Assembly: GCF_012849055.1 (NCBI RefSeq)
Contig: NZ_CP051677.1
Coordinates: 2,060,501-2,124,500 of the forward strand
Length of the DNA: 64,000 bases
Origin: Spirosoma rhododendri
Lineage (GTDB): Bacteria > Bacteroidota > Bacteroidia > Cytophagales > Spirosomataceae
Direction: 5' to 3'
The notes below the pieces were generated by a model that was given only the letters and a program-made list of their open reading frames with translations, was not told the DNA's origin and did not search any database. Each line of letters opens with the position of its first letter. The stretch's first letter is position 1. Positions 1 to 64,000 of this stretch are shown piece after piece. Both the position numbers and the translations under genes were made by a program.

Positions 1-2
1 TG

Positions 3-407
3 AATCAGTTTTTGCTCGAAGAGTACGAAATTCCGTACGGCTACAGCCCAGTCTTGGCGGCTCACCACAACTGGGCAAGTCAGAACGCTGATGCGCTTCG
101 TGGGTTTCTGGCGGCTACGACCGAAGGCTTCCAGTTCGCTGTCCGCGACCCCGACGAAGCCGCCCGGATTTTGCTGGAAACGGCCAGACACCCAACATTG
201 ACCGATCTGGATTTTCTGGAAAAAAGTCAGCAGGTAGCGTCAGGGTATTACCTGGACGTCGACGGGCGATGGGGTGTCATGCGCCGTGACGTTTGGAACG
301 CATTTGTCGGCTGGCTCATCCGCAACCGCCTGCTCAACTACCCCGACGGCGAACTCATTCAGCACTTCGACGTGTCAACGCTGTACACGAACGACTATTT
401 GGGCTAG
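3..407 (+). CDS. ABC transporter substrate-binding protein, NMT1/THI5-like, C-terminal part
   Basis: The reading frame is already open at the window edge, so only the last 134 residues are seen. They match the C-terminal lobe of NMT1/THI5-type periplasmic binding proteins (thiamine-precursor, nitrate or sulfonate uptake). Visible features are a GYSPVLAAHHNW strand, a DPDEAARILLE helix where this family has runs like NPEEAAKIL, and a GRWGVMRRDVWNAFVGWL segment typical of the closing helix. The ligand cannot be told from this part. The gene ends convergently to moaA with a hairpin element between them. Family assignment is fairly sure, substrate unknown. Confidence 0.72.
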   Translation, partial: NQFLLEEYEIPYGYSPVLAAHHNWASQNADALRGFLAATTEGFQFAVRDPDEAARILLETARHPTLTDLDFLEKSQQVASGYYLDVDGRWGVMRRDVWNAFVGWLIRNRLLNYPDGELIQHFDVSTLYTNDYLG

Positions 408-410
408 CGC

Positions 411-494
411 CGGTTTAACGTTTGTCGTTTAATGCTTAAGGTCGCTTCTCCACGACTTGTTAACATTAAACCTTGAACCATAAACGTTAAACCC
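411..494. repeat. GTTTA/TAAAC intergenic hairpin element 1
   Basis: The left arm (411-444) starts GGTTTAACGTTT and the right arm (453-494) ends AAACGTTAAACC, its reverse complement. Inner parts pair imperfectly, with an 8-base bulge. It lies between two convergent stop codons (407 and 499), so it could act as a bidirectional terminator. It is the first of eight elements in this window built to the same plan. Confidence 0.6.
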
Positions 495-498
495 AACA

Positions 499-1479
499 TC
501 ATCCCCCTATCGTCGCCATCGACTCGGTGACGGTGGCGCGTTGGCTTTCGGCGTCGAAGCCGTTGGCGGGGCGGTGAGCGAAAGCGCGCAGGAATGCAGC
601 TTCCAGTTCGGTATCGGTAGCGCCGGAACGCATCAGAGCCCGCACGTCGAGGACGCCGTCGTCGTAGAGGCAGGTTTTGAGCGTACCCTGCGCCGTCATG
701 CGAATACGGTTGCAGGTGCCGCAGAACGTTCGGCTGAAGGCGGCAATTACACCAAGGGTACCCTGATGGCCGGGAACCTGATAATTGGCCGAGGTTGAGT
801 AGCGCGGATCGGGAATCTTGGCCAAGTCGGGGTAAAACGATCGAATCTCGTCCATGATCCGGCGGTGTGTCCAGTGCAGCACCGGGTAATGACTGCCCTC
901 TCCGTTAAACGGCATCTCCTCAATGAATCGAACGTCGATTGGCTGATCGCGGGTCAGTTCGGCCAGCGGCAGAATATCCTGCGTATTCTGCCCATCCATC
1001 ACCACCGCGTTGATTTTCGTCTCGATACCGTTTGCCAGCAGCGCGTCGAGCGTGCGTAGTACGGCGGGGAGTTCGTCGCGCCGGGTAATCTGCTTGAAGC
1101 GGTCCCGGTCGAGTGTGTCGAGGCTCAGGTTAACGGCTTTTACGCCCAGTGCGGCCATATCGGCGACATGCGGAGCCGTCAATACGCCATTTGTTGTAAT
1201 CGAGAGGTCGTTGATCCCGTCGATAGCCGCCAGCCGATGCATAAACGACATCAGATCGGAGCGTACGAACGGCTCGCCCCCCGTAATCCTGACTTTCGAT
1301 ACACCCAGCCGGGCCAGCACCGTTACCAGCCGTTCCATTTCCTCATACGTCAGCAGGTGTTGCTTGGGCAAGTAGCGGATACCGGCTTCGGGCATGCAGT
1401 AAAAGCATCGCAGGTTACAGCGATCCGTTACGGCGAGCCGCAAATACGTGATAGGACGGTTGTGGTTATCGAAAATCAT
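499..1479 (-). CDS. moaA: GTP 3',8-cyclase MoaA (molybdenum cofactor biosynthesis)
   Basis: Radical-SAM enzyme that, with MoaC, turns GTP into cyclic pyranopterin monophosphate, the first step of molybdopterin synthesis. The 326-residue protein has the radical SAM cluster motif CNLRCFYC (Cys21, Cys25, Cys28), a TGGEPFVR SAM-binding loop, and the second cluster motif FCGTCNRIR followed by Cys 14 residues later (C-x2-C-x13-C). It ends in Gly-Gly, as MoaA proteins typically do; that tail is needed for activity. Length is normal. No other moa or moe gene is adjacent, and I see no Moco riboswitch-like element in the 230 bases upstream. Confidence 0.96.
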   Translation of the reverse strand: MIFDNHNRPITYLRLAVTDRCNLRCFYCMPEAGIRYLPKQHLLTYEEMERLVTVLARLGVSKVRITGGEPFVRSDLMSFMHRLAAIDGINDLSITTNGVLTAPHVADMAALGVKAVNLSLDTLDRDRFKQITRRDELPAVLRTLDALLANGIETKINAVVMDGQNTQDILPLAELTRDQPIDVRFIEEMPFNGEGSHYPVLHWTHRRIMDEIRSFYPDLAKIPDPRYSTSANYQVPGHQGTLGVIAAFSRTFCGTCNRIRMTAQGTLKTCLYDDGVLDVRALMRSGATDTELEAAFLRAFAHRPANGFDAESQRATVTESMATIGG

Positions 1480-1682
1480 AAGCTACCGGTGTAACACTGA
1501 AACACACGTTTTGATTACAGGTTTTCTTTACCTGACATCTATCATCGATAAAAGACACTGAATGTACGGTACGATCGTCAACAGACAACCGTAATTCTAC
1601 CCGGCGGACTGTTGTTGGTTACTGATGAGTAATTGCCGAAAAATAACTGATAGAATAGACGTATTTGGCGGCATTTTATTAT

Positions 1683-1690
1683 TATTTTTG
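1683..1690 (+). promoter_or_regulatory. -7 promoter element for the 1710 gene
   Basis: TATTTTTG matches the Bacteroidota -7 consensus TAnnTTTG and lies 19 bases before the GTG start at 1710. A TTG occurs at 1665-1667, but its spacing of 15 is short for a -33 box, so only the -7 part is convincing. Confidence 0.45.
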
Positions 1691-1709
1691 GAAGCTTAAT
1701 GCGTAACAC

Positions 1710-2240
1710 GTGAAAAAGGTAGTTTCGGTCGGTCTATCAGCTCTATTGCTCTGCCATGCACTGGCTTATGTGCTGGTGGGCATCAGTGCGTGGTATAAGG
1801 CTGAACACGACCTCTCTGAACGGCTGCGGGTGTACCGTTCCGTCGATAGTCTGGTGGAGTTCGATATTCCGCTGGATAATCAGATTGATATCAAACAGAC
1901 GGCCTCCGACGGTTTTACGCACCGGGGGCATTACTACAGCGTCGTCAGTCTGAACGTCGCTGGTGATACGTTACACATTACGGGGCTGGAAACAGAGCGC
2001 AAACCGTTCTGGCAAAGCGATCTGTTATCGTTCCTCAACGACCACCTGACCAATTCGACCGAATCGGAACGCAAATCACAGAGCGTTCTAAAGTTTTTGC
2101 TCAAGGAATACTCGCCAACGCCCCGGCAACTGTTCCAGTTTTTGCCCGCCCTCCGGGTGCCGACCGTACGCATTGCCGACGTGTCGTTTGTCTTTTCCCT
2201 TCGGGCTCTGCCCGTTCATTCCCCCCCGCCCGAGTGCTGA
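1710..2240 (+). CDS. Hypothetical membrane-anchored protein
   Basis: I do not recognise this 176-residue protein. It starts with GTG and has an N-terminal hydrophobic segment (about residues 6-27) that would serve as a membrane anchor or uncleaved signal. A mixed, mostly polar region follows, without Cys or evident catalytic motifs. It precedes the first barrel/PAP2 cassette on the same strand, with 137 bases between. A run of seven C (2221-2227) lies just before the stop. Since other G/C runs in this window appear to have lost a base, the C terminus may be misread; one extra C would replace the last few residues and extend the frame by about 20 codons. Confidence 0.55.
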   Translation: MKKVVSVGLSALLLCHALAYVLVGISAWYKAEHDLSERLRVYRSVDSLVEFDIPLDNQIDIKQTASDGFTHRGHYYSVVSLNVAGDTLHITGLETERKPFWQSDLLSFLNDHLTNSTESERKSQSVLKFLLKEYSPTPRQLFQFLPALRVPTVRIADVSFVFSLRALPVHSPPPEC

Positions 2241-2377
2241 TTGGTTTTCTGGGTTTCCGCACTGCACCCAATGCCAGCTATCGGCTGGCAGGTTAGCCGT
2301 GTAGTAACTGCCTGCAACCGTGGTTTGCCCGCTCAAACCGCCTTGCTATTCGTTTCCATCCAATTCAGCTTTTACGT

Positions 2378-3271
2378 ATGCGTACACATCTAAAAAAGAT
2401 GGTGTGTGCGGCTCTGCTGATGCCTGCACTATGCCGGGCACAGATGCCGCACGACGCCATTTACATGAATAAAAAAACCGTTTGTGTTGCCGGTATATAC
2501 GGGCATAGCACCTGGAATCAGTACTGGGAGAACACGCTGAAACGCGAAAACCTGAACATCGGCACCCACACAACGCAGAGCGCCATGCTGATGCCCGCCA
2601 TCGGTATCACCAACCGGGTCAATCTGATTCTGAGCTTGCCTTATGTCTGGACAAGTACGAGCGCGGGTAACCTGATGGGCCAGAAAGGCGTACAGGATTT
2701 GTCGGCCTGGATAAAAATAAAGGCCGTACAGACAGGTGGGTTCTCCCTCAACGCCATCGTGGGCGGGTCGATACCGGTCGGTAATTACGTACCTGATTTT
2801 CTGCCGATGTCGATCGGTCTGCAATGCCGGACGCTGACGGGACGGCTGCTCGCCAACTACAAGCACCCCAAAACAGGATTATATGCCACGGCCCACGGGT
2901 CATACGGTTGGCGTAGTAGAATCGAGATCGACCGGGATTCCTACCAGGCCGATGACCGGGTGTATAACACCAATCGGGTGAGTGTGCCGAACGTGTACGA
3001 TGCGGCCGTACGGCTGGGCGTACTGCGCCGGGGTTGGCAGACGGAGGTGTTCGCAGAACGGCAGGCCTGCCTGACTGGTGATAACATCCGCCGGAACGAT
3101 ATGCCGTTTCCGACCAACAACATGCAGGCAACCGTGGTAGGTTGGTATGGTAAAGTTCAACCCCGCAACATTGGCGTTAACGCACGCGTGGGGTATGTCG
3201 TCGATGGGCTGAACGTTGGGCAGAGCACCAGCTACAGCGTGGGTTTCCTCTACCAATTTGCCGTCAGGTAA
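2378..3271 (+). CDS. Outer-membrane beta-barrel protein, cassette copy 1
   Basis: 297 residues with a signal peptide (MRTHLKKMVCAALLMPALCRA, cleavage near residue 21), followed by alternating strands rich in Tyr, Gly and Asn, and a C terminus ending in aromatic-rich strand SYSVGFLYQFAVR as in outer-membrane barrels. It resembles the transporter/phenol-degradation MetA-like barrel group. It is a paralogue of the protein at 5107-6009: both share a segment like NLILSLPYVWTSTSAGN / DLIVSAPYIRTEASAGY, a VPNVYDAAVRLG / VPDVTEFIVRTG strand, and a C-terminal GLNVGQSTSYSVG / GQNIGKSTRLSGG motif. It is followed after 18 bases by a PAP2-type lipoprotein gene, the same order as in copy 2. A transport or export role is inferred only. 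Confidence 0.75.
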   Translation: MRTHLKKMVCAALLMPALCRAQMPHDAIYMNKKTVCVAGIYGHSTWNQYWENTLKRENLNIGTHTTQSAMLMPAIGITNRVNLILSLPYVWTSTSAGNLMGQKGVQDLSAWIKIKAVQTGGFSLNAIVGGSIPVGNYVPDFLPMSIGLQCRTLTGRLLANYKHPKTGLYATAHGSYGWRSRIEIDRDSYQADDRVYNTNRVSVPNVYDAAVRLGVLRRGWQTEVFAERQACLTGDNIRRNDMPFPTNNMQATVVGWYGKVQPRNIGVNARVGYVVDGLNVGQSTSYSVGFLYQFAVR

Positions 3272-3289
3272 CACTACAACCGAACAATC

Positions 3290-4839
3290 ATGAAACGATT
3301 TTTTGCATCTATACTCACCGGAAGTCTGGGATTGCTGAGTCTGTCGGCAGTGCTGGTTTCCTGCGACAAAACTATTGAAGAAGCCCAGCACAGTGCGTAC
3401 ACACCGGCCAGTGTCGATGAAAAAGCAGGCACCTGGAAGACCTACGTGCTGACCGCGCCCACGGACGTGACGCTGGCCGTACCAACAGCAACGACATCGT
3501 CGGCTTACCAAACGGAGTTGTCGAGTTTGAAAGAGCAATCGGCATCACTCAGCGCCGAGCAGCAGCAAGCGGTGGTCTATTGGGGAGCGGGGGCGGTGTT
3601 CCGCTGGAACGAAATCGCCCGGGAACTGGCTGCCCGTTACAACGTGCCGCCTGCTTCAACCGCCGATGGTAAATATCCGATACCGGATGCCGCCAATCCC
3701 CTGGCCGACCCCCGGTTTCCGTTCGCCAACCCACCCTACTCGGCCCGGGCGCTGGCGTACCTGAGCGTTGCCCAGTACGATGCGCTGGTAGCCACCTGGA
3801 AGTACAAGTATCAGTACAACCGAACGGCCCCATCTACAGTCGATGCAGCGGTGCGGACAGCCCTGCCGGTGTCGGTTATCCCAACCTATCCGTCGGAAGA
3901 CGCGGTTGTTGCCACGGCATCGTATACGGTGCTAAAGGCGATGTTTCCGGGTGAGGTTCCGTACCTCGACGCGAAGCTGGCCGAGCACCGTAACAGCCGT
4001 TTGTGGGCGGGAATGAATGTGCAGAGCGACCTGACGGCAGGTAACGATCTGGGCGGTCAGGTTGCCGCGAAAGTGATGGCCCGCGCCCGTACCGATGGTA
4101 TGAGCGCGTCTAACAACCAGACGCTGACAGCTGGCATGATTGAAGCCGCCAAAGGGCGTGGCCTACTGACAGCCTGGGTAAGTCAGGAAAGCCCGGCGCG
4201 GCCAGCGATGCTACCTAACTACGGCGCTGTGTCTACTTGGAATTTCGATCGGGCTACGGTTGAAAAATTACGGCCTGTACCACCACCGGCGCTCGACAGC
4301 CCTGAGTTTACCAAAAACCTTGATGAGCTGCGGGCGATTCAGAAATCGCAAACCCGCGAACAGGCCCGTATTGCCAATTACTGGTCTGACGGTGCCGGTA
4401 GCTACACCCCCCCGGCCACTGGCACCGCATTGCCGCCAATGCTGCGCAGGAGGCCCGCTATAGTGAAGTACGCATGGCACGCACGCTGGCGCTGGTCGGT
4501 ACTGCGCTGATGGATGCGGGGATCTGCTGCTGGGAGACCAAGTACTACTATTACTATCCCCGGCCACAGCAGTTCGGGCTGAAAACATCGGTCGGTCTGC
4601 CTAATTTCCCCTCGTACACGTCGGGCCATTCCACGTTTTCTGGTGCTGCGGCTACGGTGCTGAGCAGCATTTTTCCGGAGCAAACCGACACATTCACGGC
4701 GAAGGCGAACGAAGCGTCCGTATCACGTATGTACGGTCTGATCCATTATCGCTTCGACTGCGAAGTGGGGTTGGCGTGCGGTAAAAACATCGGATCTTAC
4801 GCCGTATCGCGCGGCAAAGCCGACGGATCGGGTTTGTAA
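3290..4839 (+). CDS. PAP2/vanadium haloperoxidase-like lipoprotein, copy 1 (frameshifted)
   Basis: Lipoprotein signal with lipobox LVSC, then an all-helical PAP2/vanadium-dependent haloperoxidase-like body. The frame breaks at a seven-C run (4407-4413): the first frame runs to 4510, and the continuation GHWHRIAANAAQEARYSE is in another frame to 4839. Adding one C gives 516 residues collinear with copy 2 (SYTPPGHW against TYTIAGHW). The distal part holds the whole phosphate/vanadate-binding set: K-x6-RP (KYYYYYPRP), SGH (SYTSGHST) and SR-x5-H-x3-D (SRMYGLIHYRFD). Such enzymes act as acid phosphatases or haloperoxidases; which one cannot be told. The break may be a sequencing undercall, a true pseudogene or slippage-based switching. 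Confidence 0.72.
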
Positions 4840-4873
4840 AATAGAGTTGGTATTGATTGATCATGTTGTCCCC

Positions 4874-4950
4874 GACAGCTTCCAGCTGTCGAAGCCGTAG
4901 GCTAAGTGCGATTGCATGGTTAGACGTGGCTGCGACAGCTGGAAGCTGTC
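4874..4950. repeat. REP-like inverted hairpin pair A
   Basis: Two 17-base units, 4874-4890 (GACAGCTTCCAGCTGTC) and 4934-4950 (GACAGCTGGAAGCTGTC), are exact reverse complements. Each is also a hairpin by itself (stem GACAGCT/AGCTGTC, three-base loop). This is the layout of paired REP/BIME elements. Related units occur at 16058-16125 and 18041-18057. It fills the gap between the two barrel/PAP2 cassettes. Confidence 0.6.
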
Positions 4951-5106
4951 TTATGCGACATAATCAGGTAGTCAATATGTCATCGAGTCCGCCCGGAAGC
5001 AGCATCGTTTTCGGGCGGACTCACGCGTTTCCGGTAGCTATAAATTGGACGGATTGCGTGGGTGAACATACCGGATCGTGTACCTTTACGTTCCTACAGT
5101 GTGCCT

Positions 5107-6009
5107 ATGCAACAACGTATCCGACTTATTCTGATCCTCCTTTCTGTGCAATTGCCGTTGCTGACCACGGCGCAGGGCCTGATGGATGGCTTTATGAAAG
5201 GTGACCGTAAAGCCAGTTTGGCTGTTACCTATTCGCAGGAAACCTACGACACCTATTACCGGGGCACTACGCCTTTCCGCGACCCAAATCTGGGCACCGT
5301 CACGACGCAGGCTATCAATCTGTACGGCGTCTACGGCCTGGGTTACGACCTCGACCTGATCGTGTCGGCACCGTACATACGCACTGAAGCGAGTGCGGGT
5401 TATCAGCCCAAACAGGAAGGCTTTCAGGATGTTACGGCCGCGCTCCGCTGGGAAGCGTTCGACTATAAATTTGGTAATTCGCGGTTGTCGTGGCTGTTTG
5501 CATTGGGCTACACGATGCCCATTCAGAACTACGTCAATGATAACATACTGGCGCTAGGGCAGGGGTCGAAAAACATCGACGGGCGGACGATGCTCCACTA
5601 CAAATCAGGCGGCTTTTTCCTGACCGGACAGGCAGGTTACATCCGCCGTGGGCCCGTTACCCTCGACCGGATCGTTAACGTATACGACCCCAGTCAGGTC
5701 AATCCAAACAGCGGGATGAAAGTCAATGTGCCCGACGTAACGGAGTTCATCGTTCGAACGGGCTATGCCACGAAGCGGGTATACGTCGATGTGTGGGGGC
5801 AGCAACAAACGCCTTATGCCGCCGGTACCGACATTGGCCCCGGTATTCCGTTCCCGACCAATGCCATTGGCTTTCGGCGGGTGGGCGGCACGCTGTTTCT
5901 ACGGCTCGTCGGGCGGCTGGGGCTGAACTTCGGCTACAGCACGACGCTCGAAGGCCAGAACATCGGCAAATCGACCCGCCTGAGTGGGGGCATTATCATC
6001 GGCAACTAA
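5107..6009 (+). CDS. Outer-membrane beta-barrel protein, cassette copy 2
   Basis: 300 residues counted from ATG 5107, chosen over an upstream GTG (5062) because the signal peptide MQQRIRLILILLSVQLPLLTTAQ begins there. The mature part reads as beta-barrel with many Tyr and Gly strands (DLIVSAPYIRTEASAG, LFALGYTMPIQNYV) and ends in GGIIIGN. It is a paralogue of 2378-3271; the two differ enough that the duplication is not recent. It is followed by a PAP2-like lipoprotein gene starting 24 bases after its stop. Pairing of a barrel with a secreted lipoprotein in both copies suggests a joint job at the cell envelope. Confidence 0.75.
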   Translation: MQQRIRLILILLSVQLPLLTTAQGLMDGFMKGDRKASLAVTYSQETYDTYYRGTTPFRDPNLGTVTTQAINLYGVYGLGYDLDLIVSAPYIRTEASAGYQPKQEGFQDVTAALRWEAFDYKFGNSRLSWLFALGYTMPIQNYVNDNILALGQGSKNIDGRTMLHYKSGGFFLTGQAGYIRRGPVTLDRIVNVYDPSQVNPNSGMKVNVPDVTEFIVRTGYATKRVYVDVWGQQQTPYAAGTDIGPGIPFPTNAIGFRRVGGTLFLRLVGRLGLNFGYSTTLEGQNIGKSTRLSGGIIIGN

Positions 6010-6032
6010 GCACATTCAACCGGAATCCGGGC

Positions 6033-7544
6033 ATGACCTATACAACAATGGTACGCAACCTGTGCCTGACCCTGCTGCTGGCGGGTGCAGGGCTGACGGG
6101 CTGTAAGGAAAATACAATCAGCGAAGGTGTACTGCCGTATTTTGAACCAGCCACGAACGACGCCGATGGGGGCACCTGGCGCACGGTCCTGCTGTCGTCG
6201 GCGGCAACGATTACGGTTTCCGCACCAACCGCCATTACGTCGGATGCTTACCAAACCGAACTGACGTCGGTGAAGAATGGCCTGCTGACGTCGACCCCGG
6301 CGCAGAATACGGCGGTGAATTACTGGGGGCAGGGTGGCGTAGTGCGTTGGAATCAAATTGCCCGTCAATTGGTCGCCAAATACAACACAGCCCCGATCTT
6401 CAACGACGCGACGGGCCAATATCTGGCCACTGACCCCAACGCGCCTGTTGCCAGTTTGCCGTTTGCCACCCGGCTGTATGCCTTGCTGGGTGCCGCTCAG
6501 TACGATGCGCTGGTCGTGGCATGGCGGGCGAAATACCAGTACAACCGCCCGTCGCTCAACCGGCAGGGACTGGTGACGCGGGTGCCCGTCGCCGATGTGC
6601 CGTCGTATCCCTCGGAAGGGGCTGCGATTGCCGAAACGTCGGCGCAGATCCTGACATATTTCTTCCCGAACGAAGCCGAATACATCAGGGCGAAAGCAAC
6701 CGAGCACAAACAGAGTCAGCTTTGGGGCGGAATCAACGTAGCGAGTGATGTGAAGGCGGGTGAAACGCTGGCGGCTTCGGTTGCGGCTGTGGCCCTGACC
6801 CGCGCCCGTACCGACCGGTTCAGCACGGCCACCGATAGCTGGACGAGCCTGAAAGCGCGCGCCCCCTACGACGTGACGTGGCAAAGTCTGGAAATTCCGG
6901 CCCGTGTGCCGGTAGTGCCACTGGCGGGACGCGTCAAAACCTGGTTCGATTCGACGACCGTAGCCCGGCTGGCTCCCGCTGCGCCCCCTGCAACCAGCAG
7001 CACCGCCTTTCAAACGGCTCTGGCCGAAGTACGCAACACCGCCGACAGCCGTACCCGCGACCAATGGGCCACCGCCGACTACTGGAACGACGGACAGGCG
7101 ACATACACTATCGCTGGGCACTGGAACCTAATTGCTGAGCAATTGCTTCAGGAAGACCGGCAGAACGAACTCCGGGCGGCCCGGACTTATGCGCTGCTCA
7201 ACCGCGCCCTGCACGACGTGACGACGGTAGGCTGGCAGGCAAAGTACACTTATTTCGTGCCGCGCCCCTCGCAGCTCGACCCGCAGATCAAAACGTCGGT
7301 ACTGATACCGAACAGTCCCGCCTACGTCAGTGACCATGCGTCCCAATCCGCAGCCGCCAACACCATCCTGACGTATCTGTTTCCGGTCGAAACGACCTGG
7401 CTGAAAAAGCAGAGTGATGCCGCGATCATCTCAACGCTCTACGCTGGTACGCAGTACCGCTTCAGCATCGATGCTGGTACGCAGCTAGGCACCAACGTAG
7501 GTACACTGGCTACCAACTGGGCCAAAGCCGACGGGGCGAAATAG
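6033..7544 (+). CDS. PAP2-like lipoprotein, copy 2, catalytic residues lost
   Basis: Read from ATG 6033 (6048 is also possible), 503 residues, with lipobox LTGC after a hydrophobic signal. The frame is open further upstream to 5793 but there it only overlaps the barrel gene. The sequence follows copy 1 throughout (AYQTELTSVKNGLL, VNYWGQGGVVRWNQIARQL, KYQYNRPS). K-x6-RP is kept (KYTYFVPRP), but SGH has become SDH (YVSDHASQ), and SR-x5-H-x3-D has become STLYAGTQYRFS, so Arg, His and Asp of the third motif are replaced. The catalytic His and Arg being gone, it is probably not a phosphatase or haloperoxidase; it may bind or scaffold. Frame is intact. Confidence 0.78.
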   Translation: MTYTTMVRNLCLTLLLAGAGLTGCKENTISEGVLPYFEPATNDADGGTWRTVLLSSAATITVSAPTAITSDAYQTELTSVKNGLLTSTPAQNTAVNYWGQGGVVRWNQIARQLVAKYNTAPIFNDATGQYLATDPNAPVASLPFATRLYALLGAAQYDALVVAWRAKYQYNRPSLNRQGLVTRVPVADVPSYPSEGAAIAETSAQILTYFFPNEAEYIRAKATEHKQSQLWGGINVASDVKAGETLAASVAAVALTRARTDRFSTATDSWTSLKARAPYDVTWQSLEIPARVPVVPLAGRVKTWFDSTTVARLAPAAPPATSSTAFQTALAEVRNTADSRTRDQWATADYWNDGQATYTIAGHWNLIAEQLLQEDRQNELRAARTYALLNRALHDVTTVGWQAKYTYFVPRPSQLDPQIKTSVLIPNSPAYVSDHASQSAAANTILTYLFPVETTWLKKQSDAAIISTLYAGTQYRFSIDAGTQLGTNVGTLATNWAKADGAK

Positions 7545-7565
7545 AGTTGTTACAATGGCGGTTTT

Positions 7566-7601
7566 TGTCATGGCACCGGCCACCCGGCCCGAGCCATGAC
7601 A
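7566..7601. terminator. Hairpin between convergent genes
   Basis: TGTCATGGC (7566-7574) pairs with GCCATGACA (7593-7601), with a further GGCC-rich inner stem. It lies between the stops at 7544 and 7611. There is no clear T-run on the 3' side in either direction, so terminator function is inferred from position. Confidence 0.45.
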
Positions 7602-7610
7602 GACGGAAAA

Positions 7611-8060
7611 CTATAGCGGCTTTGGCTTCTTGGCGAACTGGTAGGCGATTCCTAGGAACGACTGCAACACGCCAACTTTCAAATCTTTGCGAGAGTACGG
7701 CGCAATCTCCACCGCTACCCGCAGATTCGGCACAAACGGTACGTGTGCCCGCGCCCCGATATGCAGCGAATACCCTTCCAGCACATCGCGATTATCGATC
7801 CCGTTCAGGAAATTGGCCCGGATACCCAGGCCGGTGTAGTAGTTGATGTGCTCTTTCCGAACAACGTTGACCATCGGACAAAACGTCGTGCTAAGCGACC
7901 CGAAGACCGTGTTGGTTTGTACACGCGCATCGACCCAAAAGGCGCGGTCGGCGTTGCTACTGACCGATACGACGTTGTTGAAGGGGTAATAAGCGACGGA
8001 AGCTTGTCCGAAAGCCGTCAGGCCAACGCTGAGTAAGAGTAGGGTAAGCGTATGTTTCAT
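7611..8060 (-). CDS. Small outer-membrane beta-barrel-like hypothetical protein
   Basis: 149 residues from ATG 8060, chosen because MKHTLTLLLLSVGLTAFGQ is a clean signal peptide; the frame is open ten codons further. The mature part alternates hydrophobic and polar residues in short strands (YYTGLGIRANFLNG, SLHIGARAHVPFVPNLRVAVEIAPY) and ends near GIAYQFAKKPKPL, which suggests a small eight-strand barrel or porin-like surface protein. I cannot name a family. It is downstream of tsaB on the same strand but separated by a repeat hairpin, so it may be a separate transcript. Confidence 0.6.
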   Translation of the reverse strand: MKHTLTLLLLSVGLTAFGQASVAYYPFNNVVSVSSNADRAFWVDARVQTNTVFGSLSTTFCPMVNVVRKEHINYYTGLGIRANFLNGIDNRDVLEGYSLHIGARAHVPFVPNLRVAVEIAPYSRKDLKVGVLQSFLGIAYQFAKKPKPL

Positions 8061-8082
8061 ACCCGCAAAGCAACGATTTATT

Positions 8083-8153
8083 TTAAACACAGAGGCACGG
8101 AGAACACAAAGGTTTTACAAACTCGGTGTTTTCTGTACGGCTAGTGTTTAAAT
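8083..8153. repeat. ACACAGAGG-type dispersed repeat with imperfect hairpin
   Basis: The left arm (8083-8114) holds AAACACAGAGGCACGGAGAA and the right arm (8122-8153) is its imperfect reverse complement, ending TAGTGTTTAAAT. The left arm shares the core GGCACGGAGAACACAAAGG and the following TTTTA with the inverted repeat at 62557-62689, so these are two copies of one dispersed element. Confidence 0.6.
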
Positions 8154-8154
8154 C

Positions 8155-8844
8155 TTAAACAACCGCTTTGCGCGGCTGCGTCGTCATGAAATCTTTGAGG
8201 TAGAACGGCTCGAACGTGGCCGGGTCTTCGATTTGCCCGGAGGCAAACAGGGACGTCGCCAGCTTGCCAACCGTCCGGGCGGAGGGCGTTACGGCCTGCT
8301 CCGGGAAGATGGCCTGCGGGTGTTGCCCCAGCACGGCCCGGCACTTAGCGGCCCCGTCGCCGAAGAAAACGACCGGGTGCTGCGCCAGTTGTTCGCCGAA
8401 TGAATCCGCGTCGATGATTTCGGCTTTCGTCGGTATGCGTTCTTCGCCAGCCGTGTCATAAAAGGCGCAGTAGACTTCCATACGCCGGGCGTCGATCATC
8501 GGGCAAAGCAACGTATCGGCGGGGTAGAAACCGCGAATCTGCTCAGCCATTGCCGCCAGTGTGTTCACTGCCACGAGTGGCTTGCCGAGCGCAAAACACA
8601 GTCCTTTCGCCGTCGATACGCCGATGCGCAAACCCGTGTACGAACCCGGCCCCATTGCTACGGCTACGGCGTCGAGCTGATCGAGCGTAAAACCCGTTTG
8701 CCGCACGACATCATCGATCAGGCTGGTCAGCATGGCCGATGACGTGCGTTCGATAAACAGTTCGTAACACCCCAGCAGCGTGCCGTCCTGATGCAGGGCA
8801 ACGGAGCAGACGGTGGTCGAGGTGTCGAGGGAAAGAATAAGCAC
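8155..8844 (-). CDS. tsaB: tRNA threonylcarbamoyladenosine biosynthesis protein TsaB
   Basis: 229 residues. TsaB partners TsaD and TsaE to attach the threonylcarbamoyl group to A37 of ANN-decoding tRNAs. It has the ASKHA-type N terminus ([20 protein letters not shown]), the [19 protein letters not shown] segment diagnostic of TsaB, and an [13 protein letters not shown] strand. It lacks the metal-binding HxxxH of TsaD. Its start is 3 bases after the S41 protease stop, so the two genes are probably co-transcribed. Confidence 0.94.
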
Positions 8845-8847
8845 AGA

Positions 8848-10506
8848 TTACTTCTTTTTCAAAATCGAGTTGTACCGGTTCATGTCTTTGAACAGGTCGA
8901 GGGCCGCTTTCAACTCCGTATCGTCGGCAAACGATGCTTCCTTGATGCCCTTTTGAAGATAATAATGCCCAGCAATCTCTTCGTCGAGCAAAGCGCGGAC
9001 TTCGTTGCGGAACGTCATCAGGTCGGCGTCTTTGCTGTGCGACATCTTCGTCTTGAGCGACTTAAGCTGATCCTGAATCAGGTCGAAATATTTTTCCTTC
9101 TTGGCCGATGCTTCCAGCGTACCGAGGTCCTTTTCTACCTGCGTCGTGTAGTCGTAATCCTTGTTGGCCACCCACTTCATGAAGTCGGCGTATTCGGCGT
9201 CGGTCAGGCGGAATTCACGGGCGGGTTTGATCGTCGGGTGGTCGTGGCGGTACTTCACCGCGTAGTCGAAAATCAGTCCTTTATTGGTCAGACTCTGCGC
9301 AATCGGTGCGGCAAGCTGATTCTCTGTCACGAGATCGGGCAGTACCCCGCCACCGTCATATACCGGACGACCCGCTTTTGTCTTAAACGCGGTTTGCAGC
9401 GAATCGGGGATCTTACCTACGCTGCCGTCGGGATTGCGGTGGCTATAGTCGATGGCCTGAATGCACCGCCCACTGGGGATGTAATACTTGGCCGTCGTGA
9501 TCTTGAGCTTGGTATTGAACGACAGTTCGCGGGTAGTCTGTACCAGCCCTTTGCCGTATGTCCGCTGCCCGATCAGCACCCCCCGGTCGTAATCCTGAAT
9601 CACGCCCGATACGATCTCAGCCGCCGACGCGCTATGGCTGTTGGTCAGTACGATCAGCGGAATCTCCAGATCCATCGGCGCATTCATAGCCGTGTAGGTC
9701 TTGTTCCACTCGGTCACCTTGCCCTTCGTCGTTACCACTTCCGAATCCTTCGGGATAAAGATGTTGCAGATGTCGATGGCCATGTTGAGCAGTCCGCCGG
9801 GGTTCTCGCGCACGTCAAGCACCAGCTTTTTCATGCCTTTACCTTTCAGCTCCTGCACCGCCGTCCGCACTTCCCGCGACGCCGTCGCCGTAAAATCTTT
9901 CAGGTCGATATAGCCCACATCGTCCGAGAGCATCCCGTAGTAGGGTACGTTGGTCATCTTCACCACGTCGCGCATTACCGTCACCTCGACCGGAGCCGTC
10001 ACGCCGTAGCGTTTTACGGCCAGCTTGACGGCCGTGTTGTTCTGCCCCTTGATGAGTTTACCCGCGTCGGCATCCTTCCGGCTTTTCAGGTCGACCCCGT
10101 CGATTTTCAGAATCTCGTCGCCGATCTGCAAACCCGATTTTTCAGCCGGTGTGCCTTCGTAGATCATCAGCACGACGTTTTTGCCCTGCCGCTGCCCGAT
10201 CACCGCGCCGATGCCATTGTAGCGACCGGTGGTCATGGTCATGTAATCTTCGATCTCGTCTTCGGCGTAGAAATTCGTGTACGGATCAAGCCCTTTCAGC
10301 ATCGCGTCGATACTGCTTTTCACCATCCGGTTGGGGTTGATCTCGTCGACATAGTACATGTTCAGTTCCTTGAACAGTGTCGCGTAGATGTCGAGGTTAC
10401 GGGCGATTTCAAAGAAGCGGTCGTCGTTCTTGAACGAAAACAGGCTGATACCACCCGCTACGAGCCCGGCAGTGGCGAAAAGCGTCAAACGTTTGCTGAG
10501 ATGCAT
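8848..10506 (-). CDS. S41-family C-terminal processing peptidase
   Basis: 552 residues with an N-terminal signal or anchor (about residues 8-24), an N-terminal helical region, a PDZ domain (about 95-180; GIGAVIGQ ... GLQIGDEILKIDG) and an S41 protease core. The catalytic Ser lies in TNSHSASAAEIVSG (Ser292 or Ser294 region), with Lys319 in QRTYGKGLVQT. The C-terminal helical extension beyond about 420 is common in Bacteroidota homologues. It probably trims periplasmic or envelope proteins. It sits between rnpA and tsaB on the same strand; hairpin element 2 separates it from rnpA. Confidence 0.92.
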   Translation of the reverse strand: MHLSKRLTLFATAGLVAGGISLFSFKNDDRFFEIARNLDIYATLFKELNMYYVDEINPNRMVKSSIDAMLKGLDPYTNFYAEDEIEDYMTMTTGRYNGIGAVIGQRQGKNVVLMIYEGTPAEKSGLQIGDEILKIDGVDLKSRKDADAGKLIKGQNNTAVKLAVKRYGVTAPVEVTVMRDVVKMTNVPYYGMLSDDVGYIDLKDFTATASREVRTAVQELKGKGMKKLVLDVRENPGGLLNMAIDICNIFIPKDSEVVTTKGKVTEWNKTYTAMNAPMDLEIPLIVLTNSHSASAAEIVSGVIQDYDRGVLIGQRTYGKGLVQTTRELSFNTKLKITTAKYYIPSGRCIQAIDYSHRNPDGSVGKIPDSLQTAFKTKAGRPVYDGGGVLPDLVTENQLAAPIAQSLTNKGLIFDYAVKYRHDHPTIKPAREFRLTDAEYADFMKWVANKDYDYTTQVEKDLGTLEASAKKEKYFDLIQDQLKSLKTKMSHSKDADLMTFRNEVRALLDEEIAGHYYLQKGIKEASFADDTELKAALDLFKDMNRYNSILKKK

Positions 10507-10510
10507 GGGA

Positions 10511-10598
10511 GGTTTAAGGTTTATGGTTTAAAGTCTACTATTGAGTAACTAGTCCAATTGCGGAAACAACCTTGAACGTTAAACAACAAACCTTAAAC
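10511..10598. repeat. GTTTA/TAAAC intergenic hairpin element 2
   Basis: The left arm GGTTTAAGGTTTATGGTTTA (from 10511) pairs with the right arm 10568-10598 (ending AACAACAAACCTTAAAC), with few mismatches over about 23 bases. The right arm overlaps the rejoined rnpA stop codon (10598-10600). It separates rnpA from the S41 protease gene. Confidence 0.62.
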
Positions 10599-10977
10599 TA
10601 CATTTTTCCTAAGGCTAATTTCATACCTTTTTCTATCTCCTCAAACGAAATAATCTGCTTGGCCGTATAAAGCAGGGCGAGGTGCGAAGGCAGGGGGCGG
10701 GTGCGACCGTTGGGGGGAAGAGCAGGTGCTTGTTGAGCCGGTAGGCTTCGCGCACACGTCGACGGATCAGGTTGCGGTCGACGGCCCGTTTAAACTGCCG
10801 TTTGGGAACCGTAATGACGATGGCCGGAAGCGCGTCGGCGGCTTCGGGCTTGTTGAGATAGAGCACCCTAAACGGAAAAAGGTAGAACGTCCCAACGGCC
10901 GTACTACCTTTTGTAAAGAGTTCACCCAGAATTTTTTTGCTGCAAAGCCGCTCCGATTTCGTGAAGGTTTGCCGCAT
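10598..10977 (-). CDS. rnpA: Ribonuclease P protein component (frameshifted in this sequence)
   Basis: Protein subunit of RNase P, which matures tRNA 5' ends. From ATG 10977 (MRQTFTKSERLCSKK) it shows the family's basic helix with RNxxRR motif (FKRAVDRNLIRRRVREAYR). The frame is lost at a six-G run on the plus strand (10712-10717). With one base added the protein continues as HLLFPPNGRTRPLPSHLALLY and ends in a normal RnpA tail (ISFEEIEKGMKLALGKM), 126 residues in all. As read, it instead stops at 10633 after a nonsense tail. RnpA is essential, so a sequencing undercall is the best explanation. It follows rpmH in the standard order. Confidence 0.88.
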
Positions 10978-11037
10978 ATGAGTAGGCTGACGTTTGGAGT
11001 CCGGCAGGACGCCCAACGACGAACCAGAAACCGGGGA

Positions 11038-11205
11038 TTAAACTTTAAAGCGATCGCCTTTTTTCTCGTCCGAGACGGTCAGCTTCCAGCGACCTTTGGC
11101 ACGACGGCGGGCCAGTACTTGACGGCCATTGGCGGTTGACATCCGCTCGCGGAAGCCGTGCTTGTTTTTCCGCTTCCGGTTCGATGGTTGGTACGTTCTT
11201 TTCAT
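11038..11205 (-). CDS. rpmH: 50S ribosomal protein L34
   Basis: 55-residue basic protein starting [18 protein letters not shown], with the full L34 signature through [20 protein letters not shown], and a C-terminal tail [13 protein letters not shown] somewhat longer than the usual 44-46 residues. ATG at 11205 and TAA at 11038-11040. It is followed by rnpA 60 bases downstream, the conserved rpmH-rnpA pair. dnaA is not visible next to it, as expected in Bacteroidota. Confidence 0.95.
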
Positions 11206-11248
11206 GATCTATGTTGCCTAAAAACTTCTGAGTTCCGAAATGAGTCCG

Positions 11249-11279
11249 CAAAAATAGCAGAACGCTTCGGTTTAACCAA
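11249..11279 (-). promoter_or_regulatory. -33/-7 promoter of rpmH-rnpA
   Basis: On the minus strand TTG (11279-11277) is followed 20 bases later by TATTTTTG (11256-11249), a good match to TTG-N19-TAnnTTTG. It lies 44 bases upstream of the rpmH ATG. Confidence 0.65.
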
Positions 11280-11446
11280 ACGTCGATTCGGAAATTGGTG
11301 GCTGTCAGCCAATGAAATAGCGTATCCGGCCGATTTAATCGGGCAAATTTATCAATCTGCTGGCTGGCAAGGCGATTTTACGAAACCCTTTGGCCAATAT
11401 CGCCGGTTATCTTCGCAGACGACTCACCGACTTTTGCCCTCCGCTC

Positions 11447-13030
11447 ATGCACTACCGCCTGTCTGCCGATCCTGAATTGCCATACTACATTGCTGTTGAG
11501 GCTACGCTGTCGGCGGTGGCCCCGCATACGGTGGTCGAACTCCAGCTACCTGCCTGGCGCCCCGGTCGGTATGAGTTGCAGCACTTTGCCAAAAACATTC
11601 AGCGGTTCACGATTACCGACGAAACCGGGCAGCCGCTGCCGTTCCGCAAGATCACGAAAGACCGCTGGCGGGTAATTACCAAAACCGGTACGTCGATCAT
11701 TGCCCGGTACAATTTCTACAGCCTGCTCCCGGCAGCTCATCAGCTCAACGCGGGTAGCAGTTTCATTGATGAAACGCTGCTGTACGTCAACCCGGTGAAC
11801 TTGTGCCTGTACGCGGAAGGGCATATCAACGACCCCTGTACGCTCGACCTCGATATTCCGCGTAACTGGATGATTGCCTGTGGCCTGACGCGCGTCGATG
11901 ACTCCGCCGATACGACCGGCCCGGTGCAGTTACAGGCGGCTGACTTTTACGAGCTGGTCGACTGCCCGCTGCTAGCTGCGCCCGGTTTGCAGCACATCCA
12001 GTACGAAGTGCAGAAAACGCAGTTTCACGTCTGGATTCACGGAGGCTGGCGTACCGATAATACGCCCGCCTTCGATGCCGATCGGATTGTGCGCGACTTC
12101 ACCCGCTTCTCGGCGCAGCAAGTCGCCATGTACGGTGAATTCCCCGAAGGCGATTACCATTTTCTGACGCTGGTGCTGCCGGTGGCTTATTACCATGGTG
12201 TCGAGCACCGCAACTCGACGGTGCTGGTGCTTGGCCCCGCTGATGAAGGTGCGGGTCTATACAACGATTTACTGGGCGTGGCGTCACACGAACTGTTTCA
12301 TGCCTGGAACATCATCCGTATTCGGCCGACCGAACTGCTTCCCTACGATTTTACCCGCGAAAATTACTTTACCACTTGCTTCGTGGCCGAGGGCGTTACG
12401 ACCTACTATGGCGATCTGATGCTGCGCCGGTCGGGGGTATTCGATGACGATGCATATCTGAAAGAGTTACAGGTCGTATTCAAACGGCATTTCGAGAATA
12501 ACGGCCGGGCGTTTCAGTCGCTGACCGAATCGTCGTGGGATTTGTGGCTTGATGGCTACGAGAAAGGCGTTCCTGACCGGAAAGTGTCGGTCTACCACAA
12601 AGGAGCCATTGCCGCGCTGATTCTCGACCTGCGCATCCGCCGACTGACCAACCACGCCCGCTCGCTCGACGACGTGATGCGGCAGATGTGGACGCGCTTC
12701 GGCAAACCGTTCGTTGGCTACACGCTGGACGATTACCGGGCGGTTGCCGAGTCGGTGGCCGGTGAAAGTCTGGCTGACTATTTCGATCTATGCATATTCG
12801 GCAATAGTGCGCTCGAAGAACCGCTGAACGAAACGCTGGCTTGGGTGGGGCTGCAACTTGTATGGGAAGCCCCAACGGCCGACCTGCCCGGTGGTATTCG
12901 CCTACTCGACTTGGGCGATGAGGCCGGTCGGGCGCAGCGAGTACGTTGGTTCGGCGACGTCCTGACCGATCCCGCCGACGATCACCTGATCGACCCCGAT
13001 AAAGCTGGGAAGAACGTAGTGGCGAAGTAG
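11447..13030 (+). CDS. M61-family metallopeptidase (glycyl aminopeptidase-like)
   Basis: 527 residues counted from ATG 11447 (MHYRLSADPELPYYIAVEA, the usual N-terminal strand); an ATG at 11390 is in frame but adds nothing family-like. The zinc site is SHELFHAWN (His281, Glu282, His285) with the third ligand Glu about 30 residues on, in FVAEGVTTYYGD. The N-terminal beta domain contains LPAWRPGRYELQHFAKNI, characteristic of M61. Most Bacteroidota relatives carry a C-terminal PDZ domain; here the tail after LEEPLNETLAWVGLQL is short and a PDZ domain is not evident. No signal peptide, so probably cytoplasmic. Confidence 0.9.
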   Translation: MHYRLSADPELPYYIAVEATLSAVAPHTVVELQLPAWRPGRYELQHFAKNIQRFTITDETGQPLPFRKITKDRWRVITKTGTSIIARYNFYSLLPAAHQLNAGSSFIDETLLYVNPVNLCLYAEGHINDPCTLDLDIPRNWMIACGLTRVDDSADTTGPVQLQAADFYELVDCPLLAAPGLQHIQYEVQKTQFHVWIHGGWRTDNTPAFDADRIVRDFTRFSAQQVAMYGEFPEGDYHFLTLVLPVAYYHGVEHRNSTVLVLGPADEGAGLYNDLLGVASHELFHAWNIIRIRPTELLPYDFTRENYFTTCFVAEGVTTYYGDLMLRRSGVFDDDAYLKELQVVFKRHFENNGRAFQSLTESSWDLWLDGYEKGVPDRKVSVYHKGAIAALILDLRIRRLTNHARSLDDVMRQMWTRFGKPFVGYTLDDYRAVAESVAGESLADYFDLCIFGNSALEEPLNETLAWVGLQLVWEAPTADLPGGIRLLDLGDEAGRAQRVRWFGDVLTDPADDHLIDPDKAGKNVVAK

Positions 13031-13117
13031 CCGAGGGGACCAAGTTGCGGTGATGGACGGATAAATGACGGAAAAAATAGACATTGCGTCTAGCTATTCC
13101 TGAACCGACCATTGCTG

Positions 13118-14626
13118 ATGAATCCCGCCACAAAACCACTTCCGTTTGACGAATACGTCCGACACGACGCAACCGCTCTGGCCAGACTTGTCCGCTCCGG
13201 CGACGTAACGCCCGATGAACTGCTGGCTACGGCCATTGCCCGCGCTGAAGCCGTCAACCCAGAGCTGAACGCCATTGTAACGCCCCTGTATGAAAAAGGA
13301 CGCGAAGTCGCCAGTCGATTACCCGTCGACGCGCCGTTTCGAGGGGTGCCGTTTCTGCTGAAAGACCTCGAACTGGGCTGGGCCGGAACACCGCTGAAGT
13401 CGGGTAGCCGGGCCTACGCCAACTACGTATCCCCCACCGACAGCGACACCGTCCGTCGTTTTCTGCAAGCGGGGCTGGTGCCGTTCGGCAAAACAAATAC
13501 GCCTGAATTTGGCCTGACACCCTATACTGAATCGAAGTTGTACGGCCCGGCGCGCAATCCGTGGAATACGGCCTATTCACCCGGTGGGTCGAGTGGCGGT
13601 TCTGCGGTAGCGGTGGCAGCAGGTATCGTTCCGGCAGCAACGGCCAGTGACGGTGGCGGTTCGATCCGAATTCCGGCCTCGTGTTGTGGCTTGTTTGGTC
13701 TGAAACCGTCGCGGGGGCGCGTGTCGCTGGGGCCGAACTACGGCGAACTTTGGAACGGTGCCGTTATCGGGCACGCCCTGACCCGGTCGGTGCGTGACAG
13801 TGCGGGCCTGCTCGACGCCATCGCCGGTTACGCCCCCGGCGACCCATACCAGATTGCAGCTCCAGAGCGGTCTTATGCCGAGGAAGTGAAACGGGAGCCG
13901 GGCAAGCTACGGATTGCCTTCTCAACACAGCACCTCATGCCGTCACAGGCCACCGACCCGGAATGCATCAAGGCTGTTCAGGAGACGGCGCAGTTACTGG
14001 AAAAGCTAGGCCATACAGTTGAAGAAGTGCCGCTGCCCTACGAAAAAACGATTGTGACGGAAGCCTTTTTCGTGAACGTGCTGAGCGAAACGGCAGCTAC
14101 CCTGCGCGAAATCAGTCAGTACCTGGGCCGACCCGTCCGGCGGGACGATGTAGAACTGAACACATGGGCACTGGGCCGACTAGCGGAAGGTTTCACCGCA
14201 GCTGATGTAGCTTACCAGAAACGTCGCTGGAATAGCCTCAACCGAGCGATGGGTCAATTCCACGAAACCTACGATCTGTTTCTAACGCCCACGCTACCAC
14301 GTCCGCCGATCAAAATTGGGGCGTTTCAGAATTCGGCATCGGAAGAGCGGACCATGAAACTGGTCGATGCCATGCGGGGACTTAAATACCTGAAAGGAAC
14401 AAAAATGATCGCCGAACTGGCCGAGAAGTCGCTGGGATATATCTCGTACACCGTCATTGCCAACATGACCGGTCAGCCGTCGATGTCGGTACCGCTGCAC
14501 TGGTCAGCAGAGTGCTTACCGATTGGCGTTATGTTTTCTGGTCGCATGGGTGATGAGGCCACACTGTTTCGGCTGGCTAGCCAGCTCGAACAGGAAAGGC
14601 CGTGGTTTGACAAGCGCCCGGCATAA
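13118..14626 (+). CDS. Amidase signature family protein
   Basis: 502 residues from ATG 13118 (a TTG two codons earlier is in frame). It has the Ser-cisSer-Lys triad of amidase-signature hydrolases: Lys82 in LLKDLE, the cis-Ser in [15 protein letters not shown], and the nucleophile Ser182 in [11 protein letters not shown]. It lacks the features that would mark it as GatA (no gatB/gatC neighbours, divergent C-terminal half), so it is more likely a 6-aminohexanoate-dimer-hydrolase or fatty-acid-amide-like amidase. Substrate unknown. It ends in a strong bidirectional terminator. Confidence 0.88.
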
Positions 14627-14628
14627 AA

Positions 14629-14654
14629 AAAGAGACAGCTTAGGCTGTCTCTTT
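14629..14654. terminator. Bidirectional intrinsic terminator
   Basis: AAAGAGACAGC (14629-14639) and GCTGTCTCTTT (14644-14654) form a perfect 11-bp stem with a four-base loop. An A-run lies on the left side and T's on the right, so it can stop the amidase gene on the plus strand and the hydroxylase gene on the minus strand. Confidence 0.82.
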
Positions 14655-14657
14655 AGC

Positions 14658-15143
14658 TTAGTTAGCTGATTCTTTCGTGGAGGTAGCTTTCGGCTCTTTC
14701 ACCGAGCGGTCGTAACGTTTAGGGGCGTACAGAAATCCAAACGCTTCGGCACCCTCTTTGGTGTGAACCTTGTGGTGTATGTAATGTGCCCGCATGATGC
14801 GCTGCATATACCGCCCGCTTGTGTCGAACTTCATCTTGACCCGGCGGTGTACGATGACGTCATGAAACAGAAAATAGAAGGCACCGTATAGGGTTACACC
14901 AGCGCCAATCCAGGTCAGAAAGGCTAGTCCAGGGATTCCGACGCCAGCCAGAAACAACCCGATGGCAACGACGGCGAACACAACAGCGAAGAGATCGTTT
15001 ATTTCGAAAAAACCCTTGTGATGGTTGTGGTGATCGCGGTGCCAACTCCACAGCACACCATGCATAATGTACTTGTGCGTAAACCAGGCTACGCCTTCCA
15101 TGAACAGAAAAGTACCAATTACGAGAGCAATGTTTACCAGCAT
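14658..15143 (-). CDS. Beta-carotene hydroxylase / sterol-desaturase family protein (CrtZ-like)
   Basis: 161 residues from ATG 15143; an in-frame TTG at 15167 is less likely. Integral-membrane di-iron hydroxylase with about four membrane segments and the histidine clusters of the family: HKYIMH, HRDHHNHH, HDVIVHRR and HYIHHKVH. Length and motif spacing fit CrtZ, which hydroxylates beta-ionone rings to make zeaxanthin-type carotenoids. No other carotenoid gene lies in the window. The membrane-bound fatty-acid hydroxylase superfamily is certain; the exact substrate is inferred. Confidence 0.85.
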   Translation of the reverse strand: MLVNIALVIGTFLFMEGVAWFTHKYIMHGVLWSWHRDHHNHHKGFFEINDLFAVVFAVVAIGLFLAGVGIPGLAFLTWIGAGVTLYGAFYFLFHDVIVHRRVKMKFDTSGRYMQRIMRAHYIHHKVHTKEGAEAFGFLYAPKRYDRSVKEPKATSTKESAN

Positions 15144-15323
15144 TTTTGTGTTTTCTGAGTAAGACAAACAACTGCGAACCGGTCTGCGGCATCGATCTTC
15201 CGGTTGCTACGAACCGAGGGTCTGAGCCGTCGACCACTCCCGATAATTAACGGAATGTTTTGGTGAAAAGTTGACCGCCGAGCGGTTACTTTTTAACGCA
15301 AAATAGAGATTGGGAGCAAACAC

Positions 15324-15353
15324 TTGCAAGTCATTGGAAAATTCGTATCTTTA
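15324..15353 (+). promoter_or_regulatory. -33/-7 promoter of the AlbA_2 gene
   Basis: TTG (15324-15326), exactly 19 bases, then TATCTTTA (15346-15353), one mismatch from TAnnTTTG. Transcription would start near 15360, which rules out the upstream start at 15310 and supports ATG 15376. Confidence 0.6.
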
Positions 15354-15375
15354 TAACCAGTCAGTACTCAACCAG

Positions 15376-16047
15376 ATGAACCCATCGGTTATGGACTATC
15401 AGGCACTCAAGAACCTGGTCAGACGGGGAGAGGGTAGTAGTTTAGAGTTTAAACTGAAGACAAATCACCCCGAAAAAATTATCCGGGGAATCGTCGCCTT
15501 CGCCAATACATACGGCGGAATCATGCTTATCGGCGTGGCAGACGACAAGACCATCCGGGGGCTGAAATACGCCGACGAAGACGAGTACCTGCTCGTCCGG
15601 GCTATCAACAAGTACTGCTTCCCCCGCATTTCGTACACCATCGACCGCGTACAGCTCTACGACGAGCGCGAAGTATTGGTGATCCGGGTGCCGCCCAGCC
15701 CGACCCGCCCCCACTACATCATTCCCGACCCGGAAAACGACCCCGACAACAAGAAGGCTTATGTCCGCGTCGCCGATAAGTCGGTGCAGGCTAGTCGGGA
15801 GGTGCGCGAAATTCTGAAGGGGCAGCAGGCCGAACGCTCCATCCGTTTTACCTACGGTGATAAGGAGCATAAGCTGATGCAGCACCTCGGCGAACACAGC
15901 AGTATCACGGTCGATCTGTTTGCGTCCATCGCCGGGATCTCCCGAAAGATCGCGTCGCGCACACTTGTCCTGCTTGTCCTTGCTCACGTGCTGGAAATTC
16001 ACCCCAGCGATGTTATGGATAAATACACGACAAGGGCGGTTAGCTGA
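15376..16047 (+). CDS. AlbA_2 (Schlafen-type) putative DNA-binding protein
   Basis: 223 residues from ATG 15376 (15391 also possible). The N-terminal half is an AlbA_2/Schlafen-like domain (EGSSLEFKLKTNHPEKIIRGIVAFANTYGGIMLIGVADD, then YVRVADKSVQASREV). The C-terminal part from about residue 160 looks like a winged helix (EHKLMQHLGEHSSITVDLFASIAGISRKIASRTLVLL). The GHKL-type ATPase domain found in longer relatives, such as the 47019 gene, is absent. Likely a transcription regulator or nucleic-acid-binding protein; target unknown. A REP-like hairpin pair begins right after its stop. Confidence 0.75.
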   Translation: MNPSVMDYQALKNLVRRGEGSSLEFKLKTNHPEKIIRGIVAFANTYGGIMLIGVADDKTIRGLKYADEDEYLLVRAINKYCFPRISYTIDRVQLYDEREVLVIRVPPSPTRPHYIIPDPENDPDNKKAYVRVADKSVQASREVREILKGQQAERSIRFTYGDKEHKLMQHLGEHSSITVDLFASIAGISRKIASRTLVLLVLAHVLEIHPSDVMDKYTTRAVS

Positions 16048-16052
16048 GCATT

Positions 16053-16130
16053 GTTTCAAACAGCATCTTACTGTCTGCTCTTCACGCACAACAAATGCTG
16101 CAAGACAAACAGCAAGATGCTGTTTGAGAC
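16053..16130. repeat. REP-like inverted hairpin pair B
   Basis: Unit 16058-16076 and unit 16107-16125 (AAACAGCAAGATGCTGTTT, a perfect 8-bp stem with an AGA loop) are imperfect reverse complements; over 16053-16070 against 16113-16130, 16 of 18 bases match. It is the same design as pair A: inverted units, each itself a hairpin with a three-base loop. It sits between the convergent stops of the AlbA_2 gene and bioA. Confidence 0.55.
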
Positions 16131-17431
16131 TACAGACTAGCCAACAGCGCCATGATCTGCTCATGCACGTACTCTAACTGGCTATCGGTGGTGCAGTAAG
16201 GCGGCATCAGATACAGCACATTCCCCAGCGGACGCATCAGTATCCCCCGGTCGAGCATAAACTGATAGGCGTAGTCCCGGATGTGGTTGAAATACGACGT
16301 CTGTTCGCCCACATTCAAATCGAAAGCCAGCACTGTACCTTGCTGACGGATTGTACCGACGTGTGTATGGCCTTTCAGTGTTTCGGCAAACTGGCGGTGG
16401 TTTGCTTCGATGCGCTGAATTGCCTGCTGCGTTTCTTCCAGCAACAGCAAATCCATACTAGCGAGGGCAACCGAGCAGGCGAGGGGGTTAGCTGTAAACG
16501 AGTGACCGTGAAAGAGCGTCTTCATCCGGTCGTCGGACAGGAACGCGTCGTAGATCGCCTGCGTACAGGTTGTCACGCCGAGCGCCATCGTCCCGCCGGT
16601 TAAGCCTTTCGACAGGCACATCAGATCCGCTTTTTCGGTCAGGTAGTCCGACGCGAACAGGCGACCCGTCCGGCCGAAACCCGTCATTACTTCATCTGCG
16701 ATTAGCAGAATGCCCTGTTCTTTCGCTAGGCGGAACAACTCGGCCAGCACGGCCGGTTCGTACATGATCATACCGCCCGACCCCTGCACCAGCGGTTCGA
16801 CAATGAATGCAGCCACGTCGTCGGTAAACAGGGTGCGGGCCAGTTCCAGCGTCGCTTCTTCCTGACCGGTAACGGGCGTCGGCAGGTAGTCGACGTCGAA
16901 TAGAAACGGCGCGAACGGAGCAGAGAATGCGTTACGACCACCCACGGCCATCGCACCAAACGTATCGCCGTGGTACGCATCGGTCAGCGCAATCACTTTC
17001 CGGCGCGGCTTCCCCTGATTGTACCAGTATTGGAACGCCATTTTCAGCGCAACTTCTACCGCCGTCGAGCCATTGTCGGAATAGAAAACCTTTGCCTGAT
17101 TGTCTGGCAGTATAGTCAGTAGCCGTTCGGCGAGTTCGACGGCGGGCTGATGCGTGAACCCGGCAAAGATGACGTGTTCGAGCGTAATGGCCTGTTCGGC
17201 AAGTCGCTGAGCAATGTGCGGATGCGCGTGGCCGTGCAGGTTAACCCACCACGACGAAACCATGTCCAGATAGGTGGTGCCGTCGGCCGCGTACAGCACC
17301 GAACCCTCGCCCCGCACAATCGGAATGGGTAGCGGAGCGGTTTGCATTTGTGTGAACGGATGCCAGACAACCTGGTGGTCGCGTTCGGGCAGCGAATTAG
17401 GCGAATTGACGGGCGTAGTGGGCAATGACAT
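16130..17431 (-). CDS. bioA: Adenosylmethionine-8-amino-7-oxononanoate aminotransferase BioA
   Basis: 433-residue class III PLP aminotransferase that converts KAPA to DAPA with SAM as amino donor, the third step from pimeloyl-ACP to biotin. BioA-specific segments are HPFTQM near residue 24, SSWWVNLHGHAHP (about 59-71) and the PLP Lys275 in CLSKGLTGG. IADEVMTGFGRTG carries the cofactor-binding Asp. Its start overlaps the end of bioD by 35 bases, so the two are translationally linked. The operon order is bioF-bioD-bioA; bioB is not here. Confidence 0.97.
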   Translation of the reverse strand: MSLPTTPVNSPNSLPERDHQVVWHPFTQMQTAPLPIPIVRGEGSVLYAADGTTYLDMVSSWWVNLHGHAHPHIAQRLAEQAITLEHVIFAGFTHQPAVELAERLLTILPDNQAKVFYSDNGSTAVEVALKMAFQYWYNQGKPRRKVIALTDAYHGDTFGAMAVGGRNAFSAPFAPFLFDVDYLPTPVTGQEEATLELARTLFTDDVAAFIVEPLVQGSGGMIMYEPAVLAELFRLAKEQGILLIADEVMTGFGRTGRLFASDYLTEKADLMCLSKGLTGGTMALGVTTCTQAIYDAFLSDDRMKTLFHGHSFTANPLACSVALASMDLLLLEETQQAIQRIEANHRQFAETLKGHTHVGTIRQQGTVLAFDLNVGEQTSYFNHIRDYAYQFMLDRGILMRPLGNVLYLMPPYCTTDSQLEYVHEQIMALLASL

Positions 17432-18011
17432 CGGGTGTAAGCTGCGCTTCCTGCCCGATACGGCCCAGGCACGGAAGCTGTGTGTAGTTGAGAATAAACG
17501 ATTCCGTCGTCGGTACGGTCGGTCCGTTGAAGATCAAGCCCGCCAGCGGAATCGACCGACTCTGGCAAACGGCTACCGACAGTAGCGTGTGGTTGATGCT
17601 GCCGAGATAGTTGCGCGACACCAGCACCACCGGCAGACCCAACTGGGCCACTAGATCGACGTTCAGGTCGTGGTCGTTCAGCGGCACCATTAGTCCACCG
17701 GCCAGTTCAACGACCAGCGCGTTGTCGGTTTTGGGTAATTGAAAGGCGTCCAGTTCAAGCGTCACACCATCGGCAGCGGCAGCCGCGTGGGGCGACATCG
17801 GCTGGTTAAGCCGGTACGCTTCGGGATGAAAGCGGGAGCGAGGATTTGTGACCAGTCGGCGAACGGCGTCGGTGTCGGAATCGTCCAGACCACCGGCCTG
17901 TACGGGTTTCCAATAGTCGGCTTGCAGTGCTTCGGTCAGCACTGCCGAGACAATCGTTTTGCCGATTTCGGTGCCGATGCCCGCAACAATAAGTTGATGA
18001 GGTAATGTCAT
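17397..18011 (-). CDS. bioD: ATP-dependent dethiobiotin synthetase BioD
   Basis: 204 residues. Closes the ureido ring of dethiobiotin from DAPA and CO2 using ATP. The P-loop is GIGTEIGKT (residues 11-19; usual form GTDTxVGKT). KPVQAGG, the VELAGGLMVPLND segment and VLVSRNYLGSINHTLL are further BioD landmarks. It lies between bioF (60 bases upstream, gap holding a REP-like unit) and bioA (overlapping). Confidence 0.95.
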   Translation of the reverse strand: MTLPHQLIVAGIGTEIGKTIVSAVLTEALQADYWKPVQAGGLDDSDTDAVRRLVTNPRSRFHPEAYRLNQPMSPHAAAAADGVTLELDAFQLPKTDNALVVELAGGLMVPLNDHDLNVDLVAQLGLPVVLVSRNYLGSINHTLLSVAVCQSRSIPLAGLIFNGPTVPTTESFILNYTQLPCLGRIGQEAQLTPDVIAHYARQFA

Positions 18012-18040
18012 AAATGAACTGGTTGTATTACGTTATCCCC

Positions 18041-18057
18041 GGCAGCTAGAAGCTGTT
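18041..18057. repeat. REP-like single hairpin C
   Basis: GGCAGCTAGAAGCTGTT: stem GCAGCT/AGCTGT with an AGA loop, preceded by CCCC as is unit 4874. It belongs to the same ACAGCW-NNN-WGCTGT family as pairs A and B and sits in the 60-base bioF-bioD gap. Confidence 0.45.
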
Positions 18058-18071
18058 GGAGACAACAAACG

Positions 18072-19223
18072 CTACTTGTGGAGGGCAGTTTGAAGCACCA
18101 ATCGCAGCCGGTCGAGTTCGTCGGTTGTGTTGAATGCGTGCAGGCAGATACGAATACGCTCTTGTCCGATGGGTACTGTCGGACTGAGGATAGCGCGCAG
18201 GTCAAGCCCAGTCTGCTGCCCTGCGGCTGCTACCCGTCGGGCGTCGTCGTTGCCACTGACAAGCAGGCACTGAATCGGCGATTGACTGTCTGTCCAGCGG
18301 GTGTTGGGAAGCTTCGCGACAACCTGCGTCTGGAAGTAATGCAGCCGGTCGGTGAGTCGCAGCCGTGCGTTAGCGTCGCGCTGTACGAGTTGGTGGGCTT
18401 CGCGAATCGCTAGTAGGCTGTGCGGGGGTAGCGCGGTTGTGTATATAAAGGAACGGGCGAAGTTGATCAGGTAGTCGCGCAGCACCGTCGACCCCACAAC
18501 GGCCGCGCCGTGAACGCCCAGCCCCTTGCCGAATGTATGCACCCGCGCCAGCACCCGATCCTGCAAGCCCAGTTCCACAACCCGCCCTTCACCATTCGGT
18601 CCGTACACGCCCGAAGCGTGGGCTTCGTCGACAATCAGAGCCGCTCCGTAGCGGTCGCAGAGGGTGCACAGGTCGGGTAGGGGAGCGTAGTCGCCATCCA
18701 TCGAGTACACTGACTCGACGGCAACAAACACCTGTCCGGTGGCCTGCTGAAGTTTGGCCTCTAGGTCGGCCAGATCGTTGTGCCGGAAACGGTGTCGAGT
18801 CGCATAACTCAGCCGCGCCCCGTCGATCATGCTGGCGTGGATCAACTCATCCGTTAGCAGTGTATCACCTTTCTGGGGCAGGCAGGCCAGCAGACCGATA
18901 TTCGCGTCGTAACCGGAATTAAAAATCAACGCCCGCTCTGACTGGTAAAAACGGGCCAGTTCGGTTTCGACTTCGTCGGTCAGTTCGGTTTGTCCGGCCA
19001 ACAGTCGGGAGCCGGTTGCCCCGTTGCGCAGGGTAGGATACTGCGCAGCTGCTCCCTGAATCGCTGCCTGCAAGGCCGCAGATCGGGCTAAGCCGAGGTA
19101 ATCGTTGGAACTGAAATCGACCAGTACGTCATTCACCCGCAACGACCGTAGCGAACCATCCTGCTGCCGGGTTGTCAGTCGGTGAGCTAGCGACTGGAGA
19201 ATCGATGGTGCCGTTTCAATCAT
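18072..19223 (-). CDS. bioF: 8-amino-7-oxononanoate synthase BioF
   Basis: 383 residues from ATG 19223 (MIETAPSILQSLAHRLTTRQ); the upstream extension to 19307 overlaps an inverted repeat and is not family-like. PLP enzyme of the alpha-oxoamine synthase family that condenses pimeloyl-ACP with alanine. Motifs: FSSNDYLGLA near the N terminus, NGATGSRLLAG, the cofactor Asp in IVDEAHASGVYG, and PLP Lys233 in HTFGKGLGVHGA. It is the first gene of the bio operon. A TATTTTTG element ends only five bases before the ATG, suggesting a leaderless or nearly leaderless mRNA. Confidence 0.93.
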   Translation of the reverse strand: MIETAPSILQSLAHRLTTRQQDGSLRSLRVNDVLVDFSSNDYLGLARSAALQAAIQGAAAQYPTLRNGATGSRLLAGQTELTDEVETELARFYQSERALIFNSGYDANIGLLACLPQKGDTLLTDELIHASMIDGARLSYATRHRFRHNDLADLEAKLQQATGQVFVAVESVYSMDGDYAPLPDLCTLCDRYGAALIVDEAHASGVYGPNGEGRVVELGLQDRVLARVHTFGKGLGVHGAAVVGSTVLRDYLINFARSFIYTTALPPHSLLAIREAHQLVQRDANARLRLTDRLHYFQTQVVAKLPNTRWTDSQSPIQCLLVSGNDDARRVAAAGQQTGLDLRAILSPTVPIGQERIRICLHAFNTTDELDRLRLVLQTALHK

Positions 19224-19228
19224 GGGGC

Positions 19229-19236
19229 AAAAATAC
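19229..19236 (-). promoter_or_regulatory. -7 element of the bio operon
   Basis: TATTTTTG on the minus strand, then CCCC and the bioF ATG (19223). The match to TAnnTTTG is exact but no clear TTG lies 19-20 bases upstream. If used, transcription would start at or next to the start codon. Confidence 0.45.
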
Positions 19237-19289
19237 GGCACTTGCGCCGATGATTGCGTAATCGGTCGGTGATAAGGGAATATGTGAAT

Positions 19290-19334
19290 AAAGCAAGACT
19301 TATCCACAATCGAGCTGTGGATAAGTCTTGCTTT
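19290..19334. repeat. Perfect 19-bp inverted repeat carrying two DnaA boxes
   Basis: Arms 19290-19308 and 19316-19334 are exact reverse complements with a 7-base loop. Each contains TTATCCACA (19300-19308, and its complement 19316-19324), an exact fit to the DnaA box TTATNCACA. It lies between the oxidoreductase gene (stop at 19400, minus) and bioF. It may serve as a terminator, but the paired DnaA boxes are unexpected. Confidence 0.6.
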
Positions 19335-19399
19335 GCAGGGTTATTTCGAGGTAAACTTATTGTTGGGTACGAAAATGGCGAAACAAATTTGGCAAACGC

Positions 19400-20428
19400 C
19401 TAGTTGGCCGCAATCGATAGCACGATCTTACCAAACTGTTTTCCTTCGTCCATTCGGCGTAGCGCCTGTTCGGTTTCGTCCAGCGGCATGACGCTATCAA
19501 CAACCGGAACGATCTTGTGCTGACTAACAAACGCCAGCATATCGGCAAACTCCTGTTCGTTACCCATGGTGGTGCCCATGATGTCGAGTTGCTTGAAAAA
19601 TACCTTCGGCGGAACAAGATCGGTAATGTTGCCGGTCGTGCCGCCGTAGAAAACAATACGGCCGCCTGATGCCGCTGCATCGGTCAGCTTGGCGAAACCC
19701 GGCCCGCCCGCACTGTCGATAATAACGTCGAAGTAGCCCGCCCGACCTCCGCCGGTTTGCGTCATCAACTGCTTGAGCCAGTCGGCCTGCCGGTAATTGA
19801 CACCCCCTTTCGCACCCAATTCGATAGCGCGCTGAATCTTCTCGTCATCGCCCGAAGTTACCCACACCTCTGCCCCAGCGGCTACCGCAAACTGCAACGC
19901 CGACAGCGCGGCCCCACCCCCAATGCCCGTAATCAGCACTCGCTCGGTCGATTGATGCTGCGTCAGTCGGGCCCGAGTCATCAGTGCGCGCCAGGCCGTC
20001 AGACCCACAAGCGGTATGGCAGCAGCCTGCTCAAACCTCAGGTGCGCGGGTTTGGCATGTACGTAGCGAGCCGGAATGGCCAGATACTCGGCGAACGTGC
20101 CATTTTCGGGCATGCCCAGAATCCGAAAGTCGGAGCCGTAAAAGCGTGGATTGTCGCCCCAGTTCAGGGCCGGGTTGATAATTACCTCCTGACCGATCTG
20201 TAGCGTGTCGACGGCTGATCCGGTCTCTGTGATAACGCCCGCGCCATCGGACCCCAGAATAGTTGGTAATTTCATGCCGGGGTACAAACCCTGTTGCACA
20301 AACACGTCGCGGTGGTTGAGCGCAGCCGCCCGGAGTTGAATCAATACGTCGTCTGGGCCGGGCGACGGGATAGGAGCGTCGATAAGCTGCACCGGCTGAT
20401 GCGTTTCACTCAGTTGAATAGCTTTCAT
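19400..20428 (-). CDS. MDR-superfamily zinc-less NADPH:quinone oxidoreductase-like protein
   Basis: 342 residues, medium-chain dehydrogenase/reductase fold. N-terminal GroES-like part: ALNHRDVFVQQGLYPGMKLPTILGSDGAGVI. The nucleotide-binding loop is GIGGGAALSALQFAVAAGAEVWVTSG. The Cys cluster of the structural zinc lobe is missing, as in quinone oxidoreductases. Substrate unknown. Divergent from ybeY with a 98-base gap. Confidence 0.82.
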   Translation of the reverse strand: MKAIQLSETHQPVQLIDAPIPSPGPDDVLIQLRAAALNHRDVFVQQGLYPGMKLPTILGSDGAGVITETGSAVDTLQIGQEVIINPALNWGDNPRFYGSDFRILGMPENGTFAEYLAIPARYVHAKPAHLRFEQAAAIPLVGLTAWRALMTRARLTQHQSTERVLITGIGGGAALSALQFAVAAGAEVWVTSGDDEKIQRAIELGAKGGVNYRQADWLKQLMTQTGGGRAGYFDVIIDSAGGPGFAKLTDAAASGGRIVFYGGTTGNITDLVPPKVFFKQLDIMGTTMGNEQEFADMLAFVSQHKIVPVVDSVMPLDETEQALRRMDEGKQFGKIVLSIAAN

Positions 20429-20526
20429 GCGGTATCTTTGCGGTTAAGGCAACTAAACTGTTTGCTACAACAACGTTACGGTATCACCCGTAAAGGACAA
20501 ATTTATTTCGTACCGATCCGCCCGCT

Positions 20527-20946
20527 ATGATTCGCTTTTTCAACGAAGACGTCGACTATAAACTTCCTCAGAAACAAGCCACCCGCCAATGGCTTAAAGA
20601 GCAAACGACCCGGGAGGGCTACCGGATTGGCGAGCTGAATTACATCTTTTGCTCCGACGAGTACGTGTTGCAGGTCAACCGCGACTATTTGCAACACGAT
20701 TATTACACAGACATTATCACGTTCGATCAGCGCGAGGAAGACGACAAGCTGGAGGGTGACATCTATATCAGCGTCGAACGGGTAGCTGACAACGCGCAGC
20801 AATTGGGTATCACGCCCGAACTGGAAATGCGTCGGGTATTGGCCCACGGTCTGCTTCATCTCTGTGGCTACGGTGATAAGTCAGAGGCCGAAGCAGCGGC
20901 CATGCGGCAACACGAAGAAAACTGGATAAACGTTTTTCCAGCCTAG
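20527..20946 (+). CDS. ybeY: Endoribonuclease YbeY (rRNA maturation)
   Basis: 139-residue metal-dependent RNase needed for 16S rRNA 3'-end processing and ribosome quality control. The metal motif reads HGLLHLCGYGDKSEAEAAAM. Compared with the usual HGxLHLxGYDH, the third His is Asp here. Bacteroidota homologues commonly have GYxDK at that place, so this is a lineage feature, not damage. TDIITFDQ is also typical. It ends 10 bases before the stop of the convergent SDR gene. Confidence 0.93.
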   Translation: MIRFFNEDVDYKLPQKQATRQWLKEQTTREGYRIGELNYIFCSDEYVLQVNRDYLQHDYYTDIITFDQREEDDKLEGDIYISVERVADNAQQLGITPELEMRRVLAHGLLHLCGYGDKSEAEAAAMRQHEENWINVFPA

Positions 20947-20956
20947 TAGCTGTCGG

Positions 20957-21715
20957 TCAACCAGCCGTGAAGCCGCCATCAAGCTGTATGGCCTGACCCG
21001 TTACGAACGAGTTTTCGTCGGCACACAGCCAAAGAATGGCCTGCGCAATTTCTTCCGGCTGTCCCAGTCGGCCCATCGGAATCATCCGGCGCATCCGGTC
21101 TTCGATGCCGGGGGCGGTCTGAATCAATTCATCGACCATTGACGAGTGCGTATATACCGGACAGATCGCGTTGATACGAATGTTCTGTTTGGCATATTCC
21201 AGCGCGGCCGTTTTCGTCAGGCCAATCACCGCGTGCTTCGAGGCACTGTAAGGCGCACCGAAGGGCATACCCCGTACCCCGGCAATGCTTGACACGTTGA
21301 CGATCTGCCCACCGCCCTGCTTCACCATCTGCTGCACCTGCGCCTGCATCCCGTAGAATACTCCGCCGACGTTGATCGCCATGATCTGTTCGAAATCGCC
21401 CGGTGACTGATCGAGCAGCCGGCCGTATTTACCGCCTATGCCCGCGTTATTGATGCCAATATCCAGTCGACCAAAAAGGTCAATAGTCTGACCAATCGCG
21501 CCAACGATAGAGCCTCGTAAACTTACGTCGCACAGCAGGAATTGCGCTTCTTGGCCAAGCTGCTCAATTATTGCAACGGTTTCCTGACCGCTTATTTCGT
21601 TGATATCGGTCACCACAACATATGCACCTGCCTTTGCAAACGCTAGTGCTGTTGCCCGGCCGATACCCGAACCGGCCCCGGTGATAAATACAATCTTACC
21701 TGCAAAATCTGGCAT
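20957..21715 (-). CDS. SDR-family oxidoreductase (classical, 252 aa)
   Basis: Start set at ATG 21715 (MPDFAGKIVFITGAGSG), since the frame upstream to 21790 is not family-like. Cofactor loop TGAGSGIGRA near residue 12, NNAG at about 92, catalytic Ser in VSSIAG and YSASK (Tyr and Lys). The C-terminal GQAIQLDGGFTAG is typical of glucose/3-oxoacyl-type dehydrogenases. Asp in VVTDINE after the second strand suggests NAD(H) preference. Substrate not predictable. Divergent from the candidate RNA and the ribosomal cluster. Confidence 0.88.
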   Translation of the reverse strand: MPDFAGKIVFITGAGSGIGRATALAFAKAGAYVVVTDINEISGQETVAIIEQLGQEAQFLLCDVSLRGSIVGAIGQTIDLFGRLDIGINNAGIGGKYGRLLDQSPGDFEQIMAINVGGVFYGMQAQVQQMVKQGGGQIVNVSSIAGVRGMPFGAPYSASKHAVIGLTKTAALEYAKQNIRINAICPVYTHSSMVDELIQTAPGIEDRMRRMIPMGRLGQPEEIAQAILWLCADENSFVTGQAIQLDGGFTAG

Positions 21716-21848
21716 GGTATGCGTGCATACAGTTTTTACAAACCTAGCCATTTTTAGACAATGACAGTACGCGCTGACATGTTTAGTCAAGCGGATTTAC
21801 ACACACAACTTTATTTGTGTAAATTTTTTATTTCTACCAGAGAATCAC

Positions 21849-21856
21849 TACTTTTG
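21849..21856 (+). promoter_or_regulatory. -7 element upstream of the candidate RNA
   Basis: TACTTTTG matches TAnnTTTG exactly and sits 10 bases before the first predicted hairpin of the candidate RNA. The region upstream is AT-rich (T-run near 21822-21833), but a clear TTG at spacing 19 is not seen. Confidence 0.5.
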
Positions 21857-21862
21857 CCCTCC

Positions 21863-22021
21863 CAAACTCGGAACCGAGAAAGGCAACATACGCTAGGTGA
21901 AGGTCCGCTACTGCTTTGGCAATTAGTAGAAACCACACCTGACTTTTCACCAGCTGAATCCGCGCAGGCGGCTGTCAGTTGCGTCGCTGAAGGTCAGGTG
22001 CATCGCGCCCGACCTTTTTTT
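21863..22021 (+). ncRNA. Candidate structured RNA / leader upstream of rplC
   Basis: No protein-like reading frame is convincing here, but the segment is full of complementary blocks. It has hairpin CTCG-GAAC-CGAG (21867-21878). AGGTG (21895-21899) can pair with CACCT (21936-21940), enclosing CTACT...AGTAG. CACCTGAC (21936-21943) can pair instead with GTCAGGTG (21993-22000), enclosing CCGC-GCAG-GCGG. GTCAGGTG is in turn part of the terminator stem at 21992-22014. The three pairings exclude each other, as in attenuators and riboswitches. It does not match TPP, cobalamin, SAM, FMN, glycine, SRP or tmRNA motifs I know. It could be an autonomous small RNA ending at 22021 or a regulatory leader of the ribosomal operon. 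Ends are approximate. Confidence 0.5.
21992..22021 (+). terminator. Intrinsic terminator of the candidate RNA
   Basis: GGTC-AG-GTGC-ATC-GCGC-CC-GACC followed by seven T's (22015-22021). The outer and inner 4-bp stems (one G-T pair) flank a small internal loop. The T-run makes this a good intrinsic terminator 136 bases before the rplC ATG. Confidence 0.75.
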
Positions 22022-22077
22022 ATGTTGTTTTTGGGCCTGACTGCTAGATAGATATAGGATTCGTCCAGTAGAATGTC

Positions 22078-22085
22078 TACTTTTG
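22078..22085 (+). promoter_or_regulatory. -7 element of the ribosomal protein cluster
   Basis: TACTTTTG fits TAnnTTTG exactly and lies 71 bases upstream of the rplC ATG, after the terminator at 22021. A -33 TTG is not obvious, so activity is inferred. It would give a leader of about 65 bases. Confidence 0.5.
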
Positions 22086-22156
22086 CGGCCCGATTCGGAA
22101 GGTCCGATGCGGGAATTTAATACCATTTTTCACCTGCTTACTTTAAACAAACACAA

Positions 22157-22777
22157 ATGTCTGGTTTAATTGGCAAGAAAATCGGGATGACCAGCGTGTA
22201 CAATGCGGACGGGCAGGCTCTGGCATGTACAGTGATTGAAACGGGTCCCTGTGTCGTCACCCAGGTCCGTAGCGTCGAGAAAGACGGCTACGCGGCTGTG
22301 CAACTGGGTTTTGGCGAGAAGAAAGAAAAGCACACCAACAAGCCGGAGATGGGCCACTTCAAGAAAGCTGGTACCACGCCGAAGCGGAAACTCGTTGAAT
22401 TCAAAGAATTCACGCAAGAGTTCACCCTTGGCGATACCCTAACGGCCGCTGACGTATTTGGTGAAGGCGACTTCGTCGATGTAGTCGGAACGGCGAAAGG
22501 TCGCGGTTTCCAGGGCGTTGTGAAACGTCACGGATTTGGTGGTGTTGGCGGTCAGACGCACGGTCAGCATAACCGGGGTCGCCACCCAGGTTCGATTGGT
22601 GCCTGCTCGTTCCCTTCACGCGTCTTCAAAGGGCTGCGTATGGCCGGCCGTATGGGCGGTAACCGTGTGAAAGTGCAAAACCTGCGCGTTCTGCGTGTCA
22701 TGTCTGAGCAAAACCTGCTCGTTGTTAGTGGTTCGATTCCAGGAGCCAAAAATTCATTCGTTATCATCGAGAAATAG
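22157..22777 (+). CDS. rplC: 50S ribosomal protein L3
   Basis: 206 residues; organises the peptidyl-transferase region of 23S rRNA. Starts [15 protein letters not shown] and contains the L3 loop signature [22 protein letters not shown] with [18 protein letters not shown]. It is the first gene of the cluster here. The usual upstream neighbours rpsJ, fusA, rpsG and rpsL are absent; the next gene upstream is the divergent SDR. rplD follows 3 bases after the stop. Confidence 0.98.
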
Positions 22778-22780
22778 GCC

Positions 22781-23409
22781 ATGGACGTAATCGTATATAA
22801 CAGCAAAGGCGTCGACACAGGCAAGAAGGTCACGCTGCCCGAAGATGTATTCGGTATCGAGCCGAATAAGCACGCGATTTATCTCGACGTGAAGCAGTAC
22901 CTGGCCAATCAGCGTCAGGGTACACACAAAGCGAAAGAGCGTGCTGAAAACGCCCACTCGACCCGCAAACTGAAGAAGCAAAAAGGTACGGGCGGTGCTC
23001 GGGCCGGTAGTGCTAAATCGCCTGTATTCGTTGGCGGTGGTACCATCTTCGGACCTCGCCCCGCGATTATAGCTTCAAGCTGAACAAGAAAGTGAAGTCG
23101 CTGGCTCGTAAGTCGGCATTCGCTGTAAAAGCACAGGCTGAGAAGATTTCAGTTATCGATTCGATCGCACTGGAAGCACCCCGCACGAAAGATTACATTC
23201 AGTTTCTGAACGATCTGAACCTGACGGGCCGCAAAACGCTGCTCATCCTGCCCGACCTCGACGCTAACGTCGTACTGTCGAGCCGGAACGTACAGAAAGC
23301 TAAGGTGACCACAGCTGCGCAGGTTAATACCTACGATCTGATGAACGCTGACCAACTGCTGATCAGCGAAGCAGCGCTGTCAACTATTCAAACGCTGTTT
23401 AACCAGTAG
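22781..23409 (+). CDS. rplD: 50S ribosomal protein L4 (frameshifted in this sequence)
   Basis: Starts [25 protein letters not shown] and runs through the L4 core [25 protein letters not shown] to GPRP. The frame then fails at a four-C run (23059-23062), and the rest ([18 protein letters not shown] ... [11 protein letters not shown]) is in another frame. Adding one C restores [19 protein letters not shown] and a normal 209-residue L4. L4 is essential and is co-transcribed with its neighbours, so a base-calling error is much likelier than a real mutation. Also a regulator of its own operon in other bacteria. Confidence 0.93.
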
Positions 23410-23424
23410 TCTCGACCAAAGAAC

Positions 23425-23712
23425 ATGAACATACTGAAACGCCCGATCGTCACGGAGAAGATGACGGACCTGAACAAGCAGGGAAAGTATGCTTTTGAGG
23501 TCGACAAGAAAGCCAACAAAATCGAGATCGGTAAAGCGATCGAGAAAATGTATAGTGTAAATGTGACGTCGGTGAACACGATGCGGGTTTACGGTAAAAA
23601 CCGCAGCAAGAACATCAACGGACGCGTTGTGACGGGTAAGACCCCAACCACCAAGAAAGCAATTGTTACGGTGGCAGAAGGCGAAGTAATCGACATTTAC
23701 GCTGACCTGTAA
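23425..23712 (+). CDS. rplW: 50S ribosomal protein L23
   Basis: 95 residues, normal length. Starts MNILKRPIVTEKMTDLNKQGKYAFEVD, the conserved L23 N terminus, with KIEIGKAIEKMYSVNVTSVNTMRV following. Lies at the exit of the peptide tunnel and docks trigger factor and SRP. 15 bases after rplD, 29 before rplB. Confidence 0.97.
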   Translation: MNILKRPIVTEKMTDLNKQGKYAFEVDKKANKIEIGKAIEKMYSVNVTSVNTMRVYGKNRSKNINGRVVTGKTPTTKKAIVTVAEGEVIDIYADL

Positions 23713-23741
23713 ACCGGGCATTGCCCTACATTTAAACAGTC

Positions 23742-24566
23742 ATGGGAGTTAAAAAACTAAGACCAATAACGCCGAGTACACGCTTCCGCGTGGCACCCGA
23801 CTTTGCGGAAATAACCACCTCCAAGCCGGAAAAAAGCCTGCTGGAGCCCCTGAAGAGAACCGGTGGCCGGAACAACGAAGGTCACCGCACTATGCGCTAC
23901 ATTGGTGGAGGACATAAGCGGCACTACCGCATTATCGACTTCAAGCGCGACAAAGTCGGCCAACCTGCCGAAGTTTTGACTGTAGAATACGATCCAAACC
24001 GTTCGGCCCGCATCTCGTTGGTGCAGTACCCCGACGGCGAAAAGCGGTATATCATTGCTCCGCAGGGTATCACTGTTGGTCAGAAAGTGCAGTCAGGCGA
24101 AGGCTCGACGCCAGACGTTGGTAACGCAATGCCGCTGAGCACAATGCCTATCGGTACGATCGTTCACAACATTGAGCTGACACCTGGTAAAGGTGGCGCA
24201 ATGGCTCGGTCGGCTGGTACGTACGCACAACTGGTTGGTCGTGAAGACAAGTACGCTATCCTGCGTATGCCGTCAGGCGAAACCCGCCGGGTATTGAGCA
24301 CATGCATGGCTACGGTTGGTTCGGTATCGAACCCCGACCACATGAACGTTGTCGTTGGTAAGGCTGGTCGTAATCGCTGGTTGGGTCGCCGTCCGCGCGT
24401 CCGGGCTGTAGTGATGAACCCTGTCGATCACCCGATGGGTGGTGGCGAAGGCCGGGCTTCGGGTGGACACCCCCGTTCACGGAATGGCCAGTTCGCTAAA
24501 GGTCAGAAGACCCGCAAGAAGAACAAGGCTTCTGAAAGCATGATTATCAGCCGACGCAAAAAATAA
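23742..24566 (+). CDS. rplB: 50S ribosomal protein L2
   Basis: 274 residues; binds 23S rRNA near the peptidyl-transferase centre. Landmarks: [23 protein letters not shown] near residue 40, and the conserved C-terminal loop [18 protein letters not shown] containing the functionally important His. Ends [13 protein letters not shown] ([11 protein letters not shown]). Hairpin element 3 separates it from rpsS. Confidence 0.98.
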
Positions 24567-24568
24567 AA

Positions 24569-24642
24569 TGGTTAAAAGTTTAACGGTTAAAGTGTAGTGT
24601 TCACCGCAACAACCTAAACCCTAAACTTTAAACCTTGAACCA
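24569..24642. repeat. GTTTA/TAAAC intergenic hairpin element 3
   Basis: The left arm from 24569 (TGGTTAAAAGTTTAACGGTT) pairs imperfectly with the right arm 24611-24642 (ending ACTTTAAACCTTGAACCA). The right arm has a single G in 32 bases. Between rplB and rpsS. Confidence 0.6.
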
Positions 24643-24648
24643 ACAACA

Positions 24649-24927
24649 ATGGCACGTTCACTAAAAAAAGGCCCATATATCGACTTCCGCCTGGACAACA
24701 AGGTTCAGACGCAGAATGACTCGGGCCGCAAATCGGTTATCAAAACCTGGTCGCGTCGGTCCATGATTTCGCCGGATTTCGTAGGCCACACCTTTGCTGT
24801 TCACAACGGGAACAAGTTTATCCCTGTGTATGTGACGGAGAACATGGTAGGTCACAAACTGGGTGAATTTTCTCCCACGCGTAACTTCCGGGGGCACACT
24901 GCCAAGAAAGACAAGGGCAAACGATAA
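24649..24927 (+). CDS. rpsS: 30S ribosomal protein S19
   Basis: 92 residues, normal length. Starts [19 protein letters not shown] and includes the S19 signature [23 protein letters not shown]...[24 protein letters not shown]. Lies in the head of the small subunit, close to S13. Flanked by hairpin elements 3 and 4. Confidence 0.98.
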
Positions 24928-24930
24928 ATC

Positions 24931-25006
24931 AGTCTGAAGTTTGAGGTCCAAAGTTTAAAGTTGAAATGACTTAAACCTCAAACCTTAAACATCAAACTTC
25001 AAACTC
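24931..25006. repeat. GTTTA/TAAAC intergenic hairpin element 4
   Basis: The left arm (24931-24965) contains TGAAGTTTGAGGTCCAAAGT and the right arm (24971-25006) ACATCAAACTTCAAACTC; they pair over about 35 positions with scattered mismatches. The right arm has no G at all. It fills the rpsS-rplV gap and ends 5 bases before the rplV ATG. Confidence 0.65.
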
Positions 25007-25010
25007 AAAG

Positions 25011-25403
25011 ATGGAAGCAGTAGCAAAACTTAAAGATGTGCCCACGTCGCCCCGTAAGATGCGGTTGATCGCTGACCTCATTCGTGGTCAGCGCGTAAGC
25101 CGGGCGCTGGGTATTCTGAAATTTCAGCCGCAGGCTGGCGCAGCTACACTACAGAAAGTGTTGTTGTCGGCGGTGGCTAACTGGCAGCAGAAAAACGCTG
25201 ATGAGCGTATTGAAGATGCTGACCTGTACGTAAAAACGATCTTCGTTGATGGCGGTCCAATGCTGAAGCGGCTTCGTCCGGCTCCGCAGGGTCGTGGTCA
25301 CCGGATTCGGAAGCGGTCGAACCACATTACGATCGTGATCGATAGCACAGTACAAGGTGCTGTTGAATCGGCTGAAGCAACTACCTCAGAAAACGAACAA
25401 TAA
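25011..25403 (+). CDS. rplV: 50S ribosomal protein L22
   Basis: 130 residues. [26 protein letters not shown] is the conserved start; the tunnel-lining loop region reads [33 protein letters not shown] short acidic tail ([12 protein letters not shown]) extends past the normal end. Macrolide-relevant loop appears intact. rpsC starts 5 bases after. Confidence 0.97.
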
Positions 25404-25408
25404 GAGAA

Positions 25409-26284
25409 ATGGGACAAAAAATTAATCCAGTTGGCCTGCGACTCGGTATTGTTCGGGGCTGGGAATCGAGCTGGTACGGTGGTAAAGAGTTTGCGGACAA
25501 ACTCGTTGAAGACGAAAAAATCCGTAAGTACATCGCAGCCCGTATTCCGAAAGGAGCTATCGCCCGTGTTGTTATCGAACGGACGCTGAAGCGGGTAACG
25601 CTGACCATTCACACGGCCCGTCCGGGTATTGTGATTGGTAAAGGCGGTGGTGAGGTCGACAAGATCAAAGAAGAGCTGAAGAAGATCACGGGCAAAGACG
25701 TCCAGATCAACATCTTCGAGATTAAACGTCCTGAGATCGATGCCAAGCTGGTTGGTGAAGCAATTGCTCAGCAGCTACAGGCTCGTATTTCGTTCCGTCG
25801 TGCCATGAAGCAGGCCATTCAGTCGGCCATGCGGGTTGGCGCACAGGGTATCAAAGTAAAGGTATCGGGTCGTCTGGGCGGTGCTGAAATTGCCCGGTCG
25901 GAGCAGTACAAAGAGGGTCGTGTTCCCCTGCACACACTCCGTGCTGACATCGATTACGCTATTTCGGAAGCCCAAACGGTATACGGTAAAATCGGCATTA
26001 AGGTGTGGATTTTCAAAGGCGAAGTCTACGGCAAGCGTGACCTGTCACCAGCCGCTATGATGAGCCAGGCGCAAGCTAACGAGCGTTCTGCTGGTCCGGC
26101 TGACCGTGGTGATCGTCGTGGCCCACGTGGCGACCGCGATGGTAACGATCGTGGTGGTCGTAACGACCGTGGCGGCAACAACCGTGGCGGTGGCCAGGGC
26201 GGCAATCGCGGTGGTGGTCAAGGCGGTAACAACCGTGGCGGTGGTCAGGGTGGCAACCGTGGCGGTGGCGGTCCAAGACGATAA
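25409..26284 (+). CDS. rpsC: 30S ribosomal protein S3 with long RGG-rich tail
   Basis: 291 residues. Residues 1 to about 228 are a normal S3: [22 protein letters not shown], the KH domain with [10 protein letters not shown], and the C-terminal domain ending [15 protein letters not shown]. The last 62 residues or so are a Gly/Arg/Asn tail made of repeats such as NNRGGGQGG and DRGG, encoded by tandem GGYGGTGG-type DNA (about 26140-26280). S3 forms the mRNA entry site, so a flexible basic RGG tail there could contact mRNA; this is inference. Such extensions occur in S3 of several Cytophagales. Confidence 0.96.
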
Positions 26285-26287
26285 ACG

Positions 26288-26340
26288 AGTTTACAGTTCA
26301 CTGTATACACGATAGACAACTGAACTGTAAACTGTAAACC
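26288..26340. repeat. GTTTA/TAAAC intergenic hairpin element 5
   Basis: Left GTTTACAGTTCACTGT (from 26289) against right AACTGTAAACTGTAAACC (ending 26340): 14 of 16 positions pair. Between rpsC and rplP. Confidence 0.6.
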
Positions 26341-26351
26341 TTTTAGCAGAA

Positions 26352-26783
26352 ATGTTACAGCCAAAAAGAACTAAGTTCCGCAAGATGCAGAAAGGCCGGA
26401 TTCCCGGTATCGCATCGCGTGGTCATGAAATAGCCTTCGGTACCTTCGGCATTAAATCGCTGGAGCCCGGCCGCATCACCGCTCGTCAGATAGAAGCTGC
26501 TCGTATCTCGGTAACCCGTGCTATGAAGCGTGAAGGTCAGGTCTGGATTCGGATTTTCCCCGATAAGCCAATCACCAAGAAGCCGGCTGAAGTACGGATG
26601 GGTAAAGGTAAAGGTGCTCCCGAGTATTGGGTGGCCGTCGTGAAACCCGGCACGATCATGTTTGAAGCAACGGGTGTTGATCTGGCTACAGGTATGGAAG
26701 CGCTGCGGCTAGCTGCTCAGAAGCTGCCGGTACGGACCAAGTTTGTCGTCCGTCGTGATTACCAGGAGCAGGTTCAGGAATAG
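26352..26783 (+). CDS. rplP: 50S ribosomal protein L16
   Basis: 143 residues. [19 protein letters not shown] at the start, [34 protein letters not shown] in the middle and [22 protein letters not shown] after it. Binds near the A-site tRNA elbow. 21 bases before rpmC. Confidence 0.98.
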
Positions 26784-26804
26784 TAGCCTAAAGCGACAAA
26801 CAAG

Positions 26805-26990
26805 ATGAAAAAAGAAGATTTGACAGGATTAACAGCTGAGCAGCTACGGACAGAACTCAATGCTGAGCAGGATCGTCTGCTGAAATTGAAGTTCGCGCAC
26901 GCAGTATCTCCTATCGAGAATCCAATGCGTATCCGTGAGAGCCGGAAACGGGTTGCTCGTCTGAATACGGAACTGACCGCTAAATCCTAA
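26805..26990 (+). CDS. rpmC: 50S ribosomal protein L29
   Basis: 61 residues, two-helix protein at the tunnel exit. [56 protein letters not shown] carries the standard L29 pattern ([21 protein letters not shown]). Spacing to rpsQ is 11 bases. Confidence 0.96.
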
Positions 26991-27001
26991 TTACGAAAGA
27001 C

Positions 27002-27352
27002 ATGGAAGAGCAACAATCAGCCACTCCGCAGCCAGAAGAGCAAGCGCCAGTAGCCGCAGCACAGCCTCAGGCTACCCCTGCTGCAACTACAGACACGGCG
27101 GAGCGTAATAACCGCAAAGAACGCATCGGCCGGGTAACCAGCAACAAGATGCAGAAAACGATCACTGTCGTTATTGAGCGAAAAGTGAAGCATCCTCTGT
27201 ACGGTAAGTTTCAAAACAAAACGAAGAAACTGACCGCTCACGATGAGAACAACGAGTGTGGTATCGGCGACACTGTTCGCATCATGGAAACCCGTCCGTT
27301 GAGCAAGAACAAGCGTTGGCGTTTAGTCGAAGTCATCGAAAAAGCGAAGTAA
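27002..27352 (+). CDS. rpsQ: 30S ribosomal protein S17 with N-terminal extension
   Basis: 116 residues against the usual 80-90. The S17 body begins about residue 37 ([34 protein letters not shown]) and ends with [23 protein letters not shown]. The first 35 residues form a Gln/Pro/Ala/Glu-rich acidic stretch ([20 protein letters not shown]...). No internal ATG before the S17 core gives a better start, so the extension is probably translated. Four bases separate it from rplN. Confidence 0.95.
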
Positions 27353-27355
27353 GCC

Positions 27356-27724
27356 ATGGTACAGCAAGAATCAAGATTAGGAGTTGCCGATAACAGTGGC
27401 GCGAAAGAAGTGCTGGTTATCCGCGTTCTCGGCGGTACGGGCAAACGCTATGCATCGGTCGGTGATAAGATCGTTGTAACGGTGAAGCAGGCTCTGTCGT
27501 CCAGCAACATGAAGAAGGGTACGGTATCGAAAGCCGTAGTCGTTCGTACGAAGAAGGAAATACGCCGGAAAGACGGTTCGTATATCCGCTTTGAAGATAA
27601 CGCTGCCGTTCTGCTCAACAATAACGATGAGCCACGGGGTACCCGGATTTTCGGACCCGTAGCCCGTGAGTTGCGCGAGAAGCAGTTTATGAAAATTGTA
27701 TCGTTAGCCCCAGAGGTACTGTAA
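27356..27724 (+). CDS. rplN: 50S ribosomal protein L14
   Basis: 122 residues, normal. [27 protein letters not shown] and the C-terminal [28 protein letters not shown] are diagnostic. Part of the intersubunit bridge region; binds RsfS. rplX begins 3 bases after the stop. Confidence 0.98.
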
Positions 27725-27727
27725 ACG

Positions 27728-28090
27728 ATGGAAAAGAAAGTAACGCTTCCGAAACATAAATTCCACATTCAGGCGGGCGATACCGTTGTTGTCATTGGTG
27801 GGAACTCAAAAGGGTTGCGCGGTGTCGTGAAAGAAGTAATTGTGGAAAAAGATCGTGCTCGTGTTGAGGGCGTTGCCATGATTACGAAGCACATGAAGCC
27901 CACGGCTTCGAATCCGCAAGGTAGTCTGGTAAAAACCGAAGGTTCGGTGCACATCAGCAATCTGATGGTGATTGATCCGGCTACCGGAGAGCCAACTCGC
28001 ACTGGTCGTAAAGTAAACGAAAAGGGTAAACTGCAACGCTTCTCGAAGAAGACGGGCAACTTTATCCCGGACGCTTACCGCAAACAATAA
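27728..28090 (+). CDS. rplX: 50S ribosomal protein L24
   Basis: 120 residues with the KOW motif ([26 protein letters not shown]) at about 11-36 and [34 protein letters not shown]. Early assembly initiator of the large subunit. 13 bases before rplE. Confidence 0.97.
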
Positions 28091-28103
28091 AAGGTCTATA
28101 GAA

Positions 28104-28661
28104 ATGGCAACGCCAAGACTGAAAGAGAAATATTTGAATGAGGTTGTTCCTCAGTTAAAAGACAAATTCCAGTACAAGTCGATCATGCAAGTGCCTCGAC
28201 TGAGCAAAATTGTCATCAACAAAGGTATCGGAGCCGCTGTAGCTGACAAGAAGCTTGTCGATGTAGGTGTTGAAGAGCTGACGACCATCACGGGTCAGAA
28301 GGCTGTTCCCACGATGTCGAAGAAAGCCGTGTCGAACTTCAAACTTCGGGAGAAGATGCCGATCGGTGCGAAAGTTACGTTGCGTGGCGAGCGCATGTTT
28401 GAATTCCTTGATCGTCTGACGACGGTGGCTCTGCCCCGCGTTCGTGACTTCAAAGGCATCAGCGACAAAGGGTTTGACGGTCGTGGTAACTACACGTTCG
28501 GCGTGCAGGAGCAGATCATCTTCCCGGAAATCAGCATTGACAAAGTAGCGCGTATTTCGGGCATGGACATTACGTTCGTAACTACGGCCAATACCGATAA
28601 CGAGAGTTACGAACTGTTGAAAGCAATGGGTATGCCGTTCACAAAAGGCGGCAAACAATAA
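28104..28661 (+). CDS. rplE: 50S ribosomal protein L5
   Basis: 185 residues. Signature [14 protein letters not shown] near residue 32, then [32 protein letters not shown] and [15 protein letters not shown]. Binds 5S rRNA and contacts S13 across the subunit interface. Confidence 0.98.
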
Positions 28662-28670
28662 GAAACCGAC

Positions 28671-28940
28671 ATGGCAAAAGAATCAATAAAAGCGCGGGAA
28701 CGGAAACGTGAAGCACTGGTAGCTAAATACGCTGGCAAGCGGGCTGCCCTGAAAGCTGCCGGTGACTACATCGGTTTGGACAAACTGCCTAAGAATGCGT
28801 CGCCTGTCCGGCTGCACAACCGTTGCAAACTGACGGGTCGCCCACGGGGATACATGCGTAAGTTTGGTATCTCACGGGTAACGTTCCGGGAAATGGCATC
28901 GGCTGGTAAGATTCCTGGTGTAACCAAGGCAAGCTGGTAA
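28671..28940 (+). CDS. rpsN: 30S ribosomal protein S14 (zinc-free type)
   Basis: 89 residues. [24 protein letters not shown] at the start; [43 protein letters not shown] at the end. The CxxC pairs of the short zinc-binding form are absent, so it is the long C-minus form. Followed by a 76-base gap before rpsH. Confidence 0.97.
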
Positions 28941-29016
28941 CCGTAGTTCTCACAAGCAACAATTCAGTTTCCGTAATTTTGCGAACCAACGGTTTGTAAG
29001 TAACGCAACGCTCAGA

Positions 29017-29415
29017 ATGAATACAGATCCAATAGCAGACTACCTGACCCGCGTCAGAAACGCTATCCGGGCTAAGCACCGGGTAGTGGAGATTCCTGCT
29101 TCGAACATAAAGAAAGAGATTACGAAGGTGCTCTATGAAAAAGGGTACATTCAGAACTACAAGTTCGACGACAGCACCCCACAAGGCAGCATCAAAATCG
29201 CCCTGAAATACAACCCGACCACTAAGCAGTCGGCTATTGTTGATCTTCAGCGTGTAAGCCGTCCGGGTCTTCGTCAGTACCGTGGTGCCGATCACCTGCC
29301 CCGTATCTTCAACGGCCTGGGTGTAGCGATCATTTCGACCTCGAAAGGCGTAATGACCGACAAGGAAGCGAAAACGCTGAACGTAGGTGGTGAAGTACTG
29401 TGTTACGTCTATTAA
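29017..29415 (+). CDS. rpsH: 30S ribosomal protein S8
   Basis: 132 residues. MNTDPIADYLTRVRNAIRAKHRVVEIPASNIKKEI at the start and the S8 end VAIISTSKGVMTDKEAKTLNVGGEVLCYVY. Central small-subunit assembly protein; represses the spc operon in E. coli, no equivalent site checked here. Confidence 0.98.
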   Translation: MNTDPIADYLTRVRNAIRAKHRVVEIPASNIKKEITKVLYEKGYIQNYKFDDSTPQGSIKIALKYNPTTKQSAIVDLQRVSRPGLRQYRGADHLPRIFNGLGVAIISTSKGVMTDKEAKTLNVGGEVLCYVY

Positions 29416-29428
29416 TCTGAACTGAACA

Positions 29429-29986
29429 ATGTCACGCATAGGTAAGAAACCAATTTCTCTGCCAAGCAACGTTACGCTGTCGGTCGATGATCAGAACGTA
29501 GTAACGGTGAAAGGCCCGAAGGGTACGCTGACTCAGCTGGTTGACCGGGATATCTCGGTAGCCGTTGAAGACGGAACCATTCAGGTATCGCGCCCAACAG
29601 AGCAGAAGCGTCACAAAGCGATGCACGGTCTGTACCGTTCGCTGGTGAACAACATGGTAACGGGCGTAAGCGAAGGCTTCAAACTGAACCTCGAAATCGT
29701 CGGTGTAGGTTACAAGGCGTCGGTTACCAACAATGTGCTGGAACTGCAACTTGGCTACTCGCACAACGTATATGTAGCGGTTCCTGAGGAAATCAAAGTA
29801 ACGGCTGTAACGGAGAAAGGTCAGAACCCGAAGGTATACCTTGAAGGTTCGGACAAGCAACTGATCGGCGACGTAGCCGCTAAGATTCGTTCGCTCCGTA
29901 AAGTTGAGCCTTACAAAGGCAAAGGTATCCGGTTCGTCGGTGAAGAAATTCGTCGGAAAGCTGGTAAGTCTTCGTCAAAGAAATAA
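29429..29986 (+). CDS. rplF: 50S ribosomal protein L6
   Basis: 185 residues. MSRIGKKPISLPSNVTLSV and the C-terminal EPYKGKGIRFVGEEIRRKAGKSSSKK are diagnostic of L6. Near the factor-binding site. Hairpin element 6 and a 104-base gap follow before rplR. Confidence 0.98.
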   Translation: MSRIGKKPISLPSNVTLSVDDQNVVTVKGPKGTLTQLVDRDISVAVEDGTIQVSRPTEQKRHKAMHGLYRSLVNNMVTGVSEGFKLNLEIVGVGYKASVTNNVLELQLGYSHNVYVAVPEEIKVTAVTEKGQNPKVYLEGSDKQLIGDVAAKIRSLRKVEPYKGKGIRFVGEEIRRKAGKSSSKK

Positions 29987-29987
29987 A

Positions 29988-30059
29988 GAGTCGGTAGTTT
30001 GTGTGCTCTGGTTTACTGTAATGAGAAGACTACGAGACACAAACTACAAACCACGAATC
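29988..30059. repeat. GTTTA/TAAAC-type intergenic hairpin element 6
   Basis: GTAGTTTGTGT (29994-30004) pairs exactly with ACACAAACTAC (30037-30047), with flanking partial pairing (GAGTCG side). It lies in the rplF-rplR gap. Words differ from elements 1-4 (GTAGTTTG in place of GTTTAAGG) but the left/right base asymmetry is the same. Confidence 0.55.
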
Positions 30060-30090
30060 AAAATCGCCTATTTGGTCGGAATCAAATAAC

Positions 30091-30441
30091 ATGGCAACGA
30101 AACTAGAAAGAAGAACGCGGATCAAATTTGGTATCCGTGCTAAAGTGTCAGGTACGGCTGAACGCCCCCGCCTGTCGGTTTTCCGTTCGAACACCGCAAT
30201 TTATGCGCAGCTTATCGACGACGAAGCGGGTAACACCCTTGCTTCAGCCTCGTCGATTGAACTGAAGAGTGAAGTAGAAGGCAACAACGTTGAAACCGCG
30301 AAGAAAGTGGGTCAGCGTCTGGCTGAGAAAGCTGTTGCTCAGAACATCAGTTCTATCGTGTTCGACCGCAACGGGTATCTCTATCACGGTAAAGTTAAAG
30401 CACTGGCCGATGCAGCCCGCGAGGGTGGCCTTAAGTTCTAA
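30091..30441 (+). CDS. rplR: 50S ribosomal protein L18
   Basis: 116 residues. [41 protein letters not shown] and the end [22 protein letters not shown] are the L18 pattern. Binds 5S rRNA with L5. rpsE starts 3 bases after. Confidence 0.98.
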
Positions 30442-30444
30442 GCG

Positions 30445-30963
30445 ATGAATACGAACGCAGCAAGACCTACAAAATATAACGAAGCCGACCTGAAGGAAAA
30501 GGTGGTAGCCATCAACCGCGTTGCTAAAGTGGTAAAAGGTGGTCGCCGGTTTAGCTTCTCGGCTATCGTAGTCGTTGGCGACGGTAACGGTGTAGTTGGC
30601 TATGGCCTAGGTAAAGCCAACGAAGTTACCGATGCGATCGCAAAGGGAGTTGAAGACGCAAAAAAGAATCTGGTTCAGATCCCTTTGTTGAAGCGGACAG
30701 TCCCCCATGAGATGGAAGGTAAATTCAGCGGTGGCTTCGTCCTGCTGAAACCAGCTGCTCCGGGTACTGGCCTGATCGCTGGTGGAGCTATGCGTGCCGT
30801 GCTGGAATCAGCTGGTGTGCACGACATCCTAGCGAAATCGAAAGGTTCGTCGAACCCGCACAACGTGGTAAAAGCTACGCTTGATGCCCTGCTGAAAATG
30901 CGTCTGCCTCACCAGGTAGCTTTCCAGCGTCAGGTAAGCGTGGCCAAAGTGTTCAACGGTTAA
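30445..30963 (+). CDS. rpsE: 30S ribosomal protein S5
   Basis: 172 residues. N-terminal dsRNA-binding-like part with [36 protein letters not shown] (S5 signature), then [34 protein letters not shown]. Involved in decoding accuracy. rpmD follows after 19 bases. Confidence 0.98.
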
Positions 30964-30982
30964 TTTAACAGGTAACAAAGAC

Positions 30983-31162
30983 ATGGCACGAGTACGCATT
31001 ACGCAGGTCAGCAGCACGATCAAGCGGCCGCAGACCCAGAAAAACGCGATCAAGTCGCTTGGCCTGGGTAAAATCAACCGGAGTGTTGAACGTGAGTTGA
31101 ATGATTCACTAAAAGGCACGCTCACCAAGGTACAACACTTGGTGAAGATTGAAGAAATTTAA
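30983..31162 (+). CDS. rpmD: 50S ribosomal protein L30
   Basis: 59 residues: MARVRITQVSSTIKRPQTQKN, then the L30 core AIKSLGLGKINRSVERELND and a C-terminal KVQHLVKIEEI. ATG 30983, TAA 31160-31162. Standard place between rpsE and rplO. Confidence 0.96.
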   Translation: MARVRITQVSSTIKRPQTQKNAIKSLGLGKINRSVERELNDSLKGTLTKVQHLVKIEEI

Positions 31163-31163
31163 G

Positions 31164-31171
31164 TACCTTTG
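31164..31171 (+). promoter_or_regulatory. Candidate internal -7 element before rplO
   Basis: TACCTTTG, exact to TAnnTTTG, begins just after the rpmD stop; a TTG lies at 31139-31141 (spacing 22, somewhat long). It could start a transcript for rplO-secY and downstream genes. Confidence 0.4.
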
Positions 31172-31172
31172 C

Positions 31173-31245
31173 GATTCTTTTGGTTTTGCAGGTTCAGTAC
31201 GCGCCAAGCGTAGATGCACCGAGAGCCAAAAGAATCATCTTTTTT
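31173..31245 (+). terminator. Attenuator-like stem with T-run between rpmD and rplO
   Basis: GATTCTTTTGG (31173-31183) pairs exactly with CCAAAAGAATC (31226-31236), followed by ATC and six T's (31240-31245), 14 bases before the rplO ATG. The 42-base loop is long for a simple terminator, which suggests regulated termination or RNA processing. Confidence 0.5.
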
Positions 31246-31258
31246 ATTAACAACTCCA

Positions 31259-31735
31259 ATGAATCTAAGCAACCTTAGACCGGCAAAAGGTTCCGTCAAA
31301 GAGCGCAAGCGAGTCGGACGCGGACAAGGCTCGGGGATGGGCGGTACGTCTACCCGTGGTCACAAAGGAGCGCAGTCGCGCTCAGGTTACAGCCGTAAAA
31401 CCCACTTTGAAGGCGGTCAGATGCCACTTCAGCGTCGGGTACCGAAGTTCGGCTTCAAGAACATCAACCGCGTCGAGTACAAGCCTCTGAACCTGGATTC
31501 GATCCAGACGCTAGTTAGTGAAACAAATGCTACCGTAGTAGACCTGAACTTCCTGATGGAGCACGGTCTGGTAGCAAAGAACGACCTTGTGAAGATTCTT
31601 AGCCGTGGCGAGATCACGTCAGCTGTAGAAATTCACGCACATGCCTTCTCAGCCAGCGCAAAAGACGCTATTGAGAAAGCGGGCGGCAAGGTAGTGGTAC
31701 CTGTTAAAGAAGCTAAAGAGGAAGCCGCGAACTAG
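31259..31735 (+). CDS. rplO: 50S ribosomal protein L15
   Basis: 158 residues from ATG 31259 ([31 protein letters not shown]); the open frame upstream to 31214 overlaps the hairpin. Gly-rich N-terminal part with [33 protein letters not shown]. Late assembly protein of the large subunit. Confidence 0.97.
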
Positions 31736-31765
31736 TTGTGAGGGCGGCATAAGCCGTTGAATCGT

Positions 31766-33085
31766 ATGAACCGACTGATCAGTACGTTTAAGAATATTTT
31801 TGCAATTGACGAGTTGCGGAGTCGAATCCTCAACACGCTGTTGTTTATAACGGCGTTTCGTCTCGGTTCTGCTATTGTTCTGCCTGGTGTCGACCCTAGC
31901 AAACTAAACCTGAATCCGCAAGGGCTGCTTGGTCTGCTTGATACATTCCTGGGCGGAGCATTCAGTAAAGCGTCGATTTTCGCACTCGGCATTATGCCGT
32001 ACATCTCGGCGTCAATTGCTATTCAGCTGCTAACGCTGGCACTGCCATACTTCCAGAAGATGCAGAAGGAAGGAGAGTCGGGGCGCAAGCGGTTGAATCA
32101 GATAACCCGGGTGCTGACAATTGTAGTCACTGCGGTACAGGCACTGACGTACGTGCGGACGACAATTCCTCAGGATGCGCTGTTTATCGATCGTGGCTTG
32201 TTCACCATTTCGTCGCTGTTCATTCTGACGTCAGGTACAATCTTTTGTATGTGGTTGGGTGAGCGGATCACCGATAAGGGCATCGGCAATGGTATTTCGA
32301 TGATCATCATGATCGGTATCGTGTCCCGACTTCCAGGTGCCATAATTGGTGAGCAACAGTCGCGCGGCACGGCCGGTCTGCTGATTTTTGTGCTGGAAAT
32401 GGTCGCCCTGTATTTTGTTATCATGGGTGCCGTTGTTCTGACACAGGCCGTTCGCCGGATTCCGATTCAGTATGCGAAGCAGGTGATTGGAAATAAAGTC
32501 GTGGGTGGACAACGTCAATACCTGCCGTTGAAGCTAAACGCGGCTGGTGTAATGCCGATCATCTTTGCGCAGGCGCTGATGTTTATTCCCGGATACGTGG
32601 CCCAGCTTTTCGCGGAAAAGAGCGACTTCGCTGCCGGTGTTCAGAATGCATTCAGCAGCTACACGTCGTGGCAGTATAACATTCTGTTCGCAGTACTAAT
32701 CATTGTGTTCACGTTCTTCTACACAGCTATCTCAGTCAACCCGACGCAGATCGCTGATGACATGAAGCGTAGCGGTGGTTTCATTCCCGGTGTAAAGCCT
32801 GGTTTTCAAACATCGGAATACATTGGTACGGTACTCGATCGGATTACGTTGCCCGGCGCTATCATGCTGGCTATTGTAGCCATCCTACCAGCGATTGCCA
32901 ACTTGCTTGGTATGACGAGTGGCTTTGCTCAGTTTTTCGGTGGTACATCGCTGCTGATCATGGTGGGTGTAGTGCTCGACACGCTGCAACAGGTAGAGAG
33001 TTATTTGCTTATGCGTCGTTACGAAGGGCTGATGAAGTCTGGTCGTGTACAGGGACGTGCTAATGAGACGGCTGCTGTCGCCTGA
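31766..33085 (+). CDS. secY: Preprotein translocase subunit SecY
   Basis: 439 residues from ATG 31766 (a TTG three codons earlier is in frame). The central channel of the Sec translocon, with ten predicted membrane helices. Signatures: LGIMPYISASIAIQLL in TM2 and SVNPTQIADDMKRSGGFIPGVKPG in the large cytosolic loop. Standard place after rplO. map follows after 6 bases. Confidence 0.97.
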   Translation: MNRLISTFKNIFAIDELRSRILNTLLFITAFRLGSAIVLPGVDPSKLNLNPQGLLGLLDTFLGGAFSKASIFALGIMPYISASIAIQLLTLALPYFQKMQKEGESGRKRLNQITRVLTIVVTAVQALTYVRTTIPQDALFIDRGLFTISSLFILTSGTIFCMWLGERITDKGIGNGISMIIMIGIVSRLPGAIIGEQQSRGTAGLLIFVLEMVALYFVIMGAVVLTQAVRRIPIQYAKQVIGNKVVGGQRQYLPLKLNAAGVMPIIFAQALMFIPGYVAQLFAEKSDFAAGVQNAFSSYTSWQYNILFAVLIIVFTFFYTAISVNPTQIADDMKRSGGFIPGVKPGFQTSEYIGTVLDRITLPGAIMLAIVAILPAIANLLGMTSGFAQFFGGTSLLIMVGVVLDTLQQVESYLLMRRYEGLMKSGRVQGRANETAAVA

Positions 33086-33091
33086 TGAATT

Positions 33092-33931
33092 ATGGCCGGT
33101 TCGGACAAAAAAGATAAAGTGATTTATATCAGAACCGATGAGGAAATCGAACTGATAAAAATCAGCGCTCGAGTCTTGGGAAAAGCACATGCCGAAGTAG
33201 CCAAGCTCATTCGGCCAGGTGTGACGACCAAGGAACTTGACAAGGTTGCCGAAACGTTCATTAAGGATAACGGCGGCTCGCCATCGTTCCTCGGGTACAA
33301 TAAATTTCCGGCTTCGCTGTGTATATCGGTAAACGATGTTGTTGTGCACGGTATTCCTGGTCGCTACGAACTGAAGGACGGGGATATTATCACGATTGAC
33401 GGCGGAGTAAAACTGAACGGTTTTCACAGTGATAGTGCTTACACTTATCCGGTAGGAAACGTTTCTGCTGCAACGCGACGGCTGCTTTCCCGAACAAAAG
33501 AATCCCTGTACGCTGGTATAGAAAAAGCGATAGAGGGGAACCGAGTCGGCGACATTGGCTACGCTGTGCAGACTTACGCTGAGAAATTTGGGTATTCAGT
33601 TGTCCGCGAGCTTGTCGGTCATGGTGTAGGTCAAAACTTGCACGAAGCACCGGAAGTGCCTAACTATGGTAAGAGGGGACAAGGACCTAAGCTGCACGAA
33701 GGTATGATTCTGGCCATTGAGCCGATGGTCAACTTTGGTAAGAAAGGCATCATTCAGGAACGTGACGGGTGGACAATTCGGACCGTCGATCGGAAACCTT
33801 CGGCGCATTTTGAACACACAGTTGCGGTTCGGAAAGGCAAAGCGGAAATACTAACCACGTTCGAGTACATCGAATCGGTGACAGCCAACACGAGTCTCAT
33901 GGTTGATACTCAGGAAATGATGGCAGCCTAA
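33092..33931 (+). CDS. map: Methionine aminopeptidase, type I
   Basis: 279 residues. Removes N-terminal Met from nascent proteins. The metal ligands are all visible: two Asp (ITIDGG and FHSDSA), His in [19 protein letters not shown], and two Glu (LAIEPMV and FEHTVAV). It carries a C-terminal tail (about residues 255-279) past the usual end. Placed between secY and infA, a common arrangement. The start is ATG at 33092, [19 protein letters not shown]. Confidence 0.97.
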
Positions 33932-33939
33932 AAGCAAAC

Positions 33940-34158
33940 ATGGCAAAGCAGAATTCAATTGAGCAGGATGGTATAATCTTAGAAGCATTATCGAATGCAA
34001 TGTTCCGGGTCGAACTGGCAAACAAGCACGAGGTAATTGCTCATATCTCCGGAAAGATGAGGATGAACTACATCAAAATTCTACCCGGAGATCGCGTGAA
34101 ACTGGAGATGTCGCCTTACGATCTTAGTAAGGCGCGGATTGTGTACCGGTACAAATAA
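33940..34158 (+). CDS. infA: Translation initiation factor IF-1
   Basis: 72 residues, single OB fold. [72 protein letters not shown] is a complete IF-1 in parts: [21 protein letters not shown] and RIVYRYK are the key segments. 8 bases after map. Confidence 0.97.
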
Positions 34159-34172
34159 CGGCTTGCGGTTCG

Positions 34173-34227
34173 TAGTTTATAGTTCTCGGTTTAGAACTAC
34201 GAACGACAAACCACGAACTACAAACTA
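34173..34227. repeat. GTTTA/TAAAC-type intergenic hairpin element 7
   Basis: TAGTTTATAGTTCTCGGTTT (34173-34192) pairs with AAACCACGAACTACAAACTA (34208-34227) at 17 of 20 positions. A second pairing, GTTCGTAGTT with AACTACGAAC, is also possible. Between infA and rpmJ. Confidence 0.62.
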
Positions 34228-34235
34228 TTTCAACC

Positions 34236-34352
34236 ATGAAAGTTAAAGCGTCAATCAAGAAGCGCAGCGAAGACTGCATCGTGATCCGTCGGAAAGGGAA
34301 GCTGTACGTGATCAACAAAAAGAATCCCCGTTACAAACAAAGACAAGGCTAA
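34236..34352 (+). CDS. rpmJ: 50S ribosomal protein L36 (zinc-free type)
   Basis: 38 residues: [20 protein letters not shown], then [18 protein letters not shown]. Only one of the four zinc ligands of the C-plus form remains (Cys in SEDC), so it is the C-minus form usual in Bacteroidota. rpsM starts 2 bases after the stop. Confidence 0.97.
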
Positions 34353-34354
34353 GC

Positions 34355-34732
34355 ATGGCACGTATTGCAGGTGTTGATATTCCGGATAAAAAGCGTGGAG
34401 AGATCGCGCTGACGTACATCTTCGGCATAGGTCGGAGCCGGGCGAAGAAGATTCTGGTTGACGCTGGTATCAGCGTAGACAAGAAGGCTAGTGAATGGAC
34501 CGACGAAGAAGCGAGTGCTGTTCGTAACACGATTACGAATGAGTACAAAGTAGAAGGTCAGCTCCGGTCGGAAGTACAGCTGAGCATCAAGCGTCTGATG
34601 GATATCGGTTGCTACCGTGGTCTGCGTCACCGTAAGGGCCTACCGGTTCGTGGTCAGCACACTAAAAACAACTCGCGTACTCGTAAGGGTAAGCGGAAGA
34701 CAGTTGCTAACAAGAAGAAAGTAACGAAATAA
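34355..34732 (+). CDS. rpsM: 30S ribosomal protein S13
   Basis: 125 residues. [34 protein letters not shown] and [33 protein letters not shown] carry the S13 helix-two-turn-helix and basic tail. Head protein contacting P-site tRNA. A 97-base gap with weak complementary blocks follows before rpsK. Confidence 0.98.
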
Positions 34733-34829
34733 TTAATCGGTCGCTCATTGTCATCAGGAGTATTTGCCGCCGTCTGTTCAGACTGCATGTAATACAGACC
34801 AGTGACTCACTGACGATTACCTACTTACA

Positions 34830-35225
34830 ATGGCACAGGCAAAACGCAAAGACAAAGCGAAAAAACGGGTGGTAGTTGTCGAGCCCGTCGGTCAGGTTCA
34901 CATCCGGGCTACGTTCAACAACATCATCATTTCGATTACCAACATGAACGGTCAGGTTATTTCCTGGGCTTCGGCTGGTAAAATGGGCTTCCGCGGTTCG
35001 AAGAAGAACACCCCGTATGCAGCACAAACCGCAGCGTCGAACTGCGCAGCTGTTGCTCACGATCTGGGTATGCGGAAAGCAGAGGTATTCGTGAAAGGTC
35101 CAGGATCGGGTCGTGAATCGGCCATCCGTACCATTCAGAACTCAGGTATTGAAGTGACCACGATCCGTGATATCACGCCACTACCGCACAACGGCTGCCG
35201 CCCTCCAAAGCGCCGTCGTGTATAA
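34830..35225 (+). CDS. rpsK: 30S ribosomal protein S11
   Basis: 131 residues. [44 protein letters not shown] and the ending [26 protein letters not shown] are diagnostic. Basic N terminus [13 protein letters not shown]. Followed by a terminator-like hairpin. Confidence 0.98.
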
Positions 35226-35230
35226 CGATA

Positions 35231-35256
35231 CTGCCGGGCAACCGGTAGCTTTTTTT
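35231..35256 (+). terminator. Intrinsic terminator inside the alpha-type operon
   Basis: CTGCCGG (35231-35237), GCAA tetraloop, CCGGTAG (35242-35248; one G-T pair), C and seven T's to 35256. It lies 6 bases after the rpsK stop and would partly uncouple rpsD-rpoA-rplQ from the upstream genes. Confidence 0.7.
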
Positions 35257-35323
35257 ATGAATAAGGACAGGCGACATTTGGTTGTGTCTGTCCGATGTTT
35301 CACACTTATTCATTCCGTCAAGA

Positions 35324-35929
35324 ATGGCACGTTACACAGGCCCTAAGGCCAGAATATCGCGTAAGTTCGGCGAGCCCGTTATGGGACCGAGCAAGGCGAT
35401 GCAAAAAAAGAACTACGGTCCCGGTATGCATGGCCGTGGACGTAAGCGCAAGCAATCTGAATATGCGCTGCAACTGATTGAAAAGCAGAAAGTAAAATAC
35501 ACCTACGGTATTCTGGAGCGTCAGTTCCGGGCACTGTTTCACCGGGCTCAGGTTCGTGAAGGCATCACAGGTGAGAATCTGCTGAAACTATGTGAAGCCC
35601 GCCTGGACAACACGGTTTACCGGCTGGGTATCGCTACTTCGCGCCGGGCTGCCCGTCAGCTGGTTGCACACAAGCACATCATCGTTGATGGTGAAGTAGT
35701 AAACATCCCTTCTTATTCGCTTAAGCCCGGTCAACTGATTGGCGTACGCGAGAAATCGAAATCGCTCGAAGCTGTTTCTACCAGTTTGTCGGCTCGTAAC
35801 CCCCGCCGGTACAATTGGGTAGAGTGGGACGGTCAGCAAATGACTGGCAAGTTCATCAGCTATCCTGAGCGCGATCAGATTCCTGAGAATTTCAACGAGC
35901 AGGCTATCGTCGAATTGTATTCGAAGTAA
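35324..35929 (+). CDS. rpsD: 30S ribosomal protein S4
   Basis: 201 residues from ATG 35324 ([19 protein letters not shown]); the frame upstream to 35282 is not S4-like. [20 protein letters not shown] near the start and the S4 RNA-binding domain [40 protein letters not shown] follow. Primary 16S binder and, in E. coli, alpha-operon repressor. Confidence 0.98.
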
Positions 35930-35936
35930 GCTGATG

Positions 35937-35957
35937 GCAGAACCAACCTGGTTCTGC
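35937..35957 (+). terminator. Hairpin between rpsD and rpoA
   Basis: GCAGAACC (35937-35944) and GGTTCTGC (35950-35957) form a perfect 8-bp stem with a five-base loop, followed by TGTTTATAT. The T-run is poor, so it may be a weak terminator or an RNA-stability element in the 176-base gap. Confidence 0.5.
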
Positions 35958-36105
35958 TGTTTATATATACATACGGTTTACAGACATTCGACCTGCGGTA
36001 GTATCCACGATCAACATGGGCGAGTGCCGTAAGGCGAGTAATCTGAAAACTCATTTTTGAGTCTTCACGCAAGGCAGAGAACTGCTGTAAAACAATACGA
36101 AACGT

Positions 36106-37095
36106 ATGTCAATTTTAGCGTTCCAAATGCCCGACAAGGTCGTCGTGGAGAAAGCCGACGACTTTCACGGAGTGTTTGAATTCAAACCCCTTGAGAAAGG
36201 ATACGGTGTAACGATTGGCAACGCGCTACGGCGCATTTTGCTGTCGTCGCTGGAAGGTTACGCTATCACAAGCGTAAAATTTCCAGGCGTACTGCACGAG
36301 TTTTCGTCAATTGAGGGTGTTGTTGAAGACGTGACGGAGATTATCCTGAACCTGAAAATGGTTCGGTTTAAGAAAATCTCGGACATGGTTGACAACAAAA
36401 TCACGGTCAGCATCAAGAAGCAATCGGTGCTGAAAGCGGGCGATATATCGAAGTTTTCGCCTTCGTTCGAAGTGTTGAATCCAGATATGGAAATTTGCCA
36501 TATCGACGACACACTCGATCTGGAGATGGAAATTTTTGTGGAAAAAGGTCGGGGCTATGTTCCTGCCGATGAACCACGCGTTAACGAACTGCCGTTTGGT
36601 CACATCCCCATCGATGCCATCTACACGCCAATCAAAAACGTGAAGTACAGCGTCGAGAACACGCGGGTTGAGCAGAAAACGGACTATGAGCGGCTGTTAC
36701 TCGACATCGAAACGGACGGGTCAATCCATCCGGAAGAAGCGTTGAAAGGAGCGGCTTACATTCTGATTCAGCACTTCATGCTGTTCTCAGATCAGACGAT
36801 GACGTTTGAAACGGCCAAGCCGGAAGAAGAAAACGTTGTTGATGAGGAAGTGCTGCACATGCGCAAGCTGCTGAAAACGTCATTGGCGGATCTGGACCTG
36901 TCGGTTCGGGCTTACAACTGTCTGAAGTCGGCCGACGTACGTACGTTGGGCGATCTGGTACGGTTGGAGATCTCCGACATGATGAAGTTCCGCAACTTCG
37001 GTAAGAAGTCATTGACGGAGCTTGAGCAACTAGTGGCCGAAAAGAACCTGACGTTCGGCATGGATGTGGCTAAATACAGACTAGACGAAGATTAA
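36106..37095 (+). CDS. rpoA: DNA-directed RNA polymerase subunit alpha
   Basis: 329 residues. N-terminal assembly domain with [25 protein letters not shown], and a C-terminal domain (about 255-320) with two HhH motifs ([23 protein letters not shown] and [19 protein letters not shown]) that binds UP elements and activators. Standard place between rpsD and rplQ. Confidence 0.98.
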
Positions 37096-37098
37096 GCC

Positions 37099-37168
37099 GG
37101 TTTACGGTATTTGGTTTACGGTTTCGAGTCGATGACTACCGTAAACTGTGAACCGAAAACCGTAAACC
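37099..37168. repeat. GTTTA/TAAAC intergenic hairpin element 8
   Basis: GGTTTACGGTATTTGGTTTA (from 37099) pairs with the right arm ending ACCGAAAACCGTAAACC (37168), about 20 of 25 positions. Between rpoA and rplQ. Confidence 0.62.
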
Positions 37169-37178
37169 TCACAAAACA

Positions 37179-37994
37179 ATGAGACACGGTAAAAAAGATA
37201 ACCACCTAAGCCGTACGCATTCGCACCGCGAAGCGATGCTGCAAAATATGGCATCGTCGCTGATCATGCACAAGCGTATCGAAACGACGGTGGCCAAAGC
37301 CAAAGAACTGCGGAAGTTCGTTGAGCCAATCCTGACACGCGCGAAGGAAGACAACAACCAGAATCGTCGGGTTGTGTTTCAGACACTGACGAACAAGGAA
37401 ACGGTGAAAGAACTGTTCGGTACGGTAGCCGACAAAATTGCGAACCGTCCCGGTGGCTACACACGCATCATCAAGCTGGGCAACCGGCAGGGTGACAATG
37501 CCGAGACTTGCCTGATTGAGCTGGTTGACTTCAACGAACTTCTCATCAGCGCAGCCGCCGAGAAAGCGACAGCAACGACCCGTACGCGCCGGAGCCGTCG
37601 GAGTGGTGGAGCTAAGGCAACGGAAGGCGCAGAAGTGGCACCAGCTACGGCTGAAGCAACGACTGCTGATGCTGACGCGGTAGAAGCACCGGCTGATGCG
37701 CTGCCCGCTGACGCTGAAGTCGCTGAGACCTCGCCCGCAGCTGGTGATGATCTGACGATCATCGAAGGCATCGGTCCGAAAATCGCCGAAATGCTGAATA
37801 ACGCTGGTATCACGACGTTTGCCCAGCTGGCGGATGCTGACGATGCTACCGTTCAGCAAGTGCTCACAGAGGCTGGCCCACGCTTCAACGTACACGACGC
37901 TACGACCTGGAACGAGCAGGCTGCACTGGCCCGCGACGGCAAGAATGATGAACTGAAAGAATTACAGGACCGTTTGAAAGGCGGCAAAGAATAA
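37179..37994 (+). CDS. rplQ: 50S ribosomal protein L17 with C-terminal helix-hairpin-helix domain
   Basis: 271 residues against the usual 115-160. Residues 1 to about 125 are L17 ([62 protein letters not shown]). A basic patch ([13 protein letters not shown]) and an Ala/Glu/Asp/Pro-rich linker to about 189 follow. The last 82 residues form a helix-hairpin-helix-type domain ([31 protein letters not shown]). A similar domain is known at the end of L21 in many Bacteroidota; here it sits on L17. Its role is unknown. A terminator follows. Confidence 0.95.
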
Positions 37995-38029
37995 TCATCG
38001 GTGAGTCATCAATGTCATCATACAAAAAT

Positions 38030-38061
38030 GGGTTAGCCGGTAACGGTTAGCCCTTTTTTTT
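38030..38061 (+). terminator. Intrinsic terminator after rplQ
   Basis: GGGTTAGCC (38030-38038), six-base loop, GGTTAGCCC (38045-38053) pairing with G-T wobbles, then eight T's to 38061. It closes the ribosomal cluster and lies 22 bases before the carA ATG. Confidence 0.75.
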
Positions 38062-38083
38062 AACCTTTTTGACCAACGCATTC

Positions 38084-39181
38084 ATGAAACAGGCACAGGA
38101 AGCCCTATTGGTTCTACAGGACGGTACCGTTTATCGGGGGCTGGCACTCGGCAAGAAAGGCACTGCCGGTGGCGAAATCTGCTTCAATACCGGCATGACC
38201 GGTTACCAGGAAATCTACACGGACCCGTCTTATTACGGTCAGGTAATCATCAACACGACGTCGCACATTGGTAATTATGGCGTGTTGAACAATGCTGAGC
38301 AGGAATCGAACAGCGTGAAAATTCGTGGAATGGTTTGTAACTTCTTCTCAGACATTCATTCCCGCTACACGGCCGACGGTTCATTGCAGGATTATTTTGA
38401 ACGAGCAAACATCGTAGGTATTCACGGTGTCGATACGCGTCAGCTAGTGCGTTACATTCGCTCGAAGGGCGTTATGAACTGCATTATCTCGTCGGAGATA
38501 CTGGACCCGGCGGTGCTCTTGTCAATGTTGCAGGAAGTGCCGGATATGTCGGGACTGGAACTGTCTTCGGAGGTAAGCACGAAAGAAGCCTACGAAGAAG
38601 GCGATCCCGAATCGAAACTGCGGGTTGCTGTGCTGGATCTGGGCGTTAAGCGCAGTATCCTGAGCAACTTTACCGAGCGTAATGTATTCTGTAAGGTGTT
38701 TCCGGCTAAAACCAGCTACGAAGAGCTGGCAGCCTGGAAGCCAAGCGGATTTTTTATCGCAAACGGGCCGGGCGATCCATCGGCTATGCCTTACGCGGTG
38801 GAGACTGTAAAGCAGGCACTCGATGCCGAAAAGCCGTTGTTCGGTATTTGCCTGGGTCACCAGATACTGTCACTGGCTAGTGGTATTTCGACGTACAAGA
38901 TGCACAACGGGCATCGGGGGCTGAACCATCCGGTGAAAAACCTGATTACCGGTCGTTGTGAAGTTACGTCTCAAAACCACGGCTTCGCTGTCAGTGCCGA
39001 TGAGTTACAGGATACGGACAATGTCGAACTGACGCACGTTAACCTGAACGACAAAACGATCGAAGGGATTCGGCGGAAAGATAAGCCTGCATTTTCGGTG
39101 CAGTATCACCCCGAATCGTCGCCGGGTCCGCACGATTCACACTACCTGTTCGATCAGTTCGTGGGTATGATGAAGGAGTAG
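38084..39181 (+). CDS. carA: Carbamoyl-phosphate synthase small subunit
   Basis: 365 residues from ATG 38084 (MKQAQEALLVLQDG); a TTG at 38069 is in frame. Glutamine amidotransferase subunit that feeds ammonia to CarB for pyrimidine and arginine synthesis. N-terminal CarA domain with CFNTGMTGYQEIYTDPSYYGQ; class I amidotransferase core with the nucleophile Cys in LFGICLGHQILSLA and the His-Glu pair in VQYHPESSPGPHDS. carB is not adjacent. A GAAA-loop terminator follows. Confidence 0.96.
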   Translation: MKQAQEALLVLQDGTVYRGLALGKKGTAGGEICFNTGMTGYQEIYTDPSYYGQVIINTTSHIGNYGVLNNAEQESNSVKIRGMVCNFFSDIHSRYTADGSLQDYFERANIVGIHGVDTRQLVRYIRSKGVMNCIISSEILDPAVLLSMLQEVPDMSGLELSSEVSTKEAYEEGDPESKLRVAVLDLGVKRSILSNFTERNVFCKVFPAKTSYEELAAWKPSGFFIANGPGDPSAMPYAVETVKQALDAEKPLFGICLGHQILSLASGISTYKMHNGHRGLNHPVKNLITGRCEVTSQNHGFAVSADELQDTDNVELTHVNLNDKTIEGIRRKDKPAFSVQYHPESSPGPHDSHYLFDQFVGMMKE

Positions 39182-39190
39182 AAGAGAAAG

Positions 39191-39216
39191 CGGGGCGGAA
39201 ACGTCCCGTTTTTTTT
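39191..39216 (+). terminator. Intrinsic terminator after carA
   Basis: CGGGGCG, GAAA tetraloop, CGTCCCG (39191-39208) then eight T's (39209-39216). The end touches the stop of the convergent helicase gene. Confidence 0.85.
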
Positions 39217-42200
39217 AGATCGAAGACGCAGGATTACGCCAGTAGTTACGACTCCAGACGCGTTTGAACAACCAGCCCCGTTCGCGGAGTGCCAGTGGTA
39301 AGTAAGCAAGTGACTGCTTAACTGGCTGATCGTAAAACTGATCGTCGTCGGTAAGTAGCAGCGACTGATACGTATCGTCGGAGCGAACTGTAAGATCAGC
39401 GAAGGGTAATTCCTGATGGCGATCCGGCGATTGCTGCGCCAACTGGTCTTTTAGCAATGTATCACCGTGCAGGGCCGTCACAGGCTGAGGCTGCGGTCTG
39501 AATTGACCCTCCGAAACCATCAGCGCATAAGTTAGGTAATCGCGCAGTCGCCTTGTGCCTTCCCCAGTCGCAGTGTCGACTTTGAGTTGATCCGGCCACA
39601 AACTGGTAATAACGTAGACTCGTTCCCGCGCCCTGGTGACCGCCACATTCAGCCGATTTTCGCCCCCGGCCGTATTCAGACTACCGAAATGCATGGTCAG
39701 GCGCCCCCGTTCGTCGGGGGCGTAGCCGATCGAGAAAATGATAATGTCGCGCTCATCGCCCTGCACGTTTTCGATGTTCTTGACGAACAGGTCCGGAATC
39801 TGAGTCGTCAACGGGCTTTCGTCGAGCATATTCTGTATCAGCTGCTGTTGCGGGTAGTTGAACGTAACAACACCCACGCTGCGGCCCGGTTGCTCGATAG
39901 CAAGCTGCTGAAGCTGCGCCAACACAGCCGCTGCTTCGACAGTATTGGTGTTGCGCGCCCATTGCCCGGTTACGTGCAGATAACGAATTGCCGGGTTAGC
40001 CTGATTGACCTGATCGAAATAGGGAAGAAGCTGTAATCTGTTCTGGTAAAAATGCTGGTTGGAAAATGTGATCAGATCGAGCGATCGGCTGCGGTAGTGC
40101 TCGGTTAGCAATACCTGTGGCAAGTGTCTGGCGGCTAGTTCGAGTAGGGATTCAACCTCCAGTTCAGCCGGTGTTTCCTCGTCGGCATCGGTAAGGTCGT
40201 CGATCTGTGTGCGGTACACGTCGTTTGGTCGTAGCTGCTGATTATCGCCGGTGACCACGATCTGACGACCCCGGAAGAAAGCAGGCAGCCCGCTTTCGGC
40301 GAAACACTGCGAAGCCTCATCGACAATGACAAGATCGAATAGGTTGAGCCGAAGTGGAAAAATCGCTGATACGGATTCCGGCGACGCCAGCCAGCAGGGA
40401 ATCAGCCTGAACAGCTCGTCGGTGTGCGTTTCCACCAGCTTGCGCAGCGGCCATATGTTCCGCTTTTTCGTCGTCTGATGCAATAAGTCTCGGTACGTAA
40501 CGACGTTGCTGACTCGGTTGAAGGTCAACTTCCGGTAGGTCTGCTCGCGCAACTTGATCAGCAGCATATCGCGGTTCAACTGCTGCTTACGTTGTATGCT
40601 GTCCTGCAATGCCTGCTCCGTCTGCGCCATTTTCAGAGACGAAACACTGCTCAATTCAGGATGACGTTGCTCCAACAAATCGAGCCAGGCCAGCCGGATT
40701 GAATTTTGAAACAGTCCGGCCCAGTCGTGCGGTGCGTAACTGCTCAGTTGCTTTATAATCGACTGCTCGACGGGCGAGAACGCAGCATACAGCCGGTCGG
40801 CCTCGACGAACAGATCAAAACGCTGCCGGAGCGATGTACTTAGGGCGTCGGCCTGGATTGGTTGTGTCCAGAGCAAGTCGAGTTGCTCATCCGATAAGTG
40901 CGATTGCTCTTGTGTGAAATGTGCTACCTCCGTCGATAACGAATGGAACTGACGAAGTGCGGCTGCCATCTGGGGAGCAGTAGCACCGACAGCGTCAACT
41001 AACGTCGACAGGGGAGCAATTACGTCCAGACTGGCCAGCAACTGCCTTGCCTGCACTAATTCACACAAGGCATTGGGCGTAATAGGTAGGCCGATACGCT
41101 GTAGCCAGGGGGTTACTTCCTGCCGGATTTGCCCGGCCCGAATGGCATTGGTAATCCGACCAAGCAGGAGCCGAAGATGAGGTTCTGAATCAGTCAGCCC
41201 CGTTTCCCCGAGAAGGTCATCTATCTTTTTCCCCGCCGTGTCGGTCAGCCGCCACCATTGCCAGCGTAGCCACGACGGCCGTGCCTCCAGCGCGTCAAGC
41301 ACTAATTGCTGACTTGCGGGCAGATCGGGAAGTGCCACAACCGATTGCGGCAGGGCATTCGACTCCGCTAACTGCCATGTCTGCGCCAACTCAACTAGTT
41401 GGCCGTCGCCAAGCCATTCATCTGTCTGGTAATGCAAGGTCCGCAACTGACCAACCGTACGCCAGACAGATGCCGACTCGACCGCGTCGAGTTTGCTGAT
41501 GGCGCTGCTCAGCTCGGCAGAATACGCAGACCAGGCTAGTAACTCGCTTCGGGAGAATGATAGATCAGTGGTTGTACGTAGCTGCAACTGAACTGACTGG
41601 GCCAATTCAGTCCATTGGCGAATCGTTTGCTCGATACGTGAGCGGTCTACCGTGCCGTAGTCTGCAAACGAACGACGGTTGGCCCATAAAGGAGCGTTTT
41701 TCAGTTCTTCCTCGTAGGCAACAAACTGCGTTAATCGCTCAGTAAAGGCTATTGCGTCGGTTAGTTGAAACTGCGCGGCTACAGAACTTAACTCGAGAAC
41801 AGGACGATCGGGATGACTGGTCAGGTATAGTTCCTTTGCCGAAATACCGAAAACAGATGTGTCGAAAAGCGATGTCTTGACCGTTTGCAACCATCGCACT
41901 GCTTCGTCGATTCGGTTGCTTTCCTGCTCGAAGTCGCGCTCCAGCAATACCGCATTCAACCCGTTATTCTGCTGCCGGTACGCGTCGACACTGTCGATCT
42001 GACTGGCAATTTGCGCGTACAGCGCCCGGCGGTCGTCCTGAAAGTCGTGAACGAGCGCCATAAACGGAGCCATACCCACCGCCTGCAAACGAGCCTGTAC
42101 AACATCCAGCGCAGCCCGTTTTTGACAGACCAGCAACACCCGCCGACCAGCCGCAGCTGCGTCGGCCATCAGATTCGCGATAAGCTGTGACTTTCCCGTT

Positions 42201-43138
42201 CCCGGCGGTCCCTGAACGACCAGCGATTGCCCCGAACGAACGGCCCGGACAGCGGCTTCCTGCGAGGCATCGAGGGCTAAGGGAGTTCGTAGTTGCTTTT
42301 CCGGTAACCGCTCAGTCGCTATGACCGGGTCGCTGGCGGGCAAACCGGTATCAGCGGTAAGTTCAATCAGCTGGTCGTAGTCGGGAGACAGGTAAGAACC
42401 CGCCTGAGGAAAAATGCCAAGTACGGCTTCCTGGAAAAGGGTTAGCTCGCCATGATGCTCTAGCTGATCGAGGCTACGTACCGATTGCTGATCGAAAAAA
42501 TGCAGCGTGTCGCTAAATAGATCCGTGTTAAAATTGACGTTGAGCAAACTGTCGCGTAGCCATTCGTACAACTGCGTACGAAATACCAATGGGTCGCGGT
42601 CGAAATCCGACAGGGCTTTCTCCGCTAATTCGTCCGGCAAACGAATCGCGTTGAACTGACTGTACGCAATTAGAAACGTAGGGTTCAAAAAGCCCAGTTC
42701 ATCAGACCGCCTTGTGAGCCGCCATTGCGCCCCCTGCTGACTGATGGTTACGGGGAAAAATAACAGCGGTGCGTGAATAACCGTACCGTCGAGGAGCTTA
42801 CCCCGTACGAACGGCCAGCCGACGTATAGATCATCGGTGCCACGTTCGTCGATAATGAACCTGGCTGTTCGATCTATCTGGCGTAGTTTGCGGCTAACCT
42901 GATTGCTGCGCTCGTGTCGGGCATCGAGTACGGCACAAAGCGGTACAGACGCTTTTCGTCCAATCAGATCAGCGATCAGGCTGAACGACGATCGATTCAG
43001 TAGAAAGTCGCAGGTATGTAGGTCCACAAACTGACTACCGGGCAGGCTGTTCAGCACCAGCGATCGATTGCGGCTGCTCAGGTTGGTAAGCCGCCGGCGA
43101 TAGGCCCGAAGAACGGAGAGCGAAACCGGAATAATCAC
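39215..43138 (-). CDS. DUF4011-type superfamily 1 (Upf1-like) helicase
   Basis: 1307 residues, GTG start. The N-terminal region (LTNLSSRNRSLVLNS) fits the DUF4011 module, whose usual form is WxxxLLDLSxRNxLLN-like. Walker A is GPPGTGKS at 310-317, followed by the split SF1 helicase: DLVIVDEASQC (Walker B), VVTGDNQQLRPND (motif III), LLTEHYRSRS (motif IV) and NVQGDERDIIIFS plus NVAVTRARERVYV (motifs V and VI), with a long helical insertion between motifs Ia and II. The C-terminal 50 residues (LPLALRERGWLFKRVWSRNYWRNP) resemble the end of a Vsr-like nuclease domain, but the catalytic part before it is reduced. Stand-alone gene; DNA repair or defence role is possible but unproven. Confidence 0.86.
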   Translation of the reverse strand: MIIPVSLSVLRAYRRRLTNLSSRNRSLVLNSLPGSQFVDLHTCDFLLNRSSFSLIADLIGRKASVPLCAVLDARHERSNQVSRKLRQIDRTARFIIDERGTDDLYVGWPFVRGKLLDGTVIHAPLLFFPVTISQQGAQWRLTRRSDELGFLNPTFLIAYSQFNAIRLPDELAEKALSDFDRDPLVFRTQLYEWLRDSLLNVNFNTDLFSDTLHFFDQQSVRSLDQLEHHGELTLFQEAVLGIFPQAGSYLSPDYDQLIELTADTGLPASDPVIATERLPEKQLRTPLALDASQEAAVRAVRSGQSLVVQGPPGTGKSQLIANLMADAAAAGRRVLLVCQKRAALDVVQARLQAVGMAPFMALVHDFQDDRRALYAQIASQIDSVDAYRQQNNGLNAVLLERDFEQESNRIDEAVRWLQTVKTSLFDTSVFGISAKELYLTSHPDRPVLELSSVAAQFQLTDAIAFTERLTQFVAYEEELKNAPLWANRRSFADYGTVDRSRIEQTIRQWTELAQSVQLQLRTTTDLSFSRSELLAWSAYSAELSSAISKLDAVESASVWRTVGQLRTLHYQTDEWLGDGQLVELAQTWQLAESNALPQSVVALPDLPASQQLVLDALEARPSWLRWQWWRLTDTAGKKIDDLLGETGLTDSEPHLRLLLGRITNAIRAGQIRQEVTPWLQRIGLPITPNALCELVQARQLLASLDVIAPLSTLVDAVGATAPQMAAALRQFHSLSTEVAHFTQEQSHLSDEQLDLLWTQPIQADALSTSLRQRFDLFVEADRLYAAFSPVEQSIIKQLSSYAPHDWAGLFQNSIRLAWLDLLEQRHPELSSVSSLKMAQTEQALQDSIQRKQQLNRDMLLIKLREQTYRKLTFNRVSNVVTYRDLLHQTTKKRNIWPLRKLVETHTDELFRLIPCWLASPESVSAIFPLRLNLFDLVIVDEASQCFAESGLPAFFRGRQIVVTGDNQQLRPNDVYRTQIDDLTDADEETPAELEVESLLELAARHLPQVLLTEHYRSRSLDLITFSNQHFYQNRLQLLPYFDQVNQANPAIRYLHVTGQWARNTNTVEAAAVLAQLQQLAIEQPGRSVGVVTFNYPQQQLIQNMLDESPLTTQIPDLFVKNIENVQGDERDIIIFSIGYAPDERGRLTMHFGSLNTAGGENRLNVAVTRARERVYVITSLWPDQLKVDTATGEGTRRLRDYLTYALMVSEGQFRPQPQPVTALHGDTLLKDQLAQQSPDRHQELPFADLTVRSDDTYQSLLLTDDDQFYDQPVKQSLAYLPLALRERGWLFKRVWSRNYWRNPASSI

Positions 43139-43164
43139 GACATACAGCGAATGTTACTACGTAA

Positions 43165-44229
43165 TCAGGCAGGTTTGTTTTCGGTTTTTTCAGGAATGAG
43201 CCACGATGCCAACACGCTGATGCCCAGGATGGCTACGATAATGTAAAGAGAGTAAACGGGTTTGAAACCCAGATCGTGCAGCCACGGTTCTGCCAGCATT
43301 TTTGCCCCGATAAACGTCAGCAGTACTGCCAGACCAACTTTGAGGAAACGGAACTGCTCAATAATGCTCGACAGAAAGAAGAACATCGACCGAAGGCCCA
43401 TGATGGCAAATACGTTCGAGAAAAAGACGATGTACGGGTCTTTCGTGATCGAGAAAATAGCCGGAATTGAATCGACCGCGAAAATCAGATCGGTAAATGC
43501 GATGACGATAACGATCAGAAACAGGGGCGTCACGTACAGCTTGTGATCGATTTTGCCCCGTACAAAAAAGTTGTCGCTTACGTTGCGGGGGAAGATATTC
43601 AGGTATTTGGAGGCAAACTTGACCACCGGATGATTGCCCGTATCGATAGTATCTTCTTCGTCTTTCTGGAAAAAGAGCTGAAGGCCGGTGTACACCAGAA
43701 ACGCACCGAACAGGTACAGAATCCATTCGAACCGTTGAATCAGTGCCGATCCGATAAAAATAAAGAAGAAACGTAAGACAATCGCTCCCAGAATACCCCA
43801 GACGAGGATCTTCTTGTAGTAGCGTTCTCGGACGCCGAACGAATTGAAAATCAGAATAAATACGAAAATATTATCAGCCGATAACGAATACTCAACCAGG
43901 TAACCGGTGATATACTCGAGCGACATGTTATTCTGGAAGCGGGCAAGGCTGGCGTCAAAATTGCCGGGTACGAGCGTAACGTGACTGGCGTATTTGCTGC
44001 GTACTTCTTCCAGCTGAGCCATGTCGTAAATGCCATGAACCAGGTAGCCGTACGATTTGAGAAAAAAGTAAAACGCAACCGACAGGGCAACCCAGATGGC
44101 ACTCCACGTAGCGGCTTCCCTGAACGTGACAACGTGGCTGGTTTGCTTGGAGAAAATCCCCAGATCAAACGACATGACAACCAGTACGAAAGCGGCAAAG
44201 GCAATGAAGAAGATTGTTTCGCTAGACAT
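43165..44229 (-). CDS. TerC/Alx-family integral membrane protein
   Basis: 354 residues with about nine membrane helices. Conserved acidic residues in membrane segments as in TerC/Alx: SADNIFVFILIFNSFGV and FTDLIFAVDSIPAIFSITKDPYIVFFSNVFAIMGLRSMFF. The family covers Alx/MntP-like manganese exporters and tellurite-resistance proteins; Mn2+ or Ca2+ export is the current view for related members. I see no yybP-ykoY-like Mn riboswitch upstream. Starts 27 bases before the helicase GTG on the same strand, so co-transcription is possible. Confidence 0.92.
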   Translation of the reverse strand: MSSETIFFIAFAAFVLVVMSFDLGIFSKQTSHVVTFREAATWSAIWVALSVAFYFFLKSYGYLVHGIYDMAQLEEVRSKYASHVTLVPGNFDASLARFQNNMSLEYITGYLVEYSLSADNIFVFILIFNSFGVRERYYKKILVWGILGAIVLRFFFIFIGSALIQRFEWILYLFGAFLVYTGLQLFFQKDEEDTIDTGNHPVVKFASKYLNIFPRNVSDNFFVRGKIDHKLYVTPLFLIVIVIAFTDLIFAVDSIPAIFSITKDPYIVFFSNVFAIMGLRSMFFFLSSIIEQFRFLKVGLAVLLTFIGAKMLAEPWLHDLGFKPVYSLYIIVAILGISVLASWLIPEKTENKPA

Positions 44230-44419
44230 TACACGGAAAAAACGCGGAAGACGAGACTCGTATGCGCTTGACTTCGCTACGCACCGGATTCGCCTTTCGG
44301 GCGGCTATGATTAACAAATAACAGTGACAAGTTGCCGGTCAGTTGCCTGAAGACGAGCTAAATCGACCCGTAAATTTACGGTCAATCAACGCAAGGGGCT
44401 AGTCTGATTCGGTAAATAA

Positions 44420-44450
44420 TTGGCATAGTGATTAACAGACATTAGTTTTG
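44420..44450 (+). promoter_or_regulatory. -33/-7 promoter of the GT2 gene
   Basis: TTG (44420-44422), 20 bases, TAGTTTTG (44443-44450). The ATG follows only 4 bases later, so the transcript should be leaderless or nearly so. Confidence 0.6.
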
Positions 44451-44454
44451 GGTC

Positions 44455-45195
44455 ATGTTTAATGGTAGAAAAGTAATTGTGGTCATGCCCGCTTACCGGG
44501 CTGCTTTGACGCTCGAGCGTACATACCGGGAGATTCCGTTTGATATCGTCGACGAAGTTATTCTGGTCGATGATGCCAGCCCTGACAACACAGTAGAGGT
44601 AGCCCGGCAGCTTGGTATCAACCACGTCATTCGCCACGATAAAAACAAGGGATACGGTGGAAACCAGAAAACCTGCTACCGCAAAGCCGTAGAACTCGGG
44701 GGCGATATCGTTGTTATGCTCCACCCCGACTACCAGTATACGCCCCTATTGCTGACGGCCATAATCTCGATCATCGGTAACGGCCTATATCCGGTCGTGT
44801 TTGCGTCACGGATTCTCGGCAAAGGTGCCCTCAAAGGCGGGATGCCGATGTACAAATACGTGGCTAACCGTTTTCTGACGTTCACGCAGAACCTGCTAAT
44901 GAACCAGAAACTGTCGGAGTACCACACGGGCTACCGGGCTTTTTCTGGCGAGGTACTGCGGAGTCTGGACTTTACCCATAATTCAGACGACTTCATTTTC
45001 GACAACGAAATGATCGCCCAGATTTTCTACAAGGGCTATGAAATTGCAGAAGTGACCTGCCCGACCAAGTATTTCGAAGAAGCGTCGTCGATCAACTTCA
45101 AACGCAGCTCAATCTACGGCCTGGGGGTACTGAAAACGTCACTCTACTATTTCCTCACGAAAATTGGGGTGATGCACTGGCAGATTCTGAAATAG
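44455..45195 (+). CDS. Family 2 glycosyltransferase
   Basis: 246 residues, GT-A fold of the dolichol-phosphate-mannose-synthase type but without C-terminal membrane helices. VIVVMPAYRAALTLERTY at the start, VDDASPDNTVEVAR (first Asp motif), DKNKGYGGNQKTCYRKA, then HPDYQYTP in place of the usual DxD. The substrate is unknown; related proteins glycosylate polyprenyl phosphate or cell-surface polymers. The 3' end overlaps the convergent PKS gene by 41 bases. Confidence 0.9.
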   Translation: MFNGRKVIVVMPAYRAALTLERTYREIPFDIVDEVILVDDASPDNTVEVARQLGINHVIRHDKNKGYGGNQKTCYRKAVELGGDIVVMLHPDYQYTPLLLTAIISIIGNGLYPVVFASRILGKGALKGGMPMYKYVANRFLTFTQNLLMNQKLSEYHTGYRAFSGEVLRSLDFTHNSDDFIFDNEMIAQIFYKGYEIAEVTCPTKYFEEASSINFKRSSIYGLGVLKTSLYYFLTKIGVMHWQILK

Positions 45196-46348
45196 TATCT
45201 GCCAGCTCCAACTGGGGCATCACAACTTCCGTAATCATCGATTCCAGCGTCAGGCCGGGGCCAAACGCGCAGCTGAAAATGTTGGGCTGATGCGCCGGCA
45301 TGTCGAGCGCACCACTAGCCAGATCGGCCCAGATGCGTTGCAACACAAATAGTACCGTCGCCGACGACATATTCCCATATTCGCGCAGAATGGCGTAGGA
45401 GTATCGGTTATCGTTTGTCGACAGACCCAGTTGCTCTTCGATAACCTCCAGAATCCGTCGGCCGCCGGGGTGCAGCGCGTACAGGCCAATGTCATTCATC
45501 TCAAGCCCGCACTGACTCAGCAGCCGCTGCATTAGTTGCCGGATACCCCGCTGAATATGCGTCGGTACTTCGCTGGTCAACGTCATCTCAAATCCGAAAT
45601 TATCGACGTGCCAGGCCATCTCTGATTTGCCTTCCGGCAACAAATCACAGTAAAACGACCGCAAACGCATGGCAATATCGGGCCGGGGCTTACTCTGCAC
45701 CAGAACAGCCGCTGAGCCGTCGGCAAACAGGGCGTTGGCTAGTAAGTGTTCCGTATCCGTTTTCTTCTGAAAGTGAATGGAGCACAGCTCGATGCAAACC
45801 ACTAACACGGTTGCGTCCGGGTTCGACCTGACGATCGAACTGGCTGTTTTTAGTCCGTTGAACGCGCCATAGCAGCCCATGAAATTAATAGCCAGTCGCT
45901 GCGTGTGCCCCGGTAGGCCCAATGCCTCAATAATCTCAATGTCGGGCCCTGGCGCGTACAGCCCCGTACAGCTGACCGTGATAACGTGGGTAATCTGCCC
46001 TTTATCGAAACCGGGGTAGGCATCGAAGCAGTCCTGAATGGCGTTCAGCGCGAGCGGCACGGCTTCCCGGCGGTACAGCTGCATCCGCTGGCTAACCGTT
46101 GGGAATGGTTCCATGCCCTCAGTGTTCGGATAAAACGTGAACTCACCCCGTTGCTTGGCGTAATCAGCAATGACCGAATGTCTTTTTTCGATGCGGGTAA
46201 ACCGATACAGCGTCATTAGCCGTCGGCGATCACGCTCATCACACTCAAGCATGTCGGCCATAAAACGGGCCGTTGTTTCCTGCGGAGCCGATGCTTCGGG
46301 GACGGCCCGGCCAATAGCGTTGATGTATGATTCGGTAGGTTGCTGCAT
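45155..46348 (-). CDS. Type III polyketide synthase (chalcone/stilbene synthase family)
   Basis: 397 residues with the full Cys-His-Asn triad: Cys159 in NFMGCYGAFNG, His293 in ALHPGGRRIL and Asn326 in EYGNMSSATV. Homodimeric enzymes of this kind extend an acyl-CoA starter with malonyl-CoA units and cyclise it to pyrones, resorcinols or phloroglucinols. The usual partner genes (methyltransferase, oxidoreductase) are not next to it, so the product cannot be predicted. The last 14 codons overlap the convergent glycosyltransferase gene. Confidence 0.95.
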   Translation of the reverse strand: MQQPTESYINAIGRAVPEASAPQETTARFMADMLECDERDRRRLMTLYRFTRIEKRHSVIADYAKQRGEFTFYPNTEGMEPFPTVSQRMQLYRREAVPLALNAIQDCFDAYPGFDKGQITHVITVSCTGLYAPGPDIEIIEALGLPGHTQRLAINFMGCYGAFNGLKTASSIVRSNPDATVLVVCIELCSIHFQKKTDTEHLLANALFADGSAAVLVQSKPRPDIAMRLRSFYCDLLPEGKSEMAWHVDNFGFEMTLTSEVPTHIQRGIRQLMQRLLSQCGLEMNDIGLYALHPGGRRILEVIEEQLGLSTNDNRYSYAILREYGNMSSATVLFVLQRIWADLASGALDMPAHQPNIFSCAFGPGLTLESMITEVVMPQLELADTISESASASPQFS

Positions 46349-46514
46349 GTTAGGCCGGGGGAAACGTATAAGGGTCGTATAAAGCTGAAAACAGCCTGTA
46401 GCCGGTAAAGGTTATAAATTGGCTGTTATACAGCAAGGTGAAAAAAAGTTTGCTGGTAAGCCATTCACGATGAATACGTTGCCTTACTATTCGGAAAAAA
46501 TATGGGATGGGGAC

Positions 46515-46544
46515 TTGACAAGCGGCAAATAAGTCTTACTTTTG
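46515..46544 (+). promoter_or_regulatory. Consensus -33/-7 promoter of the tRNA genes
   Basis: TTG (46515-46517), exactly 19 bases, TACTTTTG (46537-46544). It is the best promoter match in the window and lies 35 bases upstream of tRNA-Gly. Confidence 0.8.
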
Positions 46545-46579
46545 CATCACAATTCGCCGACAGAAAGCGAATTAAATAC

Positions 46580-46652
46580 GCGAAAGTAGCTCAGCTGGTA
46601 GAGCGCGACCTTGCCAAGGTCGAGGTCGCGGGTTCGAACCCCGTCTTTCGCT
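46580..46652 (+). tRNA. tRNA-Gly (anticodon GCC)
   Basis: Cloverleaf: acceptor GCGAAAG (46580-46586) with CTTTCGC (46645-46651), D arm GCTC...GAGC, anticodon stem CGACC/GGTCG with loop TTGCCAA carrying GCC, and T arm GCGGG-TTCGAAC-CCCGT. The discriminator is T 46652. CCA is not encoded. Confidence 0.95.
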
Positions 46653-46662
46653 CAACGAAAAG

Positions 46663-46685
46663 GCACCGACCACGGTGCTTTTTTT
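46663..46685 (+). terminator. Terminator between the two tRNA genes
   Basis: GCACCG (46663-46668), ACCA loop, CGGTGC (46673-46678), then seven T's. It ends only 7 bases before tRNA-Leu, so read-through must supply tRNA-Leu or it has its own start. Confidence 0.75.
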
Positions 46686-46691
46686 GTGTAA

Positions 46692-46777
46692 GCCGGGATG
46701 GCGGAATCGGTAGACGCGCCGGACTTAAAATCCTGTGGTCCTTACGGGCCGTGCGGGTTCGATTCCCGCTCCTGGTA
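46692..46777 (+). tRNA. tRNA-Leu (anticodon TAA)
   Basis: 86 bases with a long variable arm (TGGTCCTTACGGGCC region). Acceptor GCCGGGA (46692-46698) pairs with TCCTGGT (46770-46776) with two G-T pairs; anticodon loop CTTAAAA carries TAA; T arm GCGGG-TTCGATT-CCCGC. Discriminator A 46777, CCA not encoded. Confidence 0.95.
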
Positions 46778-46784
46778 CAAGAAT

Positions 46785-46825
46785 AAACGACAAGAGCCGC
46801 TGATCATCAGCGGCTCTTGTCGTTT
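46785..46825 (+). terminator. Perfect 20-bp hairpin after tRNA-Leu
   Basis: AAACGACAAGAGCCGCTGAT (46785-46804) and its exact complement (46806-46825) around one C. Terminator of the tRNA unit. The outer part ACGACAARAG and the inner CTGAT recur in the hairpin at 49188-49236. Confidence 0.75.
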
Positions 46826-47018
46826 GTTAGTAAGCTTGCCAGATTACTTCTCCAAAAGGTAATCAGATAAATCAACTCTTTAACTTCTCAATAATTGAGG
46901 TTACTTTCCAGCAAATTGCGAAGGTGAGACTTGTACGTAAATCAGCGCTATTCTACCAAAAACCTGAAGATTTAGGTTATTTTTGGGGATAGCGATTTTA
47001 GGCCGCTTTGTTGCGATT

Positions 47019-48707
47019 ATGCAGGAAGGTCAGGAGATTGATAAGAAGGCGTTGACCTTTCTTAGAGACAATAAAAACACCGATTGGAACGAGTTAGCCA
47101 AAGACTGTGTAAGCTTTGCCAATGCCAACGGGGGTAAAATTTTAATTGGTATTGACGACGACGCCAGCGAACCAGTATCAAGCCAAACTATAGATGAAAA
47201 GTGGCTTGACACTATTCGCAAGCAGGTAAGCCAACGCACTTATAATGTCAGTGTTACTCCTCAGCTTATGACCGCAGCCAATGGCGGGCAATACATTGAG
47301 GTCTTGATAAACCGTAACGCACAGAGCGTAGCTGGTACGACAGACGGGCGGTATTACATTCGCGTTTCTGATGAGAGTAAACCTGTCTTGCCGGATGAGT
47401 TGCTGAGGCTTGCAGCCGATAAAAACGCCCTCATCTGGGAGGAACAAACGAACCGTAAGGTTCCAAAGACTCGCGCTGATAATGCTCAGTACCGACAATT
47501 CTTAGCTGATGTGCGAGCGTCTCAGCGCGTTTCCCGCTTTATCAAAGAGAAATCAGACGATGAGATTCTAGAACATTACCTGTTCGTGAAAGGCGACTAC
47601 CTGACCAATTTGGGTATACTCTGGATAGGTCAGCGGCAAGACCGAGCAACGCTTCTGTATGCTCCCGTTATTCAGTTCATAAAGCGAGACGACCGGGAGG
47701 AGAAGGTTAATAAAATCGTTTGGGATGATTATTACCTCAACCCTAAAGAACTCTTACAAGCCGTACAGACCGAAATACCTGACTGGCAGGAGGCCGTTGA
47801 GATACCGGACGGTCTGTTCAGAACGTCGGTTCCTAACTACGATATTCGGGTAGTTCGTGAGTTGGTAGCTAACGCGCTTGTACATAAGTCATACACGGTG
47901 CGGGGAGATATTTTTATTAATCTCTTCACTGACCGCTTAGAGATTCATAGCCCCGGTTTGTTGCCGTTGGGCGTTACTCCTCAAAACATCATCAGCCAGT
48001 CGGTCAGGCGTAATAACCAGTTGGCTCAGGTCTTCTATGATTTAGGGCTGATGGAGAAAGAAGGCTCTGGCTATGATCTCATCTATGAAACTCTGCTTGC
48101 AGAGGGCAAGTCTGTACCAATGGTTGAAGAAGGCAACGACCGCGTAGTGGTTACAGTATACCGACGTATTATTAGGTCTGAGATTGTTCGTCTGGTCAGG
48201 AAAGCAAATGAGGAGTATAGCTTACGACAAAAAGAGGTAATCAGCTTGGGGCTGATCGCACAGTATAGCAGCTTGTCAGCGTTGGAGTTGACAAAGCGAT
48301 TAGATATTAAAGAAGCACAGGGCGTCAGGAACTGGTTAGGGCGTTTGCCTGAACTGGGTTTAGTCGAATCCAAAGGCAAAACCAAAGCGACCGAGTACCA
48401 TATAAACCCGGCTTACTTGCGTCGGCTCAACTACAAGGGTAAGACCGACCTGACAAAGATTGCCCCTCATCGGCTTAGAGAATTAATACTAACTGATTTG
48501 GAGATATATCAGCCCGCTCCCATTCGAGATATACATGAACGAATTGGTAAAGAGATCAGTGAGCGTAAGGTTAAACGACAGATTGACGCGTTGATAGATG
48601 AGGGAACGGTAGTCAAGATTGGCGTCAATAACCACACTCGGTATTCTCTCAGCCAAAACTTGTCAAATAATCAACAAATGGTTGAGAGAGATCAAATAAA
48701 TGGTTGA
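47019..48707 (+). CDS. AlbA_2 plus GHKL-ATPase putative transcriptional regulator
   Basis: 562 residues from ATG 47019; a -7-like TATTTTTG lies at 46978-46985, after the further upstream start. The N-terminal AlbA_2/Schlafen domain (DWNELAKDCVSFANANGGKILIGIDDD) is followed by a HATPase_c_4-type domain (RVVRELVANALVHKSYTVRGDIFINLFTDRLEIHSPGLLP, with RNNQLAQVFYDLGLMEKEGSGYDLI) and C-terminal winged helices (QYSSLSALELTKRL, RDIHERIGKEISERKVKRQIDALIDEG). Known relatives are called ATP-dependent DNA helicase RecG-like, a misnomer. The gene is AT-richer than its surroundings and follows a tRNA, which suggests transfer. Its last codons lie in a small repeated stretch. Confidence 0.82.
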   Translation: MQEGQEIDKKALTFLRDNKNTDWNELAKDCVSFANANGGKILIGIDDDASEPVSSQTIDEKWLDTIRKQVSQRTYNVSVTPQLMTAANGGQYIEVLINRNAQSVAGTTDGRYYIRVSDESKPVLPDELLRLAADKNALIWEEQTNRKVPKTRADNAQYRQFLADVRASQRVSRFIKEKSDDEILEHYLFVKGDYLTNLGILWIGQRQDRATLLYAPVIQFIKRDDREEKVNKIVWDDYYLNPKELLQAVQTEIPDWQEAVEIPDGLFRTSVPNYDIRVVRELVANALVHKSYTVRGDIFINLFTDRLEIHSPGLLPLGVTPQNIISQSVRRNNQLAQVFYDLGLMEKEGSGYDLIYETLLAEGKSVPMVEEGNDRVVVTVYRRIIRSEIVRLVRKANEEYSLRQKEVISLGLIAQYSSLSALELTKRLDIKEAQGVRNWLGRLPELGLVESKGKTKATEYHINPAYLRRLNYKGKTDLTKIAPHRLRELILTDLEIYQPAPIRDIHERIGKEISERKVKRQIDALIDEGTVVKIGVNNHTRYSLSQNLSNNQQMVERDQING

Positions 48708-48804
48708 GAGAAAGTAATCAGTTGTTTGATTTTCAAGTGCAATGCTTTGTTTATCAGCAGATTGCTCTCAGCCAAAATTTGTCAAATAACCAACGATTGT
48801 TGAG
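48646..48804 (+). repeat. Short imperfect direct repeat at the end of the AlbA_2-ATPase gene
   Basis: CTCTCAGCCAAAACTTGTCA (from 48646) recurs as CTCTCAGCCAAAATTTGTCA (from 48765), with similarity continuing through AAATAAYCAACRA to about 48804. Within the first copy AAATGGTTGAGAGA also occurs twice (48677 and 48698 regions). Looks like a partial tandem duplication of the gene's 3' end. Confidence 0.55.
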
Positions 48805-49187
48805 AAAATGTTATCAATTGATAACAAGCACTAATCATTTAAATTATCGCATGATACCCGTCTTTAACCTTCTAACAAACGACTTGTCCCTACTAGAGGT
48901 CGGATCGTTGGATAATAGCCAAGACACTGTTAACAAACTTAAACAGGTTGTTTCACAGGCTTTTACTGAGGGTAAGCTTAATGTAGCATAACTCAAAGCG
49001 CTCGTTGGAGAGAGCAATACGCCGAGTAGGAGCGCTACGCCCTGATTTAGGCAGGCAAATCCCGGAGCCACGTATGAAATGCAGCTAACTTGATGGAATT
49101 TTGTTTCTTATTTGTTGTTCAATATTTGCAATTATCTAATAATCAAATACTTGTATTTGAATTTTTTGCCCGCTCATAGTATAGATG

Positions 49188-49236
49188 CCATTGACGACAA
49201 AAGACACTGATAATCGGTGTCTTTTGTCGTCAATGG
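49188..49236. terminator. Perfect 20-bp inverted repeat in the gap
   Basis: CCATTGACGACAAAAGACAC (49188-49207) and its exact complement (49217-49236) around a nine-base loop. No gene ends close by on either strand. It shares ACGACAARAG and the position of CTGAT with the hairpin after tRNA-Leu. Confidence 0.6.
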
Positions 49237-49434
49237 TGTTTATTGATTTCGGTAGTTTCCGGTATAACTCGGTTCTTCTCTGCTGATTTGGGCGTGTGGA
49301 CCCGGTTGTTCAGGCAGTTTTCAGGTCCTGCTTGAAGATTGCACGGCCCACTCTGAATTCAGCAGGCTCATTGTACGCCGGTGATAGTGTCCGATCTGAT
49401 CAGCAGCCGTCCCATAAGCGGTGTATTAACAAAG

Positions 49435-49451
49435 CTTAAGGTAGATTTAAT
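49435..49451 (+). promoter_or_regulatory. CTTAAG-N5-TTTAAT direct repeat, possible response-regulator site
   Basis: CTTAAG (49435-49440), GTAGA, TTTAAT (49446-49451) fits YTTAAK-N5-YTTAAK, the form known for PmrA-type OmpR-family regulators. It lies 37 bases upstream of the ATG at 49488, the gene directly before the response regulator. CAAAGCTTAAG here resembles the core of the motif at 53293 and 56602. Confidence 0.4.
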
Positions 49452-49487
49452 TACTTCTTTATACACGCTTTCTACTTTGTCTCATTC

Positions 49488-50117
49488 ATGAAGCGACTCC
49501 TGTGTTATCTGTATCTGTTGCTGAGTCTGGTTCAGACTCACAGGTTGGTTGCTCAATCCACACAGACGTTGTCGGGGCGCGTTTTAGGCTTCCATACGAA
49601 TCGGGCTGGCGATTACGACGGGTTTCAACTGCGCACAAGTACCGGAACGATCTGGCTGCGTTTTCCGCCCCACACAGCTGCGCAGGTGTTGAAGCAAACG
49701 CCCGTTGGAAAAACGGTTCGTGTAACGGCCGCTGAACAACCGCTCCCGTTGCCCGCTGAAACAGCGGAACCGGTGTTTCAGCTGATTAATGTGCAGCTGA
49801 CGAGTACAAAACGTGAGCTACTGCTGTCGAGTTTACCCCCGCCTGCACCTGCCCAAGGTAAGTTGATAAAGGAGGAGAGTGCATTGATGGGTGAATTACA
49901 CGACGATGCCGGTCGTCTGTCGGCCTTGCTAACCGACCGGCACGTGATTGAGCTTAAACCTCACCAGGGAGAGTCTGTTCAGGCGCTGTTGGTGGGCGTA
50001 GACCGGTTGGGCGTGGTGGGTTACGAGCGGGTTGAACCGGGGTTTATAAACAAAACGGGGCGGAAGCTGATTCATCCAACGGCCCTGATTATCAATAACC
50101 AAACGTATGCGCTGTAG
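49488..50117 (+). CDS. Secreted protein with two OB-like segments, paralogue of 55803-56549
   Basis: 209 residues, signal peptide ending about LVAQS. Two similar segments follow: TLSGRVLGFHTNRAGDYDGFQLRTSTGTIWLRFPPHTAAQVL with GKTVRVTAAEQ, and SALMGELHDDAGRLSALLTDRHVIELKPHQGESVQALL. The second protein of this kind lies at 55803-56549 (QTITGKIADYQLG ... TIVKVPPHVAGQLTTL). The pattern (short Gly-start strand, then xFPPHxxxQ, then G-x-VxVxG) suggests an OB-fold-like, perhaps DUF5666-like, domain. Function unknown. Its stop TAG is directly followed by the ATG of the response regulator, so they form an operon. Confidence 0.6.
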   Translation: MKRLLCYLYLLLSLVQTHRLVAQSTQTLSGRVLGFHTNRAGDYDGFQLRTSTGTIWLRFPPHTAAQVLKQTPVGKTVRVTAAEQPLPLPAETAEPVFQLINVQLTSTKRELLLSSLPPPAPAQGKLIKEESALMGELHDDAGRLSALLTDRHVIELKPHQGESVQALLVGVDRLGVVGYERVEPGFINKTGRKLIHPTALIINNQTYAL

Positions 50118-50800
50118 ATGCGGATTCTATTAATTGACGACGAAGAGAAACTGGCCCTTCACCTTCAGAAAGGATTAAATCAGGCGGGATACGCCGTCGA
50201 TGTGGCTCTATCCGGAGCCGCCGGGCTGGAACAGGCCGCCATGGGTACTTATGATCTTATTCTGCTCGATCTGATGCTGCCCGGCACGACGGGTTTCGAT
50301 TTGTTGCGGAACCTGCGCGACTTTACGATCGATACGCCGGTGATGATTCTGAGTGCGCTCAACCAGTCGCAGCACGTCGTTCGGGGCTGGACCTGGGAGC
50401 TGTCGATTACCTGCGGAAACCCTTTGAACTGGATGAACTGCTGGCCCGAATCCGGACGGTGCAGCGTGGGCAGGCCGGGAGCCGGGTGCCGGTATGGCGC
50501 GTGGCTGACCTGACAATGAACCTGACTACGCGGGAAGTAAGTCGGGACGGGAAAGCAATAACCCTGACACCCCGTGAATTTCAGTTGCTGGAGCAGTTCA
50601 TGCGTCAGCCGGGGCGGGTACTGTCGAAAGCGCAGCTCACGGAGAAAGTCTGGGACTCTGATTTTGACCGGGGAAGCAACGTCGTGGAGGTACACGTGCA
50701 CCAGCTTCGTAAAAAAATCGACAAAGGATTTGAGTCGCCCCTGCTCGAAACGGTAGTCGGAGTGGGGTACCGGCTGCGAGGAGCTACCAACACGCAGTAA
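50118..50800 (+). CDS. OmpR-family response regulator (frameshifted in this sequence)
   Basis: Receiver domain MRILLIDDEEKLALHLQKGLNQAGY with phospho-acceptor Asp51 in LILLDLMLPG; then the frame is lost at a four-G run (50383-50386). With one G added the text reads [30 protein letters not shown], a normal receiver end with the conserved Lys-Pro. The OmpR-type winged helix follows: LTMNLTTREVSRDGKAITLTPREFQLLEQFM ... VEVHVHQLRKKIDKGF ... VVGVGYRLR. Rejoined length 227. As read it would be two fragments (50118-50513 and 50459-50800). The sensor kinase follows after 21 bases. Probable DNA targets are discussed under the CTTAAG motifs. Confidence 0.87.
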
Positions 50801-50821
50801 TCAGCTTTTTCTGCATCTGTT

Positions 50822-52168
50822 ATGACTGTACGGCATCCAGTCCGGAGTATCCGTGTAAAGATTGGATTGGTTTTTGGCGCGACGTTTCTGCTGGGTTTCG
50901 CCGGGGCTGCCAGTTATTTATTCAGCCGGGTACGGCTGGTGCTGGTCGCGCAGGACAACCGCACTCTGGCCGACCGGGCGGTTCGGCTCGCCGAGCGAAC
51001 GTCTGTGTACCCGCTGGTAATCCCCCTGCCCGACCGGGGCGAAGTGATGGCGCAGTGGTTCAGCAGTGGTTCGTATCGTAAAGAGCTATACCGGTCGCCC
51101 CATTTTCCCGCCGATTCAACACTACTTCGTCAGAACGCCGTTGTCGAGATAGACACGTTCCGGCTGGTGCGCTCGGTGCGGTCTACGAGTGATGGAGCCG
51201 GTACGCTCACCACCGTAGTTGGCCACAGCAGCCGACCGTTGAATCGTGAATTACGCGGGATGGGTGTGTTGTTGCTGCTCACGTTGATAGCGAGCGTAGC
51301 CGCGTCGGGGCTGAGCGCCTGGTGGCTGAGTGGCTGGCTGCTGCGCCCGTTGCGTGCCATCATTTCGTCGGCCAGAACGGTCAGTCAGGCCGGGGAAACA
51401 ACGCCTATCCCAATCTCGGATTCGCGGGATGAGTTGCAGGAACTAGCCGAAACGATCAATCAGATGCTGACTAGAATCGGGCAGGCTGTCGACACGCAGC
51501 AATCTTTTTTTGCTGCTGCTTCTCACGAACTCCGAACCCCGCTCAGTATTCTGCGAACAGAGATCGAAGTGGCGCAGCGCGAAGCGATCAACGACCGCGA
51601 ACGCCGTTTTCTCCACAATCAGCTAAGCGAACTGCGCCGACTAAGCCGCCTTGTCGACGATTTGCTGGCGATGAGTCAGCTACGGGCGGGTACGCTTCAG
51701 CTTCGTTTGGAAGCCATCGAACTTGACGAACTGACGCTCCGGCTGGCGGAGCGCTATCAACGGTCTGTCAACGAACGAAATCTGTTTCTGTCCATAGACC
51801 TCGACCCTGTTGCCGATCAGCTGTGCGTGTGGGCCGACAGCGACAAGCTGACCAACGTGCTGCTCAACCTGCTCGACAACGCCGTTAAATACGCGACATC
51901 CGGCACACAACTCGACCTGACGCTACTTCAGCAGTCGGACCTGATTAGCTGGTCGCTCGTGAATCAGACCACCGCGCCATTACCCGACCCCAACCGGCTC
52001 AGCTGCGAATTTTACCAGGCTGATCCGAACCACGATGGCTACGGGCTGGGCCTCTGGATCAGCCATCAGGTGGTGCGGCTTATGGGCGGTGAACTCAGCG
52101 TATCGGGGCATGACGGGCAATTCAGAGCGGAACTTCGGCTCCCAATGAATGAGGGGATATCCGCATAG
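50822..52168 (+). CDS. Sensor histidine kinase
   Basis: 448 residues. TM1 about 14-34, a periplasmic sensor part of roughly 110 residues, TM2 about 147-168, HAMP (RPLRAIISSARTVSQAGETTPIPISDSRDELQELAETINQML), HisKA with the phospho-acceptor His235 in AASHELRTPLSILRTEIE, and a HATPase domain with N box LLNLLDNAVKYA and G box DGYGLGLWISHQVV. QseC/PmrB/CusS-like class. The periplasmic part has no metal-binding cluster that would tell the signal. Partner of the preceding response regulator. Ends convergently to the PepSY-like lipoprotein gene. Confidence 0.93.
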   Translation: MTVRHPVRSIRVKIGLVFGATFLLGFAGAASYLFSRVRLVLVAQDNRTLADRAVRLAERTSVYPLVIPLPDRGEVMAQWFSSGSYRKELYRSPHFPADSTLLRQNAVVEIDTFRLVRSVRSTSDGAGTLTTVVGHSSRPLNRELRGMGVLLLLTLIASVAASGLSAWWLSGWLLRPLRAIISSARTVSQAGETTPIPISDSRDELQELAETINQMLTRIGQAVDTQQSFFAAASHELRTPLSILRTEIEVAQREAINDRERRFLHNQLSELRRLSRLVDDLLAMSQLRAGTLQLRLEAIELDELTLRLAERYQRSVNERNLFLSIDLDPVADQLCVWADSDKLTNVLLNLLDNAVKYATSGTQLDLTLLQQSDLISWSLVNQTTAPLPDPNRLSCEFYQADPNHDGYGLGLWISHQVVRLMGGELSVSGHDGQFRAELRLPMNEGISA

Positions 52169-52222
52169 CGAACATCCCCCCAGTTAACTACGGTTGACAG
52201 TTACCTGCCAGTTGCCGGGCTA

Positions 52223-53254
52223 CTAGTTGCGGGCTTCTGCCATCAGCAGGTCGCCGTTTGCCGTAAACCGCAGCTTGTACAACTGCTTACCGACGGCGAT
52301 ATCGACGGTGTACTCGCTGGTGGTGCCGGTGGGAGGTGTGCTTTGCTCTGCCGCCAGGAAGGTGTAGCCGCTAAAGTTGGTTTGCAGGTACGACCCGATT
52401 GCCGACGGTACTTTGCTACCATCCAGAATAAACGAGCGGTTAGCCGGTGTTGCGGTCATCGAGCCGGGCGCAGTTGGCGCAGGGCCATTCGGGCGGGGTG
52501 GTTTTGGCGGTACGGCAGTACCCGAAGCAGGCGGTGTCGCGGTGCCTGAGCCAGGAGCCGTAGCCGTGCCCGATCCCGGACCGGCTGGCTTGGGTGGGGT
52601 AGCCGTACCTGATACCGGCGCTGTTGCCGTGCCCGACACGGGTGCACCCGGCCCAGCGGGGGGCGTTGGTGTTACGGTGGTACCGCTGGCGCTCAGGTGC
52701 AGCGTTGTCGGTTGATTGTTGCTGAATAGTTTTACGTCGTACTGGGTCTGGCCGTCGTGAACGTGCAGTTCGGTCCAGCCGTACGTGTAAGTCGAGTACG
52801 TGCTGCTGCTGATGACACTGGCAACGGCAGCCGGTAGTTCGGCCCGCGACACGTAGCTGACCGAATGATTGCCTGCGGGGGCTGGGGGCGTTGGGCCACC
52901 CTGCGGTCCGGTCGGTGCTGCTACCAGCGCGTTGCTGGCATCAAAATTTAGATCGAATACCGTACCGTTTTGCAGAAATACCACTTTGGTGCCCGCAAAC
53001 GTCGTCGTGCCGGGCTCCCGTTTACGATCTACTTTAATCAGCGAATATCCCGCGTATTTCTGATCCAGGTACGTTTTCACACCGGCAGGCAGCGTTGACG
53101 TTGGTAGTGGTGCCGTCAGCGTAACGGTCTGGGTCGACGCGCCAGCACGAGCATTGGCTGTTGAGGGCTGGTCGGGGCCAACCATCGCATTTTTGCTGCA
53201 ACTGGCTACCAGCATCGTGACCAGTACCGCAGCCGTTAACATTGTTTTCTTCAT
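52223..53254 (-). CDS. PepSY-like (BLIP-type) lipoprotein with Pro/Gly/Thr-rich linker
   Basis: 343 residues with lipobox LVASC. Three PepSY-like/BLIP-like units can be seen: one near 50-112 (LPAGVKTYLDQKYAGYSLIKVDRKREPG ... YLNG-like VFLQNGTVFDLNFDASN), one near 125-190 (RAELPAAVASVISSSTYSTYTYGW ... YDVKLFSNNQ) and one at the end (VPSAIGSYLQTNFSGYTFLAAEQ ... YKLRFTANGDLL). Between units two and three lies a linker of SGTATPP/PGSGTA repeats (about 195-265). PepSY-like proteins often accompany two-component systems in Bacteroidota and may modulate the sensor. The motif at 53293-53323 lies upstream. Confidence 0.78.
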   Translation of the reverse strand: MKKTMLTAAVLVTMLVASCSKNAMVGPDQPSTANARAGASTQTVTLTAPLPTSTLPAGVKTYLDQKYAGYSLIKVDRKREPGTTTFAGTKVVFLQNGTVFDLNFDASNALVAAPTGPQGGPTPPAPAGNHSVSYVSRAELPAAVASVISSSTYSTYTYGWTELHVHDGQTQYDVKLFSNNQPTTLHLSASGTTVTPTPPAGPGAPVSGTATAPVSGTATPPKPAGPGSGTATAPGSGTATPPASGTAVPPKPPRPNGPAPTAPGSMTATPANRSFILDGSKVPSAIGSYLQTNFSGYTFLAAEQSTPPTGTTSEYTVDIAVGKQLYKLRFTANGDLLMAEARN

Positions 53255-53292
53255 TGTATTTTGTCTGTTTAACAGATCAAAAATGCCGGGCC

Positions 53293-53323
53293 GATATGAA
53301 GAAAGGCTTAAGATTAAATTAAT
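53293..53323. promoter_or_regulatory. GATATGAAGAAAGGCTTAAG motif upstream of the PepSY-like gene
   Basis: The 20-base motif spans 53293-53312 and continues ATTAAATTAAT, giving CTTAAG-N5-ATTAAT. Nearly the same words occur upstream of the 55803-56549 gene (56602-56635, both orientations) and in part at 49431-49451. It lies 39-69 bases from the ATG at 53254. A small palindrome TCTGTTTAACAGA (53264-53276) lies closer to the gene. Confidence 0.45.
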
Positions 53324-53335
53324 TCATACGAATGC

Positions 53336-54340
53336 TCACCGCCGGATCGACCGGCCATCTTTCCGGCTCACTATCTCGTTGAGCAGTATGGTCAGGTCGT
53401 TGTTCATCAGCCGGATTTCGGTTTCCAGCTGCCCGAGCATGGTTGCCCGTAGCGTCAGGGACTCGGCATCGTAGCTACCGCCCGTGCCAAAATAATTGAC
53501 CTCCCGGTGCGCTTTTCGGCTGTGTTTTCCGGCGGCATTCAGCGACGTAAGTTCCTCCCAGCTACTGTGCAATTCGGCCGTTACCGCTTGTTTGGCATCG
53601 ATCCGGGGCTGGTTGAGATAGTACCAGACCAGGGGCGCAAACTGAGTAGATGTAGCGGGGCGTTCCCAAATGTCGCGGAGCGGATTGCGAACGTGCGGGT
53701 AGTCGATTCGGGGGGCTTTCTGACGCAGGGCCAGTACACCAAGACCGCCCTCGCCCACACCCCCGGCGATGTGTAGCCAGTCGGCTGCGGTGTGCTCTTC
53801 GTGCAGATTTAGCAGGCTGGCCCCAATGATCGCCACGGCTCCGAGCGTAATGGCACTGATCGTCATGCGCTTCTCGCGGATGTTTTCCCGGCGCGTCAGC
53901 AGCGTAGCCGTCAGTGTTGCGCGTTTCGTTTCGCAGTCGAGCAGAGCCGATGCGGTGGCAATGTCGGCACTGGCGAGTTGAAGCTGATCGCTGATGCGCT
54001 GCCGCACGGCCAGATAAGCCGTCGACGGAACCGCGCCGGTTTCCTGCGTTTCCAGATTGGTAAGCTGAACGAGCGAGGGTATTAGCCCGACGGCCTGCGC
54101 CATGTGCAGGGCTCGTGGGCCGTATCGACCCCGTAGCAGCGTTTCTTCGGCGGACCCCGCCTGAAGCGAGGCCGGGCGGAATACGTACCCGGATGTATGG
54201 CTTGAATCGACTTCGCAATGGTCCTGCGCGACCCGTTGCAGGGCTTCCAGTGAGCGGCTGCTCATACAGCTGCTTGCCAATACGGCAATTGACAGACTCA
54301 GGAAAAAAAGATGGTAGAGTGAGTAGCGGTTTGTCGCCAT
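53336..54340 (-). CDS. Hypothetical lipoprotein
   Basis: 334 residues from ATG 54340 (MATNRYSLYHLFFLSLSIAVLASSC gives a clear lipobox; the earlier start at 54379 only lengthens the signal). I do not recognise a family. Helical, with a possible membrane or buried segment TISAITLGAVAIIGASLLNLH near the middle and a long C-terminal helix (SLTLRATMLGQLETEIRLMNNDLTILLNEIVSRK). Between the PepSY-like gene and the MFS gene on the same strand. Confidence 0.6.
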   Translation of the reverse strand: MATNRYSLYHLFFLSLSIAVLASSCMSSRSLEALQRVAQDHCEVDSSHTSGYVFRPASLQAGSAEETLLRGRYGPRALHMAQAVGLIPSLVQLTNLETQETGAVPSTAYLAVRQRISDQLQLASADIATASALLDCETKRATLTATLLTRRENIREKRMTISAITLGAVAIIGASLLNLHEEHTAADWLHIAGGVGEGGLGVLALRQKAPRIDYPHVRNPLRDIWERPATSTQFAPLVWYYLNQPRIDAKQAVTAELHSSWEELTSLNAAGKHSRKAHREVNYFGTGGSYDAESLTLRATMLGQLETEIRLMNNDLTILLNEIVSRKDGRSIRR

Positions 54341-54379
54341 AAAACAGAATGCTGGTGAATTGACTAGACGAGAATACAA

Positions 54380-55624
54380 TCAGGTTGACTTCGTACTTGT
54401 TTCGGGAACGAAGGCCCAGAGCACACCTACGGCCACAACAGCAATACCCGCCAGAATCAGAAAAGCGGTGTTGTAGCTGCTGCGTTGCACAACACTGCCC
54501 GCAAACGCATTGCTCAGCGACGAGCCCAGCCCGACAGCGGTAGCGATGGCCCCCTGCGTGGTGTTGAACAGGCCACTACCCCGCGTCAGGTCGGAGACGA
54601 CCAGAATCGACAAAACGCCGAAGATGCCCGCTCCGACACCGTCCAGTATCTGAATAGCAACCAGCAGCACCGGATCGCTCGTCATGGTGTAGAGCACACC
54701 CCGGATCGGCAGTACGAGAAAGCCGATCATCAACAGCCGCTTACGACCCGATGGGGCCAGCCGCCCGGCCCAATAACTAACTGGAATCATGACAACCTGC
54801 GCCACGATGATGCAGGCCGACATATAGGCCGACGAACTGCCTGCGTCGATGCCCTTTGCCAGTCGCTGCCCCAATAGCGGTAGCATGGCGGCATTGGCGA
54901 AGTGGAACAGCACGCAGGCCAGTGCAAAAAACAGAATGGAGCGATTGCCCAGAATGGCTCGCCAGCCCGAAGGTTTGTCGGCACTCTCGCTGGCGGTGTC
55001 ATCGTCGTCGCAACCGCGCGCCAGCTGATGGTCGATGTCACTTTCCTTGATGCTCCACACGGAGAGGCTGCTGCACAACGACATGCCCGCCAGCAGAACG
55101 AAAATACCCGCTGGACTCAGATAGTACCCGATTAGCCCCGCCAGCAGCGCGGCAAACACGTTGCCCGCGTGGTTGAACGTTTCGTTCCGCCCGACTCGAC
55201 CGTCGAGTTTCTTCGGCCCCACAATACCCAGCGTGATAGCGGCAACGGCGGGCGTAAACCAGGCCGCAGCGACGCCCATAGCAGCCTGTCCGCCCAGAAT
55301 AATGCCATACGTAGGAAAGGAAATGGTCAGCAGGGCCGCTGAGGCAATCAGCAGTGAAGCCACTACCGAAAACAACCGCTTGTACCTGGTTCGGTCGACC
55401 AGTGCTCCGGCGGGGGTTTGCGTGGCAACAGTGGCAATACCCATGACAGACATGGCAATACCGATGTCCTGTGGTGCCCAGTGCTGGGTCGTGAGCAGGT
55501 AAATGGCCAGGTACGGGCCAAGACCGTCCCGTACGTCGGCTAGAAAAAAATTGGCGGCATCGAGCGCACGTAAGCTTCCTTTACCCGGCTGTCGGGTATG
55601 GATAATGGGGGATACGTCTACCAT
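54380..55624 (-). CDS. Major facilitator superfamily transporter
   Basis: 414 residues from ATG 55624 (MVDVSPIIHTRQPGKGSLRALDAANFFLADVRDGLGPYLAIYLL); the frame is open to 55750 but that part overlaps a 21-bp inverted repeat. Twelve predicted helices, MFS loop 2-3 motif GALVDRTRYKRLF and the loop 8-9 equivalent AGRLAPSGRKRLLM. The N-terminal FFLADVRDGLGPYLA segment is typical of a group of MFS proteins found beside stress or metal genes. Substrate unknown. An odd acidic loop (ARGCDDDDTASESADKPSG) lies between TM6 and TM7. Confidence 0.88.
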   Translation of the reverse strand: MVDVSPIIHTRQPGKGSLRALDAANFFLADVRDGLGPYLAIYLLTTQHWAPQDIGIAMSVMGIATVATQTPAGALVDRTRYKRLFSVVASLLIASAALLTISFPTYGIILGGQAAMGVAAAWFTPAVAAITLGIVGPKKLDGRVGRNETFNHAGNVFAALLAGLIGYYLSPAGIFVLLAGMSLCSSLSVWSIKESDIDHQLARGCDDDDTASESADKPSGWRAILGNRSILFFALACVLFHFANAAMLPLLGQRLAKGIDAGSSSAYMSACIIVAQVVMIPVSYWAGRLAPSGRKRLLMIGFLVLPIRGVLYTMTSDPVLLVAIQILDGVGAGIFGVLSILVVSDLTRGSGLFNTTQGAIATAVGLGSSLSNAFAGSVVQRSSYNTAFLILAGIAVVAVGVLWAFVPETSTKST

Positions 55625-55666
55625 ATGTCGACGATAAGCTGAGTGATGATGGTTTTCAATACACGA

Positions 55667-55714
55667 TTTATCACAGTGCCGGTTAGCACGCTCGCTAACC
55701 GGCACTGTGATAAA
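55667..55714. terminator. Perfect 21-bp inverted repeat upstream of the MFS gene
   Basis: The left arm 55667-55687 (TTTATCACAGTGCCGGTTAGC) is matched by its exact complement at 55694-55714, with a six-base loop. It sits 43 bases upstream of the MFS ATG and 88 bases after the stop of the gene at 55803 (minus strand). It has no T-run on either side, so it may be an operator rather than a terminator. Confidence 0.5.
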
Positions 55715-55802
55715 CAACAAATTCGCGGTCAGGATGGATGAGGTACGCAAAACATAGTAACCGGGATTCGATCAGATGGTGACCTAATCCCGGTTACGGC
55801 GC

Positions 55803-56549
55803 TTAGCGAACCAGATACGATTGGCCGGCAACGGTCAACACAGAGGCCCGTACGATGTTGTGCTTCTGAAGCTGAACCTGCCCCTCACCAAGCGATTGTG
55901 CGTAGCCATCGACAGTGATCGTGCTACCCTTGGGCGCCAGCGTGGTCAGCTGACCTGCCACGTGGGGAGGGACTTTCACAATGGTCTGATCGGCCAGAAT
56001 CAGCGCGTTGGCCTGACCATCGCGCCCAAGCTGATAGTCGGCTATTTTACCCGTTATGGTCTGTTGCGCTGGTGTCGCGGGTGTTTGCGGCTTTACTGGT
56101 GCTGTATCAACAAGCTGGGTTTTGCCGGCCGTCATCTTCACCAGTTGAAACGTTGTTTCGCCGGTTGGACCCGTTTTCTGGTAGCCCATAACCGTTACCT
56201 GACTGCCCGGTTTGAGCGTAGCATTAACCTGCTGCCCCAGGTGCGTCGCAAAGCGTACTGTTGTAGCCGGGCTGGCGTTGAGCGTGAAGCCGTTCAGGAT
56301 ACCGTCGTCGTTGGCCGTCAGCTGGTTGACGGTACCGGTCAGCGTGGTCAGTGAGGTGATCGCCTGCGGCTGCGGAGCCCCGGGGCCACCCGGTTGGTGA
56401 TGGGGAGGTCGTGGACCGCCGGGTCGTGGCCCAGCACTTGCCAGCTGAATTGGCTCGCTGTTGCGTTGGTTCGCTGTTTGGGCTTGTGTGCTGGATACAG
56501 CCAGGGCGCTCATTAATAGCGCAGTCAGTGTTAATTGGGGTGTTTGCAT
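55803..56549 (-). CDS. Secreted protein with two OB-like segments, paralogue of 49488-50117
   Basis: 248 residues, signal peptide MQTPQLTLTALLMSALAVSSTQAQ. A Pro/Gly/His-rich stretch (about 40-60: GPRPGGPRPPHHQPGGPG) is followed by two related segments, TLTGTVNQLTANDDGILNGFTLNASPATTVRFATHLGQQV...SQVTVMGYQ and TITGKIADYQLGRDGQANALILADQTIVKVPPHVAGQL...STITVDGYAQ. The same pattern occurs in the protein before the response regulator. Function unknown; envelope location likely. The His/Pro/Gly stretch might bind metal (inference). Its upstream region has two inverted copies of the shared motif. Confidence 0.6.
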   Translation of the reverse strand: MQTPQLTLTALLMSALAVSSTQAQTANQRNSEPIQLASAGPRPGGPRPPHHQPGGPGAPQPQAITSLTTLTGTVNQLTANDDGILNGFTLNASPATTVRFATHLGQQVNATLKPGSQVTVMGYQKTGPTGETTFQLVKMTAGKTQLVDTAPVKPQTPATPAQQTITGKIADYQLGRDGQANALILADQTIVKVPPHVAGQLTTLAPKGSTITVDGYAQSLGEGQVQLQKHNIVRASVLTVAGQSYLVR

Positions 56550-56601
56550 TAGTGTAGTTGATTTAATTACATCAGCAAACGTACCCCAGCCGGTTAAGGC
56601 G

Positions 56602-56635
56602 GATATGAAAAAAAAATTAAGCTTTCTTCATATCC
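56602..56635. promoter_or_regulatory. Two inverted copies of the shared motif upstream of the 55803-56549 gene
   Basis: GATATGAAAAAAAAATTAAG (56602-56621, plus) and, on the minus strand over 56634-56617, GATATGAAGAAAGCTTAA. The outer GGATATGAA / TTCATATCC (56601-56609 and 56627-56635) form an inverted repeat. Both copies resemble 53293-53312. The site is 53-86 bases upstream of the ATG at 56549. Confidence 0.45.
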
Positions 56636-56690
56636 ATATTTACACAACCTGGCAGCACAGGCCCGGCCAAACAGCGTGTGGCGGTGGCCA

Positions 56691-58174
56691 TTAGGCCCCT
56701 ACGGAAACCTGCCGCCGGGCCGCGTGAACAAGCGAATACACGCAGACCATGCCGAAACCAACCATCAGCATGATGTGCAGGAAAAACATGCGGAAATCGT
56801 GGACGTAGAACGCCAGTACCAGCCCGCCGAAGAAATACAGCATCAAAAGCCCTTCAACCAGTGTCAGCCAGTTGAGTTGGCGACTAACGTACTTGTTGGC
56901 ATCCCAGCGATCGTGGGCCGATTTAACGTTGAACTTCGGTGTACGTACGAACGGCGTTTTGCGACCGGCATATCCTTCCAGTACGGCAATTGTATTGTGC
57001 AGCGATAAGCCCATCATCAGCGACGAATACATCGGGAAATACCAGATAATACGCGCTTTGTTTTCCCGCTCGAACAGCCAGAACGGGATACCGTAGAACG
57101 TGATCAGGATGAGCAGGTTGAACTGAAACAGGTTGATAACGTAGAAAGCCCATTCCCACTCGGGGTGCTGATTCCGGATGTAAATAAGCGGAACGCTCAT
57201 GATGCCGAGCAGCAGTACCAGAATAAAGGTAGCGCTGCTGAAGAGGTGAAAGAAGGCATGCAGCTTCATCGAAAACGAAACACCGGGGGTGCGCAACACC
57301 TGTCGGAACAGCTTCCGGGCGCACTCAGCGGCCCCTTTCATCCAGCGATACTGCTGCGATTTCAGCGCGTTCATCGCAACGGGCAGTTCAGCGGGTGACC
57401 CAATATCTTCCCGATACACAAACTTCCAGCCCCGCAGCTGCGCCCGGTAGCTCAGGTCAAGGTCTTCAGTTAGCGTGTCGCTCTGCCAGCCACCGGCATC
57501 GGCAATAGCCGCCTTTCGCCAGACCCCCCGGTACCGTTGAAGTTGGCCAGATACCCAGCCTCATACCGGCCGCTTTGCTCAATCGTGAAATGTGCATTCA
57601 GGCCGAACGCCTGAAGCTGCGTCATGAGCGAGAAGTTTTCGTTGAGGTGTTCCCAGCGCGTCTGCACGATCCCGACTTTCGGATCGGCAAAATGGGGAAC
57701 AGTCTTCAACAAAAAGTCGGGGTCAGGAACGAAGTCGGCGTCGAAAATGGCAACGAACTCTCCTTTTGCAAACGTTAGCCCGTAGGCCAGCGCCCCCGCT
57801 TTGAAGCCCACCCGCTCGGGTCGGCGTACATGTTCGATGGGTATGCCCTGCCGCTGGTAATGCGCAATTCGATCGGCAATAATCGATACCGTTTCGTCTG
57901 TTGAATCGTCAAGCACCTGAATTTCCAGCTTATCGACCGGGTAATTGAGTTGAGCGACTGCGTCGATTAGCCGTTCGACAACATACAATTCATTGTATAC
58001 CGGCAGTTGCACCGTAACGACGGGCAACTGAGCGGTTGGTAAGAGCGTTCTGGCTTGCCGGTCGCGACGCTGTTTCGTTCGGAGGTAGCTAATTATCAAA
58101 CTTAACTGGCCGCAATTGTAGAGGAAGAGCAGAAGCAGAGCCAGCCCGTATAATAGAAGTACAGCCAGTTCCAT
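56691..58174 (-). CDS. Cellulose-synthase-like family 2 glycosyltransferase (frameshifted)
   Basis: From ATG 58174 (a GTG at 58213 is in frame). N-terminal membrane helix, then the GT2 core: VQLPVYNELYVVERLIDAV, LDDSTDET (first Asp), FDADF (DxD), and, across the break, the TED and QxxRW motifs. The frame is lost at a six-C run on the plus strand (57524-57529); one more base restores [43 protein letters not shown]. The distal part adds QQYRWMKGAAECARKLFRQV and about four membrane helices. Rejoined length 494. Such enzymes make beta-linked polysaccharides (glucomannan, cellulose-like). As read, the fragments are 57470-58213 and 56691-57419. Confidence 0.85.
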
Positions 58175-58404
58175 CAGGGGTGTTTTCGAGTGAGTAGATG
58201 ATGTTGTACTCACATAAGAAGACGAAGCGTCAATTAGTTTAAAATCAATCGCAAATTTCGGCTGAACGGCTCACAGGCCAACGTATAGAAACTTGCGTTA
58301 GCTGCCATCGGTGCCAATCGGATTAACTGCGACGGTCGACGTTAGCAATCGACTTCCGGCGAAGCCCGGTGCCGTGGCTTTCAATAAAAAGTGTATACTT
58401 GCCT

Positions 58405-59226
58405 ATGAACATTTCGTTTATCGGGGCCGGTAACGTGGCCTGGCATCTGGCACCCGCGCTGGAAAACGCGGGTCACCATATCAACGAAGTCTACAGCCGA
58501 CAGCTACAGTCGGCCCGGCGGCTGGTCAGCAACCTGTACGACGCGGAGATCCATTCGGAACTCAACTTCGCGGGCAGTACCTCCCGATTGTTTATCCTGG
58601 CCGTGCCCGACGATGCGCTGGAATCGGTGTGTTCGCAGCTGGTGCTGCCCGAAGAAGCCATTCTTGTACACACGTCCGGCAGCTGCTCAATCGATCGGCT
58701 TCAGAGCTGGATGGCTATTTACAGCGACGTTCCCGTGCGGACGGGCGTTTTTTATCCGCTCCAGACGTTCAGTCGTGAGCAGCCACTACTGGATTTTGCG
58801 CAAATACCGCTTTGCCTGGAAGCAACCGACCCCGATACTGAGGATGAACTGGTGACGCTGGGGCAGGCCATGAGCCGGATCGTTTATCTGGTGTCGTCGT
58901 CGGAGCGGCTCCTGCTGCATCTAGCGGCCGTGCTCGCCTGTAATTTCACCAATCATCTGTTTTCGCTAGCCCGTAACCTGACGGTTTCCAACGGGTTAGA
59001 GTTTAGTCTGCTGACTCCGCTGATTCAGGAGACGGTACGGAAGGGCCTATCGGTGCCCGACCCGGCTCTGGTACAAACCGGCCCGGCCCGGCGAAACGAT
59101 CAGACAACTATACAGGCCCATTTGAGCCTGCTGAACGATCAGCCACTGACGGCCGATATCTACCAGTTGATGACACGTAGTATTCAGCAACAGGTTCGGC
59201 AGCGACATACAGACGTGATTGATTAA
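58405..59226 (+). CDS. Rossmann-like and DUF2520 domain protein
   Basis: 273 residues from ATG 58405 (MNISFIGAGNVAWHLAPALENAGH); the frame is open 12 codons further but a TATACTTG -7-like element lies there (58394-58401). The N-terminal Rossmann-like NAD(P) fold has GAGNVAWHLA and LAVPDDALESV. The C-terminal helical domain (LHLAAVLACNFTNHLFSLA ... GLEFSLLTPLIQETVRKGL ... QTGPARRNDQTTIQAHL) is DUF2520. The fold is like ketopantoate or pyrroline-carboxylate reductases, but the substrate is not known. Confidence 0.9.
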   Translation: MNISFIGAGNVAWHLAPALENAGHHINEVYSRQLQSARRLVSNLYDAEIHSELNFAGSTSRLFILAVPDDALESVCSQLVLPEEAILVHTSGSCSIDRLQSWMAIYSDVPVRTGVFYPLQTFSREQPLLDFAQIPLCLEATDPDTEDELVTLGQAMSRIVYLVSSSERLLLHLAAVLACNFTNHLFSLARNLTVSNGLEFSLLTPLIQETVRKGLSVPDPALVQTGPARRNDQTTIQAHLSLLNDQPLTADIYQLMTRSIQQQVRQRHTDVID

Positions 59227-59348
59227 TTTAATGTCAGATTACGTACGAGCGGGTACATTTCAGCGGGAAATGGGATGATTTTTGTTGAAAGTTTTACTGA
59301 CGAAAGGCACACATGCCAGCCTTGTCGACGGTTAAAACTTGGCTGAAT

Positions 59349-59786
59349 ATGAACACGATTGCACGGACAACGGTACCTCCCAAGTCTAAAACCGACAAAG
59401 CCCAGCGGATAGAGCTATATGATCGCTACGGTTCCATGGCTTATGGTATCATACTCAACATCGTTCCACAACCAGAAGTAGCTCAAAAGATACTGGTTGA
59501 TCTATTTGCTACGTTGTCAATAGACGAGGAAACAAGTGCCCGCGAACGGGAAAGTACAACCATAATTCAACTCGCACGCGCAAAAGCGCTGGCAAACAGA
59601 CCAAGTTCATCGGAACGCTCGCTAACTTCATTTCACCCGACGGAACGGAATTTACCGAAAGTTGTTTTTAACTTGTCGTTTTGGCACGGATGCAACTCGG
59701 AGGAGATCGCGGAACGCCTGCACATTACTACAAATGACGTCCTGCGAGCGATCCGAACTTACGTAAAATCGTTTACTACCGCTTAA
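59349..59786 (+). CDS. Divergent ECF-like sigma factor
   Basis: 145 residues from ATG 59349 (an ATG at 59313 is in frame). RIELYDRYGSMAYGIILNIVPQPEVAQKILVDLFATL fits sigma region 2, where it replaces the usual DAEDLVQEVFxxL. NLSFWHGCNSEEIAERLHITTNDVLRAIRTYVKSF fits the region 4 helix-turn-helix. Both regions are diverged and short. The next gene, 7 bases on, encodes a matching membrane anti-sigma protein, which supports the call. Confidence 0.72.
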   Translation: MNTIARTTVPPKSKTDKAQRIELYDRYGSMAYGIILNIVPQPEVAQKILVDLFATLSIDEETSARERESTTIIQLARAKALANRPSSSERSLTSFHPTERNLPKVVFNLSFWHGCNSEEIAERLHITTNDVLRAIRTYVKSFTTA

Positions 59787-59793
59787 CTAGCTG

Positions 59794-60315
59794 ATGGCGA
59801 CAAAGTCACACCAATATCTGGAAGAAGGATTTCTGGAAGCGTACCTCGCCGGACTGACGTCGGAGCAGGAGCGGACCGAAATGAAACATTATCTGGCGGA
59901 TAACTTCGACGTTCAGGACGAACTAAGCGAAATAGAAACCGATATGGAGCAGTTTTTCATGCGACACGCAGTGCCACCTCCCCCTGGTCTGCGTGATGTT
60001 GTGATGAACCGCATCAACGAAACCGAGATTCAGAAGTGGAAACCCGCTTTTGAGGAACAGAAGCAGTCGCGTAAGTCGACAACGGCCGATCGTGACGACC
60101 AGTACGTCAACGTTGAAGTCAACGATACGCACATTCAGGTGCATAAGTACTGGCGCCCGGCGTTCATTGCGGTCTTCGTGCTGTCCAAGATTTTTCTGAT
60201 TTCTGGCCTGTACTATTACTTCAAAGCCGATAGTATGGAGCGCGAGTTGAATCAGCTGCGTCAGCAGAACAGCATTCAGCAAACAACGCCCGCCCGGCCG
60301 CTCAATACGCGGTAA
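59794..60315 (+). CDS. Membrane-bound anti-sigma factor-like protein
   Basis: 173 residues. The N-terminal part (EEGFLEAYLAGLTSEQERTEMKHYLADNFDVQDELSEIETDMEQFF) is the helical anti-sigma region in the form seen in Cytophagales (no zinc Cys/His cluster). One membrane helix lies at about 126-148 (FIAVFVLSKIFLISGLYYYF), followed by a short coiled coil (MERELNQLRQQN). Translationally coupled to the sigma-like gene. A strong terminator follows. Confidence 0.78.
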   Translation: MATKSHQYLEEGFLEAYLAGLTSEQERTEMKHYLADNFDVQDELSEIETDMEQFFMRHAVPPPPGLRDVVMNRINETEIQKWKPAFEEQKQSRKSTTADRDDQYVNVEVNDTHIQVHKYWRPAFIAVFVLSKIFLISGLYYYFKADSMERELNQLRQQNSIQQTTPARPLNTR

Positions 60316-60338
60316 ACCCGTTTTTGACGTTATCTTTC

Positions 60339-60379
60339 AGCCCGCCGACAAACGCAACAAGCGTCGGCGGGCTTTTTTT
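60339..60379 (+). terminator. Strong hairpin and T-run touching the next start codon
   Basis: AGCCCGCCGAC (60339-60349) and GTCGGCGGGCT (60363-60373) form a perfect 11-bp GC-rich stem, and T's run to 60379. The ATG of the next gene is at 60380. It is a textbook terminator for the anti-sigma gene, yet leaves no room for a separate promoter before 60380. Confidence 0.8.
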
Positions 60380-61405
60380 ATGACGAAATACCTGATTGCA
60401 CTCCTCCTTTATTGTAGCATAGCTGGAGCCGCCCACGCACAGTGGCAACCACAAGCGGTGAATACCGATGCCAGTTTCCGGTCGGTCGATATGGCTGGCA
60501 CCGACGTTATCTGGATCGGGGGTACCAAAGGCACGTATGTTCGTAGTGCCGATGGGGGTAAAACCTGGCAGACAGGAACAGTACCCGACGCGCAAACCTG
60601 CGATTTTCGGGATGTAAAAGCCTTCGACGCCCAAACCGCGATTCTGATGAGTGCCGGTCCCGCCGAGCAGGGGCAGGCCAGACTCTACAAAACGACCGAC
60701 GGCGGCCAAACGTGGACAACGCTGTACCAGACCCAGCAAAAGGGCGTGTTTTTCGACGGCATTGCCTTCTGGGATAAAGAACACGGAATTGTCTTCAGCG
60801 ACCCCATTGACGGGCGCTGGTTTATCCTGACTACGGCCGACGGTGGGCAAAGCTGGCAGCCCGTTCCGGCGGCTGCTTTACCCGCTATGACGCCCGGCGA
60901 AGCGGCTTTCGCGGCCAGCGGTACCAGCCTGACTGTGCAGGGAAAACGTAACGTCTGGATTGCATCGGGGGGCGGTACCGCAAGCCGGGTATTCCGGTCG
61001 ACCGACAGGGGGCAAACGTGGTCGGTCGCGACAGCACCACTACCGTCGGGTGAAGCAACGGGTCTGTTCGGGATGCATTTCTTCAATGAAAAAAACGGCG
61101 TGGCCGTCGGTGGAAATTATAAGCAGGAGAAGCAACCCGGCCCGAACGTGGTTATCACCCGCGACGGGGGGCAGAACTGGACGCAATTGACGCCGGCTGT
61201 TCCGGCGGGGCTGAAAGAAGCCGTGGCCCTGCTACCCGGCGACCGGCTGCTGGTTGTGGGACCATCGGGCACAGGAATTTCCGCCGATCAGGGGCAAACC
61301 TGGCAGCAACTCGACACAGATGGACACCACTCGCTGGCCTGCGTAAAAGGCACCTGTTACGCCGTGGGGGCTAAGGGGAAAGTAAGCAAACAGGTCTTTA
61401 AATAA
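60380..61405 (+). CDS. YCF48/BNR-repeat secreted protein
   Basis: 341 residues, signal peptide MTKYLIALLLYCSIAGAAHAQ, which fixes the start. A beta-propeller of Asp-box-like repeats: SADGGKTWQTG, TTDGGQTWTTL, TADGGQSWQPV, STDRGQTWSVA, TRDGGQNWTQL and SADQGQTWQQL. This is the YCF48/photosystem-II-stability or BNR-like oxidoreductase group in Bacteroidota. Ligand unknown. The start codon directly follows a terminator T-run, so expression probably depends on read-through. Confidence 0.82.
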   Translation: MTKYLIALLLYCSIAGAAHAQWQPQAVNTDASFRSVDMAGTDVIWIGGTKGTYVRSADGGKTWQTGTVPDAQTCDFRDVKAFDAQTAILMSAGPAEQGQARLYKTTDGGQTWTTLYQTQQKGVFFDGIAFWDKEHGIVFSDPIDGRWFILTTADGGQSWQPVPAAALPAMTPGEAAFAASGTSLTVQGKRNVWIASGGGTASRVFRSTDRGQTWSVATAPLPSGEATGLFGMHFFNEKNGVAVGGNYKQEKQPGPNVVITRDGGQNWTQLTPAVPAGLKEAVALLPGDRLLVVGPSGTGISADQGQTWQQLDTDGHHSLACVKGTCYAVGAKGKVSKQVFK

Positions 61406-61502
61406 GCTATCGAAGGAGCCGCAAAACGTTGACTGGCCCGTGTACTACTCAATCACGTTCCGTCGTTATTCTGCCGTGTTGATTGATTAACCCAACCCGG
61501 TT

Positions 61503-62570
61503 ATGTCTGTGAAAGCGATTACATTACTGTCGGCCCTGTTGCTCCCCGCGCTGGCCCATACAGTGTCGGCTCAAATTCCTGTTAAGGGCGCATTTATTTG
61601 TAATTACACGGGCAAGAGCGGGACAAACCCCGACGTAGTCTGTTCGCCAACGACAACCTCAAACGCCCACGCGCAGAAGGTGGTCGACCGCATTCTGAAG
61701 CCAATCGGGCTGATGCGGAATTTCAAGATCATTGAGTGTACCAATACGGAGAACTGCTTTGCCACGGTGATGAAGGGGCAACGGTTTATCGTATACGATG
61801 CCGCTTTCATGCAGAGCATCGAAGAAGAAACCGAAACCGACTGGTCGGCTATCAGCATCATGGCCCACGAAATCGGCCACCACTTGCAGGGCCACACCAT
61901 TGACGGAACGGGCGGACAGCCGCAGAAAGAGCTGGAAGCCGACAAGTTTTCGGGCTTTGTACTGCATCAGATGGGGGCTTCGCTCGATGAGTCGCTGGTG
62001 GCGGTACGGGCACTGGGCGATGAACACGCAACGAGTACGCACCCGGCAAAACCGGCCCGGCTGGAATCTGTACGCAAAGGCTGGCTCGAAGCTGAATCGA
62101 TGTACCCCAAAAACCGGTCAGCAGCCAAGCCCGCATTGGCATCGGCTCCCCGGCCCGTCACTTCCCCGGTAGCATCTGCCCCCGCTTCGACAGTGGTAAG
62201 TCCACGATCAGTAGCTGCTGCGCCTGCAAAGGCCACGGTAGGGTGTGTGTCGGGTGACTGTGAAGACGGTAAGGGAACGTTCGTCTATCCCACCCGCGAA
62301 CGCTACGTTGGTGAGTTTGAAGAAAGCGACAAACACGGCGTCGGCACCGAATACTACGCCGACGGAAAAGTCAAGTACAAGGGTAATTTCAGAGACAATC
62401 TGCGTGCCGATTATGGCGTCTATTACTACCGCAACGGCGACCGCTTTGAAGGCTGGTTTCAGAAAAACATACCGAACGGAAAGGGATCGTACTACTTCGC
62501 TGACGGCGATCGCGTAACGGGTACATTCAAAAACGGGCAACCCACCGCCGACTGCGTCCTGGCGCATTAG
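61503..62570 (+). CDS. Secreted zinc metalloprotease-like protein fused to MORN repeats
   Basis: 355 residues with a signal peptide (ends near TVSAQ). The first half has an M48-like zinc site: HEIGHH at 122-127 and a downstream ELEAD (Glu143 or Glu145) as third ligand; KGQRFIVYDAAFM before it is typical of this peptidase group. A Pro/Ala/Ser linker (about 205-240) leads to four MORN-type repeats: GKGTFVYPTRERYVGEFEE, GVGTEYYADGKVKYKGNFRD, DYGVYYYRNGDRFEGWFQK and GKGSYYFADGDRVTGTFKN. The last codons are part of a 57-bp inverted repeat shared with rocD. Confidence 0.8.
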   Translation: MSVKAITLLSALLLPALAHTVSAQIPVKGAFICNYTGKSGTNPDVVCSPTTTSNAHAQKVVDRILKPIGLMRNFKIIECTNTENCFATVMKGQRFIVYDAAFMQSIEEETETDWSAISIMAHEIGHHLQGHTIDGTGGQPQKELEADKFSGFVLHQMGASLDESLVAVRALGDEHATSTHPAKPARLESVRKGWLEAESMYPKNRSAAKPALASAPRPVTSPVASAPASTVVSPRSVAAAPAKATVGCVSGDCEDGKGTFVYPTRERYVGEFEESDKHGVGTEYYADGKVKYKGNFRDNLRADYGVYYYRNGDRFEGWFQKNIPNGKGSYYFADGDRVTGTFKNGQPTADCVLAH

Positions 62571-62689
62571 AATATTTAACACAGAGGAACAGAGAGAAGG
62601 CACGGAGAACACAAAGGTTTTATAACTACCTCTGTGTTCTCCGTGCCTTCTCTCTGTTCCTCTGTGTTAAATATTCTAATGCGCCAGGA
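62557..62689. repeat. 57-bp perfect inverted repeat joining two gene ends
   Basis: The left arm 62557-62613 and the right arm 62633-62689 are exact reverse complements, with a 19-base loop. Each arm contains the last codons of the flanking gene (CTGGCGCATTAG, both proteins end Leu-Ala-His) and then ACACAGAGGAACAGAGAG-type sequence. The ACACAGAGG core is related to 8083-8153. Confidence 0.85.
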
Positions 62690-63923
62690 TCGTCTTTTCG
62701 ATAATGTCGCAGGCTTCGTGCATCTGTTCTTCGGTGATGGTGAGCGGGGGCGCAAACCGGATTTTATCACCGTGGGTCGGTTTTGTCAGCAGGCCGTTGT
62801 CTTTCAGACGCAGACACACTTCCCAGGCCGTTTCATCGCCCAGCCCATGCTTTTCGGCAATGACAATGGCGTTGAGTAGGCCCCGCCCGCGCACCAGCTT
62901 CACCATATCGGTTTTCTGACTCAGCGCCGTCATGCGGGCGCGGAAGACTTCGCCCATCGCCATGGCATTATCGGCCAGTTTTTCCTCGTCGATCACGCGA
63001 AGCGCGGCCATCGTAACCGCGCAAGCCAACGGATTGCCGCCAAACGTGCTGCCGTGTTCGCCGGGCTTGATCGTCAGCATCACTTCGTCGGATGTCAGCA
63101 CCGCCGATACCGGCATCGTGCCACCCGATAAGGCTTTGCCCAGCACCAGCAGATCGGGCTTCACGTTTTCGTAGTCACAGGCAACGCGCTTTCCCGTCCG
63201 GCCGATGCCGGTCTGTACTTCATCGGCGATAAACAGTACGTTGTAGCGGGTGCAGAGGTCACGCACCCCACGCAGATACCCCTCGTCGGGAACGAGGACA
63301 CCCGCTTCGCCCTGAATCGGCTCGACCATGAACCCGGCAATGTTGGGGTCGCTTTTGAACGCGTTTTCCAGCGCGTTGAGGTCGTTGTACGGAATAATGA
63401 TATAACCCGGCAGCAGCGGTCCGAAATCGTTGGTGCTGCTGGCATCGGTCGACGACGAGATAGCCGCCAGCGTACGGCCCCAGAAGTTACCAGCGGCATA
63501 AACGGTCTTGGCCTGATCCTGCGGAATCCCTTTGACTTTGTAAGCCCACTTCCGCGTCAGCTTCAGCGCCGTTTCGCCCCCTTCGGCCCCGGAGTTCATC
63601 AGCAGCACCTTGTCGTAGCCGAAATAGTCGCACATAAACTTTTCGCATACGCCGGTCTGATCGTTGTAAAACGCCCGTGAAGTCAGCGTCAGGCGCTGCG
63701 CCTGCTTGATCATGGCCCCGATAATACGCGGGTGGCAGTGGCCCTGACTGACGGCGCTGTAAGCCGATAGAAAATCGAAGTAGCGCTTACCCTCTACATC
63801 CCACAGAAACACGCCTTCGCCCCGCGTCAGCACGACCGGAATGGGGTGGTAGTTGTGGGCACCGTAGTTCCATTCCAGTTGCATAGCCTGATCGGTGGCC
63901 GAAATCGGGAGTGTCGTTTCCAT
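62676..63923 (-). CDS. rocD: Ornithine aminotransferase
   Basis: 415-residue class III PLP aminotransferase that converts ornithine and 2-oxoglutarate to glutamate semialdehyde and glutamate. OAT-specific segments: [25 protein letters not shown] at the start, [32 protein letters not shown], and PLP Lys263 in VLGKALSGG. The cofactor Asp is in [16 protein letters not shown]. Length is normal. Convergent with the metalloprotease-MORN gene; its last codons lie in the 57-bp inverted repeat. Confidence 0.95.
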
Positions 63924-64000
63924 AGTATAGAAGGAAAAAAAAGTTACTGGATAAGGTGAGCAGAAGCGTAACCGGAAAGCGGTTGCAACTAAGTAAGTTA

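Follow-up and report, generated by a model that had tools for sequence, protein, structure and literature searches.

The closest described counterpart of the element considered here is the rplJL leader of Bacillus subtilis, controlled by L10(L12)4, in which an anti-antiterminator, an antiterminator and an intrinsic terminator compete ahead of a ribosomal-protein (r-protein) operon (PMC10931766, PMC4538822), as is proposed below for rplC; according to the available text of the former source, the B. subtilis leader also contains a kink-turn. A further likeness is offered by the S10-operon leader of Escherichia coli, where L4, a product of the operon itself, is believed to cause premature termination within the leader (PMC10931766). 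Among leaders inferred from comparison, the available text of PMC7247131 gives a predicted L4 leader of Archaeoglobi before rplC-rplD, similar to the present element in standing ahead of rplC, and predicted L13 and S4 leaders of Bacteroidia, similar in belonging to Bacteroidota; the same source describes mimicry of the rRNA binding site as frequent in r-protein leaders and not obligatory. For Bacteroidota, an rplC promoter taken from Flavobacterium hibernum is named among parts for cloning, and translation is described as initiating without Shine-Dalgarno pairing (PMC6847099, available text), so that the usual translational repression by r-proteins may work differently in this phylum. The balancing of r-protein synthesis in Bacteroidota is little described, and the locus reported here provides a clear attenuator candidate before a long r-protein operon.

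Organization of the locus

The window, i.e., the whole 64,000-nucleotide stretch of Spirosoma rhododendri DNA that was analysed, had previously been examined from its letters only. This sequence-only reading had described three competing blocks and a terminator with seven T ahead of a ribosomal cluster, together with one -7 element before the RNA and a second one after the terminator. All of these are located exactly where they had been placed, the two -7 elements occupying 21849-21856 and 22078-22085. The features of the locus are the following:

21849..21856, + strand: predicted promoter P1, -7 element TACTTTTG of the TAnnTTTG type, recognized in the sequence by the consensus of PMC6847099 (available text)
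21861..22021, + strand: leader/attenuator RNA of about 161 nt, from homologue alignments and covariance-model matches, with a predicted 5' end
21895..21940, + strand: sensor hairpin (anti-antiterminator), segment 1 AGGTG (21895-21899) pairing with CACCT (21936-21940)
21936..21946, + strand: segment 2, CACCTGAC at 21936-21943 (CACCTGA core), extended to CACCTGACTTT; it supplies the antiterminator with its 5' arm and overlaps the 3' side of the sensor hairpin
21947..21989, + strand: variable region between the antiterminator arms, a hairpin predicted from covariation and compatible with either state
21990..22000, + strand: segment 3, AAGGTCAGGTG (TCAGGTG core), common to the antiterminator (with 21936-21946) and the terminator (with 22006-22016)
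21990..22021, + strand: intrinsic terminator, stem 21990-22001 / 22005-22016 and seven T at 22015-22021, from a pattern scan and conservation
22078..22085, + strand: predicted promoter P2, -7 element TACTTTTG, between the terminator and rplC, from the pattern [TG]AnnTTTG
22133..22138, + strand: CCTGCT element, located within the rplC 5'UTR and inherited together with the attenuator
22157..22777, + strand: rplC (ribosomal protein L3), an open reading frame with its ATG at 22157, opening the ribosomal cluster that follows

The gene names of the downstream cluster are presumptive, being assigned from the protein sequences. At the P1 position, TAnnTTTG is kept in 30 of 30 aligned relatives within the window's genus. 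Because the -7 element of this consensus sits at -12 to -5 from the start (PMC6847099, available text), the RNA is predicted to begin at about 21861 and to be about 161 nt long. P2 is found between the terminator and rplC in all 84 distinct loci, with G allowed for the first T of the motif. In the interval between the terminator and P2, at 22050-22066 of the window, a AGATATAGGATTCGTC-like block is strongly conserved in the genus; it may serve P2 as its -33 region, or else be a site for a regulator. Farther downstream, rplD (L4; window 22781-23409) consists of two open frames, 22781-23083 and 23092-23409, which lie in different frames in a frameshift-like manner; in an essential gene, such a split would sooner point to a fault of sequencing or assembly than to a genuine interruption.

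The CCTGCT element lies 19-25 nt before the rplC ATG in 84/84 attenuator loci and is present in 0/25 rplC loci lacking the attenuator, including 0/5 of the same family. The P1 transcript and the P2 transcript would each include CCTGCT, which is therefore conjectured to be a second, translational control site; shared ancestry alone could also explain its co-inheritance.

Competing pairings and covariation

In the sensor, a second, inner helix is formed by GGT (21902-21904) and ACC (21932-21934), with AA and A/G left unpaired beside the helices and a variable tip, while TGAAGGTC and GAAACC are invariant in all 32 rows of an alignment of diverse copies. The antiterminator comprises 11 pairs between 21936-21946 and 21990-22000, one of which is G-T. 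Within segment 3, GTCAGGTG (21993-22000) is invariant in the 30 genus relatives, and segment 4 corresponds to the 3' arm of the terminator. Among 84 distinct homologues, the 1:2 pairing (5 pairs) is complete in 84, the 2:3 pairing (7-bp core) in 82, and at least 6 of the 7 core pairs of 3:4 are kept in 84; all three mutually exclusive pairings, which had been read from the single sequence, are retained together in 82. Furthermore, the four segments change jointly. The combination GGATG / CATCTGA / TCAGATG / CATCTGA (segments 1/2/3/4) is found in 28 sequences, GGGTG / CATCTGA / TCAGATG / CATCTGA in 11 and GGGTG / CATCTGA / TCAGGTG / CGCCTGG in 7, and in locus L073 all four are altered together (AAATG / CATTTGA / TCAAGTG / CGCTTGC). 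As independent 1:2 and 3:4 hairpins would need no match between segments 2 and 3, the conserved 2:3 complementarity argues for a switch.

The single-sequence fold of the window is not significantly stable (z = -1.62; 11 of 200 shuffles equally stable), and a pattern scan of both strands gives 2 terminator-like sites vs 0.9 expected. Taken by itself, the window does not settle the matter; it is the comparison of homologous sequences that confirms the reality of the element. In the 30 genus copies, 14 of the 38 pairs of the sensor, middle hairpin and terminator are changed on both sides, a number reached by 0/500 shuffles, and shifted pairing registers pair far less. In the middle hairpin (21947-21989), 11 of 15 pairs are changed on both sides; the same alignment exhibits conserved P1, TGAAGGTC, GAAACC, CTGACT and GTCAGGTG, a variable sensor tip and covariation in the middle hairpin. 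The antiterminator stem is nearly invariant within the genus (0/11 pairs with a double change in 30 copies).

Across the family, double changes affect 5 of 11 antiterminator pairs and 6 of 10 terminator pairs in 84 distinct rows, each reached by 0/500 shuffles, related sequences being taken as separate in these counts, which therefore do not represent independent events. These rows were obtained by merging identical sequences (100 to 84) and excluding two reverse-strand matches, L202 and L192; earlier covariation counts on 86 rows contain both of these. For the sensor, only 1 of 8 pairs is doubly changed, in one sequence of the 84, as many being found in 9/500 shuffles; the sensor is nearly invariant, which accounts for the scarce covariation and leaves its helix unproven by this criterion. 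Thus, the compensatory changes anticipated for the three stems are present in the antiterminator and the terminator and nearly lacking in the sensor. In the 32-row set, the two doubly changed antiterminator pairs are reached by 11/500 shuffles and the further pair types by 454/500, and one outer antiterminator pair is unpaired in 48 of the 84 distinct sequences.

Distribution and genomic context

A search of 59 genomes for a 321-base region around the element located it in 34, the own genome among them, all of one genus. The genus members without a match, G002 and G033, are 84% and 71% complete, respectively, and neither gives an rplC match. In a search with rplC, 26 of 28 genomes gave one match each, the other two being incomplete. 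A covariance model (R1) gave strong matches in 124 of 222 family genomes, representing 18 of 36 genera, and the remaining 98 of the 222 gave no strong R1 match. A second model, R2, built from 32 diverse copies, matched 136 genomes, 12 of which have weak matches only (≤42.8 bits) and are not counted; the other 124 score at least 66.8 bits and are, by eye, the same genomes as those of R1, and all R2 matches apart from the strong ones reach at most 43.2 bits. Outside the family, among 291 genomes drawn from the order, R2 gave only weak matches in 8 genomes, none of them at rplC. The element stands beside rplC in records of Spirosoma, Dyadobacter, Runella, Larkinella, Fibrella, Fibrivirga, Persicitalea and Rhabdobacter, and these named loci point to a place of the window near Spirosoma in the family Spirosomataceae. 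A record titled Flavobacterium sp. SUN052 (L089) also carries the attenuator; it shares 88.8% L3 identity with the window, and its species label may be wrong.

In the loci covered, the linkage to rplC is strict wherever rplC is present; the positional check extended to 20 fetched loci and at least 120 loci found by pattern, which sets its scope for the 124 genomes. In 20/20 loci fetched from other genera, rplC lies on the same strand and starts 100-128 bases past the element. In 79/79 rplC-holding loci among the matches listed, the element is upstream on the same strand, with rplC 202-262 bases after TGAAGGTC; one of these, L175, failed the terminator pattern and matches the covariance model. 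Among the at least 120 pattern loci listed, 41 have no rplC match: in four (L096, L105, L109 and L181) the element is near the end of the locus or contig, and in the other 37 the terminator pattern is absent and the match is taken as chance, with the limit that a full judgement is not possible for three of them (L107, L190 and L193), whose sequence stops no more than 232 bases from the pattern. Together with the four-segment conservation, this linkage supports the attenuator of riboswitch or r-protein-leader type that had been suggested from the sequence.

Upstream of the element, the 84 distinct loci differ. In 44, the end of rpsJ lies 16-91 bases upstream and no P1 is present; in 26, P1 is present without rpsJ; in 12, both occur, with rpsJ 93-177 bases away; and in 2, neither is detected by the patterns. 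In the present genome, rpsJ lies at a distance of about 209 kb and has behind it a plain hairpin and T run (hairpin by eye), so the remark on the missing partner of rplC is correct as far as tested. Of 25 rplC loci without the element, 11, which belong to the same order, have retained rpsJ upstream, and a plain terminator occupies the gap in 8 of the 11. The simplest history, proposed from these arrangements and not from a tree reconstruction, would lead from a plain terminator to a switch in the rpsJ-rplC gap, then to the gain of P1 and finally to separation from rpsJ.

Other stretches were noticed in attenuator-free family members. L219, L220 and L221, from two genera (f1 g42 and g44), share another alike stretch within about 330 bases upstream of rplC, with GACTGTGA..GGCAGTC and ACAAGG..GCCTTACC blocks by eye and no Rfam match; it is possibly a different leader. 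L213 and L215 (f1 g24 and g53) have no [TG]AnnTTTG within 130 bases upstream of rplC, and a hairpin-like stretch, ACAAGCC..AGCCTTGT, is seen by eye near the rplC start, maybe a further leader type.

Comparison with known RNA classes

The search of the whole window against Rfam 15 at the gathering score returned two tRNAs only and no match to the element, in line with the earlier failure to assign it to a known class. With E values up to 10, the element region gave one sub-threshold match, inside rplC, and eight loci searched against Rfam 15 gave no match. The features expected for an r-protein leader are observed at the sequence level, i.e., a fixed position 5' of an r-protein operon, compensatory changes, and an exclusive antiterminator and terminator.

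By eye, the sensor resembles GGGTGAA..CC..GAAACCA in domain I of 23S rRNA. In a profile test over 2363 readable 23S bases, the highest real score fell short of the average for 200 shuffles, and 142 of the shuffles equalled or exceeded it. When 25 short natural cores out of 52 were aligned with gaps to the 23S, the median p was 0.44 and the lowest 0.05, with the domain I site on top for 1 of the 25. As neither test over these bases is supportive, mimicry of 23S by the sensor was dropped as evidence and not as a possibility. A trp-type leader-peptide attenuator was rejected: no short frame is conserved across segment 1, loop lengths range from 6 to 24 with 38, 28 and 18 of the 84 falling into modulo-3 classes 0, 1 and 2, and a stop-free plus-strand frame is found in only 19 of 84 RNAs, frame and stop counts which speak against this type.

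Proposed mechanism and alternative explanations

Collectively, these findings make it probable that the element is a cis-acting transcription attenuator governing the entry of RNA polymerase into the rplC r-protein operon, and the either-or fold kept across many relatives suggests that it is probably a switch tuning ribosome production. During transcription, the 2:3 antiterminator would form by default, and polymerase starting at P1, or arriving from rpsJ in relatives, would then read into rplC. A ligand holding the 1:2 hairpin closed would free segment 3 for pairing with segment 4, and transcription would stop at about 22021. P2 would provide a basal supply bypassing the switch, and CCTGCT may act on the translation of both transcripts. 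Because P2 is present in 84/84 loci, only part of rplC transcription would be switched and the effect of the switch would be limited. The operon's control point that had been suspected here is consequently upheld as a control point, and probably not as the sole one.

The calculated energetics, which include RNA energies only, are consistent with this scheme. Before the 3' arm of the terminator is made, the antiterminator is favoured over the 1:2 hairpin in 32/32 homologues, by a mean of 6.4 kcal/mol. In the full-length RNA, again by RNA energies only, the two states are nearly equal, with sensor plus terminator favoured in 17/32 and a mean of 0.5 kcal/mol. The antiterminator is the full-length optimum in the other 15/32, by up to 6.6 kcal/mol (L075), and termination in these would need a ligand or kinetics. 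Such values fit default read-through, with stabilization of the 1:2 hairpin leading to termination, which is the same logic as in the B. subtilis rplJL leader.

The nature of the ligand is less sure. It would be an r-protein of the operon present in excess over rRNA; from the gene content and by analogy with E. coli, L4 (rplD) is tentatively put forward as the first candidate, and L3 or another operon product would be the alternative. It is possible, though doubtful as a whole, that the element represents an undescribed Spirosomataceae r-protein leader family in which the plain rpsJ terminator was turned into a ligand-controlled switch. On the separation of rplC from rpsJ, this switch would have been retained and provided with a promoter, and its coupling to the co-inherited CCTGCT would let one r-protein (possibly L3, or L4 at a novel non-mimicking site) govern transcription as well as translation. 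L3 is not, to our knowledge, an established autoregulator.

A small-molecule riboswitch, sensing for instance a translation- or growth-related metabolite and placing the same attenuator on the ribosomal operon, would also account for the compact sensor hairpin with its invariant TGAAGGTC and GAAACC and for the riboswitch-like expression platform. However, rplC is next in every examined copy whose downstream gene is in the locus, whereas a riboswitch of such age is usually found before other genes too, and Rfam gives no match; this reading is rather improbable. An independent small RNA had also been raised from the sequence; it would act in trans, measure about 160 nt, possess a promoter and a terminator of its own and neighbour rplC by history only. 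The promoter kept in the window's genus (30/30), the terminator and the separate P2 of rplC agree with it, but in 44/84 distinct loci the element directly follows rpsJ and the pattern detects no promoter belonging to it. Moreover, no examined full-element locus precedes a gene other than rplC (four family loci end before the next gene), and a free RNA would need no 2:3 pairing in competition with the terminator. The location in the rpsJ-rplC gap without a promoter, or behind its own promoter where rpsJ has left, makes the attenuator the most likely reading and disfavours the small RNA, which is quite unlikely.

If the element were merely the constitutive terminator of the rpsJ (str-type) operon, insulating P2 and with the conserved hairpins as decoration, the plain terminator at the same place in 8 of the 11 rpsJ-linked, element-free loci of the order and the constant presence of P2 (84/84) would be readily understood. 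Yet in this genome, where rpsJ stands elsewhere with a plain hairpin and T run of its own, the element persists under a dedicated promoter, and a plain terminator requires neither an invariant sensor nor an antiterminator; this explanation is highly unlikely.

Relation to described leaders

A cis-acting attenuator of rplC would belong to a kind of system that is already known; as a family, it has no match in Rfam 15 or in the literature searched, since no published description was found in open-licence PubMed Central articles or Rfam 15. In the available text of PMC7247131, the table lists no bacterial leader regulating rplC and no word beginning with "cytophag" occurs, which sets the element apart by description from the leaders given there. 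In contrast to the B. subtilis rplJL leader, whose logic it shares, the attenuator proposed here concerns other genes in another phylum. From the E. coli S10 leader it is likewise set apart by description, as NusA-dependent pausing with stabilization by L4 is described there (PMC10931766, available text) and a 1:2 / 2:3 / 3:4 switch is proposed here. From the evolutionary series of a plain terminator, a switch in the gap and a switch that has acquired a promoter, one could learn how terminators are made into control RNAs and how such an RNA stays with its target gene on the splitting of an operon. In position, too, the two leaders differ: that of the E. coli S10 operon precedes rpsJ, whereas the present element follows rpsJ or stands alone.
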